DNA of 37,901 nucleotides from a virus: the IMG/VR virus record IMGVR_UViG_3300036859_001047, positions 1 through 37,901 of that record; one strand, written 5' to 3'. Positions 1-37,901 of the stretch are shown here, in pieces; position 1 is the first letter of the stretch; each line of letters opens with the position of its first letter. A program made the position numbers and the translations under genes. Below the pieces are notes generated by a model that saw nothing but the letters and a program-made list of their open reading frames with translations, ran no database searches and was not told where the DNA came from.

Positions 1-1164
1 CTAGGCTTGTGTCTCCGGATTTTCCTCCGAATCTTTTCCAATATTTTCCCGAAAAACCCTGTTGGCGGGCCGTGTAACTGTGGCCCATTCGGACCCGCGC
101 AGGTCGAGGTAAGTGGCCGTGGTAGATGCCGTTCTGTGGCCTAGAATCGCCTGCGCAAACTCCTGGCCGTAGATGTTCGCGTATAGGCGCCCTGATAGTG
201 AGCGGATCTCATGAAAGGTTGGAGGGCTTTCTTCGCCGCCAACCTCTGCCGAGTCGCGGTGATCGGCAAAGGCTCGCGTGAGAAGTTCTGCCCGTAGGCG
301 CTGCCCTGGGCGAACTCGATGGGCGAATTGCCGGTGGTGAATGACGTATTCGGGTTCTTTTACGCCGCTATTGAGGCACTCGCTAATCACTTCTCCCAGT
401 GTCTGCTCCAGATCGTCTAGGCGTAGGTCTAGGGGGAGTCGCAGGCGCATCCCCGTTTTTTCCTGGATCACATGGAAGTAGCCGCCGTTTACATCTTCCG
501 GCTTGGCTTTGGCTAAGTCCTCGCGGCGCTGGCCGGTGATGAGTGCAAGCTTTAGGGCTGAATAGGCCCACGGTCGGCGAGTGTCTTTTTTTGCCTTTTC
601 GAGGATGACTTTAAAGGCAATAAGCGGCAATCGTTCTCGCTTGGTTTTGAGCCCGTGAATTTTTGTGACTTCAGCTGGGTTCGTTTGAATCCAGCCGGCG
701 GCAATTGCTTCTCGGAAGAAATCTGACAGGCGGCTTTTGACATGGGCTGCCATTCGTAATTTGCCCTGGTCGGTCCACGTTTTAATAAGTTCGCCTACTG
801 CGAGCACGGTGATCTGTTCTAAAGGAGTGATTCCCCATTTCTTTAACGGCGCCCGCAGTAAATCTTTAACGCTCTGAATGCTTTTAGGCTTCAGCTCGCG
901 TTTCTCCATAATCGCCATGTAGCGGTCGTACCAGTCGGCAAAGGTGCGATCGGCTGCGCCGGTGAGCCTATCAATCAGCCGGTGCGGGGAATATTGCCCG
1001 CTTGCCAGCAGATTGGCTTCAATGGCTTGTTCTATGGCGCTGCGCTTGTCTTTGCCTAGACCGTATTCTTTTCCGTCGCGCGGATCGCGCCAGGCGAAAT
1101 AACCTTTACGCTCATATAAGTTGGACGGCAGGCTTCTGTTTTTTGCGGTTCGGCGGCGTCCCAT
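1..1164 (-). CDS. int: Tyrosine site-specific recombinase (lambda-family integrase)
   Basis: This protein catalyses integration and excision of the phage between attP and attB. The 387-residue protein begins MGRRR and follows the lambda Int layout. An arm-binding N-terminal domain occupies about residues 1-60, a core-binding domain about 75-175, and the catalytic domain the rest. Visible catalytic residues are R213 (in TGQRR), K236, H318 and R321 (HEIR), H343 (LGHR) and the nucleophile Y352 (TATYLD). Their order and spacing are very close to lambda R212/K235/H308/R311/H333/Y342. The gene overlaps xis by 54 bp, as in lambda, and is the last gene of the leftward operon. Its stop codon is the first base triplet of the window, so the attachment site should lie just outside. 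Family and function are confident; the exact target site cannot be seen. Confidence 0.97.
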   Translation of the reverse strand: MGRRRTAKNRSLPSNLYERKGYFAWRDPRDGKEYGLGKDKRSAIEQAIEANLLASGQYSPHRLIDRLTGAADRTFADWYDRYMAIMEKRELKPKSIQSVKDLLRAPLKKWGITPLEQITVLAVGELIKTWTDQGKLRMAAHVKSRLSDFFREAIAAGWIQTNPAEVTKIHGLKTKRERLPLIAFKVILEKAKKDTRRPWAYSALKLALITGQRREDLAKAKPEDVNGGYFHVIQEKTGMRLRLPLDLRLDDLEQTLGEVISECLNSGVKEPEYVIHHRQFAHRVRPGQRLRAELLTRAFADHRDSAEVGGEESPPTFHEIRSLSGRLYANIYGQEFAQAILGHRTASTTATYLDLRGSEWATVTRPANRVFRENIGKDSEENPETQA

Positions 1165-1405
1165 TTCCCTTCTCCATAATTCTTCTAATTAGCGGTGATC
1201 GGTTTAGCTGGTCTGGTGTTGGTCGGGTAGGCACGAGCTGGCCAACCTCAACATATTTTGCATCAGGGTCTACCAGCCACTTTCGGCCAATCTTTTGCGG
1301 TGCTGGAAAGATTTGGCCGTCTCGTGCCCAGTGCCTCAAGGTCGCAAGGCAAGGGACGTGTTTGCCAAACTGCGCTTTGGCCCACTCTTCGAGCGATAGC
1401 TTCAT
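1112..1405 (-). CDS. xis: Excisionase (lambda Xis-like)
   Basis: Xis is a small DNA-bending directionality factor that biases the integrase toward excision. The 97-residue product begins MKLSLEEWAKAQF and has the winged-helix pattern of lambda Xis. A helix ends in LRHWARDG, followed by QIFPAPQKIGRKWLV, which matches the lambda segment RRWVRECRIFPPPVKDGREYL in position and character. The C-terminal 40 residues are basic and probably flexible. The gene overlaps the start of int by 54 bp, so the two are probably translationally coupled. A GAGAAAG stretch about 9 bases before the ATG is the likely ribosome-binding site. Confidence 0.93.
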   Translation of the reverse strand: MKLSLEEWAKAQFGKHVPCLATLRHWARDGQIFPAPQKIGRKWLVDPDAKYVEVGQLVPTRPTPDQLNRSPLIRRIMEKGNGTPPNRKKQKPAVQLI

Positions 1406-1431
1406 GAGGATTTCTTTCTCGGGGTGGCATC

Positions 1432-1463
1432 AAAGAAAGCGCCCGGCTGTTGTTGCGCGGGCG
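1432..1463 (-). terminator. Possible weak terminator between the H-NS-like gene and xis
   Basis: Read leftward, CGCCCG at 1463-1458 pairs with CGGGCG at 1445-1440 and is followed by CTTTCTTT. The stem is short and the U tract is interrupted, so it may only attenuate transcription into xis and int. Confidence 0.35.
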
Positions 1464-1484
1464 GCGGGTTTATCGGCTGATCAG

Positions 1485-1730
1485 TTATGTCTCAATCCTT
1501 GCGGCCAGCTGCTCTAGCGTGCCTCCCTTGGCCAGCCACTCGCGCACCCAGCCGGGTTGCTGGCCACGGCCTGCCCACACCATCACGTCGGCAGCGCTGC
1601 TGCCCATGACGTAGAACACCTGGCGCCCGCGTAGGTGGTTGGCCGCAAGCCGGCGCTTAAAGTCTGGCGGCAACAGTGCCGCCGCTTGCTGCCCGGTGGC
1701 GGTAAGGCAAAGCTCGATCTGGTCGCTCAT
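1485..1730 (-). CDS. Small H-NS-like DNA-binding protein
   Basis: The 81-residue product contains VWAGRGQQPGWVREWLAKG at about residues 51-69. This resembles the C-terminal AT-hook-like loop of H-NS family nucleoid proteins (consensus W-[SA]-G-RGR-P-W-[IVL]). There is room for only a short N-terminal part, so a full H-NS oligomerisation domain is unlikely. The ATG at 1730 is chosen over an upstream in-frame ATG at 1772 because it is preceded by GGAAAGGA and overlaps the methyltransferase stop as ATGA. A role in binding AT-rich or foreign DNA, or in antagonising host H-NS, is inferred from the motif only. Confidence 0.7.
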   Translation of the reverse strand: MSDQIELCLTATGQQAAALLPPDFKRRLAANHLRGRQVFYVMGSSAADVMVWAGRGQQPGWVREWLAKGGTLEQLAARIET

Positions 1731-3526
1731 GCTGCAATCCTTTCCCGTTGTTTCAGCTCGGCGCGGCTCCAAGCGGCCAGATCCATGCAGTTAGCCGCAA
1801 TCAACGCCTCGGCCGGGCTGGGGCTCACGCTGTTTCCCACCATGCGAACCTGCGCCGTCTTGCTGAACTTCCTGCCGTCGTGGCCGCGCTCGATGATGTA
1901 GTTCGGCGGGAAGCCCTGGCAGAGATACAGCTCGCGCGGCGTCAGCATGCGCAGGCAAATATCCACGATCACATAGGGCTCACCCTTCACCCACACGGTG
2001 ACCAGAGCCAGCCTGTCGCGCGTGGTGGCGGTTGGCATTGGCTGATCCAGGCCGCTCACGTTATCGGTGCCGTAGTAGCTGATCAGGAAGCTGGCGCATT
2101 GCAGGGCGGCTTCCTCGTGCTCCTTGCTCAGCAGGTACGATGCGACGGCGTGATGCTCGGCGCCGGCGGTGATGGCCGCCATCGGCGCGTCGAACTCGCG
2201 GCCGAAGCAGTTGCGGCGCAGCGTTACCAGGTGCGCGGCCACCAGCTGCTGTTGGCTGCCGGTGGTGGTGATCGTGGTAGCCGGCTCGTCCAGGCGGCGG
2301 CCAACCGTCTGGTTGAATCCGCCGTTGGCTTGCATCAGGTAGGCGGTGGCCAGCTGCCGGTGGTTTTCCGTCAGCATGGTGCCGAGCGGCTGCTCCACGC
2401 TGGCCGGCTTGCCGCTGTAGCTCGGGCCGCCTGCGCCAACTAGCACCGCGGTAGCAAGGGCGGCATCGCCTTTGCTCGTGGTGGTGAACAGTGGTTGATT
2501 GCCTGGGCGCGGCTCGGTTTGGGCAGCGCGGCCTCCTACCCCGAGCAGAACAGGTGACGCCACCGCGAAGCTGCCGCCCTTCGGATGGGCGGTGATGGTG
2601 TTCAGCGGTTGCTCGATGTCGTGCACGCCGTTTCGGTTGCTCCAGTTGGCCAGCTCCACGATGAACGGCTTGGGATTGTTCAGCACGAACTTGTGCATGC
2701 CCTTGGCGATCCGGCGCAGCGTGGCGTCGGCCAGTGGTTTCTTGCGGGTGAAGATGGATTCGCCCAGGTTGCTGAAATCGATGTGTTCGGCGGTGGCGCG
2801 GTAGGCTTTCTGGCCGCGCTGAGGCTGCTTGAAGTGCGTGGCTGCCGGCCAGACGATGGGGCGGCCATCGCGGCGCGCGAAAAGGAAAAGTCGCTCGCGG
2901 GTGGTGGCCGCGCCGTAGTCTGCAGCATTCAGCATTTGGTATTCGACGTGATAGCCCAGCTGCTGGAGGATGTGCACGAAGCGGCGCCATGTCCGTCCGA
3001 TGTGTTTCGGGTCTGGCACAAGGAATTGCTCTTGCACCGGCACGCGTTCGCCCGGTGCAGCGACCATGCCATCCAGCTTCATGACGCGCCCAGTCTGCTT
3101 GCATCGCTTGGCGATCAGCGGCCCCCACTGCTGCATTTGCTTAACGTTTTCCATGCTGATGCTGCGCGGCTTCACCTGTCCGGCCCAGCGCACCATCACC
3201 CAGCCGAGTCCCCTGATTTTCTTGCTGCGCGGTTGGCCGCCGATGGCCTGGCTGAAGTGCGTGCAGTCCGGGCTGCCGTGCAGGTGGCCAACAGGACGGC
3301 AGCGGGTAGCTTCGCGCGGGCAAACCTCGAACACGTCGGCGCAGTAGTGTTCCGTCTGCGGGTGGTTCGCCTCATGCATGCTGATGGCGTCGGCGTTGTG
3401 GTTGATGGCGATATCGACGTGCCGGCCAAGTGCCAGCTCAATGCCGGTGGACTTGCCCCCGCCGCCGGCGAACAGGTCGACGATGAGTTCGTCGGTCGTC
3501 AACAGGCTGAATTGATCTCTGACCAT
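1727..3526 (-). CDS. Orphan DNA (cytosine-5-)-methyltransferase
   Basis: This enzyme transfers a methyl group from S-adenosylmethionine to C5 of cytosine in a DNA target. Motif I is DLFAGGGGKSTGIE at residues 17-30. The motif IV nucleophile loop is GSPDCTHFSQ with Cys88, ENV of motif VI is at 126-128, motif VIII (AADYGAATTRERLF) is at 201-214, and a motif X-like MVGNSVSPSPAEALI lies near the C-terminus. At 599 residues it is long for the family; the stretch between motifs VIII and X is unusually large and probably holds target recognition. The catalytic loop reads SP-D-C rather than the usual PPC. No restriction endonuclease is adjacent, so it is probably an orphan enzyme protecting phage DNA from host restriction. 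The opposite-strand open frames here are shadows. Confidence 0.93.
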   Translation of the reverse strand: MVRDQFSLLTTDELIVDLFAGGGGKSTGIELALGRHVDIAINHNADAISMHEANHPQTEHYCADVFEVCPREATRCRPVGHLHGSPDCTHFSQAIGGQPRSKKIRGLGWVMVRWAGQVKPRSISMENVKQMQQWGPLIAKRCKQTGRVMKLDGMVAAPGERVPVQEQFLVPDPKHIGRTWRRFVHILQQLGYHVEYQMLNAADYGAATTRERLFLFARRDGRPIVWPAATHFKQPQRGQKAYRATAEHIDFSNLGESIFTRKKPLADATLRRIAKGMHKFVLNNPKPFIVELANWSNRNGVHDIEQPLNTITAHPKGGSFAVASPVLLGVGGRAAQTEPRPGNQPLFTTTSKGDAALATAVLVGAGGPSYSGKPASVEQPLGTMLTENHRQLATAYLMQANGGFNQTVGRRLDEPATTITTTGSQQQLVAAHLVTLRRNCFGREFDAPMAAITAGAEHHAVASYLLSKEHEEAALQCASFLISYYGTDNVSGLDQPMPTATTRDRLALVTVWVKGEPYVIVDICLRMLTPRELYLCQGFPPNYIIERGHDGRKFSKTAQVRMVGNSVSPSPAEALIAANCMDLAAWSRAELKQRERIAA

Positions 3527-3544
3527 GGTGTATCTCGGAATGAG

Positions 3545-4105
3545 TCAGGCCACCGCTTGGGTGGCCTGGTTGTCCTGTTGGCGGCGGCGCTGCAGCGCTG
3601 CCTTGTAGCTGGCTTTCGCCTCTTTCTTGGTGGGCTTCCACTCGCCTTCGATCGCATCCATCCCCCAGCGGTAGCGAATGGTGCGGCGGTAGCGCCAGCG
3701 GCATTCGCTCCTGCCTTTTGTCCACTTACCGTCTTTGTAATCGCTACCGATCCAGCGCCTTTCGAATTCCACGTCCGGCACTTTGATACCCAGCCCCTCG
3801 GCAAAGGTCAGGCCGGCATCGGCATGCAGATGGTCGCGGTAGCGCTTCTGCGCACGTGTCAGCTTCGGCGGTTCCGGGCTGAACTGCGCCACGGCATCGA
3901 TGCCTGCCGGCGTCACTGAAAACCACGGATTGCCACCGCTGATCGCTGTTGCTGGGTGCTCTTTCATGTAGCCCATGCCGACCAACTGCCGGCAGTAGTC
4001 CAGATCCTTGCCGCCGGCGACGAAGTGATTGCGGTACTGCCGGCCCTGGCCGTATTCGTCCAGGCCTAGGGCGTGCTGCAGTATGTGCAGTAGTGCTTTG
4101 TCCAT
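3545..4105 (-). CDS. Phage protein of unknown function (186 aa)
   Basis: No function is recognised. The start at 4105 (MDKALLHIL) is chosen over an upstream in-frame start at 4192 because AGGGGG lies 7 bases before it. Residues about 1-75 look like a small alpha/beta winged-helix-like unit (QYRNHFVAGGKDLDYCRQL, then FSVTPAGIDAV). The C-terminal half is very basic (CRWRYRRTIRYRW, then TKKEAKASYKAALQRRR), which fits nucleic acid binding. It lies directly upstream of the methyltransferase in the left operon. Confidence 0.75.
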   Translation of the reverse strand: MDKALLHILQHALGLDEYGQGRQYRNHFVAGGKDLDYCRQLVGMGYMKEHPATAISGGNPWFSVTPAGIDAVAQFSPEPPKLTRAQKRYRDHLHADAGLTFAEGLGIKVPDVEFERRWIGSDYKDGKWTKGRSECRWRYRRTIRYRWGMDAIEGEWKPTKKEAKASYKAALQRRRQQDNQATQAVA

Positions 4106-4193
4106 GTCGTGCCCCCTAAAACTCAGGCCACCGCTTCGATGGCCTGGCTGAACGGTTAGCGGTGCCTCATTTAGTCCAGTCGGCAGGTGCATG

Positions 4194-4544
4194 TCAGTGC
4201 TCCTCGATCCAGAAAATGTTGATGGTCAGTCCGGGCGTCTCGCGCTGCAGATACGGCTTGATTCCAATGTGGTCGTGGGCTTCAAGGCCGAAGCGCAGCG
4301 AGGTGGCCTTGATGGCTTCCCACTGCGATTTGTGAGCCCACAGGTTGTAGCGCGGGAAGGGGTCAAAACTCACGCCGGCGGTGCATTCGACGCCGTCATT
4401 CTTTAGCGCCTCATCCAGGCGCGTCAGTGTGTGGGCATCTTCTATCGTTTCCGGGCGGATCGCCTCGGCCAGGCAGCGCTGGAACTGGTCCGTGCGGGTG
4501 CTGATTGCCCGGTTGATCAGTGTGTGTGCGTTGAGCAGGCTCAT
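4194..4544 (-). CDS. Hypothetical phage protein (116 aa)
   Basis: The product begins MSLLNAHTLINRAIS and is a mixed alpha/beta soluble protein with no membrane segment or recognised motif. AGGAAG lies about 8 bases before the ATG. The start overlaps, as ATGA, the stop of a possible 18-codon ORF upstream. It sits in the left operon among other small phage proteins and its function is unknown. Confidence 0.7.
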   Translation of the reverse strand: MSLLNAHTLINRAISTRTDQFQRCLAEAIRPETIEDAHTLTRLDEALKNDGVECTAGVSFDPFPRYNLWAHKSQWEAIKATSLRFGLEAHDHIGIKPYLQRETPGLTINIFWIEEH

Positions 4545-4597
4545 GTTGTCGCTTCCTTGAGCGTCTCGTAATTGGCGGTGATGTGGCGGCTGGTCAT
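4541..4597 (-). CDS. Possible 18-residue micro-ORF
   Basis: The frame encodes MTSRHITANYETLKEATT. Its ATG overlaps the stop of the 23-codon ORF upstream, and its TGA overlaps the ATG of the 116-residue gene, both as ATGA. It has no clear ribosome-binding site of its own. It may encode a peptide, serve only to couple translation, or be chance. Confidence 0.3.
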   Translation of the reverse strand: MTSRHITANYETLKEATT

Positions 4598-4665
4598 TTG
4601 GCGATCTTCAGCAGTGCGGTGATCAGCCGTGCGGTGGCGCTGGCGATGTTGCTCAGTAGTTGCAT
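4594..4665 (-). CDS. Possible 23-residue micro-ORF
   Basis: The frame encodes a short amphipathic helix beginning MQLLSNIASATARLI and ending LLKIAK. GGGAG is well placed 9 bases before the ATG, and the TGA overlaps the next start as ATGA. It fills part of what would otherwise be a gap between two genes. Its function is unknown. Confidence 0.4.
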   Translation of the reverse strand: MQLLSNIASATARLITALLKIAK

Positions 4666-4702
4666 GTGGGCTGCTCCCGGTTGGGCAAAGTGTGGCGTGG
4701 GC

Positions 4703-5386
4703 TTAATTGGCGGACTGCTCCGGCTTCGGCGCGGTTGAGAGCGCGTCACTTACCATGTCGCGAATGTTTTTCGGGATATAGCTTCCAGTGCCATATGGTC
4801 TTGACTGGAATTTGTTGTGAACGGCTTGCAACGTGGTTATGGCTTTCTGTTGCCATCCTTCCGGTGCGCCAACGGTCAGTGGCTGGGCGGCTGCATACTC
4901 TACGCAGCGCTGTGTTTCCTGCGGATAGATCGGGCAGCTTCTATTTGCCTTCCGGCATGTATTGCACAGCGACTTGCTGGTCTCGGCAGCAGCGAGAGCG
5001 GCGTCTGCTTGCTTGCAGAATTCACACCGGTGTGCGTGGTGAGGGTCGTCAATTTGATGGCGTTCGCGCAAAACTTTCAGCGCCGCCAGCAGTTGCTGGT
5101 TTACAGGCTCGGGCTTTGGTACGGCCGTCGATTCACCGTGGTGCCAGAGGAAGGCGCAGTAGGCGGCCACGTCGCGCGGGTCGCCCTTTTCAAGGTGCTG
5201 CAGCAGGTGGGTGCGGCAGATGTTCATCCAGTCGGGCCGCATCCAATTGTTGGTGTAGCCGTACTTTTCTTGCGCGGCGGCTAGCTTGAATGCCAGCGCT
5301 TCGGCAAACAGGCCAATCAGGTTGGCCGTGTCCGCGTGAAGGTTGGCCGGGACGTAGAAGATTTTTTCTTTGGCGCGGGTGCTCAT
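4703..5386 (-). CDS. Phage protein with cysteine-rich, probably zinc-binding region
   Basis: The N-terminal half (residues about 10-90) contains FAEALAFKLAAAQEKYG and WMRPDWMNICRTHLLQHL, then GDPRDVAAYCAFLWHHG. This helical pattern recurs in phage early-region proteins of unknown function. Residues about 119-165 carry CEFC, CNTC, then a further C-P and C, suggesting a zinc-binding module. The product is 227 residues and soluble. No enzymatic motif is recognised. Confidence 0.75.
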   Translation of the reverse strand: MSTRAKEKIFYVPANLHADTANLIGLFAEALAFKLAAAQEKYGYTNNWMRPDWMNICRTHLLQHLEKGDPRDVAAYCAFLWHHGESTAVPKPEPVNQQLLAALKVLRERHQIDDPHHAHRCEFCKQADAALAAAETSKSLCNTCRKANRSCPIYPQETQRCVEYAAAQPLTVGAPEGWQQKAITTLQAVHNKFQSRPYGTGSYIPKNIRDMVSDALSTAPKPEQSAN

Positions 5387-5394
5387 GTTGTCTC

Positions 5395-5610
5395 CTATCG
5401 CGGGGCGTAACCGGCGTCAGTGAGGGCGGCTTGTACGGCACTCAGCCCATGCAGCATCTGGTAGGCGCGCGTCATGCGCTCGGGCTCCGGCAGGTGCGGC
5501 TCGGTCAGGTTGTAGGCGTCCTGGTAGCCGGTGCGCTTGCAGAACTGGGCGAACTGCCACGCGGCTTCCGGGTCGATTTCCACCTGCAAGGTGATGGTTT
5601 GCTGGCTCAT
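5395..5610 (-). CDS. Small phage protein (possibly DUF7706-like)
   Basis: The 71-residue product has the pattern AWQFAQFCKRTGYQD near the start and a C-terminal AALTDAGYAPR. It recalls small phage proteins annotated with DUF7706; that assignment is from memory of the pattern and unverified. The ATG overlaps the stop of the preceding 56-residue ORF as ATGA, so translation is probably coupled. Confidence 0.7.
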   Translation of the reverse strand: MSQQTITLQVEIDPEAAWQFAQFCKRTGYQDAYNLTEPHLPEPERMTRAYQMLHGLSAVQAALTDAGYAPR

Positions 5611-5777
5611 GCTCTAGCCTCTTTCTCGATGCGCCGGTTCTCGATCTCTCGACGGGCGGCGGCTTTGCGATTGTCCTGGGGGCTGGATCGCGGCAGGGGT
5701 TTGCCGGCCAGCTCGTTGCTGCGCAGCTCGGCGCGCATGGCGATGTAGTCGCGCTGGGGGTGGAAACGGGCTGTCAT
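5607..5777 (-). CDS. Small basic phage protein (56 aa)
   Basis: This short frame encodes MTARFHPQRDYIAMRAELR, then a charged helix ending RREIENRRIEKEARA. AGGA lies about 9 bases before the ATG, and the stop overlaps the next start as ATGA. The strongly charged helical C-terminus suggests a nucleic-acid- or protein-binding peptide; the function is unknown. Confidence 0.6.
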   Translation of the reverse strand: MTARFHPQRDYIAMRAELRSNELAGKPLPRSSPQDNRKAAARREIENRRIEKEARA

Positions 5778-5795
5778 GCGTGGCGATCCTGGTGA

Positions 5796-6083
5796 TTAGC
5801 GGCTGATGCGTTGCTCGTGGCCGTTGCAGACGACGAAGAGATTCACGTCGCTCAGGCGGTATTGCCCGCCGGGGCCGCCCTGGATGATGTACTCGCCATA
5901 ACCTGGGCCAGCGGCGACGTAGACGGGGAAAAGCTGGTTCGGCTCGGTCTGGCCGTAATACTTGCTGGTGCGCTTGATCTTGGCGTAGAGCTGCTGCCCT
6001 TGGGCGGCCATGGCCTCGCGTTCGCGCTCGTACTGCTCAACCGCCGCCCGGCCTTCTTCCGTGTTCATGTCGAAGAGTTGCAT
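5796..6083 (-). CDS. Hypothetical phage protein (95 aa)
   Basis: The start at 6083 (MQLFDMNTEEG) is chosen over upstream in-frame codons because GGAG precedes it and the upstream extension is a Thr/Pro-rich sequence overlapping the neighbouring gene. The body has an acidic helical N-terminus, then a beta-rich C-terminus (YGEYIIQGGPGGQYRLSDV). No family is recognised. Confidence 0.65.
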   Translation of the reverse strand: MQLFDMNTEEGRAAVEQYEREREAMAAQGQQLYAKIKRTSKYYGQTEPNQLFPVYVAAGPGYGEYIIQGGPGGQYRLSDVNLFVVCNGHEQRISR

Positions 6084-6114
6084 GGTGCGCTCCGTTTCTG
6101 TTGTGGTGGCCGGG

Positions 6115-6438
6115 TCAGGCGATACGCTTGGCGAACCAGGCGAAGGGGCCGTCGTCGGTGTCGTTGATGGCAATCAGGAACCAATCGCCGCTCGGCGCTA
6201 AGGGGTTCCAGTCGCTTACGTTGGGGTCGCCTTGTTCGAAGTAGCGCTGATAAGCCGGATGCTCTTCGTCCTCGCTATCCAGCGAAACGGCGGTTGTTAC
6301 GATTTGCTGTTGCCGCTTGTAGGCATTCCATGCTTCGTGATCGCCCTCTTCGAACGTGGGCAAGTCAGGGTGGTGCCAGAAGCCGTCGTTGTCGCGACAA
6401 GGGGGGATGGGCTGTAGCAGTTTGGTTGTGGTGGTCAT
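6115..6438 (-). CDS. Hypothetical acidic phage protein (107 aa)
   Basis: The product begins MTTTTKLLQPIPP. It is rich in Trp, Asp and Glu (FWHHPDLPTFEEGDHEAW, then SGDWFLIAINDTDDGPFAWF). Its compact, acidic, probably beta-containing character resembles small phage accessory proteins, but no family is identified. It lies between the TraL-like gene and the 95-residue gene in the left operon. Confidence 0.65.
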   Translation of the reverse strand: MTTTTKLLQPIPPCRDNDGFWHHPDLPTFEEGDHEAWNAYKRQQQIVTTAVSLDSEDEEHPAYQRYFEQGDPNVSDWNPLAPSGDWFLIAINDTDDGPFAWFAKRIA

Positions 6439-6468
6439 GATGGGCTCCGGTTGGCCGCGTAGTGGCGC

Positions 6469-7224
6469 CTATGCGGCGACGCTCTCGCGCTGCCCGATCA
6501 GGTTCAGGTTGGCCAGCTGCATGCTGTAGTACGCCCACACGCGCTTGAGGCGGTGGCGGGCTACGGCGCTGTAGCCGGTGTGCTGGATGGCCTGCAGGTA
6601 GGTCAGGCCGTCGCGGCGCATTTCGCTGATGTCCTGGCCGAAGGTGTTGGGGTCGGTGCGCATCATGTCCACGATGCCGGCGAAGCGGTGGCGGTTGTCG
6701 CGATAGAGTGCGCTGTCCTCGATGCCTCGCCCCTGGTATTCCACCGGGCCGAAGAACGGGTTGCACCAGGCGACGACCTCGGCGGCGGGTAGGTCGTCGA
6801 GGATAGCGGCCAGCCCGTTGGCGGTTTCCACGAAATCCAGCCCGCCGATCAGCGGGACGTGGATCACGGTGCGAATGCCTTCGGCGGCCAGCAGGCCCAG
6901 CGCATCGCTGTCCACCAGGTAGGCTTTCAGCGGGACGAACACGGCGGCTCCGGTGTCGATGACGGTGTCGCCGTCGTGGTCGAGGATGTGGCCGATCATA
7001 GTGTCGAACTGGCGGCTGTCGATCTGCTGGTGGTCATTCAGCAGCTCCAGCCCCTGCACGCCCAGCGCGGTGATGCGCGAAAAGGTGCGGTTGACCGGGT
7101 CGGTGTCGATGCACTGCGGTGCGCGGGGCGAGTTGGCCGCAAGGTGCTGGGCCACCAGCGCGGTGACGCCGGACTTGAAGCAGCCGCCTTTGCCTTGCAG
7201 GGTGATGTGTGCGGTTCGTTGCAT
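6469..7224 (-). CDS. TraL-like P-loop ATPase (ParA/MinD superfamily)
   Basis: The 251-residue protein opens MQRTAHITLQGKGGCFKSG. Residues 11-19 form a deviant Walker A loop in which the usual GKGGxGK reads GKGGCFK, so the penultimate Gly is Phe. Then follow IDTDPVN, IDTGAAVFVPL and WCNPFFGPVEYQG, which match segment by segment the IncP plasmid conjugation protein TraL as I remember it. The start at 7224 is chosen over one at 7347 because AGGAG lies 6 bases before it. In IncP plasmids TraL is encoded in the TraJ-TraK-TraL relaxase operon. The gene directly upstream here is TraK-like, so the pair is kept together. What it does in a phage is unknown. Confidence 0.8.
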   Translation of the reverse strand: MQRTAHITLQGKGGCFKSGVTALVAQHLAANSPRAPQCIDTDPVNRTFSRITALGVQGLELLNDHQQIDSRQFDTMIGHILDHDGDTVIDTGAAVFVPLKAYLVDSDALGLLAAEGIRTVIHVPLIGGLDFVETANGLAAILDDLPAAEVVAWCNPFFGPVEYQGRGIEDSALYRDNRHRFAGIVDMMRTDPNTFGQDISEMRRDGLTYLQAIQHTGYSAVARHRLKRVWAYYSMQLANLNLIGQRESVAA

Positions 7225-7237
7225 GGTGTTCTCCTGG

Positions 7238-7594
7238 TTACCAGTTGACGGGTTTGTCGCGTTGCTGACGGAAGTCGCCGCGCGGTGGTTGTTGGGGCTT
7301 GGCTGACGGCGCGGCGTCCGGCGGCGTGGTGGTTTGGCTTGCTTCACGGGCTGGGCCTTTCTGGCGCTTGCGCTCTCGGTAGAGTGCGTTGCGCAGTTCG
7401 TCTACGGTCATTGCCAGCCCTTCCTCGGCCAGTGTCGCCACCAGATCGGCTTGGCGTACGCCGCGCTCTAGCGCGGCTTCAATGGCGGGTAGCAGGTTGC
7501 GGAATTGGGCGGCTTTGCTGGTGGTGACGGGCGGTGCTGGCGTGGCCATGAGCCGCTCTGTCACGCGCTGTTTCCATGCTTCTTCTTCGCTCAT
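7238..7594 (-). CDS. TraK-like DNA-binding protein, first gene of the left operon
   Basis: The 118-residue product begins MSEEEAWKQRV. It has a central helical unit (LLPAIEAALERGVRQADLVA, then GLAMTVDELRNALYRERKR) with the pattern of the IncP oriT-binding protein TraK (A-L-G-I-L then F-HVRR). A basic, Gln/Pro-rich tail follows. The pairing with a downstream TraL-like gene supports the call. The ATG lies inside an 11-bp repeat array, so the protein may bind that array and control its own synthesis; that is inference. There is no strong ribosome-binding site, only GAGCAAG within the repeat. Confidence 0.65.
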   Translation of the reverse strand: MSEEEAWKQRVTERLMATPAPPVTTSKAAQFRNLLPAIEAALERGVRQADLVATLAEEGLAMTVDELRNALYRERKRQKGPAREASQTTTPPDAAPSAKPQQPPRGDFRQQRDKPVNW

Positions 7595-7643
7595 GGCTTG
7601 CTCATTTCGTGCTCATGCTTTGCTCATGGCGTGCTCATGAGCG
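7589..7643 (-). repeat. Five tandem 11-bp repeats spanning the TraK-like start codon
   Basis: On the minus strand ATGAGC recurs five times at exactly 11-base spacing (starts at 7638, 7627, 7616, 7605, 7594), separated by ACGCC, AAAGC, ACGAA and AAGCC. The last copy is the start codon of the TraK-like gene. Each upstream ATG opens a four-codon frame ended by the TGA of the following ATGAGC. Spacing near one helical turn suggests protein binding sites on one DNA face; a translational role is also possible. Confidence 0.85.
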
Positions 7644-7650
7644 TCGTATT

Positions 7651-7683
7651 CAAAAAAATGCCGCCCCATGTCGGCGGGGCGGC
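7651..7683 (-). terminator. Rho-independent terminator upstream of the left operon
   Basis: Read leftward, GCCGCCCC (7683-7676) pairs with GGGGCGGC (7667-7660) around an 8-base loop and is followed by A then seven U (7658-7652). It stands between the leftward promoter near 8250 and the first gene at 7594, so the operon is expressed only if transcription passes it. Confidence 0.85.
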
Positions 7684-7713
7684 TTAACGCACTACGAGGA
7701 GAAAGATGCTCAG

Positions 7714-7792
7714 CATCCCTCAGCGGCCGAGCCGGTTTTTCAGAGGACGGCAACTCCGGTTGCGTTAATCGGAGGCCGGCCACTGAGGGATG
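7714..7792. repeat. Long-range inverted repeat (10-bp perfect stem)
   Basis: CATCCCTCAG at 7714-7723 is the exact complement of CTGAGGGATG at 7783-7792. After one mismatch the pairing continues with GGCC (7725-7728) against GGCC (7778-7781). A smaller hairpin (CTCCG/CGGAG) lies inside. It abuts the first copy of the duplicated hairpin. Confidence 0.7.
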
Positions 7793-7818
7793 GCCGCTCT
7801 ATGTCCCGAGCGGCGAGG
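7793..7818. repeat. Hairpin-bearing direct repeat, copy 1
   Basis: GCCGCTCTATGTCCCGAGCG and the following GC form a perfect 7-bp stem (GCCGCTC/GAGCGGC) around TATGTCCC. A nearly identical copy lies at 8025-8050 in the same orientation, both within the left-operon leader. Confidence 0.8.
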
Positions 7819-8024
7819 GGGCGTGCTTTAGGTGCCGGTTACGGTTCCGGCGCTGGTTGGCTTCCAGCCGTCGTCGTGCCCGTCGCCGCCCTTACCATCG
7901 GGCCATGATTCAATCGGGGGCGGTCACTGGCTAAACTCCACCTTTCCGTGCGTGACATTTCACCTCCACCCGTTCGCTTCCTTTGCTCGGTCGCCTGGCC
8001 GTAGTCGCCAGTTCTTCATAACCA

Positions 8025-8050
8025 GCCGCTCTATGTCCCGAACGGCTAGG
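8025..8050. repeat. Hairpin-bearing direct repeat, copy 2
   Basis: This is the second copy of the 7793-7818 element. It differs at few positions: GAACGGC replaces GAGCGGC in the stem's right arm, and TAGGG replaces GAGGG just after it. The loop TATGTCCC is unchanged. Confidence 0.8.
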
Positions 8051-8219
8051 GTTGGCCTGCGCCCGCCGCGTCGTCTGCGGTTAAGCCCCATGGCATCGGG
8101 TCGTGTTCGCTCTCGCAGCTACTAACGGCCCGCACATCGGCGGCGTGTGCGGCATCGGTGGTTGGCCCCTGCTGGTGCGGTGCGAGGGGCGTAACACATT
8201 CTCTGGTTGTTAAAGATCT

Positions 8220-8300
8220 ACAAGCTTTCTTGTTATTTAATCTACAAGTCACTTGTAGGTGTGTCAACAAGTATTCTTGTAAATTTACAAGTTTCCTTGT
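8220..8300. promoter_or_regulatory. OL-like cluster of four repressor operators
   Basis: Four palindromes of the form ACAAG-N3/4-CTTGT lie at 8220-8233 (spacer CTTT), 8244-8256 (TCA), 8267-8280 (TATT) and 8287-8300 (TTTC), about two turns apart. The same palindrome occurs three times between the CI-like and Cro-like genes, so the same repressors probably bind both clusters. The second and third sites overlap the leftward promoter. Confidence 0.9.
8239..8267 (-). promoter_or_regulatory. Leftward early promoter (pL-like)
   Basis: On the minus strand a perfect -35 TTGACA (8267-8262) is separated by exactly 17 bases from TAGATT (8244-8239). The spacer contains one operator and the -35 touches another, as expected for a repressor-controlled early promoter. 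Transcription would start near 8232 and run through the structured leader. Confidence 0.85.
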
Positions 8301-8364
8301 TTTGCTGTGTAGAAACCGACTGTGTTCTACTTGATGCATTCCAAATAAATTAAACAGGTGTGAT

Positions 8365-8997
8365 ATGGATGCTCATGGGCAGCCTGATCGGGCTTTGCGT
8401 TATCACGCGGTAACCGAGCGGCAAATTGACGAGATGATTGGCCTTTGCAAGGGAATCATGGCTGATGGCGCTGTGTGCCAGGGCGAGGCTGAATTCTTGC
8501 TCGGGTGGATGGAAGCGAACCGGCAGGCAATGGGTCAGTGGCCGGCATCGGTGTTGTACCCGCGTATCGCGGCAATGCTGGCGGACGGCGTATTGGATGG
8601 GGAAGAAGAGCGCGAGCTGCTCGGCTTGTTGGGTGAGGTGACGGGGTTTAATGCCCCGGCAGCAGGGGAGGCAAGCGGATCTAGTTCTATGCCGCTTTGT
8701 AAGCCGGCGCCAGCGGTTGTTTTTGAGGGTGTGTCGTTTTGCTTCACCGGCCAGTTTTACTCCGGCTCGCGGGCATGGTGCGAAGAGCAGGTTCTGTCGC
8801 GTGGAGGGGTTCCGGCGAGTGCTGTGACTAAAAAGCTTGGCTATTTAGTGATTGGTGAGGTGGGTTCGCGGGATTGGTTGCACAGTACATTTGGCACCAA
8901 GATAAAAAAAGCTATTGAATACCGCGACAAGGGTGTTGGTCTGGCAATCATTGATGAGCGGCATTGGTGTGATGCGCTGGCTTTGTATGGTGTTTGA
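8365..8997 (+). CDS. BRCT-domain protein with helical N-terminal domain
   Basis: The 210-residue protein has an all-helical N-terminal part (residues about 15-90; IDEMIGLCKGIMADGAVC and MLADGVLDGEEERELLGLLG), perhaps TerB-like with two acidic D-G-x-[LVC] turns. A C-terminal BRCT domain follows (about 120-205): FCFTGQF, then LSRGG, VTKKLGYLVIGEVGS, TKIKKAIEYRDKG and IIDERHW. It closely resembles the BRCT domain of NAD-dependent DNA ligase, but no ligase domain is present. The gene runs rightward 65 bases from the last OL operator, so it may be repressor-controlled or lysogen-expressed. A role in binding DNA ends or in host protection is inference. Its base composition is less GC-rich than the structural genes. 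Confidence 0.85.
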   Translation: MDAHGQPDRALRYHAVTERQIDEMIGLCKGIMADGAVCQGEAEFLLGWMEANRQAMGQWPASVLYPRIAAMLADGVLDGEEERELLGLLGEVTGFNAPAAGEASGSSSMPLCKPAPAVVFEGVSFCFTGQFYSGSRAWCEEQVLSRGGVPASAVTKKLGYLVIGEVGSRDWLHSTFGTKIKKAIEYRDKGVGLAIIDERHWCDALALYGV

Positions 8998-9125
8998 AGC
9001 GGGTTAGGCTTGTTTGCATTTGATCTGAGCACTAGTGTGTATTAGACGCGTCAGCATATTGTCATGCATGCGTGGGCTAGCTTTGGGTGATGTTAACTTG
9101 GGCTGTACAACTGCGAGGAGCACTC

Positions 9126-9464
9126 ATGGACAAAGGTATCTATCACGTTAGTTTTTCCTCCGCTGCAGGCAGCCACGGCGAAGGGTTAGCTGTGGTATCG
9201 GATGGTGCGGTTAACGGAGGTGATCCTGGTTACCTCTACTCTGGAAAATTCAATACCAGTGGCGACCAGCTCTCCGGCAGGCTCGCGATAAAGAGGTGGA
9301 ACACCAAGATTCCTTCCGTGTTCGGTCCGCTGGGCAACTTTGAGTTGGATCTATCAGGTACTTATGTTCAAGCCAACAAATCGTTTAAGATTTCTGGTTC
9401 CGTTATAGGTCAGCCCGCAATGAATATTGTCATAGTGGGGAACTACTTGTCAGATTCCGCCTAG
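9126..9464 (+). CDS. GrlR-like regulatory protein
   Basis: The 112-residue product starts MDKGIYHVSFSS and continues HGEGLAVVSDGAVNGGDPGY, LSGRLAIKRWN and PSVFGPLGNFELDLSG. This is the beta-barrel pattern of the GrlR family, whose founding member is a negative regulator of enteropathogenic E. coli type III secretion. The ATG at 9126 is chosen over 9087 because GAGGAG lies 5 bases before it. It follows the BRCT gene in the cargo region. The partner or ligand here is unknown; GrlR itself binds the activator GrlA, which is not present. Confidence 0.85.
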   Translation: MDKGIYHVSFSSAAGSHGEGLAVVSDGAVNGGDPGYLYSGKFNTSGDQLSGRLAIKRWNTKIPSVFGPLGNFELDLSGTYVQANKSFKISGSVIGQPAMNIVIVGNYLSDSA

Positions 9465-9594
9465 CACGGTGTCCAGCTAGGGCAGGGATTGGCTGTCGCC
9501 GTTCCCTGTCCGTCACGAGCAATATCGCATTTAACTATAAAAATGAGTAGTTATACGCATTTACGCTATGACTACGGGGTGGCAATATGTATGC

Positions 9595-9771
9595 ATGACA
9601 CATCTTATCCATCCATATTTCATCCAGCAGGGTGGTCTCATTCTCCCTGCTGCAATTTATGCCCAGGCTTGGGCTCGGACCGTGATCGTGAGGGCGCAGC
9701 AAGCGGCTGCGCGGAAGAAGGGTAATGCGCGTTTGAGGCCGGCGCCGCGCAAAGGCGGTTGCCTGGTTTAG
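9595..9771 (+). CDS. Possible small protein (58 aa)
   Basis: A frame beginning MTHLIHPYFIQQGG contains a short hydrophobic stretch (LILPAAIYAQAWA) and a very basic C-terminus (AAARKKGNARLRPAPRKGG). Its stop overlaps the convergent 161-residue gene by four bases. GGGGTGG lies upstream, but somewhat far from the start. It could be a membrane-associated peptide or chance. Confidence 0.35.
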   Translation: MTHLIHPYFIQQGGLILPAAIYAQAWARTVIVRAQQAAARKKGNARLRPAPRKGGCLV

Positions 9772-10253
9772 CTTCTGGCTTTGTGGGGTTGTTTTGACGT
9801 GGCTGGCCGGGAGTCGGCCGCTTCTGTTTCTATTGAGCCTGCTATTTCAGGCGGTTTTTTTTTACTCGTTGCCCACCCCGGCCCCAGCTCCCATAGGTAT
9901 TTCATAATCTCGTTCAGCGTTCTTCCCGCTGCTGGACGAACGGGGCCGAATTCAAAGCCGGGATATTCGCTCAGGTCCCCATCCTTTAGCCTTTGCGCTA
10001 GGGCATTTAGCGCCGTTGATAGATTGGTGATGGTGAATGGCGTGCAGGGGCCTGCGAACTTCTGCAGCTCATCGTCTGACAGGATGAGGTATTGGCGGAT
10101 GCCAGGGGCCTCGAACACCACGCCGACGCATACCTTGTCGTCGCGCCATTGATTGGGCTGCCAGTAGACTAGACGGCTCTCCCCCTGAATGCGCGGCGTG
10201 CGGTTGGTTTCCGTGCGCAGGCGCTTGCTCAGTCGTTTAGCGAGATCTGTCAC
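9768..10253 (-). CDS. Unknown protein, third gene of the HTH/HipA-like operon (161 aa)
   Basis: The N-terminus is basic (LAKRLSKRLRTETNR). A mixed alpha/beta core follows (ESRLVYWQPNQW, VCVGVVFEAPGIRQYLILSD), and the C-terminus is a charged tail. The ATG overlaps the stop of the HipA-like gene as ATGA, so the two are made together. HipA-like kinases of this type are often encoded beside DUF3037 proteins; the core has a faint likeness to that family, which I cannot confirm. The function is unknown. Confidence 0.7.
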   Translation of the reverse strand: MTDLAKRLSKRLRTETNRTPRIQGESRLVYWQPNQWRDDKVCVGVVFEAPGIRQYLILSDDELQKFAGPCTPFTITNLSTALNALAQRLKDGDLSEYPGFEFGPVRPAAGRTLNEIMKYLWELGPGWATSKKKPPEIAGSIETEAADSRPATSKQPHKARS

Positions 10254-11044
10254 GGCGCAAAGCTCCTCATCAGGGTTTGGGCATTAGCCCGCTGTTGCAA
10301 GAATTTTAGTCCAGCGCGCACTTCTCCTTTTTTGAGCAGGGCGCTCCACCAGTCTTCTAGTTCTTCGCGAATTGCGGAGAGGGCATGCATGTGTTGATGC
10401 CCGTGCTCAATAATTAAGAGCGCATCTTCGTGGGCGGGCATGCCGTTCCAAGCTAAAAACGTAAGCTTATTTTGAACATAATCGAGCGCTTTTAGTTTTT
10501 TTTCATCCCAGTCCCTCCCGCCTAGGATGTCGGCGAAGTCCAGCATGCCGAATTCGTTCCGTTCAAGTGGGATAAGGTTCCCGCTATTGCTGTCTTTGTT
10601 GGCAATCCATTCGTTGAGCGCTACTGCAGCATGCAGCTGCGGCCACCGCACTAGGCGATCGGCCCAAGCGTCTGCGTCTCGCGCTTGGATCGATGGCGGT
10701 GTCTGGTCTGGCGGGTGCAGTGCCTCGGAAGCCCAGCAAGGATAGGTTTCGTCCTTGGGCCATTTGTCGTTGGGGTGTAGCTCCCGAAGACGCTCAGTGG
10801 GAACTAGCAAGATCCAAGCGCGTGGCGCGACCGCCATGCCACGCACGCGCGCAAGTAGGCGCCCAAGGAGTTCATTGGCGATGCCTTTGCTCTTGATGGG
10901 GAATGCCTTGATATAGGCATAGGTTGGGAGTTCTTGCTCGTCCATGATGACGGCCAGATGGACCCGGCTGCTGTAACCTTTTAGCACCCTGGCGGGGTGT
11001 AAGTGGTGTCCGGGCCCCAGTACCTCAAGGACGCTGCTTTCCAT
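10250..11044 (-). CDS. HipA-like kinase-fold protein (HipA_2-type)
   Basis: HipA-type proteins are Ser/Thr kinases; HipA of E. coli phosphorylates glutamyl-tRNA synthetase and arrests growth. This 264-residue protein is shorter than HipA (about 440) and matches compact HipA-like kinases. Visible features are a likely ATP-binding lysine in YIKAFP (K46), the catalytic loop NEWIANKDSNSGNLI (D151, N156) and a DFG-like MLDFADILGG (D169). The start overlaps the upstream HTH gene by 20 bp and the stop overlaps the downstream gene by 4 bp, so the three form one coupled unit. The position corresponds to lambda rex, so an immunity, exclusion or toxin-antitoxin role is plausible. The substrate is unknown. 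Confidence 0.8.
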   Translation of the reverse strand: MESSVLEVLGPGHHLHPARVLKGYSSRVHLAVIMDEQELPTYAYIKAFPIKSKGIANELLGRLLARVRGMAVAPRAWILLVPTERLRELHPNDKWPKDETYPCWASEALHPPDQTPPSIQARDADAWADRLVRWPQLHAAVALNEWIANKDSNSGNLIPLERNEFGMLDFADILGGRDWDEKKLKALDYVQNKLTFLAWNGMPAHEDALLIIEHGHQHMHALSAIREELEDWWSALLKKGEVRAGLKFLQQRANAQTLMRSFAP

Positions 11045-11369
11045 GCTCAGACAACAAATTCAATAGTTTGCCCACTGTTTGCGCCAGCTCGATGCTGGGG
11101 CCGCTGGACAGGAACCGCTCCATGCTGGCCATTAGCTCTCCAGGGTCGTGTGTGGGGTGTTCACGATCCAGCCAGCCTCGTTCAAGTCCAAAGCATAACT
11201 CAATATGCCGGGCTAGCCGTCCGCCGATGCCCACCTTATTGCTAAGCAACTTGCTGACTTGGGGTTCGCTGCGGTCCAGCTTGTCCGCTAGTGCCGTAAC
11301 GCTGCCCTCGACCAAGTGGAAGAGTGCGGCCAGATTAGCGTGGCGGATTTGGCGGATATTGGGGGACAT
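11025..11369 (-). CDS. HTH (XRE-like) regulator, first gene of the HipA-like operon
   Basis: The 114-residue protein begins MSPNIRQIRHANLAALF. It contains a helix-turn-helix (TALADKLDRSEPQVSKLLSN), then IGGRLARHIELCFGLERGWLD, the usual layout of phage-repressor N-terminal domains. The C-terminal 40 residues are helical and may dimerise. AGGA lies about 8 bases before the ATG. A 25-bp palindrome 37 bases upstream is a likely operator. It is probably the autorepressor and antitoxin-like partner of the HipA-like kinase, as HipB is for HipA, but a direct antitoxin role is inference. Confidence 0.85.
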   Translation of the reverse strand: MSPNIRQIRHANLAALFHLVEGSVTALADKLDRSEPQVSKLLSNKVGIGGRLARHIELCFGLERGWLDREHPTHDPGELMASMERFLSSGPSIELAQTVGKLLNLLSEHGKQRP

Positions 11370-11405
11370 GCCCGAATCCTAGCCAGTAGCAGGCGGCGGC
11401 CGGAA

Positions 11406-11430
11406 TGACGAAAATTGTCAATTTTTGTCA
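11406..11430. promoter_or_regulatory. 25-bp palindrome, probable operator of the HTH/HipA-like operon
   Basis: The arms TGACGAAAATTG and CAATTTTTGTCA (overlapping centre at 11418) are inverted repeats with one mismatch. The site differs from the ACAAG/CTTGT operators, so a different regulator, most simply the adjacent HTH protein, should bind it. On the minus strand it includes a consensus TTGACA, but no good -10 lies 17 bases on. It also covers the stop codon of the CI-like gene. Confidence 0.7.
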
Positions 11431-11972
11431 TCTTGCTCAGTTTTATCCTGTACGGGCTGTGATTTTGGCGGCTTTATGCGTTTCGATAACTTGCTTACAG
11501 TCTCTTTGGCGGCGTGTTCATCGGCCTTTGAGCCGTCAGTAATCTGTTCTTGTGCTGCGCCTGTCGGCAGGGAGCGAAACAGAGTCTCGAAAGAATGTAG
11601 CAGCGACTCGGGTAGGCTGCTGCTTTTCCAGGCGTCTGTGATGGCATCGAAAATCGGCGCAAGTTCTTTTGGGTAGGATCTGTTGGTGCTTGTGCCGGTG
11701 GATTCGTGCGTCTTTGGAGGCTCAGAAGGGCCTTCGTCACGTGCGCCCTGACCAGTTGCTAGCCAAGTGATGTTCACGTTTGCTGCCGCAGCAATAGCGG
11801 GGGTGAGGGAGCTCGCTCGGGCGGGCTTCCCTTCTTTAGGTTCTTTGCATAGATATTGGATGGTTTGCGGTTTGCATTCTCGGCCGGTAAAAGCCGTCAC
11901 CCTTCGCGCCATTTCTGATTGGCCGCCAACTCTATCCACGCAAAATCGTACTCGTTCGTAAAACTCTTCCAT
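11418..11972 (-). CDS. CI-like phage repressor lacking the S24 peptidase domain
   Basis: The protein should maintain lysogeny by binding the ACAAG/CTTGT operators. The ATG at 11972 (MEEFYERVRFCVD) is chosen because AGGA precedes it and upstream extensions would run through the operators. Residues about 12-75 form a repressor-type HTH (VGGQSEMARRVT, KPQTIQYLC, ANVNITWLATG). The remaining 110 residues are hydrophilic (SYPKELAPIFDAITDAW, then a Lys-rich tail). They show no Ser/Lys peptidase motif, so RecA-stimulated self-cleavage is not expected. Divergent Cro-like and OR-like sites support the call. How the prophage is induced is not apparent. Confidence 0.85.
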   Translation of the reverse strand: MEEFYERVRFCVDRVGGQSEMARRVTAFTGRECKPQTIQYLCKEPKEGKPARASSLTPAIAAAANVNITWLATGQGARDEGPSEPPKTHESTGTSTNRSYPKELAPIFDAITDAWKSSSLPESLLHSFETLFRSLPTGAAQEQITDGSKADEHAAKETVSKLSKRIKPPKSQPVQDKTEQDDKN

Positions 11973-11984
11973 AAAGCCAATCCT

Positions 11985-12055
11985 ACAAGGATTCTTGTTA
12001 AGGTTCCTTGCAAGGATTCTTGTGTTTGTGCATACTTCACTACAAGTAATCTTGT
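11985..12055. promoter_or_regulatory. OR-like cluster of three repressor operators
   Basis: Palindromes ACAAGGATTCTTGT (11985-11998), GCAAGGATTCTTGT (12010-12023) and ACAAGTAATCTTGT (12042-12055) lie between the divergent CI-like and Cro-like genes. They share the ACAAG/CTTGT arms of the four sites at 8220-8300. The first overlaps the leader of the CI-like gene, the second the rightward -35, and the third the region just after the -10. Confidence 0.9.
12008..12036 (+). promoter_or_regulatory. Rightward early promoter (pR-like)
   Basis: TTGCAA (12008-12013) and CATACT (12031-12036) are 17 bases apart, with TG two bases before the -10. The middle operator overlaps the -35 and the third operator lies at the expected transcription start, so repressor would block it. 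Confidence 0.65.
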
Positions 12056-12066
12056 AGAGAGTCATC

Positions 12067-12330
12067 ATGTCCAAAGACGCACTCCGAAAAGCGGTAGCAG
12101 CAGCCGGCGGCCAGTCTGAGCTAGCGCGTCGAATTTCCACTAGCGTGCGGCCAATTAAGCAGGGCCATGTTTGGTCGTGGCTCAACGAAAGTAAGGGCGA
12201 AGTGCCGCCGGCTGAATTTGTGCTGCCAATTGAAGCGGCGGTCATGAGGCGGGTCTCCCGACATGAGTTGAGGCCAGATTTATACCCAGACGAAACAAAT
12301 TCACCCACCGCAGACCGTCGTCCGGTCTGA
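12067..12330 (+). CDS. Cro-like repressor (YdaS family)
   Basis: The 87-residue protein begins MSKDALRKAVAAAGGQSELA. It has the YdaS/Cro pattern: ALRKAV..AGGQSELARRI, then IKQGHVWSWLN as recognition helix, VPPAEFVLPIEAAV and VSRHELRPDLYP. YdaS of E. coli prophage CP-933P acts as a Cro-like repressor. Its GGQSELARR segment parallels GGQSEMARR of the divergent CI-like protein, consistent with both reading the same operators. AGAGAG lies about 7 bases before the ATG. It is the first gene of the rightward operon, followed by a terminator. Confidence 0.9.
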   Translation: MSKDALRKAVAAAGGQSELARRISTSVRPIKQGHVWSWLNESKGEVPPAEFVLPIEAAVMRRVSRHELRPDLYPDETNSPTADRRPV

Positions 12331-12358
12331 GGTTTTGCCGGTTCGTCCGGCTTTTTTT
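12311..12358 (+). terminator. tR1-like terminator after cro
   Basis: GCCGG (12337-12341) pairs with CCGGC (12347-12351) around a 5-base TTCGT loop and is followed by seven T (12352-12358). A second hairpin, CAGACC/GGTCTG at 12311-12329, lies just upstream over the end of the Cro-like gene. Its place between Cro and the CII-like gene matches lambda tR1. Confidence 0.85.
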
Positions 12359-12420
12359 CTAACGACATGGCGGCTCGATGGCCGCCTGACTAAACGATAG
12401 GCGCAGGAGACTCGCAAATC

Positions 12421-13041
12421 ATGCGTGCAAATTCTCACCGAACAGTAATTGGCGTGATTCGTGACGGCGTGAGCCGGTGGCGCAGGCGTGAAGGTTTGAC
12501 CCGCCAGCTGGTGGCGGATCGTATTGTCGATGCGCACAACGTATGTGGCTTTGATTCCCTGACGGGCTTGGATTTTCACGCGGTAACCGGTGATGCCGAC
12601 CGCGCTGATCGGGCAATGCAGACCAATAGCGAGCGCATTTGGCGGTGGCTGGATGATGAGACTAAAGAAACCACTTTGCTACCGGCAAACTTGATTCCAT
12701 CGGTGCTGATGGCAATGCCTGTCGATATACGGCAAGAGGTGGTAACGGAAATTCTGGCGCCGCTCGGGTTGGTGGTTTCGCCTCATGTTTCGGAGCAGTC
12801 CGGCCAGTTGCTTGAAGTATTGATGTCGCTGGTCAAGGAAGGCGGCGAGGCGAACACCGCTTTCGCACGGCTATGCGTTGGCGCAGACACGGCGTCTGCG
12901 TCGATGGCTGCGCTGATCGATACCGACCGTGAGCTGGCCGAGGCGATGGCGGCACTGTCGCGCGCTCGCGATGAGGTGCTGCGGCGTGTCCAGTCTCTTC
13001 GAGGCGATGCCGTGAGCTTGCCGGCGCCAATGATGACCTAG
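12421..13041 (+). CDS. YdaT-like transcription regulator (CII-like role)
   Basis: The N-terminal 125 residues fit the YdaT family: VIGVIRDGVSRWRRREGLTR, a middle segment with GLDFHAVTG, MQTNSERIWRWLDD, then LLPANLIPSVLMAMPVDIR. YdaT of CP-933P is a tetrameric DNA-binding protein proposed to act like lambda CII; it was first described as a toxin. The C-terminal 70 residues are helical (LLEVLMSLVKEGG, then a coiled-coil-like stretch) and could drive oligomerisation. It follows the YdaS-like gene, the usual pairing, across a terminator. Overexpression toxicity is possible, but regulation is the better guess here. Confidence 0.8.
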   Translation: MRANSHRTVIGVIRDGVSRWRRREGLTRQLVADRIVDAHNVCGFDSLTGLDFHAVTGDADRADRAMQTNSERIWRWLDDETKETTLLPANLIPSVLMAMPVDIRQEVVTEILAPLGLVVSPHVSEQSGQLLEVLMSLVKEGGEANTAFARLCVGADTASASMAALIDTDRELAEAMAALSRARDEVLRRVQSLRGDAVSLPAPMMT

Positions 13042-13056
13042 TGAGGTTGGCCGCCT

Positions 13057-13239
13057 ATGGATCGTGATTTTCAAAAGCAACGGATGCTGCACGCCGCTTG
13101 GCGGGTTAAGCGGTGCCCGGCGCGGGAAAAGGACGGTAATAAGGCGGCGTGCCTGGATGCAATCAAGATGTTTCTAGATGGGGTGGCCCGGGATGCTGGC
13201 AAGCCTGTGGGTGAAGGTAAGCGGCGATCCGAAAGCTGA
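13057..13239 (+). CDS. Small phage protein (60 aa)
   Basis: The product begins MDRDFQKQRMLHAAWRVKR and continues CLDAIKMFLDGVARDAG. It is basic and helical, with no recognised family. GAGG lies about 10 bases before the ATG. It stands between the CII-like gene and the replication genes, where phages carry many small unknown proteins. Confidence 0.6.
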   Translation: MDRDFQKQRMLHAAWRVKRCPAREKDGNKAACLDAIKMFLDGVARDAGKPVGEGKRRSES

Positions 13240-13492
13240 TGCCGCGTATGTATTGTCTCTGCCGGCGCTGCCTGAAAGACGGCGCGAGTTGGCGCGGCTG
13301 GAGCTGATATACGGCGCGGGCTACCGCTGGGATGTGGAACGGTATGTTAAGGAGGGCTGGAATGGTGGTTTTCCATCAGGGCCAGAAGGCCAGGGAGGGC
13401 GAGAGGATGCGCTGGCCTTGGTGCAGGGCAAGCGAGAAGGCGGAGGTGTAAATGCGAGTGTTGCTGAGCGAGGCCGAGCAAGGGTTGCTTGA
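13193..13492 (+). CDS. Small phage protein upstream of the replication initiator
   Basis: The convincing part is ADAAYVLSLPALPERRRELA followed by YGAGYRWDVERYVKEGW, which looks like a small helical phage protein. The start is uncertain: ATG at 13178 or 13193; the latter is given. The C-terminal 40 residues are Gly-rich and overlap both a 29-codon ORF and the initiator start, so the true end may be poorly conserved. The function is unknown. Confidence 0.5.
   Translation: MLASLWVKVSGDPKADAAYVLSLPALPERRRELARLELIYGAGYRWDVERYVKEGWNGGFPSGPEGQGGREDALALVQGKREGGGVNASVAERGRARVA
13362..13451 (+). CDS. Possible 29-residue ORF with strong ribosome-binding site
   Basis: The frame encodes MVVFHQGQKAREGERMRWPW and nine more residues. 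AAGGAGGG precedes the ATG at ideal spacing, and the TAA is immediately followed by the ATG of the replication initiator. It may be a real micro-protein or a translational coupling device. Confidence 0.45.
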   Translation: MVVFHQGQKAREGERMRWPWCRASEKAEV

Positions 13493-14459
13493 TTTGTGCC
13501 GTCCTGAGACAGAGCGCGTGTACCGCCATCTCCGGCAGCGCATGGATGTAACTAGCGCTCTTGTAGGAAACCTGCAGGCCAACAGGGTGGGTTATGGGCG
13601 GCTCGCGATCGAAGTGCAGTTCGTGCCGCCGCAAGGCAGCACAGCCGAGGCATGGAAGCCGAGTAACAGGGAGTTGCAGTGCCGGATTGATGAGCTTGTG
13701 CGAGTGGGGTTGGTTCAGCGTGTGGCGCTGCCGGACGAGCGCGGCGCAGTCAACATGCGCCAACTGGTTTTGCGGTTCCTGGCCGTGGATAGGGATTATT
13801 GCGTCCAAAATCATGAACGTGAGATGAGCGTGAGACCTGAACGTGTGGCTGAACGTGAGGGCGAAAGCTTTGAGTGGCAAGGATTTGCGGGTGAGTGGGC
13901 GAGCGATGAACGTGAGGGGGTTTTGCCGGGTGAGCGTGACATATTCTGTGATTCTGTGATCAGAGAAGAGACGAATGCGCGCGCGAGTGCAGAAGCTGAC
14001 GAGTCAAGCGGGGTGAATGCTGGCGCCGGTGGTGGTGCGGGCAGGGCGCCTGCGGCGCAGTCTGCAACTGACGTGGATGCCGGCGTCCGTGGTCTGGTGC
14101 AAGCGCTGAAGGGGGCGTTAGGGCCTGATTATCGCCCGGATGCCGCATTTATCCGGGCGGCCAATGAGCTGTCGCAAGTCGTGCAAAAGCGTGCTGCGAG
14201 TGGGGCTCCCGTGGTGACCGCTGGCGAGGTTCGCATGGCAGTAGCTGAAGCGCGTGAGCGAGTGAGTGCTCGGGCGGCTTTGGCAAGTTATGCGGTCAGG
14301 ATGATGGCTTCCGGTAGTCTGCTGCCTCGCCCGGCCAAGGTGGTGCCGTTACGTCCGGCGGCTCAGCCTGGTAGGGGTCCGAATGTGCTCGATGAGATGG
14401 ATGAGTTCATCAAGCACTGTGAGCAAGGAGGGTGTGATGTCGTTGACGGCTGTGCGTGA
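13452..14459 (+). CDS. Replication initiator, lambda O-like
   Basis: Residues about 1-115 form a winged-helix DNA-binding domain typical of phage initiators: LSEAEQGLLDLCRPETERVYR, RLAIEVQFVPPQG, PSNRELQCRIDELVRVGLVQR, NMRQLVLRFL. The middle (about 120-200) is low-complexity, rich in Glu, Arg, Ala and Gly, and its DNA carries iterons at 13814-13940, as in lambda O. The C-terminal part (about 205-310) is helical and probably contacts the helicase loader encoded next. GGAGG lies 6 bases before the ATG. The layout initiator-then-loader matches lambda O-P; sequence identity to O is not evident. Confidence 0.8.
   Translation: MRVLLSEAEQGLLDLCRPETERVYRHLRQRMDVTSALVGNLQANRVGYGRLAIEVQFVPPQGSTAEAWKPSNRELQCRIDELVRVGLVQRVALPDERGAVNMRQLVLRFLAVDRDYCVQNHEREMSVRPERVAEREGESFEWQGFAGEWASDEREGVLPGERDIFCDSVIREETNARASAEADESSGVNAGAGGGAGRAPAAQSATDVDAGVRGLVQALKGALGPDYRPDAAFIRAANELSQVVQKRAASGAPVVTAGEVRMAVAEARERVSARAALASYAVRMMASGSLLPRPAKVVPLRPAAQPGRGPNVLDEMDEFIKHCEQGGCDVVDGCA
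13814..13940 (+). repeat. Iterons inside the initiator gene, probable replication origin
   Basis: The 10-mer TGAACGTGAG or a close variant occurs at 13814, 13825 (TGAGCGTGAG), 13838 (TGAACGTGTG), 13850, 13907 and 13931 (TGAGCGTGAC). The first four are 11-13 bases apart. A more AT-rich tract with a direct repeat of ATTCTGTG follows at about 13943-13960. Location within the initiator gene parallels lambda ori. Confidence 0.75.
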
Positions 14460-15174
14460 AGTGTTGTCGAGCGTAAATCCAAGCCCGGGTGGTGATGGGC
14501 AGGGCGCTGCCAGGGCGATCGGGCTAGATCCGGCGGCGTTGAGGTTGGCGCGCTCTGTGGCTACGGTGTTTCAGCAGTTATTCAGCGTGCGCTGGAGCCG
14601 TGCACTTGAAAAGACTGGCCAGACGCCTGCCGATTGGTTGCGAACCTGGACAGCAAGTTTTCAGGCTGCGGGCTTGCGTGATGTCGATGTTAAAAGGGCG
14701 CTGGACCGTATCTATGCCGAGCGCTTCGAGTGGCCCCCGCTGCCGCTGGAGTTTCTGGCGCTGGCCGATGTTGTGGTCGATTTTGAGAGTGCTTTCCGCG
14801 AGGCCCAGCGTAATATGGCGGCGCGCCGCGCGGGCTTCGATCCGCAATGGAGTCATGATTTCTTGTTTTGGGCGGTGCAGCGCGAGTTCAACCCTGTGCG
14901 GTTTGTCGAGTTGCCCTATTCGCCGCAGGTGGCTAAGCAGTGGGCGAATGCGGTGCGTGGCTGGCAGTTTCGGGATTGTGGCCCGGTTCCCAAGGTCAAT
15001 GCTGAGCAAATGTTACCGAGGCCGGGCGGTGCGCATAGCGCGGATGTGAGGCAGGCTGCGTTGGCTAAGATGCGCGGCGCGCTGAAGGGTGTCGATAAAG
15101 ATGCGGTGCTAGCAACCGCAACGCTTTCAGTCGAACGTCTTCACGAAAAACTTGGTAAAATGTCGGACAAATAA
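14437..15174 (+). CDS. Helicase loader, lambda P-like
   Basis: P-type proteins recruit the host DnaB helicase to the initiator-origin complex. The 245-residue protein has the P-like segment VFQQLFSVRWSRALE, then ADWLRTWTASFQAAGLRDVD, VKRALDRIYAERFEWPPLPL and EFLALAD. This mirrors lambda P: I.GVFSQL..., RRQWVLAFRENGI, R.FLPSPGQFVAWC. The ATG at 14437 has AAGGAGG at ideal spacing and overlaps the initiator's end by 23 bp. No Walker motif is present, so it is not a DnaC-type ATPase. Confidence 0.8.
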   Translation: MSLTAVREVLSSVNPSPGGDGQGAARAIGLDPAALRLARSVATVFQQLFSVRWSRALEKTGQTPADWLRTWTASFQAAGLRDVDVKRALDRIYAERFEWPPLPLEFLALADVVVDFESAFREAQRNMAARRAGFDPQWSHDFLFWAVQREFNPVRFVELPYSPQVAKQWANAVRGWQFRDCGPVPKVNAEQMLPRPGGAHSADVRQAALAKMRGALKGVDKDAVLATATLSVERLHEKLGKMSDK

Positions 15175-15193
15175 AGCCCCGCACGACGGGGCT
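15175..15193 (+). terminator. Hairpin after the helicase loader gene
   Basis: AGCCCCG (15175-15181) pairs perfectly with CGGGGCT (15187-15193) around CACGA. No T tract follows, so it may pause transcription or protect mRNA ends rather than terminate. Confidence 0.5.
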
Positions 15194-15231
15194 AGGGTCT
15201 CCTCGGACGAATTGAATTGAGGGGAAGTAGT

Positions 15232-15783
15232 ATGCAAGTTCTGGTTAATGGTTTGCAGGTTCAAGTTAGTGTTGAAGTGGCCATCCGCCGTGCGCTGGAG
15301 TTGCTCTCCAACCCCGGTATGAAGGTGGCGAATTATTCGGTCGAGCTGCCCGGCGGCCGTGGCGATACTGATGCATTTGTCAGCCGTGCCGATGCGAAGT
15401 CTTTGCTTAAGGAGCTGCTGTTGCTTCCGGCCGAGCGGAACATCGCGCTGATGGCTCGGGTTCACGCGGATGATATTCGCAAGTTTGGCGATTACCTGGT
15501 GGAGCTGGTTTCGTTTGCTGGCCACCACATCGGCGAAGCGGGTTTGCGGTTCGGTGTTGAGGGACTGATTTATTGGGTTCGGCACTGGGCGCGCAAAGAT
15601 GGATCGTTCCGTGAGTTTGGTTTGGAGTATGGCGTGGATAAGAACACGGCCGCCAAGTTCTATCGTGAGGTGATTGAGCCAGTGTTGACCGGCTGGTATG
15701 TGGCTGCGAAGGGTGCGATCGAACCGGTGGTTGCATTGGTTTATGGCGATCCACTGGAAGAGAACCAGGAGCTAGCCGCTTGA
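15232..15783 (+). CDS. HTH protein in the position of late regulator Q
   Basis: The 183-residue protein starts at the ATG preceded by GAGGGGAAG. Residues about 1-60 have beta structure (MQVLVNGLQVQVSVEVAIRR). The C-terminal part contains RFGVEGLIYWVRHWA and FREFGLEYGVDKNTAAKFYR, which reads as a helix-turn-helix. It is the last gene before two terminators and the packaging genes, where lambdoid phages encode the antiterminator Q. No sequence match to known Q families is recognised. A late-gene activator or antiterminator is therefore a positional inference. Confidence 0.6.
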   Translation: MQVLVNGLQVQVSVEVAIRRALELLSNPGMKVANYSVELPGGRGDTDAFVSRADAKSLLKELLLLPAERNIALMARVHADDIRKFGDYLVELVSFAGHHIGEAGLRFGVEGLIYWVRHWARKDGSFREFGLEYGVDKNTAAKFYREVIEPVLTGWYVAAKGAIEPVVALVYGDPLEENQELAA

Positions 15784-15846
15784 CATGTTGAAAACTCACC
15801 ACTAAAGTTCGTTTTGTCAGCGGGCGAATTACGTCCGCGGTTTGTG

Positions 15847-15874
15847 AAAGCCCGAGCTAACCCCTCGGGCTTTT
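15847..15874 (+). terminator. Rho-independent terminator 1 ending the early right operon
   Basis: AAAGCCCGAG (15847-15856) pairs perfectly with CTCGGGCTTT (15864-15873) around a 7-base loop, ending in TTTT. It follows the Q-position gene. Confidence 0.8.
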
Positions 15875-15884
15875 GTCATTTCAG

Positions 15885-15912
15885 GCCCCGTGCAGCAATG
15901 CGCGGGGCTTTG
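15885..15912 (+). terminator. Terminator-like hairpin 2
   Basis: GCCCCGTGC (15885-15893) pairs with GCGCGGGGC (15900-15908) with one wobble pair, followed by TTTG. Both this and terminator 1 are followed by the same TTTGTCATTTC sequence, suggesting duplication. It lies 20 bases before the next ATG. Confidence 0.6.
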
Positions 15913-15931
15913 TCATTTCTAGGGGCGAACA

Positions 15932-16099
15932 ATGCTTGAGCGTGTATCTCTGAAGTCGGGCCAGCCTGTAACGATGCCGTCTGGCCGTAGTGCGGTGGTG
16001 GGCGAGTTGAAGCGCTTCGGTGTGTCGTTTGTCTACACGGACACGGATGGCGGTGAGGTGACTTTGACTCGCCGTGTCGTTCGCCGTTTGTTTCCCTGA
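15932..16099 (+). CDS. Small phage protein upstream of HNH (55 aa)
   Basis: The product reads MLERVSLKSGQPVTMPSGRS, then VVGELKRFGVSFVYTDTDGG and a basic tail ending RRLFP. The body is probably beta-rich. AGGGG lies 7 bases before the ATG, and the TGA overlaps the HNH start as TGATG. The function is unknown; it may be the first gene of the late operon. Confidence 0.65.
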   Translation: MLERVSLKSGQPVTMPSGRSAVVGELKRFGVSFVYTDTDGGEVTLTRRVVRRLFP

Positions 16100-16488
16100 T
16101 GCCGCGCGCAGCGCCGAGTCCGTGCCGCCATCGTGGTTGCAAGGTGCTGGTGCGGGATGGGTCGGGCCTTTGTGAGCTGCATCGCAAGCAGGTGCAGAAG
16201 GAGGCGGATGAAAAGCGCGGTAGCGCGGCCAGTCGTGGTTATGACAGCAAGTGGCGCAAGGCGCGCGAAAGTTATCTGCGTGCGCATTCCCTCTGTGTCG
16301 ACTGCCGGCGACGCGGCTTTATTGAGGCCGCCACGGTGGTGGATCACATCATCCCGCACAAGGGCGATCAGAAGTTGTTCTGGTCCCGGTCGAACTGGCA
16401 GCCGTTGTGCAAGCCATGCCATGACCGCAAGACGGCGACCGAGGATGGCGGTTTCGGCAACCCCCGTCGTGGGGGAGGGGGTGGGTGA
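16099..16488 (+). CDS. HNH endonuclease associated with packaging
   Basis: HNH proteins next to the terminase stimulate cos cleavage in HK97-type phages. The 129-residue product has paired CxxC zinc ligands (CVDC at 66-69; CKPC at 104-107) and the HNH core VVDHIIPHKGD (H83), SNWQPLC (N99) and CHDRKT (H108). Two further Cys occur near the N-terminus. The C-terminus ends in a run of Gly. It sits directly before the probable cos region and the small terminase, its usual place. Confidence 0.93.
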   Translation: MPRAAPSPCRHRGCKVLVRDGSGLCELHRKQVQKEADEKRGSAASRGYDSKWRKARESYLRAHSLCVDCRRRGFIEAATVVDHIIPHKGDQKLFWSRSNWQPLCKPCHDRKTATEDGGFGNPRRGGGGG

Positions 16489-16643
16489 AAGTCTGTGGGC
16501 AAACCTCCGCGACCAAGCGCCTAGCTTCGGATTTTTATGGAGCCCCTTTTTGAACTAGGGGGGGGTTAAGAATAGACGGCCTCTGCCGCGTTAATTGACG
16601 CGTCGGTGGCTTTTTTAATGGCCGAAAGGCCTTGGGGCGCACC
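16489..16643 (+). other. Non-coding gap between HNH and terminase, probable cos region
   Basis: The gap contains a run of eight G (16558-16565) preceded by CCCCTTTTTGAACTA, and further on a CTTTTTTAATGGCC tract. In HK97-like phages with this gene order the cohesive-end site lies between HNH and the small terminase. The exact nick positions cannot be read from sequence alone. Confidence 0.5.
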
Positions 16644-17159
16644 ATGAACGATTCCAGGCCGCCATTCGCGGTCATTCAGGGTGGGGGAGGGGCGACGCCA
16701 AAAAGCGGGGGTGATAAGCAAAATCCCACTGCCGCTAAATCGCCGTCCACGCCTCCCGGGGCTCAGCTGTCTCCGCGAGAGCGAAAGGTCTGGGATTACA
16801 TCTGCGAATGCCTGCGCGAAGCCGGGCTTGAGCACATCACCTGTGGGCTGACCATCAGCATCATCTGCCGCACCTACGTCCGTTGGATCGACGCCGAGCT
16901 CAAGCTCACTGAAGTCGAGGAACAGCTGGGCGGCACCTACTTCGTCAAATCGCCTAACGGCTATGAACAGCCGCACCAGGCTTTCCATGTCGCGCGAAAC
17001 TTGAAAGGGGAGCTCCTTAAATGGCTGCCGGAATCGTGCTTGACCCTCCCGTCTGTCGTGACGGCCAAGGCCAAGCTGCCGGATCTGGCGCCGCAGGACG
17101 ACCTGTTCGACAGCGCCGTCGGTCACGCAAGAAACCACCCGTCAGCCGCCTCCGGCTGA
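16644..17159 (+). CDS. terS: Terminase small subunit (P27-like)
   Basis: The small terminase recognises the packaging site and hands DNA to the large subunit. The 171-residue protein has a Pro/Gly-rich N-terminus, then the P27-type helical core LSPRERKVWDYICECLREAG, TISIICRTYVRWIDAEL, TYFVKSPNGYEQPHQAFHVA and a C-terminal acidic region. The ATG at 16644 is used. Its last 139 bp overlap the start of the large subunit in another frame. Confidence 0.88.
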   Translation: MNDSRPPFAVIQGGGGATPKSGGDKQNPTAAKSPSTPPGAQLSPRERKVWDYICECLREAGLEHITCGLTISIICRTYVRWIDAELKLTEVEEQLGGTYFVKSPNGYEQPHQAFHVARNLKGELLKWLPESCLTLPSVVTAKAKLPDLAPQDDLFDSAVGHARNHPSAASG

Positions 17160-18877
17160 TACCGCCGGAAGATCAGTGGCAGGAGTGGGATGTCCGGTAT
17201 GGCATCCAGGTGCTCAAGGGGGAAATCGTCGTAGGCCAGCTGACCATGCTGTCCGTCGAGCGTCACTACCGGGATCTGCAAACCGCACACAAGCGCGGTT
17301 TTTACTTTTCGCCGGCGCATGCTTGGCACTGCATTGATTTTGTTCAGGGCTGGTTCGTGCATACCACCGGCCCGCTCGGCGGCAAGCCCATCGTGCTGGA
17401 TGGCTGGCAGTTGTTCTGGACTGCGGTGCTGATTGGCTGGCGAGAGGTCGACACCAACTTGCGCCGGTTTCGTACTGGCTATGAAGAGGTGGCCCGCAAG
17501 AACGGCAAATCCACCTGGATGGCGCCGATTGGCGCGTATCTCTGGATGATGGACGGCGAAGAGGGGGCGCAGGTTTACACCATCGCGACCACTCGTGCCC
17601 AGGCAATGCCGGTGTTCAAGCCCGCCTTTGCCAACGTCAAGCGCTGGGTCAGAAAGTCGCCGCGGCTTGCGAAGTCCATCAAGATTTTTGAAGGCGCCAA
17701 CCAGGAAAAGATGGTGCTGTTCGGCGAGTTCGGTGAGTCGGTTTACGAGCCGCTGGCCGCCAACGCCGATAACCTCGACGGCAAAAACCCGTCCGTGGTG
17801 CTGGTCGATGAGCTGCACGCCCACAAAGACCGAGAGGTCTGGGACGTGATGATTTCGGCGCTTGGTGCTCGACTGCAACCGCTGATCAATGCCATCACCA
17901 CCGCAGGTTTCATCCTGGATGGCATCTGCGTGGAGATCCGCACTTACCTGGTGAAGGTGCTGCGCGGTGAGGTGGTGGACGACCGCATGTTTGGCGTCAT
18001 CTACACCGTCGACGAGGGTGATGATCCCTACGACCCTGACACCTGGGTGAAGGCGAATCCCTCTCTCGGTAGTGCCAAGACATACACCTACATGCAGGAG
18101 CAGGCCACCCGCGCCAAGGTGCTGCCGAGTGCTCGCGCCAACTTCATGACCAAAGACCTCAACGTCTTTGTCGGCGATGCCCTCAGCTGGTTCGACATGA
18201 CGGTCTGGGACAAGGGTGGCAAGAAATTCGACTGGGAGATGCTCAGGGGGCGCCGCTGCTTCGGTGGGCTTGACCTGGCCAGTACCCGCGATCTGTCGGC
18301 GTACTCGCTGCTGTTCCCACCCTTGGAGGGCGACGAGGATGGCGAGTGGTATCTGCTGGTCTGGTGCTGGGTGCCTGAAGCCAAGCTGCAAGGCGATCAG
18401 GATTCGGGTTCGAGCTACGCCGAATGGGCGCGCCGCGGTCATCTATTCGTTACTGATGGAGACATCACCGACTACCGCCCGATTTACGACCACATGATGT
18501 GGACGCAAGAGGTTTTCGACATCGTTGAATGCGGGTTTGACCGGCACAACGCCAACTGGCTGGAGGGCGCGCTGATCGAGGCTGATTTTCCGTTGGTGAA
18601 GATCCCGCAAAACATCGTCGGGTTGTCGCCCGGCGCCAAGTTGGTGGAGCGCCTGGTGTATGGCAAGCGTCTGCGCCACGGGGGGCATCCTGTGTTGAGG
18701 TGGTGTGCAGGCAATACCGCCTTGATGGTAGACAGCAACGAAAACATCAAGCCAGACAAGAAGCGGTCGCAAGGCCGTATCGACCCGATTGTCTCGACGA
18801 CCATTGCGGCTACGCGCGCTGTTGTCTACCTGGACGAAACGTCCATCTACGAAGAAACCGGACTCAGGACTCTCTAA
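17021..18877 (+). CDS. terL: Terminase large subunit (HK97-type)
   Basis: This is the packaging motor ATPase and nuclease. Of 618 residues, the Walker A-like loop is ARKNGKST (158-165), Walker B is VVLVDE (259-264), and the RNase H-like nuclease domain begins FGGLDLASTRDLSAY with D418 and D424. The start is unusual. No start codon is available in frame between about 17040 and the conserved GEIVVGQL segment except GTG at 17209, while ATG 17021 has GGGGAG at good spacing. The N-terminal 45 residues (Arg/Gly-rich) would thus be read over terS in another frame. Function is certain; the start is less so. Confidence 0.93.
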   Translation: MAAGIVLDPPVCRDGQGQAAGSGAAGRPVRQRRRSRKKPPVSRLRLIPPEDQWQEWDVRYGIQVLKGEIVVGQLTMLSVERHYRDLQTAHKRGFYFSPAHAWHCIDFVQGWFVHTTGPLGGKPIVLDGWQLFWTAVLIGWREVDTNLRRFRTGYEEVARKNGKSTWMAPIGAYLWMMDGEEGAQVYTIATTRAQAMPVFKPAFANVKRWVRKSPRLAKSIKIFEGANQEKMVLFGEFGESVYEPLAANADNLDGKNPSVVLVDELHAHKDREVWDVMISALGARLQPLINAITTAGFILDGICVEIRTYLVKVLRGEVVDDRMFGVIYTVDEGDDPYDPDTWVKANPSLGSAKTYTYMQEQATRAKVLPSARANFMTKDLNVFVGDALSWFDMTVWDKGGKKFDWEMLRGRRCFGGLDLASTRDLSAYSLLFPPLEGDEDGEWYLLVWCWVPEAKLQGDQDSGSSYAEWARRGHLFVTDGDITDYRPIYDHMMWTQEVFDIVECGFDRHNANWLEGALIEADFPLVKIPQNIVGLSPGAKLVERLVYGKRLRHGGHPVLRWCAGNTALMVDSNENIKPDKKRSQGRIDPIVSTTIAATRAVVYLDETSIYEETGLRTL

Positions 18878-20121
18878 TGCGACTCTCACTCAAGACCCTC
18901 TGGCCTTGGTCGCGCAAAAGCGCCGACGTGCTGACGAACGACGCATTACTGGCGCGCCTGTTGGACGATTACCGCTCGAAAACGGGCATGGCCGTCACGC
19001 CTGCGACGGTGATGCGGCTCACGGCCTGCTTTGCCTGCGTGCGCAACCTCAGCGAGGACATGGCCAAGCTGCCGCTGCATCTGTACCGGCGCCGGGAGCG
19101 TGGCAAGGATCGTGCCGTCGATCATCCTCTTTACGGGCTGCTGAACGGTGCGCCGAACGACTGGCAGACCTCGTTCGAGTTCGTGCAGCTGATGCAGGCG
19201 CACATGCTGTTGCGAGGCAATGCTTACGCCCGCATCGTTCGGGCGGGAAAGCGAGTGCTGGAGCTGCTGCCGCTGGACCCGCGCCGCATGTCGGTCAAGC
19301 AGCTGGATGACTTCAGTCTCCAGTACCGCTACCAGGCGGCCAAGGGCGGCAGTGTCGATCTTGACCCGCGTGATGTGTTCCACCTGCGAGGCCTGACGCT
19401 GGACGGTGTGCGTGGAGTGACGCCTATCGAATACGCTCGCGAGGCCTTCGCGCTGGGGCTGGCCGCCGAAGAGCACGGCGCGCGGATGTTCGGCGGGCGG
19501 GTGACCGGTCCCGGCGTGCTGAAGCATCCGGGCAAGATGTCCGATCCGGCGTATGCGCGGCTCAAGGACGGCTGGAAGGAAAACGGCGGGCTGGAGAACG
19601 CCGATTCGCCGGTGATCCTGGAAGAGGGTATGACCTGGGAGTCGCTGGGCCTTAAGTTGTCCGACCTGCAGTTCCTGGAAACCCGCAAATTCCAGGTCGA
19701 GGAAATCGCCCGCCTGTACCGCATGCCGTTGCACAAGATCAACAGCATGGATAAGGCCACATTCAGCAACATCGAGCACCAGTCGCAGGAGTACGTCACC
19801 GACACGCTGCTGCCGTGGGCGCGCCGCTGGGAGCAGGGCATTGCCCGCGACCTGCTGCTGCCTGCCGAGCGTGGCCAGTATTACGCGGCTTTCCTGTTCA
19901 ACAACCTGCTGCGTGGTGACGTCACGAGCCGCGGCGAGTTCTACCGCGCGCTATTCAACAACGGCGCGCTCACGCCAAACCAGATTCTGGAAATGGAAGA
20001 CATGGACGGCTACGACGGCGGTGACATCCGCATGGTGCCGATGAACATGGTGCCGGTGGACATGGCGCGCGAGGTGGCGGCCAAAGCCGGCAGCAAGAAA
20101 GGAGGCGACAGTGTCGCGTAA
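18877..20121 (+). CDS. Portal protein (HK97-type)
   Basis: The portal is the dodecameric DNA gate at one capsid vertex. The 414-residue protein starts MRLSLKTLWPW; the ATG overlaps the terminase stop as TAATG. Family segments include TACFACVRNLSEDMAKLPLHLY, DHPLYGLLNGAPN, LLRGNAYARIVR, DVFHLRGLTLDG, and FLETRKFQVEEIARLYRMPL. Its length fits HK97 gp3-type portals. It is followed at once by the protease and major capsid genes. Confidence 0.95.
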   Translation: MRLSLKTLWPWSRKSADVLTNDALLARLLDDYRSKTGMAVTPATVMRLTACFACVRNLSEDMAKLPLHLYRRRERGKDRAVDHPLYGLLNGAPNDWQTSFEFVQLMQAHMLLRGNAYARIVRAGKRVLELLPLDPRRMSVKQLDDFSLQYRYQAAKGGSVDLDPRDVFHLRGLTLDGVRGVTPIEYAREAFALGLAAEEHGARMFGGRVTGPGVLKHPGKMSDPAYARLKDGWKENGGLENADSPVILEEGMTWESLGLKLSDLQFLETRKFQVEEIARLYRMPLHKINSMDKATFSNIEHQSQEYVTDTLLPWARRWEQGIARDLLLPAERGQYYAAFLFNNLLRGDVTSRGEFYRALFNNGALTPNQILEMEDMDGYDGGDIRMVPMNMVPVDMAREVAAKAGSKKGGDSVA

Positions 20122-20689
20122 CCCGCTAGAAACCAAGTCCGCCGAAGGGGGCGGGCTGGATACCAAGGATTTCAGCTTCCAGATCAAGGCCGTCAACGAT
20201 GACGGCCATTTTTCTGGTTACGCCAGTGTGTTCGACGTGGTGGACGGCGACTACGACGTCGTGGTCAAAGGCGCGTTTGCCGAATCGCTGGCTTCGTGGG
20301 AGGCGCGCAAGGCGCTGCCTGCGCTGCTGTGGCAGCACCGCCAGTCCGAGCCCATTGGCGTTTACACCAAGATGGTCGAGGACAGCGTCGGCCTCTACGT
20401 GGAAGGCCGCCTGGCGCTCAAGACGGCCCGCGGTGCCGAGGCCCACGAACTCATGAAGATGGGCGCCGTATCGGGCCTGTCCATCGGCTTTGTTTCCCGT
20501 GACGACAGCTATGACCGTGTCACCAGCGTGCGAACGCTAAAGAAGGTCGATCTGTGGGAAGTCTCAGTCGTCACGTTTCCGGCCAACGACGCGGCTCGCG
20601 TCAATGGTGTCAAAGCCCGCCAAGCCGAACAGGCCAGCGTGGTGGCTTCCCTGAACAACCTTATCCAAACCATTCGGAGTGCATGCTAA
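20111..20689 (+). CDS. Prohead maturation protease (HK97-type)
   Basis: This serine protease cleaves the delta domain from the capsid protein inside the prohead. The start is GTG at 20111 with AAAGGAGG at ideal spacing, overlapping the portal by 11 bp. The likely catalytic residues are H76 (LLWQH), S124 (SGLSIGF) and E150 (DLWEVSVVTFPAND), in the order seen in U35/S78 proteases. GHFSGYASVFDVVDGDYDVV is the usual N-terminal strand pattern. Confidence 0.93.
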   Translation: MSRNPLETKSAEGGGLDTKDFSFQIKAVNDDGHFSGYASVFDVVDGDYDVVVKGAFAESLASWEARKALPALLWQHRQSEPIGVYTKMVEDSVGLYVEGRLALKTARGAEAHELMKMGAVSGLSIGFVSRDDSYDRVTSVRTLKKVDLWEVSVVTFPANDAARVNGVKARQAEQASVVASLNNLIQTIRSAC

Positions 20690-21948
20690 TGAACGGTCAG
20701 CAACTGGTTTTCCCGGCCCATCTGGAGCGTAAGAACGCTAACCCCGGCGACCTGCCGCGCGTCATCGAAGATCTTGGCCGCGCTTTCAACGAATACAAGT
20801 CCGCCAACGATGAGCGCCTGAAGAAGGTCGAGAAAGGCGCTGCGACGGGCGACATCGAAATCAAGCTGGGCAACCTCGACAAGGCTTTGACCGAACTGGG
20901 CGACTGCAAGGCCGCCATTGACGAGCTGGTGAAAAAGTCGGCGCGTGGTGGGCTGGGTGGCAACGGCCAATCTGCTGAGCAGGCCGAGCACAAGCAGGCT
21001 TTCAACAAGTTCATCCGTAAGGGCGTTGATGATGGCTTGGCTGAGCTGGAGGCCAAGGCGCTGAATTTGGGCACCGATGAGGACGGTGGTTTTGCCGTGC
21101 CGGAAGAGTTGGATCGCAACATCATCCAGCTGCTGGGTCAGGACAACCCGATGCGTGCTATTTGCAATGTTATTCCGGTGGGTAACGAAACCTATTCCCG
21201 CTTGATCAACAAAGGCAAGGCTGGCAGCGGTTGGGTGGGTGAGACCGACGCGCGTGGCGCCACTGGCACGCCGCAACTGGCGTCCGTGGCACCGTTCTTC
21301 GGTGAAATCTATGGCAATCCCCAAGCTACCCAGAAGATGTTGGATGACGTGTTCTTCGACGCCGAGAAGTGGTTGGCCGACGAGCTGGCCATTGAGTTCT
21401 CCGAGCAGGAGAACGAGGCCTTTACGGTCGGCGACGGCGTCAAGAAGCCGAAGGGCGTTATCGCCTACGCCAACGCCGCCACCGACGACGCTACGCGCCC
21501 CATCGGCACGCTGCAATACGTGCTGTCCGGTGCTGCGGCCACGGTGACTTCGGATGCGCTGATCGATCTGGTGTACACGCTGAAGACCGGTTACCGCCGC
21601 AATGCCTCCTGGGTGCTCAACAGCATGACCCTTCCGGTTATCCGCAAGCTGAAGAATGTGGACGGCGACTATCTGTGGCGTCCGGGTCTGGATGCCGGTG
21701 AGCCGTCCACGTTGCTGGCCAAGCCGATCGTAGAAAACGACGACATGCCGGTGGTGGCGGCCGGTTCGCTGGCTATCGCCTTCGGCGACTTCAAGCGTGG
21801 CTACACCATCGCCGATGTGCGTGGTACTCGCGTGCTGCGCGACCCGTTCACCAATAAGCCGTATGTCGGCTTCTACACCACCAAGCGCGTCGGCGGCGGC
21901 GTGATGGACTCCAACGCCATCAAGCTGCTCAAGATCGCCGCAGCCTGA
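20689..21948 (+). CDS. Major capsid protein (HK97 fold)
   Basis: The protein builds the icosahedral shell. The 419 residues comprise an N-terminal delta-like scaffold domain (about 1-105) rich in Lys/Glu coiled coil (NEYKSANDERLKKVEKG), then the mature shell: ALNLGTDEDGGFAVPEELD, NVIPVGNETYSRLIN, GWVGETDARGATGTPQL, SWVLNSMTLPVIRKLKN. Cleavage probably falls shortly before the conserved GTDEDGGFAVP. The ATG at 20689 has GGAG 9 bases upstream; one at 20683 is too close to it. Confidence 0.95.
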   Translation: MNGQQLVFPAHLERKNANPGDLPRVIEDLGRAFNEYKSANDERLKKVEKGAATGDIEIKLGNLDKALTELGDCKAAIDELVKKSARGGLGGNGQSAEQAEHKQAFNKFIRKGVDDGLAELEAKALNLGTDEDGGFAVPEELDRNIIQLLGQDNPMRAICNVIPVGNETYSRLINKGKAGSGWVGETDARGATGTPQLASVAPFFGEIYGNPQATQKMLDDVFFDAEKWLADELAIEFSEQENEAFTVGDGVKKPKGVIAYANAATDDATRPIGTLQYVLSGAAATVTSDALIDLVYTLKTGYRRNASWVLNSMTLPVIRKLKNVDGDYLWRPGLDAGEPSTLLAKPIVENDDMPVVAAGSLAIAFGDFKRGYTIADVRGTRVLRDPFTNKPYVGFYTTKRVGGGVMDSNAIKLLKIAAA

Positions 21949-21960
21949 TAACCCGTAACG

Positions 21961-21979
21961 CCGCCCGCCTGGCGGGCGG
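21961..21979 (+). terminator. Hairpin after the capsid gene
   Basis: CCGCCCG pairs with CGGGCGG around CCTGG, 13 bases before the next start, with GGAG following. There is no T tract, so it may stabilise or pause rather than terminate. Confidence 0.5.
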
Positions 21980-21991
21980 TTGGAGATTGAA

Positions 21992-22210
21992 ATGATTGCA
22001 GTGAAGGTAATCGCCCCGTTCAAGTATTCGCCGGATGGTATCAGTGTGGTGGAGGTGGAAAAGGGCAAGGCAGAACTGCCGGAGGCCTTTGTTGAAATCG
22101 CCGTGGCTGAGGGCTGGATTGAACCGCCGAAAAAGGCGGGTAAGTCTTTCCGTGATCCGGTTGATCCGCCGGCGTCTGATCCGCCGCCTACTGGCGGCAA
22201 CGGCGAATAA
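21992..22210 (+). CDS. Small head-region protein (72 aa)
   Basis: The product begins MIAVKVIAPFKYSPDGISVV and has a beta-rich body (VEVEKGKAELPEAFVEIAVA), then a Pro-rich, probably disordered tail. GGAG is 6 bases before the ATG. Its position between the capsid and head-tail connector genes suggests a head accessory protein, but no family is recognised. Confidence 0.65.
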   Translation: MIAVKVIAPFKYSPDGISVVEVEKGKAELPEAFVEIAVAEGWIEPPKKAGKSFRDPVDPPASDPPPTGGNGE

Positions 22211-22223
22211 CCGCCAACCCGAC

Positions 22224-22248
22224 AAGCCCGCCCCGTGCGGGCTTTTTT
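22224..22248 (+). terminator. Rho-independent terminator before the connector gene
   Basis: AAGCCCGC (22224-22231) pairs with GCGGGCTT (22237-22244), followed by a run of T to 22248. The ribosome-binding GGAG of the next gene starts only 3 bases on. Confidence 0.8.
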
Positions 22249-22261
22249 CATGGAGCGCGCC

Positions 22262-22813
22262 ATGCTGGAAAAACTCATCACCGCGCAGGATGCGGCCAGC
22301 ATTGTCACGCTGGCGCAGATCAAGGCGCAGTGCCGTATCGATGCCGACATCGACGATGACGACCTTCTGCTGACCAGCTACCTGCTGGCGGCGGTAGAAA
22401 GCTGCCAGCACGAACTGGGCCGCCCGATCCTGCCGCAGGTGTGGGAGCGTGAATTCGACGACCCCGCCTTGCAGCTGGGCCTGCGTCAGGATGTGATGGC
22501 TGTTGCCAAGGTGACGGCGATCACCGCTACGTCAGAGATCGACATGGCCAGCGACGACTGGCGGCTGGCCAAAGGCTACAAGGTGATTGCCGTCGCAGGT
22601 TGGCCGTACGGCACGCAAGCGGTGCGGGTGCGCTTCACCTGCGGCGCCTGGGATGATGCCGCCGCCGTTCCGGAGCCGATCAAGCTCTGGATCATGCAAC
22701 GCGTCGCCACCGCCTACGCCAACCGCGAGGCGTTTTCGAGTGGGCTGCCGCTCGCCACGTTGCCGCGCACCTTCGTGGATGGCCTGCTTGACCCGTATCG
22801 GAGCCTGCGATGA
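22262..22813 (+). CDS. Head-tail connector, HK97 gp6-like
   Basis: This adaptor ring binds under the portal. The 183-residue product has the family pattern ITAQDAASIVTLAQIKAQCR (helix), DDDDLLLTSYLLAAVESCQ, LGRPILPQVWEREFDD, RVRFTCGAWDDAAAVPEPIK and ATAYANREA. The ATG at 22262 has GGAG 7 bases upstream. It overlaps the next gene as ATGA. Confidence 0.88.
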   Translation: MLEKLITAQDAASIVTLAQIKAQCRIDADIDDDDLLLTSYLLAAVESCQHELGRPILPQVWEREFDDPALQLGLRQDVMAVAKVTAITATSEIDMASDDWRLAKGYKVIAVAGWPYGTQAVRVRFTCGAWDDAAAVPEPIKLWIMQRVATAYANREAFSSGLPLATLPRTFVDGLLDPYRSLR

Positions 22814-23142
22814 TTCGCATTGCATCTGGTCAACTGCGCCATCCTGTGAAATTACGGCTGAACCGTCAGCTGCCTGGTATCGACATGGCCACCATGCCGG
22901 AGCTGGTCACCGAGATCTCGACCCGAGCCCGCATCGATGCAGTGGGCGGCTCGGTTTACCTGGGCTCGGTGCAGGTGGGCGAAGCCGTTACCCATTACCT
23001 TTACATCCGCACCCGCAAGAACATCACCGCCGAATGGGAGGTGGTCCACGGTTCGGTGGTTTACCGGGTGCGCCGCGTGGCCCCGCTGAACGATCAGCCG
23101 GAGTTCATGCGGCTGGATTGTGAGGAGTTGCGCAATGGCTGA
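22810..23142 (+). CDS. Head-closure protein
   Basis: The stopper protein joins connector and tail. The 110-residue product has the usual beta-barrel segments: IASGQLRHPVKLRLNRQ, ISTRARIDAVGGSVYLG, THYLYIRTRKNITAEWEVVH and VVYRVRRVAPLNDQPEFMRL. It starts in ATGA overlap with the connector gene and ends 8 bases into the next gene. Confidence 0.85.
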   Translation: MIRIASGQLRHPVKLRLNRQLPGIDMATMPELVTEISTRARIDAVGGSVYLGSVQVGEAVTHYLYIRTRKNITAEWEVVHGSVVYRVRRVAPLNDQPEFMRLDCEELRNG

Positions 23143-23650
23143 CACGCTCTCGATGCACATCAAGGGCTTTGACGAGTTCGACAGGGTCGACTTTGACAAA
23201 ACCAAGGTGCGCTCTGGCTTTCGCGAGGCGGGCAAGATCGTTACCGGCCGGGCCCAGATGCTGCTGGCGCTGGGCAAGGGGCAGGATGGATATCCGACCA
23301 ATCGCACCGGCGCTCTGTTGCACGCCATCAGCTTCAAGATCAGTCGGTCCGGCTTCATGGTGCGGGTAATGCCGAACATGCCGGAGGGTTCCAAAGAATA
23401 CTACCCGGCCTATCTGCATTACGGTGTGCGTCAGGGGGCGCGAGTCACCAAGCTGGCGCCGGGGCAGGGGCTTGGCCGCAGTAATCGCCGGGCGCGAGGC
23501 GCCCGCGGCGAGGCGCTGGCGGCGCGCAAGGTCACTGGCTGGCGTATTGCGCCGCGTGACAACTACATCGTGGATGCGCTGCAGGATTCTGCCCAAGAGG
23601 TGGAGGGCGTGCTGGCCGCTGCTCTTGGTCGCGCCTTGCGGCCAAAATAG
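23135..23650 (+). CDS. HK97 gp10-like tail/neck component
   Basis: The 171-residue product contains FREAGKIVTGRAQMLLALGK, YPTNRTGALLHAISFKISRS, YYPAYLHYGVR and a basic segment with RRARGARGEALAARK, ending in a helical tail. This pattern fits HK97 gp10-like minor tail or neck proteins. GAGGAG lies 7 bases before the ATG. Confidence 0.8.
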   Translation: MADTLSMHIKGFDEFDRVDFDKTKVRSGFREAGKIVTGRAQMLLALGKGQDGYPTNRTGALLHAISFKISRSGFMVRVMPNMPEGSKEYYPAYLHYGVRQGARVTKLAPGQGLGRSNRRARGARGEALAARKVTGWRIAPRDNYIVDALQDSAQEVEGVLAAALGRALRPK

Positions 23651-23718
23651 CCGGTGGGTGGACGATGCTGTTTGATTCAAATAGCATCCGGGGTCATCTA
23701 GTCTATCCGGAGAAATGT

Positions 23719-24042
23719 ATGAAAGTGAGCGGTGTGAATGGCCAGTTGGAGCTGTCCGGCGATTTGCTGTTGATCAAGCGTGAGGGCTTTCTTGCCAAGG
23801 CGGCGTTTTTTGGCAAGGGCGAGAAAGCCGTCAAGATCGATGCGCTCTCTAGTGTCGAATTCAAGCAGGCGGGCTGGCTGAGTAATGGCTTTATCCACTT
23901 TGTTTTTTCCGGAAGCAGTACGCTGGATGGCAATATCGACGCAGCCAGTAAAAACGAGAATGCCGTCATATTTACCAAAAAGCAGCAGGCCGACTTCCGG
24001 GCGCTGCACGGTGAACTGCTGCAGCGGATGAGCCGCGAGTAG
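23719..24042 (+). CDS. DUF4429-like (PH-fold) extra gene in the neck region
   Basis: The 107-residue product contains LELSGDLLLIKREGFLAKA, FGKGEKAVKIDALSSVEFKQ, AGWLSNGFIHFVFSGSS and NENAVIFTKKQQADFRALHG. These match the DUF4429 pattern, a bacterial PH-like domain usually found in host proteins. ATG 23719 has GGAG 8 bases upstream; ATG 23665 is an alternative. The gene is richer in AT than its neighbours, lies between two tail-completion genes and is followed by a terminator. These are the marks of an added gene. The function is unknown. Confidence 0.75.
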   Translation: MKVSGVNGQLELSGDLLLIKREGFLAKAAFFGKGEKAVKIDALSSVEFKQAGWLSNGFIHFVFSGSSTLDGNIDAASKNENAVIFTKKQQADFRALHGELLQRMSRE

Positions 24043-24064
24043 CCCACTCCTGCGTGATTAACCC

Positions 24065-24088
24065 AACCCTGCTTCGGCGGGGTTTTTT
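24065..24088 (+). terminator. Rho-independent terminator after the DUF4429-like gene
   Basis: AACCCTGC (24065-24072) pairs with GCGGGGTT (24077-24084) around a TTCG tetraloop, with one wobble pair, and runs into six T (24083-24088). It separates the extra gene from the tail genes. Confidence 0.8.
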
Positions 24089-24101
24089 GTTGCCTGTCGC
24101 C

Positions 24102-24680
24102 ATGAAAATCACCCCGATCATTGCCCACCTCCGTAGCTACTGCCCGTCCTTTGCCGGCCGGGTGGCGGGGTCGCTGGAGTTGGCTGCGCTGCTGGATGAC
24201 AACGCGCCGCTGATGCCGCTGCCGGCGGCTTACATCGTGCCGACGCGGGAAGATCCGCAGACGCCGACCACGACGGCGCCCTACATGCAGGACCTGGAAG
24301 AAAAGTTCGACGTGGTGGTGGCGCTGGCGCCCAGCGATGAGCGCGGCCAGTCCGTGGCTGACCGCTTGCACGACCTGCGCGCCGAGCTGTGGCTGGCGCT
24401 CATTGGCTGGTCGCCGCCCGGGGGCGATCCGGTGGAGTACGACGGCGGGGCGTTGCTGATGCTCAACCGGGCGCGGGTGGTGTGGCGCTTCGGTTTCACC
24501 TCGATGTCCGTGATCGGCGGCATTCGAGCAGCTGGCGAGCCGCCGGCTACCTGGCATGACGTGGAGCGGGACGGCCTGGCCGATCTGCTGCGCGTGCACG
24601 TCGATGTCGATAACGGCCCCGCGCCGGATGGCCAGCTCGAGCATCAGCTGCAGATCACGCTGCCAGCCGCTTCAACCTGA
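24102..24680 (+). CDS. Tail terminator/completion protein (gp37-like)
   Basis: The 192-residue product starts MKITPIIAHLRSYCPSFAGR. It has an alpha/beta core (LPAAYIVPTREDPQTPTTTA, DLEEKFDVVVALAPSDERG, VADRLHDLRAELWLALIGW) typical of phage proteins annotated gp37 or tail-completion. It directly precedes the DUF2635 and sheath genes. No strong ribosome-binding site is seen; the start lies 13 bases after the terminator. Confidence 0.75.
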   Translation: MKITPIIAHLRSYCPSFAGRVAGSLELAALLDDNAPLMPLPAAYIVPTREDPQTPTTTAPYMQDLEEKFDVVVALAPSDERGQSVADRLHDLRAELWLALIGWSPPGGDPVEYDGGALLMLNRARVVWRFGFTSMSVIGGIRAAGEPPATWHDVERDGLADLLRVHVDVDNGPAPDGQLEHQLQITLPAAST

Positions 24681-24691
24681 AGGATTGACCC

Positions 24692-24862
24692 ATGTATCTG
24701 AAACCGACTGACGGGCGGTCCGTGCCGGACCCCGCCCGGGGCGACGTGTTGCCCGCTTCCGGGCGTGAAGTGCCCGAAACCCAGTATTGGCTGCGCCGCC
24801 TTGCGGATGGCGACGTGCAGAAGGCCAAGCCGCCAACCCTCAAGAAAGGTGATCAGGAATGA
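24692..24862 (+). CDS. DUF2635 small tail-region protein (56 aa)
   Basis: The product begins MYLKPTDGRSVPDPARGDVL and continues REVPETQYWLRRLADGDV. This matches the DUF2635 pattern of Mu-like phages, which precedes the sheath gene there too. Its stop overlaps the sheath start as ATGA. The function is unknown in all phages I recall. An AAGGA sequence precedes the ATG. Confidence 0.9.
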   Translation: MYLKPTDGRSVPDPARGDVLPASGREVPETQYWLRRLADGDVQKAKPPTLKKGDQE

Positions 24863-26343
24863 CCGTTCCGTTCAACACCATTCCCAGCGACATGCGTGTG
24901 CCGCTGTTCTACGCGGAAATGGACAACAGCGCGGCCAACACCGCCACGGCCGACAAGCGCACGCTGCTGCTTGGTCAGAAACTGGCTGCCGGCGGCGCGC
25001 TGGCCGGCGTGCCGCAGCTGCTGAACAACATCGCTACCGTGTGGACGCTGTTCGGCCGCGGCTCGATGTTGGCCAACATGTACGAGCGCTACATCAAGTC
25101 CGACCCGCTGGCCACCATCTGGGGCATGGCGGTGGCTGATCCGGCCGGCGCCGCTGCAGTCGGCACCATCACCCTGGGCGGTGCGGTCACCGCGGCCGGC
25201 ACGCTGACGATGTACATCGACGGCCAGCGTGTGCAGGTGGCCGTGGGCGCTGCGGATACCGTGGCGGCTGTGGCGACGGCGCTGGCGGCCGCCATCACGG
25301 CCAACGCCGATCTGCCGGTGACGGCGGCCGCTGCGGCTGGCGTGGTCACCCTGACCGCGCGCTGGGCTGGGTTGACGGGTAACGGCATCCCGGCGGTGGC
25401 CAACTACTACGGCCTGGCGGGGGGTGAGTCGTTGCCGGCTGGCCTGACCTGCGCCATCGTCGATATGGCCGGTGGCGCGGGCGCCCCCGATCTGGCGGCG
25501 GCCATCACCGGCATGGGCGACGAAGAATACGACTTCATCGTCAGCCCGTATACCGACACGGCCGCGCTGGATGCCCTGAAGCTGGAAATGGGCGACAGCG
25601 CCGGCCGCTGGAGCTACCTGCGCCAGATTTACGGCCATGTCTACAGCGCGGCTCGCGGAAGCATGGCCACGCTGGTGACGCTGGGTTCTGCCCGCAACGA
25701 CCAGCACTGCACCATCGCTGGCTATGAGCTGGACGTGCAGACGGCGCCGTGGGGTTTCGCCGCGGCCTATGCCGCCCGCAACGCGGTGTATCTGAAGGCT
25801 GACCCGTCCCGGCCGACGCAAAGCGGCGCGCTGGAAGGCATTCTGCCGGCGCGTGCCGGCAAGCGCTTCGCCATTTCCGAGCGCAAGACCCTGCTGAACA
25901 ACGGCATTGCCACCAGCTACACCGCCGCCGATACCGTGCGCGTCGAGCGTGCCATTACCACCTACCAGAAGAATGCCTGGGGCAGCCCGGACAACAGCTA
26001 CCTGGACAGCGAAACGCTGCACCTGTCGGCGGCCGTGCTGCGCCGCCTCAAGGGTGTGGTCACCAGCAAGTACGGCCGCCACAAGCTGGCCAATGACGGC
26101 ACGCGCTTTGGTGCTGGTGCGCCGATCGTGACGCCGGCCATCTTCCGTGCCGAACTGGTCAGCGAGTACGCGAAGATGGAAAAAGCTGGCTGGGTGGAAA
26201 ACGCCGAACTGTTTGCGGCTAACCTGATCGTGGAGCGCAACGCCGACGATCCGAACCGCCTGGATGTGCTGTATCCGCCGGACTACATCAACGGCTTGCG
26301 TGTGGTGGCGTTGCTCAACCAGTTCCGCCTGCAGTACAGCTAA
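24859..26343 (+). CDS. Contractile tail sheath protein (Mu gpL-like)
   Basis: The sheath contracts to drive the tube through the host envelope. The 494-residue product begins MTVPFNTIPSDMRVPLFYAE and continues LLLGQKLAAGGALAGVPQLL, YDFIVSPYTDTAALDALK and IAGYELDVQTAPWGFAAAY. It ends LFAANLIVERNADDPNRLDV and LYPPDYINGLRVVALLNQF. Length and motifs match Mu gpL-type sheaths. It shows the virion is a myovirus. Confidence 0.95.
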   Translation: MTVPFNTIPSDMRVPLFYAEMDNSAANTATADKRTLLLGQKLAAGGALAGVPQLLNNIATVWTLFGRGSMLANMYERYIKSDPLATIWGMAVADPAGAAAVGTITLGGAVTAAGTLTMYIDGQRVQVAVGAADTVAAVATALAAAITANADLPVTAAAAAGVVTLTARWAGLTGNGIPAVANYYGLAGGESLPAGLTCAIVDMAGGAGAPDLAAAITGMGDEEYDFIVSPYTDTAALDALKLEMGDSAGRWSYLRQIYGHVYSAARGSMATLVTLGSARNDQHCTIAGYELDVQTAPWGFAAAYAARNAVYLKADPSRPTQSGALEGILPARAGKRFAISERKTLLNNGIATSYTAADTVRVERAITTYQKNAWGSPDNSYLDSETLHLSAAVLRRLKGVVTSKYGRHKLANDGTRFGAGAPIVTPAIFRAELVSEYAKMEKAGWVENAELFAANLIVERNADDPNRLDVLYPPDYINGLRVVALLNQFRLQYS

Positions 26344-26357
26344 GCGATAACCCCATG

Positions 26358-26380
26358 ACAGCCCGCCGTGCGCGGGCTGT
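26358..26380 (+). terminator. Hairpin between sheath and tube genes
   Basis: ACAGCCCGC (26358-26366) pairs perfectly with GCGGGCTGT (26372-26380) around CGTGC, then TTGTCATTTCAGGAG leads into the next gene. There is no T tract. The trailing sequence resembles that after the two hairpins at 15847-15912. Confidence 0.6.
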
Positions 26381-26400
26381 TGTCATTTCAGGAGCAGCCC

Positions 26401-26763
26401 ATGAGCGGCAGCAAAAAAGTAGCTGGCACCTGCTACGTGAAAATCGACGGCGATCAGGTGGCCGTCACCGGTGGCGTCGAGGCGCCGCTGACCGATGTCG
26501 AGCGCGAGGCGTTCAAAACCAGTGCTGGCGTCCACTACAGCGAGACGGATGTCATCCCGTACGTGAAGCTGGAATGCGTGGTGCCGAAAGACTTCCCGCG
26601 CGAAGCCGTCACCAAGAACGACGACCTGACCATCACCGTGGAGTTTGCCAACGGCAGCGTCTACGTGCTGTCGGGTGGCTTCCTGGTGAACCCGGCGGCG
26701 CTGAAGGGCGACGACGGCAAGGTCGAGCTGGAATTCAATGGTGACAAGGGGATTTGGCAATGA
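26401..26763 (+). CDS. Tail tube protein (Mu gpM-like)
   Basis: The tube forms the DNA conduit inside the sheath. The 120-residue product starts MSGSKKVAGTCYVKIDGDQV and continues GGVEAPLTDVEREAF, YVKLECVVPKDFP and LTITVEFANGSVYVLSGGFL. It matches the Mu tube family in size and pattern. AGGAG precedes the ATG. Confidence 0.92.
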   Translation: MSGSKKVAGTCYVKIDGDQVAVTGGVEAPLTDVEREAFKTSAGVHYSETDVIPYVKLECVVPKDFPREAVTKNDDLTITVEFANGSVYVLSGGFLVNPAALKGDDGKVELEFNGDKGIWQ

Positions 26764-27059
26764 GCGAAGTTCGTATTCCACTGAGCGCGCCGATCGAGGC
26801 GCATGGCGAAGAAATCAGCGAGCTGGTGCTGCGTAAGCCGCTGCCGGCCTGGGCGCGCGCCATCGGTCTGATGCCGTACCGCATGACCGAGTCGAACATC
26901 CCGGACATCAATGTCCCGGTGGCCTGCCAGTATGTCAGCAAGTGTGCCGGTGTGCCGCCCTCGTCGATTGACCAGCTGGACATTGCCGACCTCAATGCCG
27001 CGTGCTGGGCTGTGACCAATTTTTTCTGGCAGCGGGATTCGCAGACCTCGGACAGCTGA
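26760..27059 (+). CDS. Tail assembly chaperone, short form (Mu gp41-like)
   Basis: The chaperone coats the tape measure during tail assembly. The 99-residue product has the family segment IPLSAPIEAHGEEISELVLR, then WARAIGLMP, VACQYVSKCAGVPPSSIDQL and LNAACWAVTNFF. It overlaps the tube stop as ATGA. A slippery heptamer near its end allows a longer product. Confidence 0.9.
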   Translation: MSEVRIPLSAPIEAHGEEISELVLRKPLPAWARAIGLMPYRMTESNIPDINVPVACQYVSKCAGVPPSSIDQLDIADLNAACWAVTNFFWQRDSQTSDS

Positions 27060-27199
27060 ACGATCTGCTGTTTGACGTGGCGGCCTGGTGGCAAATCGAC
27101 CCGTTTGTCCTGGCCGAGCGCAGCCTTGATCAGCTGATCGAGGCGCGCGACCACGCACTGCGAATCAACAAGCTCAGGCAGGAGGCCAACGATGGCTGA
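26760..27199 (+). CDS. Tail assembly chaperone, long form by -1 frameshift
   Basis: Reading slips back one base at 27020-27026, so codons 1-89 (ending TNFF) are joined to 57 residues starting at 27026: LAAGFADLGQLNDLLFDVAA, WWQIDPFVLAERSLDQLIEA, then a charged C-terminus. The long product is 146 residues. The extension has no start codon with a ribosome-binding site, looks like a real protein (the WWQID helix recurs in phage chaperone extensions), and ends at the tape measure start, as in lambda G-T, P2 E-E' and Mu. Confidence 0.88.
27020..27026 (+). other. -1 ribosomal frameshift site TTTTTTC
   Basis: In the chaperone frame the codons are AAT TTT TTC, giving the slippery heptamer T-TTT-TTC (X-XXY-YYZ). 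The -1 frame stays open to 27199; the 0 frame stops at 27059. No downstream structure was modelled. Confidence 0.88.
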
Positions 27200-29057
27200 C
27201 AAGTTTCAGCTGAAGGCGTTGATCACCGGCGTCGACAAGCTGTCGCCCACGCTGGATGGTATCCGCAAGAACGTCGCCAAGCTGCGTAAGAACCTGCGTC
27301 AGTCCGGTATGGCCGAGATCGACTTCGGCAAGGTGGCGGCCGTGACGGCGCCGCTGGTTGGGGCGGCCAAGGCGGCTATCGATTTCGAGTCGGCCATGGC
27401 CGATGTGCGCAAGGTGGTGGATTTCGACACGCCGCAGCAGTTTGCGGACATGAATAACGAAATCCGCCAGATGGCGCTGCGGCTGCCCATGGCGGCCAAG
27501 GAAATTGCGGCTATTTATGCGCAGGGTGGTTCTGCCGGCGTGGCGCGCGGCGAGCTGAAGGCCTTTGCTCAGGACGCCGTTAAAATGGGGGTGGCCTTCG
27601 GGTTCACGGCGGAGCAATCTGGTGAGCAGATGGCGGCTTGGCGTGCCGCCATGGGGTTGACGCAAGACCAGGTGCGAGGCCTGGCCGACCAGATCAACTA
27701 CCTGGACGCCAAGGGCAACAGCTCGGCCAAGAATGTGGCCGAAGTTGTGACCCGGGTGGGTTCCATCGGCAAGGTGGCTGGCCTGTCGTCTAGCACCATT
27801 GCCGCCTTGTCCGCCACCATGGATGCCGTGAAGGTGCCTACCGACGTGGCCGCCACCGGGATCAAGAATTTCGTGCTCGCGCTGACGCAGGGTACGGCGG
27901 CGTCCAAGTCACAGAAAGACACGCTCAAGGCGCTGCGGCTCGATGCCGGCAAGGTTGCCAAGGCGATGCAGATGGACTCCAAGGGCACAGTGCTGGATGT
28001 GCTCAATCGCATCAAGTCGGTGGATGCATCCAAGCAGGCAGCGGTGCTGTCCGAGCTGTTCGGCAAGGAAAGCATCGAGGCCATTGCGCCGTTCATCTCC
28101 AATCTGGATCTGCTGAAAACCAACCTCAAGTTGGTGGGGGATGCCACGGGCTACGCCGGTTCCATGTCGAAGGAATTCGACGTGCGCGCCGCCACCACGG
28201 CCAATAGCCTGCAGCTGTTCTGGAACCGCGTCACCGATGTTGGCATCGCTGTCGGCAACGTGCTGCTGCCGCCACTCAACGAGTTCATGGCGATTACGGG
28301 GCCGATGATCACCGGTCTGTCGAACATGGCGGCGGCGAACCCGTGGCTGATCAAGGGGTTTCTGGGCGCTGGGGCTGCGCTGCTGGGGATGAAGCTGGCG
28401 ACCATGGCGGCGATTGGGGCGCTGAACCTGTTCAATGCCGTGGCTGGCTTGTCTCCGGTGGGTATCGCCGTGCGCGTCATGGCGCTGGCTGCCGGCTTCC
28501 TGCTGTCCAACTGGAAGCAGGTTGGTCCGTTTTTCTTGCGACTGTGGGATGGCATCAAGCGTGTGGTGTCCACCGGCGTGGAGTTCATCAAGACCTATCT
28601 GGGCTGGACGCCGCTGGGCGTGGTGCTGAACAACTGGCAGCCGCTGAGCGAGTTTTTCGGGGCGTTGTGGGATGGCTTGAAGGTAGTGTTCGACGCCGGA
28701 TGGCAGTTCATCAAATGGGGTTTTGAAAACTTCACCCCTCTGGGGCTGGTAATCAAGAACTGGGAGCCCATCGTGGCCTTCTTCAAGGGCATGTGGGAGA
28801 GGGTCAAGCCCTATGTCGAGCCGCTGATCAGTGCGGCGAAATGGGCCGGCAATGGGCTATCTGGCGCGGTTGGCCAGAGCCTGAATGCGGGCACCAGCAT
28901 CATCAAGGGGGCGACCCAGCAGGCCAAGGCGGAGCTGACTGTGAACATCGGCAATGCGCCACCTGGCACGCGCGTCGAGCAGCCGGCCACGACCAACACC
29001 AAGCTGACGGTGAACCAGAACAACGGCCGCCGATCGCTGGCGCCGACCAGTAACTAA
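27192..29057 (+). CDS. Tape measure protein
   Basis: The protein sets tail length and probably aids DNA entry. The 621-residue product has a helical N-terminus (MADKFQLKALITGVDKLSPT) and the TMP core FESAMADVRKVVDFDTPQQF and LRLPMAAKEIAAIYAQGGSA. A hydrophobic middle follows (GAALLGMKLATMAAIGALNL), then about three imperfect tandem repeats of the type TPLGVVLNNWQPLSEFFGAL, with LWDG following. At about 1.5 angstrom per residue it predicts a tail of roughly 90 nm. It overlaps the long chaperone form by 8 bp. Confidence 0.93.
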   Translation: MADKFQLKALITGVDKLSPTLDGIRKNVAKLRKNLRQSGMAEIDFGKVAAVTAPLVGAAKAAIDFESAMADVRKVVDFDTPQQFADMNNEIRQMALRLPMAAKEIAAIYAQGGSAGVARGELKAFAQDAVKMGVAFGFTAEQSGEQMAAWRAAMGLTQDQVRGLADQINYLDAKGNSSAKNVAEVVTRVGSIGKVAGLSSSTIAALSATMDAVKVPTDVAATGIKNFVLALTQGTAASKSQKDTLKALRLDAGKVAKAMQMDSKGTVLDVLNRIKSVDASKQAAVLSELFGKESIEAIAPFISNLDLLKTNLKLVGDATGYAGSMSKEFDVRAATTANSLQLFWNRVTDVGIAVGNVLLPPLNEFMAITGPMITGLSNMAAANPWLIKGFLGAGAALLGMKLATMAAIGALNLFNAVAGLSPVGIAVRVMALAAGFLLSNWKQVGPFFLRLWDGIKRVVSTGVEFIKTYLGWTPLGVVLNNWQPLSEFFGALWDGLKVVFDAGWQFIKWGFENFTPLGLVIKNWEPIVAFFKGMWERVKPYVEPLISAAKWAGNGLSGAVGQSLNAGTSIIKGATQQAKAELTVNIGNAPPGTRVEQPATTNTKLTVNQNNGRRSLAPTSN

Positions 29058-29060
29058 CCC

Positions 29061-29083
29061 AACCCGCTTCGGCGGGTTTTTTT
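29061..29083 (+). terminator. Rho-independent terminator after the tape measure gene
   Basis: AACCCGC (29061-29067) pairs with GCGGGTT (29072-29078) around TTCG and ends in seven T. The ribosome-binding GGAGG of the next gene begins about 6 bases on. Confidence 0.85.
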
Positions 29084-29100
29084 ACGACCGGAGGCCCGAC

Positions 29101-30294
29101 ATGGGGTGGAAAGATCAGCTGCGTGAAGCCTCGTTCAAGGGCGTGCCGATCAAGTGGATCTCGCTGGAAGGCGAAAACGGCCGCCGCGTAGCCGAGCATG
29201 AATTCCCGCAGCGAGACAAGCCATGGGTGGAGGACATGGGGCGCGCCACGCGGCCCTACCGCTTCATGGCGGTGTGCTGTGGCGAGGACTGGCTTCAGCA
29301 GCTCAACACGCTGCTGGCCGTGCTGGAAGAGCCGGGTGCCGGCGAGTTGGTACACCCGCTGTTCGGGCGGGTCACGGTATATGCCAAACCGGCGCACTGG
29401 TCGCTGAATCTGGATGTCGGCGGGCGGGTGGATATCCCGTTGGAGTTCATCGAAAACGGCGATCTGCTGTTCCCGGTGCCGTTGGCCAGCACGGCGGCGC
29501 CGCTGCAAAGCGCTAGCGGAGACATGCTCACAGCCTCGCAGTCCGTGGCCGAGCAGGCGCTGGCGGCGCTGGATCTGGCGCGCGCGGTTGTCGGCGATGT
29601 GGTCACGGCGGTGATGTCGGCGATCAAGGGCGTGAGCAACGCGGTGGAGGCGGTGCTGGACTACTTCGACAGCTGGCAGTCACTGGTGAATACCGTGCTC
29701 ACGCTGCCGGCCACGGCCGTGGGCAAGGTTCTCAGCATCCTGGAGTCGGTGGATCGGGCGTTCGACCGCTACGGCGATTTGACCCGCTGGGGCATCAACC
29801 AGAGCCGCGCCATGCGCGTGCTGCGGGCGCGCAGCAAGGCGCTGAGCAAGCGCAGCAACGGCACGGTGTCCACCAAGGTGGCGGCGGTGTTGGTTGGCCT
29901 GATGGCCACCGGCGTGACGGCCAATACCCTGCAGGCGGTTTCCACGTTGCCGACCAGCCGCCCCGCCGATGGAGGCAACCTGCCGGTGGCGGCCGATGTG
30001 GCCAGCCTGCGGCAGGACTTGTCGGGCTCGCTGTGGGCCATGGCGGACGGGGCCGGGTATGAGCAGGCGGCGTATCTGCTGGTGGTGCAGCGTGCGGCTG
30101 TGGCGCACCTCAACCAGGTGGAGGCCATCGGCTTGCAGTTGCAGACCTTCACGCCGCCGGCCGTCATGCCGGCGCTGGTGCTGGCCTACCGGGCGCAGGG
30201 CGACGCCTCGCTGGCGGATGAGCTGCTGAGCCGTAACAACATCGTGCATCCGCTGTTTGTGCCGGTGCAGGAATTACAGGTGACCTATGACTGA
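29101..30294 (+). CDS. DNA circularisation/baseplate protein (Mu gpN-like)
   Basis: The N-terminal 130 residues match the DNA_circ_N family: WKDQLREASFKGVPIKWISL, GRRVAEHEFPQRDKPWVEDM and YRFMAVCCGEDW. In Mu, gpN is a baseplate component despite the family name. The C-terminal part is helical and Ala-rich (AEQALAALDLARAVVGDVV). GGAGG precedes the ATG. It overlaps the next gene by 8 bp. Confidence 0.9.
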   Translation: MGWKDQLREASFKGVPIKWISLEGENGRRVAEHEFPQRDKPWVEDMGRATRPYRFMAVCCGEDWLQQLNTLLAVLEEPGAGELVHPLFGRVTVYAKPAHWSLNLDVGGRVDIPLEFIENGDLLFPVPLASTAAPLQSASGDMLTASQSVAEQALAALDLARAVVGDVVTAVMSAIKGVSNAVEAVLDYFDSWQSLVNTVLTLPATAVGKVLSILESVDRAFDRYGDLTRWGINQSRAMRVLRARSKALSKRSNGTVSTKVAAVLVGLMATGVTANTLQAVSTLPTSRPADGGNLPVAADVASLRQDLSGSLWAMADGAGYEQAAYLLVVQRAAVAHLNQVEAIGLQLQTFTPPAVMPALVLAYRAQGDASLADELLSRNNIVHPLFVPVQELQVTYD

Positions 30295-31420
30295 TGCCGG
30301 AACGGCAGCGCTTGATCCGACGAGCCGGGTGAGCCTGACGGTAGGGGGTGATGCGTGGGAGGGCTGGACCAGTGCGGACATCACCGCCAGCCTGGATGAG
30401 CAGTGCCGGTCTTTTCAGATCGGCATCACCAGGCTGGGGCCGGGCGGCATCGACCAAGTTCCCATCCAGCACGGTGACCGCTGCCAGGTGCGCATTGGGC
30501 AGGATCTGGTGTTGACCGGTTACGTGTTCGCCACGCCCAAAGCGCATGACCCGAAGAGCACGGCATTCGGCATTGCCGGCCGTAGCCTGACGGCTGACCT
30601 GGTGGACTGCGCCGCCATCAACAAGCCGCCGCAGTTCAAGCAGCGCTCCATGCGGGCGATTGCCACAGCACTGGCGGCGCCCTATGGCGTCACCGTGGTG
30701 AGCCAGGTGGGCGACGGTGAGGTGGTGGCGGACCACACCATCCAGCCGGGGGAGACGGTTTTCGAGAGTGTCGATCGACTGCTCAAAATTGGCCGCCTGC
30801 TGTCTACCGACGACGCCGAAGGACGGCTGGTGCTGGCTTCGCCGGGGAGTGCAGGCCGGGCGACCGACCCGATTGAGGTAGGCCGCAATGCCAAGGCGGG
30901 CGACTGCAGCTTTGATTTCAGCGAATGCTTCAGCGAATACCGCGTGATCGGCCAGCACGCCACCGGCAACCACCGCCACGGCGCGGCGGCCAACGAGGTG
31001 GCCGGCACGGCAACGGACGGCCGCATCGCCCGCAAGCGGGTCAAGGTCATCACCGAGAGCGGCAACCTGACGCCGGCCATGGCCACGACCCGCGCGCAGT
31101 GGGAGCGCGATCACCGCATCAGCAAGGCTCTGACCACCAACTACGAGGTGGCCGGCTGGCGTCAGAGCGACGGCCGGCTGTGGCAGCTCAACCAAATCGT
31201 GCGCGTGATCGACCCGATTCTGGGCTTTGACCGTGACATGCTGATCGTGTCCTGCAACTACCGGCTGGACGATGGCGGTTCGGTGGTGCGCATGGTGGTG
31301 GCACCGCCGGAGGGCTATCAACCTGAGCCGCCGGACCCGGAAAAGCGCAAGAAAAACCGCAAGAAAAAGGGCGACAAGTTCGAGTACCTGTTGCCGTCTG
31401 ACTGGGAGCCCAACACATGA
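30287..31420 (+). CDS. Baseplate hub protein (Mu gpP/gp44-like)
   Basis: The hub connects tube and spike. The 377-residue product has SRVSLTVGGDAWEGWTSADI, FQIGITRLGP, GRSLTADLVDCAAINKPPQF, GRLLSTDDAEGRLVLASPG and WQLNQIVRVIDPILGFDRDM. These are the segments of the late-control-D/gp44 fold. The C-terminus carries a Lys/Arg cluster (EKRKKNRKKKGDKFEYL). Confidence 0.9.
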   Translation: MTDAGTAALDPTSRVSLTVGGDAWEGWTSADITASLDEQCRSFQIGITRLGPGGIDQVPIQHGDRCQVRIGQDLVLTGYVFATPKAHDPKSTAFGIAGRSLTADLVDCAAINKPPQFKQRSMRAIATALAAPYGVTVVSQVGDGEVVADHTIQPGETVFESVDRLLKIGRLLSTDDAEGRLVLASPGSAGRATDPIEVGRNAKAGDCSFDFSECFSEYRVIGQHATGNHRHGAAANEVAGTATDGRIARKRVKVITESGNLTPAMATTRAQWERDHRISKALTTNYEVAGWRQSDGRLWQLNQIVRVIDPILGFDRDMLIVSCNYRLDDGGSVVRMVVAPPEGYQPEPPDPEKRKKNRKKKGDKFEYLLPSDWEPNT

Positions 31421-31971
31421 GAGAGGCCATGCAGCGCCTGTTCGGCCTGATTGGCCGCGGGCGCGTGACGCGCGCCAACCCGGCGCCGGCCATGCAGCAG
31501 GTGCAACTGATGCTGACGGCGGACGAGCTGAAGGACGGCATGGAGCACGCCGAGCCGTTCGGATTTACCGCCTGCCCGGAGCCTGGGGCGGAGGCGCTGG
31601 CGTTGTTCCTGGGCGGCGACCGCAGCAACGGGGTGGTGATCAGCGTCAGCGATCGGCGCTACCGCGTGCGCGGGCTCCAGACCGGGGAATCGGCGGCCTA
31701 CAACTCGGCCGGCCACACCATCGTGCTGTACCAGGATCGCATCGAGATCACCGCGCCGCGCATCGTGCTGAAAGCGGGCGAGGAGGTGGTGGCCGATACG
31801 CCGCTGTTTCGTGCCACCGGCCGAATCGAGGCCGCGCAAGACATCATCGACAACACCAATGGCGGCGGTAGTTCGCTGGCCGCGGTGCGCGATGCCCACA
31901 ACGACCACACCCACATCGAGCACAACGGCACGGCCAACGGCCCGACCGATCCGCCCAACCTGCAGGTCTGA
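31417..31971 (+). CDS. Baseplate spike (Mu gp45-like)
   Basis: This spike pierces the outer membrane. The 184-residue product begins MREAMQRLFGLIGRGRVTRA. It has an OB-like region (MQQVQLMLTADELKDGMEHA) and beta-helix segments (SAGHTIVLYQDRIEITAPRI). Near the C-terminus is HNDHTHIEHN, whose HTH (H164, H166) resembles the iron-binding HxH apex of Mu and P2 spikes. It overlaps the hub gene as ATGA. Confidence 0.92.
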   Translation: MREAMQRLFGLIGRGRVTRANPAPAMQQVQLMLTADELKDGMEHAEPFGFTACPEPGAEALALFLGGDRSNGVVISVSDRRYRVRGLQTGESAAYNSAGHTIVLYQDRIEITAPRIVLKAGEEVVADTPLFRATGRIEAAQDIIDNTNGGGSSLAAVRDAHNDHTHIEHNGTANGPTDPPNLQV

Positions 31972-31973
31972 CC

Positions 31974-32390
31974 ATGGAAATTCTCGTTCAACTGGATGGC
32001 AAGCCGCTGGCTGCCAGCCACGCCTACACGCGCGCCATGGCAATCAGCTTGTTTACCTGGCGCCGGGCCGAACAGGGCGACCCGGCAGACGGTGATTTGC
32101 AGGGGTGGTGGGCGGAAGGGCTCGATGCCGCCTTGCCGGCCGGCATCGGCTCCCGTCTGTGGCTGCTGGCGCGCCGGCGGCTGGATGCCACCGCCCAGCA
32201 TGACGCCCACGACTACACCCGCGAGGCGCTGCAGTGGTGGCTGGACAGCAAGCAGGCCAGCGCCGTGGATGTGACGGTGTCGCGCCTTGGTGATGATGGC
32301 TTGGCCATCCATGTGGTGATCACCTTGCGCAGTGGCAAGACCCTGACGGCAGACCTTTCTGACATTTGGAGCCTGACGCATGGCGTATGA
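31974..32390 (+). CDS. Baseplate wedge protein (Mu gp46-like)
   Basis: The 138-residue product contains AISLFTWRRAEQGDPADGDL, then GWWAEGLDAALPAGIGSRLW, LLARRRLDATAQHDAHDYTR and EALQWWLDSKQASAVDVTVS. This is the Mu gp46/GP25-like wedge pattern. It sits between spike and gp47-like genes as in Mu and overlaps the latter by 11 bp. Confidence 0.92.
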   Translation: MEILVQLDGKPLAASHAYTRAMAISLFTWRRAEQGDPADGDLQGWWAEGLDAALPAGIGSRLWLLARRRLDATAQHDAHDYTREALQWWLDSKQASAVDVTVSRLGDDGLAIHVVITLRSGKTLTADLSDIWSLTHGV

Positions 32391-33477
32391 AATCCCAACC
32401 CTGAGCCAGCTGACGCGCGATATCCGGGCTGATCTCGGGGCAGAAAATCCGGACGCCCTGGTGCGCTCCGACGCCGACGTGTTCGGGCGGGCGCTCGCGG
32501 CGGCGGTGCACGGCATGTACGGCTACTTGCAGTACCAGGCCAAGCAGCTGCTGCCCAGCTCTGCGGCGGAGTCCACCTTGCTGGCCTGGCAGGGGCCGTT
32601 TTACCTGCGAGGCGACAAGCCCAACGCGGCGGTGCAAAGCAGTGGCCTGGCCCGCTTCACCGGCAATGTCGGCGCGCCGGTCGATACGGCTGTCGAGCTG
32701 CAGCGCGACGATGGACGGCTGTTTGCGGTCGAAACCGGCGGCGTTGTCGGTGCCGGTGGCTATGTGGATCTGGTCATCAAGGCGGCGGCGGGCGGTTTTG
32801 ATGGCGATACCGACGCCGGTGTGTGGCTCTCGCTGACTGCTGGCGTACCGGGCGTGGATGCCACGGCGCAGGTTCAGGCTGGCGGCCTGACCGGCGGGGC
32901 GGACGAAGAGGATATCGAAAGCTACCGCCAGCGAATTTTGCGGGTCACAGAGGCGGGCGCTCAGACCGGCCGCGATATCGACTGGGAAAACTGGGCGCTG
33001 GAGGTTGCCGGTGTAACCCGTGCCTGGGCGGCGCCCAGGCTGCTGGGGCTTGGCAGCATGGGGCTGTACTTCATGCGTGATGACGACGTTGACCCCTACC
33101 CGGCGCCGGCCGAGTGCGAAGCGGTGCGCCTGCACCTGGAGGCCACCGGTGCGCCGTGGGGGGAAATCTTCGCCATGGCCCCGGTGGCCAAGCCGGTGAA
33201 TATCACCCTGCATATCGAGCCGGACACCCCGGCGATGCGGGCGGCGGTCACGGCTGCCTTGCGCGAAAAGATTGCCGCCGAGGCCTCGCCGGTAAAGCGT
33301 GACGCCAGCGGCCGCACGGTGCTGCCGCTGGAGGGGGTGACCATCCTGCGCAGCCATCTGGCCGAGTCGATCAGTGCCGTGCCCGGCGAGATCGACCATG
33401 TGATGACGGTCCCGGCCGGCAATGTGGTGTGCGCGGTGGGTGAGCTGGCCGAGCTGGGGGTAATCACATGGACGTAA
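32380..33477 (+). CDS. Baseplate J-like protein (Mu gp47-like)
   Basis: The 365-residue product begins MAYEIPTLSQLTRDIRADLG and continues SDADVFGRALAAAVHGMYGY, LLPSSAAESTLLAWQGPFYL, EEDIESYRQRILRVTEAGA and VTRAWAAPRLLGLGSMGLYF. This is the baseplate J family, which forms the wedge with the gp46-like protein. It overlaps the next gene by 10 bp. Confidence 0.94.
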   Translation: MAYEIPTLSQLTRDIRADLGAENPDALVRSDADVFGRALAAAVHGMYGYLQYQAKQLLPSSAAESTLLAWQGPFYLRGDKPNAAVQSSGLARFTGNVGAPVDTAVELQRDDGRLFAVETGGVVGAGGYVDLVIKAAAGGFDGDTDAGVWLSLTAGVPGVDATAQVQAGGLTGGADEEDIESYRQRILRVTEAGAQTGRDIDWENWALEVAGVTRAWAAPRLLGLGSMGLYFMRDDDVDPYPAPAECEAVRLHLEATGAPWGEIFAMAPVAKPVNITLHIEPDTPAMRAAVTAALREKIAAEASPVKRDASGRTVLPLEGVTILRSHLAESISAVPGEIDHVMTVPAGNVVCAVGELAELGVITWT

Positions 33478-34049
33478 GCGATTACGAAGATGTCCTGTGG
33501 CGGCTGCTGCCGCCCGGTCCGGCCTGGTCGCGTGACAATGCCGACCTGGCCGCGTTCGTGAAAGTAGCTGCCCGCCGCCTAGCAGCTGTGGATGCCGCTG
33601 GCCGGCAGCTGCTGGATGAGGGCAACCCCTACAAGGCCCTGGAGATGCTGCCTGACTGGGAGGCTGATTTCGGCCTGCCGGACAACTGCAGCGCCATCAC
33701 GCCAGCGCTGGCGGAACGGCGTGCCTCGTTGGTGGCGCGGCTGACGGATGCCGGCGGGGTGCGTATTCCTCGCTTTGTGCAGATCGCTAAGGCGCTGGGC
33801 TATGAGGGCGTGACGACAAAGCGTCACCGTGCTCACACCTGTGAATTCACCTGTGAAGAGCCTATCAACAGCGCGGACTGGCGCTTTGTCTGGACGTTGG
33901 TGGTGCCGGATGCCGTGCGGATGGCGGAATCCACCTGTGAGTCCGGCGCCGAAGATCCGCTGCGCAGTTGGGGGAGCGCCGAATTGGCTTGTGTGATGGC
34001 GCGCGAGTGTCCGCAGCCATCTACCGTTTTAATTAGTTACGGAGCATAA
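33468..34049 (+). CDS. Baseplate/tail protein (Mu gp48, YmfQ-like)
   Basis: The 193-residue product has DVSDYEDVLWRLLPPGPAWS, then LDEGNPYKALEMLPDWEADF, GLPDNCSAITPALAERRASL, VARLTDAGGVRIPRFVQIAK, and a Cys-rich C-terminal region. This is the DUF2313/YmfQ family. It usually lies between gp47 and the fibre gene, as here. Confidence 0.92.
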   Translation: MDVSDYEDVLWRLLPPGPAWSRDNADLAAFVKVAARRLAAVDAAGRQLLDEGNPYKALEMLPDWEADFGLPDNCSAITPALAERRASLVARLTDAGGVRIPRFVQIAKALGYEGVTTKRHRAHTCEFTCEEPINSADWRFVWTLVVPDAVRMAESTCESGAEDPLRSWGSAELACVMARECPQPSTVLISYGA

Positions 34050-34051
34050 AC

Positions 34052-35368
34052 ATGCAACGAGTAGGCAGTAACCGCAATCCGGCCGTCGACAAGTTCGGCG
34101 CCGGCAAAAACGGCTTCACCGCCGGCGATGCGCAAACAGGCGTGCCGGCGACCACACCGGGTTATGAATGGTTCGACGCGGTGCAGGAGGAGCTGTCTAA
34201 CCTGGTTGAGGGCCTTGGTGGCGCTGTTGATCCAACCAAGCACGATCAGATCAAGACTTTGCTACTTGCTCTGCTGGCTCAGAAAGCGTCACTGGCGCAA
34301 CTTCAATCTAGCGGGGCTATCACTGCGGTGGCGGGCGGCACGGCGAACGCCCTTACGGCCACCTTCGCCCCTGCGGTAACTGCACTTGCCAATCAGGCGC
34401 TGTTGGTGCGGGCCGCGGCGGCCAATACCAATGCCACGCCTACGTTTGCCCCGGACGGGGTTGCTGCTGCCACCATCGTTAAGGGCAACAACCTGCCACT
34501 GGCGCCGGGTGACATCGCGGGTGCCGGGCATTGGTTGGAGCTGACGGGCGACACGACTTTGGGTAAGTGGGTGCTGCAGAACCCGGCGACGGGGGTAACT
34601 CAAGCCAAACAGATCCAGCCAGTTACCGCTTCCGTTGCGGCAAACGCCCTGACGCTTGGGATTAACCCGACAACGCTAGATTTTCGTTCTGCCGCGCTGG
34701 CAAGCGGAACTACGAATGCAGCTGTTTCGATCAGTGCTGCGCTGTCGCTAACCGTTCCGTCAGGTGCAACGCTAGGAACCGTCAGCGGCCAGCAGGCTAT
34801 GTTGGTGCTAATTGCGGCCTACAACGGCGGCACGCCGGTACTCTGCGTCGCCAACATTGCCGGCGGACTTGATCTGAGCGAAACCGGGGTAATTAGCCCG
34901 ACGACGATCAGTGCTGGCTCGACCTCTGCCAGCACGATCTATTCCGCTTCTGCCGTGTCGGCAAACTCGCCGTATCGAGTAGTCGGATACGTTCAGGTCA
35001 CAGAGGCGACTGCTGGAACATGGGCGACGGCTCCGGCGCTGGTGCAGGGCCAGGGTGGACAGGCACTGGCGGCACTACAGTCTTTTGGTTACGGGCAGAC
35101 TTTGCAAAACCTGACCGGTAGCCGCAGCTTTGGCACGACATATTACAACACCACGAGTCGCCCAATTTTCGTTGAGGTTGCTGTGTACCTCGGCACGGGT
35201 GGCATGTCAGTTACCTTCTACAAAAATGGGCTCGCCATCGCCACCATCACCAACAACACGGCGTCAACCACATGGTATAGCTATTCAATGGCTGTGCTGC
35301 CGGGGCAGTCTTACAACGCGACGTTGTCCTCGGGTGGTCCATCTTTCAGCTGGTACGAAACGAGATAA
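34052..35368 (+). CDS. Tail fibre protein
   Basis: This is the probable host receptor-binding fibre. The 438-residue product starts MQRVGSNRNPAVDKFGAGKN with the fibre N-terminal segment AGDAQTGVPATTPGYEWFDA and VQEELSNLVEGLGG. An Ala/Thr/Gly-rich shaft follows. The C-terminal 90 residues are aromatic and beta-rich (FGTTYYNTTSRPIFVEVAVY, SYNATLSSGGPSFSWYETR). This tip is the part most likely to define host range, and its DNA appears less GC-rich than the tail genes upstream. Confidence 0.88.
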   Translation: MQRVGSNRNPAVDKFGAGKNGFTAGDAQTGVPATTPGYEWFDAVQEELSNLVEGLGGAVDPTKHDQIKTLLLALLAQKASLAQLQSSGAITAVAGGTANALTATFAPAVTALANQALLVRAAAANTNATPTFAPDGVAAATIVKGNNLPLAPGDIAGAGHWLELTGDTTLGKWVLQNPATGVTQAKQIQPVTASVAANALTLGINPTTLDFRSAALASGTTNAAVSISAALSLTVPSGATLGTVSGQQAMLVLIAAYNGGTPVLCVANIAGGLDLSETGVISPTTISAGSTSASTIYSASAVSANSPYRVVGYVQVTEATAGTWATAPALVQGQGGQALAALQSFGYGQTLQNLTGSRSFGTTYYNTTSRPIFVEVAVYLGTGGMSVTFYKNGLAIATITNNTASTTWYSYSMAVLPGQSYNATLSSGGPSFSWYETR

Positions 35369-35377
35369 GGAAAAAAG

Positions 35378-35878
35378 ATGCCACATTTCCAAGACCCGGC
35401 CGGCGGCCTGTATTACCTGTCCGAACAAGACATTGCCAATGGAGGCGAGGCCTATCTTCCGATCGGTTGTGTCCTGATTAGCGACCAGGAAGCCGCAGCT
35501 TTAACGGCGCCGAGTATTAATCAAATCAGCCTTGAGAGGCTGGGGGCGATCAACGTTCGAGCTAACGAGCTGCTGGCGGAATTATCAGCGGCGTACCCCG
35601 CCGGTGAAGTGCAAAGCTGGGCGCAACAAACCAGCGAGGCGGATGCGCTTGCGGCAGATCCGGAAGCATCCGCTCCTCTACTGACCGCTATTGCCGCCGC
35701 GCGTGGCCTGGGCGTGACGGATTTGGCCGCACGGGTGCGCGCCAAGCGAGACGCCTACGCGCTGGCCAGTGGCCAAATCATCGGCCAACGCCAGGCGCTG
35801 GAAGATGCCATTAACACCGTTGATCTTGATGCAGCCGATGCTGCAGCCAGACTGGAGGCGATCCAATGGCCCGCGTAA
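35378..35878 (+). CDS. Probable tail fibre assembly protein
   Basis: The 166-residue product begins MPHFQDPAGGLYYLSEQDIA and has helical segments AYPAGEVQSWAQQTSEADAL and VRAKRDAYALASGQIIGQRQ, as in phage fibre assembly/DUF4376-like proteins. It directly follows the fibre gene. AAGGAAAAAAG precedes the ATG. It overlaps the next frame by 13 bp. Confidence 0.75.
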   Translation: MPHFQDPAGGLYYLSEQDIANGGEAYLPIGCVLISDQEAAALTAPSINQISLERLGAINVRANELLAELSAAYPAGEVQSWAQQTSEADALAADPEASAPLLTAIAAARGLGVTDLAARVRAKRDAYALASGQIIGQRQALEDAINTVDLDAADAAARLEAIQWPA

Positions 35879-36777
35879 AAATCTTGTTGCTGTGGTTTGC
35901 CGCCGCCGTTGCCGGCTTGTTTGCCGTGGTGTGGGCATTGCTGGCCGCGCTGTCCGGCAGTCCTCGCACGGTGCGGGTGGCGGTAGCGCTGGATCAGGCC
36001 GCCAATGCGGCCATTGGCGGCAGCGAAGACGAAACCATCAGCTCTCGCGCAGGCAAGGGCGCGGCACGAGGTGTGTGGCACTGGTGCCTGCTGTGCCGTG
36101 TGCTGGACTGGATCGACAAAGGCCACTGCAGTAGAAACATAGAGCCCGACGAAGGCAACCCGATTGACCCGCCCGGTGCGGGTCAACGCATTTCTAGCCC
36201 CGCCCAGCGCGGGGTTTTTTCATCTGGAGGGGGTGATATGGCAGTAACGGTTAAGCGCAAGCTTTGGTTGGCGCTGGGGGTGTTTGCCGCTGGCGTGCTG
36301 GCGTTGTTTGCAATCCGCGGCTTGGCGGGCGTCACGTTGGCAGCAGTGCTGTCCGGCCTCAGTGCCAACGCGCTGGCCTCGGCCACCGGTGCGGCCGGCA
36401 GCAAGGTGGCTGGCGTGCATGCTCCCGCCTTCGTCGGCGCGGCAGCGGGCAGCATGATGCTGTGGATCCAGCTGCGCGGCCGCCAGAAGTTCGACCGTAT
36501 TGTGCTGGTGCTGGGCGCGTTTCTCGCCGCGTACTACGGCGGGCAGCTGGCCGCCGAGATCTGGCCCAGTATCGGCGCCGGCGGAGTGGGCGTTGCGGGC
36601 ACTGTGTGCGCATACCTGATCGTCCCCGCGCTTGAAGCCGCGCTGGCGCTGCTGCGCGATATCGGCTGGATCAAGCGGCTGATATCGCACCGGCTGGGCG
36701 TGGACGATGTGGCGGCTGTGCCTCAATCCACAGAAGCTGGGGATAAGCCTGTGCATGGGGCAGGTGCCGGCCAGTAG
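35866..36777 (+). CDS. Membrane protein frame open into the holin-like gene (303 codons)
   Basis: The first part is a small protein with one membrane helix (MARVKILLLWFAAAVAGLFA) followed by ALDQAANAAIGGSEDETISS, then WHWCLLCRVLDWIDKGHC and EPDEG. That pattern recurs in small phage proteins encoded near lysis genes. No in-frame stop follows EPDEG; the frame continues through two hairpins and joins the holin-like gene in frame at 36238. Either the true product is a 303-residue fusion or the stop was lost by mutation or sequencing error: a TGA lies in the -1 frame at 36165. No function can be assigned. Confidence 0.6.
   Translation: MARVKILLLWFAAAVAGLFAVVWALLAALSGSPRTVRVAVALDQAANAAIGGSEDETISSRAGKGAARGVWHWCLLCRVLDWIDKGHCSRNIEPDEGNPIDPPGAGQRISSPAQRGVFSSGGGDMAVTVKRKLWLALGVFAAGVLALFAIRGLAGVTLAAVLSGLSANALASATGAAGSKVAGVHAPAFVGAAAGSMMLWIQLRGRQKFDRIVLVLGAFLAAYYGGQLAAEIWPSIGAGGVGVAGTVCAYLIVPALEAALALLRDIGWIKRLISHRLGVDDVAAVPQSTEAGDKPVHGAGAGQ
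36166..36220 (+). terminator. Two tandem hairpins, the second a Rho-independent terminator
   Basis: GACCCGC/GCGGGTC pair at 36166-36184. CCCCGC (36198-36203) and GCGGGG (36209-36214) pair around CCAGC, followed by six T (36215-36220). The second hairpin ends 18 bases before the ATG at 36238. Both lie within the open reading frame noted above. Confidence 0.8.
36238..36777 (+). CDS. Holin-like multi-span membrane protein
   Basis: From the ATG at 36238, with a strong GGAGGGGG, the 179-residue product has several hydrophobic segments: KLWLALGVFAAGVLALFAI, VTLAAVLSGLSANALASATG, HAPAFVGAAAGSMMLWIQL, IVLVLGAFLAAYYGGQLAAE and VGVAGTVCAYLIVPALEAAL. It lies just before the endolysin, so a holin is likely. 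The upstream frame is open, so a longer form is possible. Confidence 0.7.
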   Translation: MAVTVKRKLWLALGVFAAGVLALFAIRGLAGVTLAAVLSGLSANALASATGAAGSKVAGVHAPAFVGAAAGSMMLWIQLRGRQKFDRIVLVLGAFLAAYYGGQLAAEIWPSIGAGGVGVAGTVCAYLIVPALEAALALLRDIGWIKRLISHRLGVDDVAAVPQSTEAGDKPVHGAGAGQ

Positions 36778-36814
36778 CGGCACGGCTGCTGCTTGTTCGA
36801 TTAAAAAATCACCA

Positions 36815-36838
36815 ACCCGCCCTAGTGGCGGTTTTTTT
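36815..36838 (+). terminator. Rho-independent terminator before the endolysin
   Basis: CCGCC (36817-36821) pairs with GGCGG (36827-36831) around CTAGT, followed by seven T. The endolysin start lies 18 bases on. Confidence 0.75.
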
Positions 36839-36855
36839 CATATAAGGGGGCTTGG

Positions 36856-37401
36856 GTGAAGAAAGACCAGATTTTTGAGGCCATCGTCGGCCGAGAGGGC
36901 GGCTTTGTGAATAACCCCGACGACCGGGGCGGCCCGACTCGCTGGGGCGTGACGGAAAAGGTGGCGCGCGCTCACGGCTACCAGGGCGATATGCGCGAGC
37001 TGCCACGCGAAACCGCCTTGGCCATCTTTGATGCCGACTACTGGACCGGGCCGCGCTTCGACCAGGTGCATGCCGTCAGCGAGCGCATTGCTGAAGAGCT
37101 GTGCGATACCGGGGTCAATATGGGACCGGGCGTGCAGGCCAAGATGCTGCAGCGCTGGCTAAACGTGTTCAACCTGAAGGGGGTGCTATATCCCGAGCTG
37201 GTGGCCGACGGCCAAATCGGCCCGCGCACACTGGTGGCGTTGAAAGCCTTCCTGGCCAAGCGTGACTCCGAGGGCGAAGCGGTAATGGTAAGGGCGCTGA
37301 ACTGTAGCCAAGGGGGGCGTTACCTTGAGCTGGCCGAGCAACGCGAAGCGAACGAGGCGTTCGTCTATGGCTGGATGCTAAGCCGTGTGGAGGTGGCGTA
37401 A
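36856..37401 (+). CDS. Endolysin, GH108 N-acetylmuramidase
   Basis: This enzyme degrades peptidoglycan for host lysis. The 181-residue product starts at GTG with AGGGGG upstream. It has the GH108 catalytic motif REGGFVNNPDDRGGPTRWGV with E14, then AIFDADYWTGPRFDQV and DTGVNMGPGVQAKMLQRWLN. A C-terminal peptidoglycan-binding-like part follows (ELVADGQIGPRTLVALKAF). There is no signal peptide, so a holin should release it. TAATG overlaps the next gene. Confidence 0.93.
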   Translation: MKKDQIFEAIVGREGGFVNNPDDRGGPTRWGVTEKVARAHGYQGDMRELPRETALAIFDADYWTGPRFDQVHAVSERIAEELCDTGVNMGPGVQAKMLQRWLNVFNLKGVLYPELVADGQIGPRTLVALKAFLAKRDSEGEAVMVRALNCSQGGRYLELAEQREANEAFVYGWMLSRVEVA

Positions 37402-37901
37402 TGGACTGGAAGCAGATTGTTGGTGCCGTGGCGCCATGGATCGGCACCGCGCTGGGCGGTCCGTTGGGAGGGATGGCCGTGTCCGCCGTGGCGGATGCGC
37501 TCGGCCTGTCCGAGAAAACTGAGGAGGCCATTAAGCAGGCCATTTCCGGCGCGACGCCAGAGCAGATGCTGGCGATCAAGCAGGCCGACCAGCAGTTCGC
37601 GGCGCACATGCAAGAGCTGGGCTTTCAGAATATCCAGGTGCTCGCCAAACTTGCTGCCGATGACAGGGCTAACGCCCGGCAGCGTGAGATCGCCACCGGC
37701 GACAAGACGCCCCGCAATCTGGCCTATATGTTGGTCGGGGGAGCGATAGCGATCGGCGGTTTTTTGCTGTTCGGTGGACTCAAGCTTGATAGCACGTTGG
37801 CGGGTGTAGTGATTGGCTATCTATTTAATGAGTCTGGCGCCGTCACAACCTATTACTTTGGAGAGGCTAAGCAGCTGTTCAAGTCGGTGGGTGACAAGTA
37901 G
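37401..37901 (+). CDS. 3TM-type holin family protein
   Basis: The 166-residue product begins MDWKQIVGAVAPWIGTALGG. It has a first hydrophobic segment (about 7-35), a long charged middle (TEEAIKQAISGATPEQMLAI), then two membrane segments (LAYMLVGGAIAIGGFLLFGG and STLAGVVIGYLFNESGAVTT). This matches the phage Holin_3TM family. The window ends on its stop codon. No spanin gene is visible; one could lie beyond. Confidence 0.85.
   Translation: MDWKQIVGAVAPWIGTALGGPLGGMAVSAVADALGLSEKTEEAIKQAISGATPEQMLAIKQADQQFAAHMQELGFQNIQVLAKLAADDRANARQREIATGDKTPRNLAYMLVGGAIAIGGFLLFGGLKLDSTLAGVVIGYLFNESGAVTTYYFGEAKQLFKSVGDK

Follow-up and report, generated by a model that had tools for sequence, protein, structure and literature searches.

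The three leftward genes at positions 9768-11369 of the window (the whole stretch of DNA analysed here, 37,901 nucleotides) probably form a prophage-borne toxin-antitoxin defence cassette that is a compact variant of the HipAD system, a reading to which we assign a probability of roughly 0.72. From upstream to downstream they encode a small HTH protein (11025-11369, minus strand; 114 aa), a kinase (10250-11044, minus strand; 264 aa) and a short HipD-type protein with a DUF3037-like domain (9768-10253, minus strand; GTG start, 161 aa), the kinase gene overlapping its upstream neighbour by 20 bp and its downstream neighbour by 4 bp, in agreement with the coordinates and overlaps given in the initial annotation. 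Directly upstream on the same strand lies a CI-type repressor gene (11418-11972, minus strand; 184 aa), which has PHROG repressor matches, scored on the longer ORF 11418-12368, and no match in a Pfam search. A divergent Cro-like gene of the YdaS family (12067-12330, plus strand; PF15943, E=5.9e-17) and a CII-like activator gene (YdaT/phrog_163; 12421-13041, plus strand; phrog_163, E=1.7e-17) lie beyond it.

The kinase and its partners

The 264-aa protein had been taken to be HipA-like. Scanned directly against Pfam, NCBIfam and PADLOC it matches no family, and its only PHROG match is phrog_11186, a group of unknown function; the part of the claim that stands does so through profiles of its relatives. 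Single sequences used as queries against genome and viral contigs gave no matches; alignments used in their place yielded 59 viral and genome loci. PF20613 (HipA_2) is matched by 31 of the 37 members of the kinase alignment, and the PADLOC model PDC-M66A by 23 of the 37 at E<=0.01. In the opposite direction, a profile of 49 relatives from which the window protein had been excluded found the kinase ORF in the window at E=4e-45, and when both the kinase and the partner profile were made with the window proteins left out, the ORFs they picked out of the window were precisely those of the kinase and the third protein. Weak relatives were also found by tblastn in the Moraxella phages Mcat18/22, in small enterobacterial plasmids and in an Acinetobacter record; those on the plasmids carry a HipA family kinase annotation, and the one that was scanned matches HipA_2 (PF20613). 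On these profile matches the kinase is assigned to a HipA-like family, its placement coming only through relatives. The residues K46, D151, N156 and D169, previously proposed as plausible catalytic positions, are all conserved in relatives: across the 37 aligned kinases E58, D151, N156 and D169 are invariant and K46 is nearly so, and all five are retained in the eight-member alignment of kinases from the short-HipD clade described below. An AlphaFold2 model of the kinase (pLDDT 89.9) has its best Foldseek matches in the PDB, weak and with modest TM-scores, to PI3K, PI4K and protein kinases, with no HipA among the best 50; this speaks for a kinase fold in general and does not point to HipA in particular. 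In a PDB profile search, HipT/HipA_C chains were matched weakly (E>=0.35).

The third gene, initially left unassigned, can be placed by profile and profile-profile comparison as a DUF3037/HipD-type gene. In the fetched loci nearly all kinase relatives carry a protein of ~290 aa directly downstream; several of these match DUF3037, the adjacency of kinase and DUF3037 protein is nearly universal, and 9 of the 37 members of the partner alignment match PADLOC PDC-M66B at E<=0.01. A profile of 35 partner proteins, with the window protein excluded, found the 161-aa protein at E=9e-7 among the 319 ORFs of the window, and comparison of the short and long HipD families as profiles gave a probability score of 97 and E=1.2e-10 over 123 columns. 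The short HipD corresponds to the first 120 residues of the longer family; its missing C-terminal half occurs in each of the 36 longer HipD proteins in the alignment, and other HipD proteins have lengths of about 266-315 aa. In its structural model only the DUF3037-like part is predicted with confidence, and confidence is very low for the last 33 residues; a Foldseek search with this model gave no match in the PDB and, among viral models, one moderate match to an unnamed 287-aa protein that is consistent with a full-length HipD. No member of the partner alignment, long forms included, matched DUF1829 in Pfam. Truncation or frameshift as the origin of the short HipD was rejected: a C-terminal remnant was looked for downstream of the gene and none was found, and the short form is common to its whole clade.

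The HTH protein is of the CI type and matches the regulator/repressor families phrog_5736 and phrog_12107; it has no HipB match in Pfam or NCBIfam and, as a lone query in viral contigs, found nothing. We do not favour this HTH partner as the antitoxin: because a DUF3037 protein acts as antitoxin in a published relative (PMC12548924), the DUF3037/HipD protein is the expected antitoxin, and the HTH protein probably has a regulatory role instead.

Recurrence in related prophages

The same order of genes, CI-HTH-kinase-short HipD, recurs in at least eight further distinct prophages (L083/L092, L088/L107, L089, L090/L091, L108, L109/L114, L110/L113 and L112/L115), which came from searches focused on IMG/VR and on genomes of Burkholderiales; the lack of co-occurrence elsewhere that the initial annotation would have taken as a refutation thus does not apply. 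A homologue of the HTH gene comes first in every one of these cassettes. In most of them the genes overlap by 4 bp at both junctions; L083 and L110 instead have small gaps between the HTH and kinase genes. The kinases of the short-HipD loci form a single clade (support 98/97), and clustering this good never arose in 500 shuffles of the labels; throughout this clade the partner lacks the C-terminal half, and the extra HTH gene and its dedicated operator are present. Of the relatives whose place is known, the nearest are Burkholderiales prophages, mostly from one family. HTH homologues likewise come first in the Chromatiaceae loci L042, L044 and L047; in L042 and L044, which encode a full-length HipD, the HTH and kinase genes overlap.

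Other arrangements were seen at the edges of the family. At L085:5225-7137 there are a tandem CI gene, a second small HTH gene and a kinase gene, the last two overlapping by 4 bp, and then a long partner frame that was not recognised as HipD; this arrangement is possibly a sister of the short-HipD clade (support 93/70). At L051:3813-6693 a distant family kinase lies 40 bp after a BREX brxL-like gene, with a DUF3037-like partner next, and the upstream regions of L052 and L059 look like that of L051.

Cassette operator and rex position

A palindrome beside the trio, distinct from the CI/Cro operators, had been pointed out in the initial annotation, and it is there. It spans 11405-11431 (ATGACGAAAATTGTCAATTTTTGTCAT), with 13-bp arms, one mismatch and a single central base; only two palindromes of such quality exist in the 37.9-kb window, and none of 3000 Markov-shuffled versions of the local sequence produced one. 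The conserved element before the HTH gene (11403-11430, minus strand) reads TGAC-N6-TGAC-N7-GTCATTC, with its core inverted repeat, TGAC-N7-GTCA, at 11406-11420. TGAC-N7-GTCATTC stands just before the HTH gene in each of the at least eight further short-HipD prophages (in L088 the first half reads TAAC, a G-to-A change), and in most of them an extra TGAC ten bases upstream makes the longer palindrome noted in the initial annotation. A search of the other fetched sequence, 908 kb in total, found no match to the motif. When its 18-base long form, TGAC-N4-ATTGAC-N6-CGTCATTC, was used blind, only 4 viral contigs out of 2.9 million matched, and each has the HTH, kinase and short HipD genes directly downstream. 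The element partly overlaps the 3' end of cI, taking in its final codons, but in the window GTCATTC lies past the cI stop codon, so that protein constraint alone does not account for its conservation. From this pattern of conservation we regard the palindrome as a cassette-specific operator. It is tempting to speculate that the HTH protein binds it, and autoregulation of the cassette by that protein would be expected. No terminator-like site is predicted between the CI and HTH genes on the cassette strand, and no simple sigma-70 promoter that could serve the cassette was found. An AG[CG]AT box at 11376-11381 (minus strand), 6-8 nt before the HTH start and kept in the aligned cassette relatives, may be a -10 element from which a leaderless mRNA starts, or else a further site for a protein.

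The proposal that the trio occupies the rex position of a lambda-style immunity region turned out to be stronger than claimed, as the module is flanked on either side by operators of the CI type. The phage operators, ACAAG-N4-CTTGT, number five exact sites in the window against 0.02 expected; three copies of the ACAAGGATTCTTGT type lie between the CI and Cro-like genes (11985-12055), and further copies lie past the other end of the cassette (8220-8300), which puts the cassette between OL-like and OR-like clusters. Paired clusters also flank the module in the relatives L090, L110 and L092, where the operators are ACAAC-N4-GTTGT, TATCAA-N-TTGATA and AACCG-N4-CGGTT, respectively. Flanked in this way, the cassette is in a true rex position. 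Immunity types thus differ between the phages and the cassette operator does not, which suggests that the cassette has regulation of its own. The rex genes of a lysogen receive cI read-through transcripts, and the cassette, being downstream of cI on the same strand, may receive them too.

The kinase gene also comes directly after a CI-type gene in distant prophages (Mcat22, Acinetobacter and Chromatiaceae), and other distant members of the kinase family adjoin lysis genes, so that the rex position is frequent in the family and not universal. Phages L065-L068 share the CII-like gene and have no kinase or HipD match, which marks the cassette as optional cargo. Among the trio proteins no RexA or RexB homologue was found in Pfam, PHROG or NCBIfam. 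The rex position is a known site of exclusion genes (PMC12894663), and, of the original proposal, the coupled operon with a HipA-like kinase in a prophage rex position holds, with an exclusion or abortive-infection role that is plausible by analogy.

Several other genes of the window were noted in passing. A GrlR-like protein (9087-9464, plus strand; PF16518, E=2.3e-15) is encoded in the immunity region next to the cassette; the GrlR family is named for a negative regulator of type III secretion. Beyond it is a phrog_3989 protein (8365-8997, plus strand; E=5.7e-63) with a BRCT-like stretch of the DNA-ligase type; proteins of this group occur in several IMG/VR phages and, judging by position and look, one adjoins the cassette in L108. 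A P-loop-like (GKGG) protein that looks like ParA/TraL and has no Pfam match is encoded at 6469-7347 (minus strand), and in L090 and L109 the DNA downstream of the cassette encodes GKGGVGKS proteins that look similar. The early leftward region also contains a C-5 cytosine DNA methyltransferase gene (1727-3526, minus strand; PF00145, E=2.9e-30).

Known systems and competing explanations

The closest published counterparts are the HipA-like kinase/DUF3037 pairs, catalogued in PADLOC as the candidate system PDC-M66. Such a pair in the Retron-Sda1 operon protects against phage Bas51; protection is lost when the kinase gene is deleted, removal of DUF3037 causes toxicity, and the HTH gene can be deleted without consequence (PMC12548924). 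DS-6 (HipAD) is a defence system validated in E. coli that requires the catalytic residue of its kinase (PMC13092281), and the HipAD discovery paper, to go by its citation there, concerns E. coli prophages. The window cassette resembles these systems in its HipA_2-type kinase with retained catalytic residues, in the DUF3037 protein immediately downstream with coupled starts, and in being carried on a mobile element, as HipAD often is. It differs in that its HipD is about half the length, lacking the C-terminal half, that a dedicated CI-type HTH gene and a conserved operator stand ahead of the kinase gene, and that its sequences are too diverged for detection by PADLOC and Pfam: none of the three proteins has a match in Pfam, NCBIfam or PADLOC at accepted cut-offs, nor any to PDC-M66A or PDC-M66B at E<=1. 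DS-6B also has a second domain, DUF1829, after DUF3037 that is absent from the 161-aa protein. Since recognition by PADLOC and Pfam fails and this domain is absent, we file the cassette as a HipAD variant, not as a standard member. Lambda rexAB is similar in where it lies (after cI and on the cI strand, with OL- and OR-like clusters to either side) and in expected exclusion role, yet the proteins are unrelated, a kinase and a DUF3037 protein as against RexA, which is DNA-binding, and RexB, a membrane protein, and the window cassette has an operator of its own.

In the explanation we favour, and by analogy with the published relatives, the kinase would be the toxin and effector, phosphorylating an essential host protein once freed, and the short HipD, translated from its overlapping start, would be the antitoxin that keeps it inactive in the lysogen. 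The HTH protein would repress the cassette's own promoter through the TGAC-N7-GTCATTC element before its gene, with some transcription perhaps also fed in from cI. Infection by a second phage would then unbalance kinase and antitoxin, and the freed kinase would arrest growth and so abort the infection; both the trigger and the kinase target in this scheme are conjecture. With its C-terminal half missing, neutralisation by the short HipD alone stays putative, and we count this against the favoured explanation, together with the failure of the three proteins to match family models directly and the absence of HipA from the 50 best Foldseek matches.

The overlap of the HTH and kinase genes, and the presence of the HTH gene in each short-HipD cassette found, would also suit a pair of the classical hipBA type II toxin-antitoxin kind, the HTH protein being both autorepressor and antitoxin and the third protein an accessory. 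We think this quite improbable: the DUF3037 partner joins the kinase in far more loci than the HTH protein does, the HTH protein resembles phage repressors and not HipB, the kinase is HipA_2-related with no HipA_C match in Pfam or NCBIfam, and in Retron-Sda1 it is loss of DUF3037, and not of the HTH gene, that is toxic (PMC12548924). A less distant possibility, although still a doubtful one, is that HTH protein and short HipD must both be present to neutralise the kinase fully, as in HipBST systems of three genes, with the HTH protein providing what the lost half of HipD did; this is a refinement of the favoured explanation rather than a full rival. The concept of an HTH protein, a kinase and a small non-HTH partner is indeed shared with hipBST. 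The hipBST order is hipB-hipS-hipT, with the kinase gene last, whereas the window kinase is second, in the order HTH-kinase-partner, and its partner is DUF3037-like, not HipS-like. That the C-terminal half is missing and an extra HTH gene and operator are present clade-wide speaks for such shared control, as does the resemblance of the C-terminus of the Retron-Sda1 DUF3037 protein to a DNA-binding protein (PMC12548924); the loci L042 and L044, however, have both a full-length HipD and an HTH gene, so that C-terminal loss is not the sole reason for the latter.

Toxin-antitoxin modules can also serve in prophage maintenance by addiction or in stress dormancy, and related kinase/HipD-like pairs do occur on small plasmids. 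We nevertheless hold such a role in place of phage defence to be unlikely, given two independent reports of anti-phage HipA/DUF3037 pairs (PMC12548924, PMC13092281) and the exclusion genes known from the rex position (PMC12894663). The reduced length of the third protein might, finally, suggest a truncated, decaying antitoxin in a non-functional cassette, which is very hard to reconcile with at least eight further prophage cassettes that share the short form, intact catalytic residues and coupled starts, and with the lack of any C-terminal remnant downstream.

HipAD has been recognised as a defence system only recently, and the short-HipD cassette, our favoured explanation being right, is a divergent, compact branch of it, missed by PADLOC and unnamed by Pfam, that occupies the rex position in a family of temperate phages. 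More tentatively, it is possible that this branch is a tripartite HipAD in which the DNA-binding and regulatory half of the antitoxin was replaced by an HTH protein derived from a phage repressor, with its own conserved operator, and so regulated independently of the immunity type of the carrier phage; the HTH protein might then be a sensor that responds to an incoming phage. The DUF3037 domain alone offers a testable minimal antitoxin, and the operator motif a handle for finding more members of a branch whose cassette would let a prophage shield its host cell from other phages.
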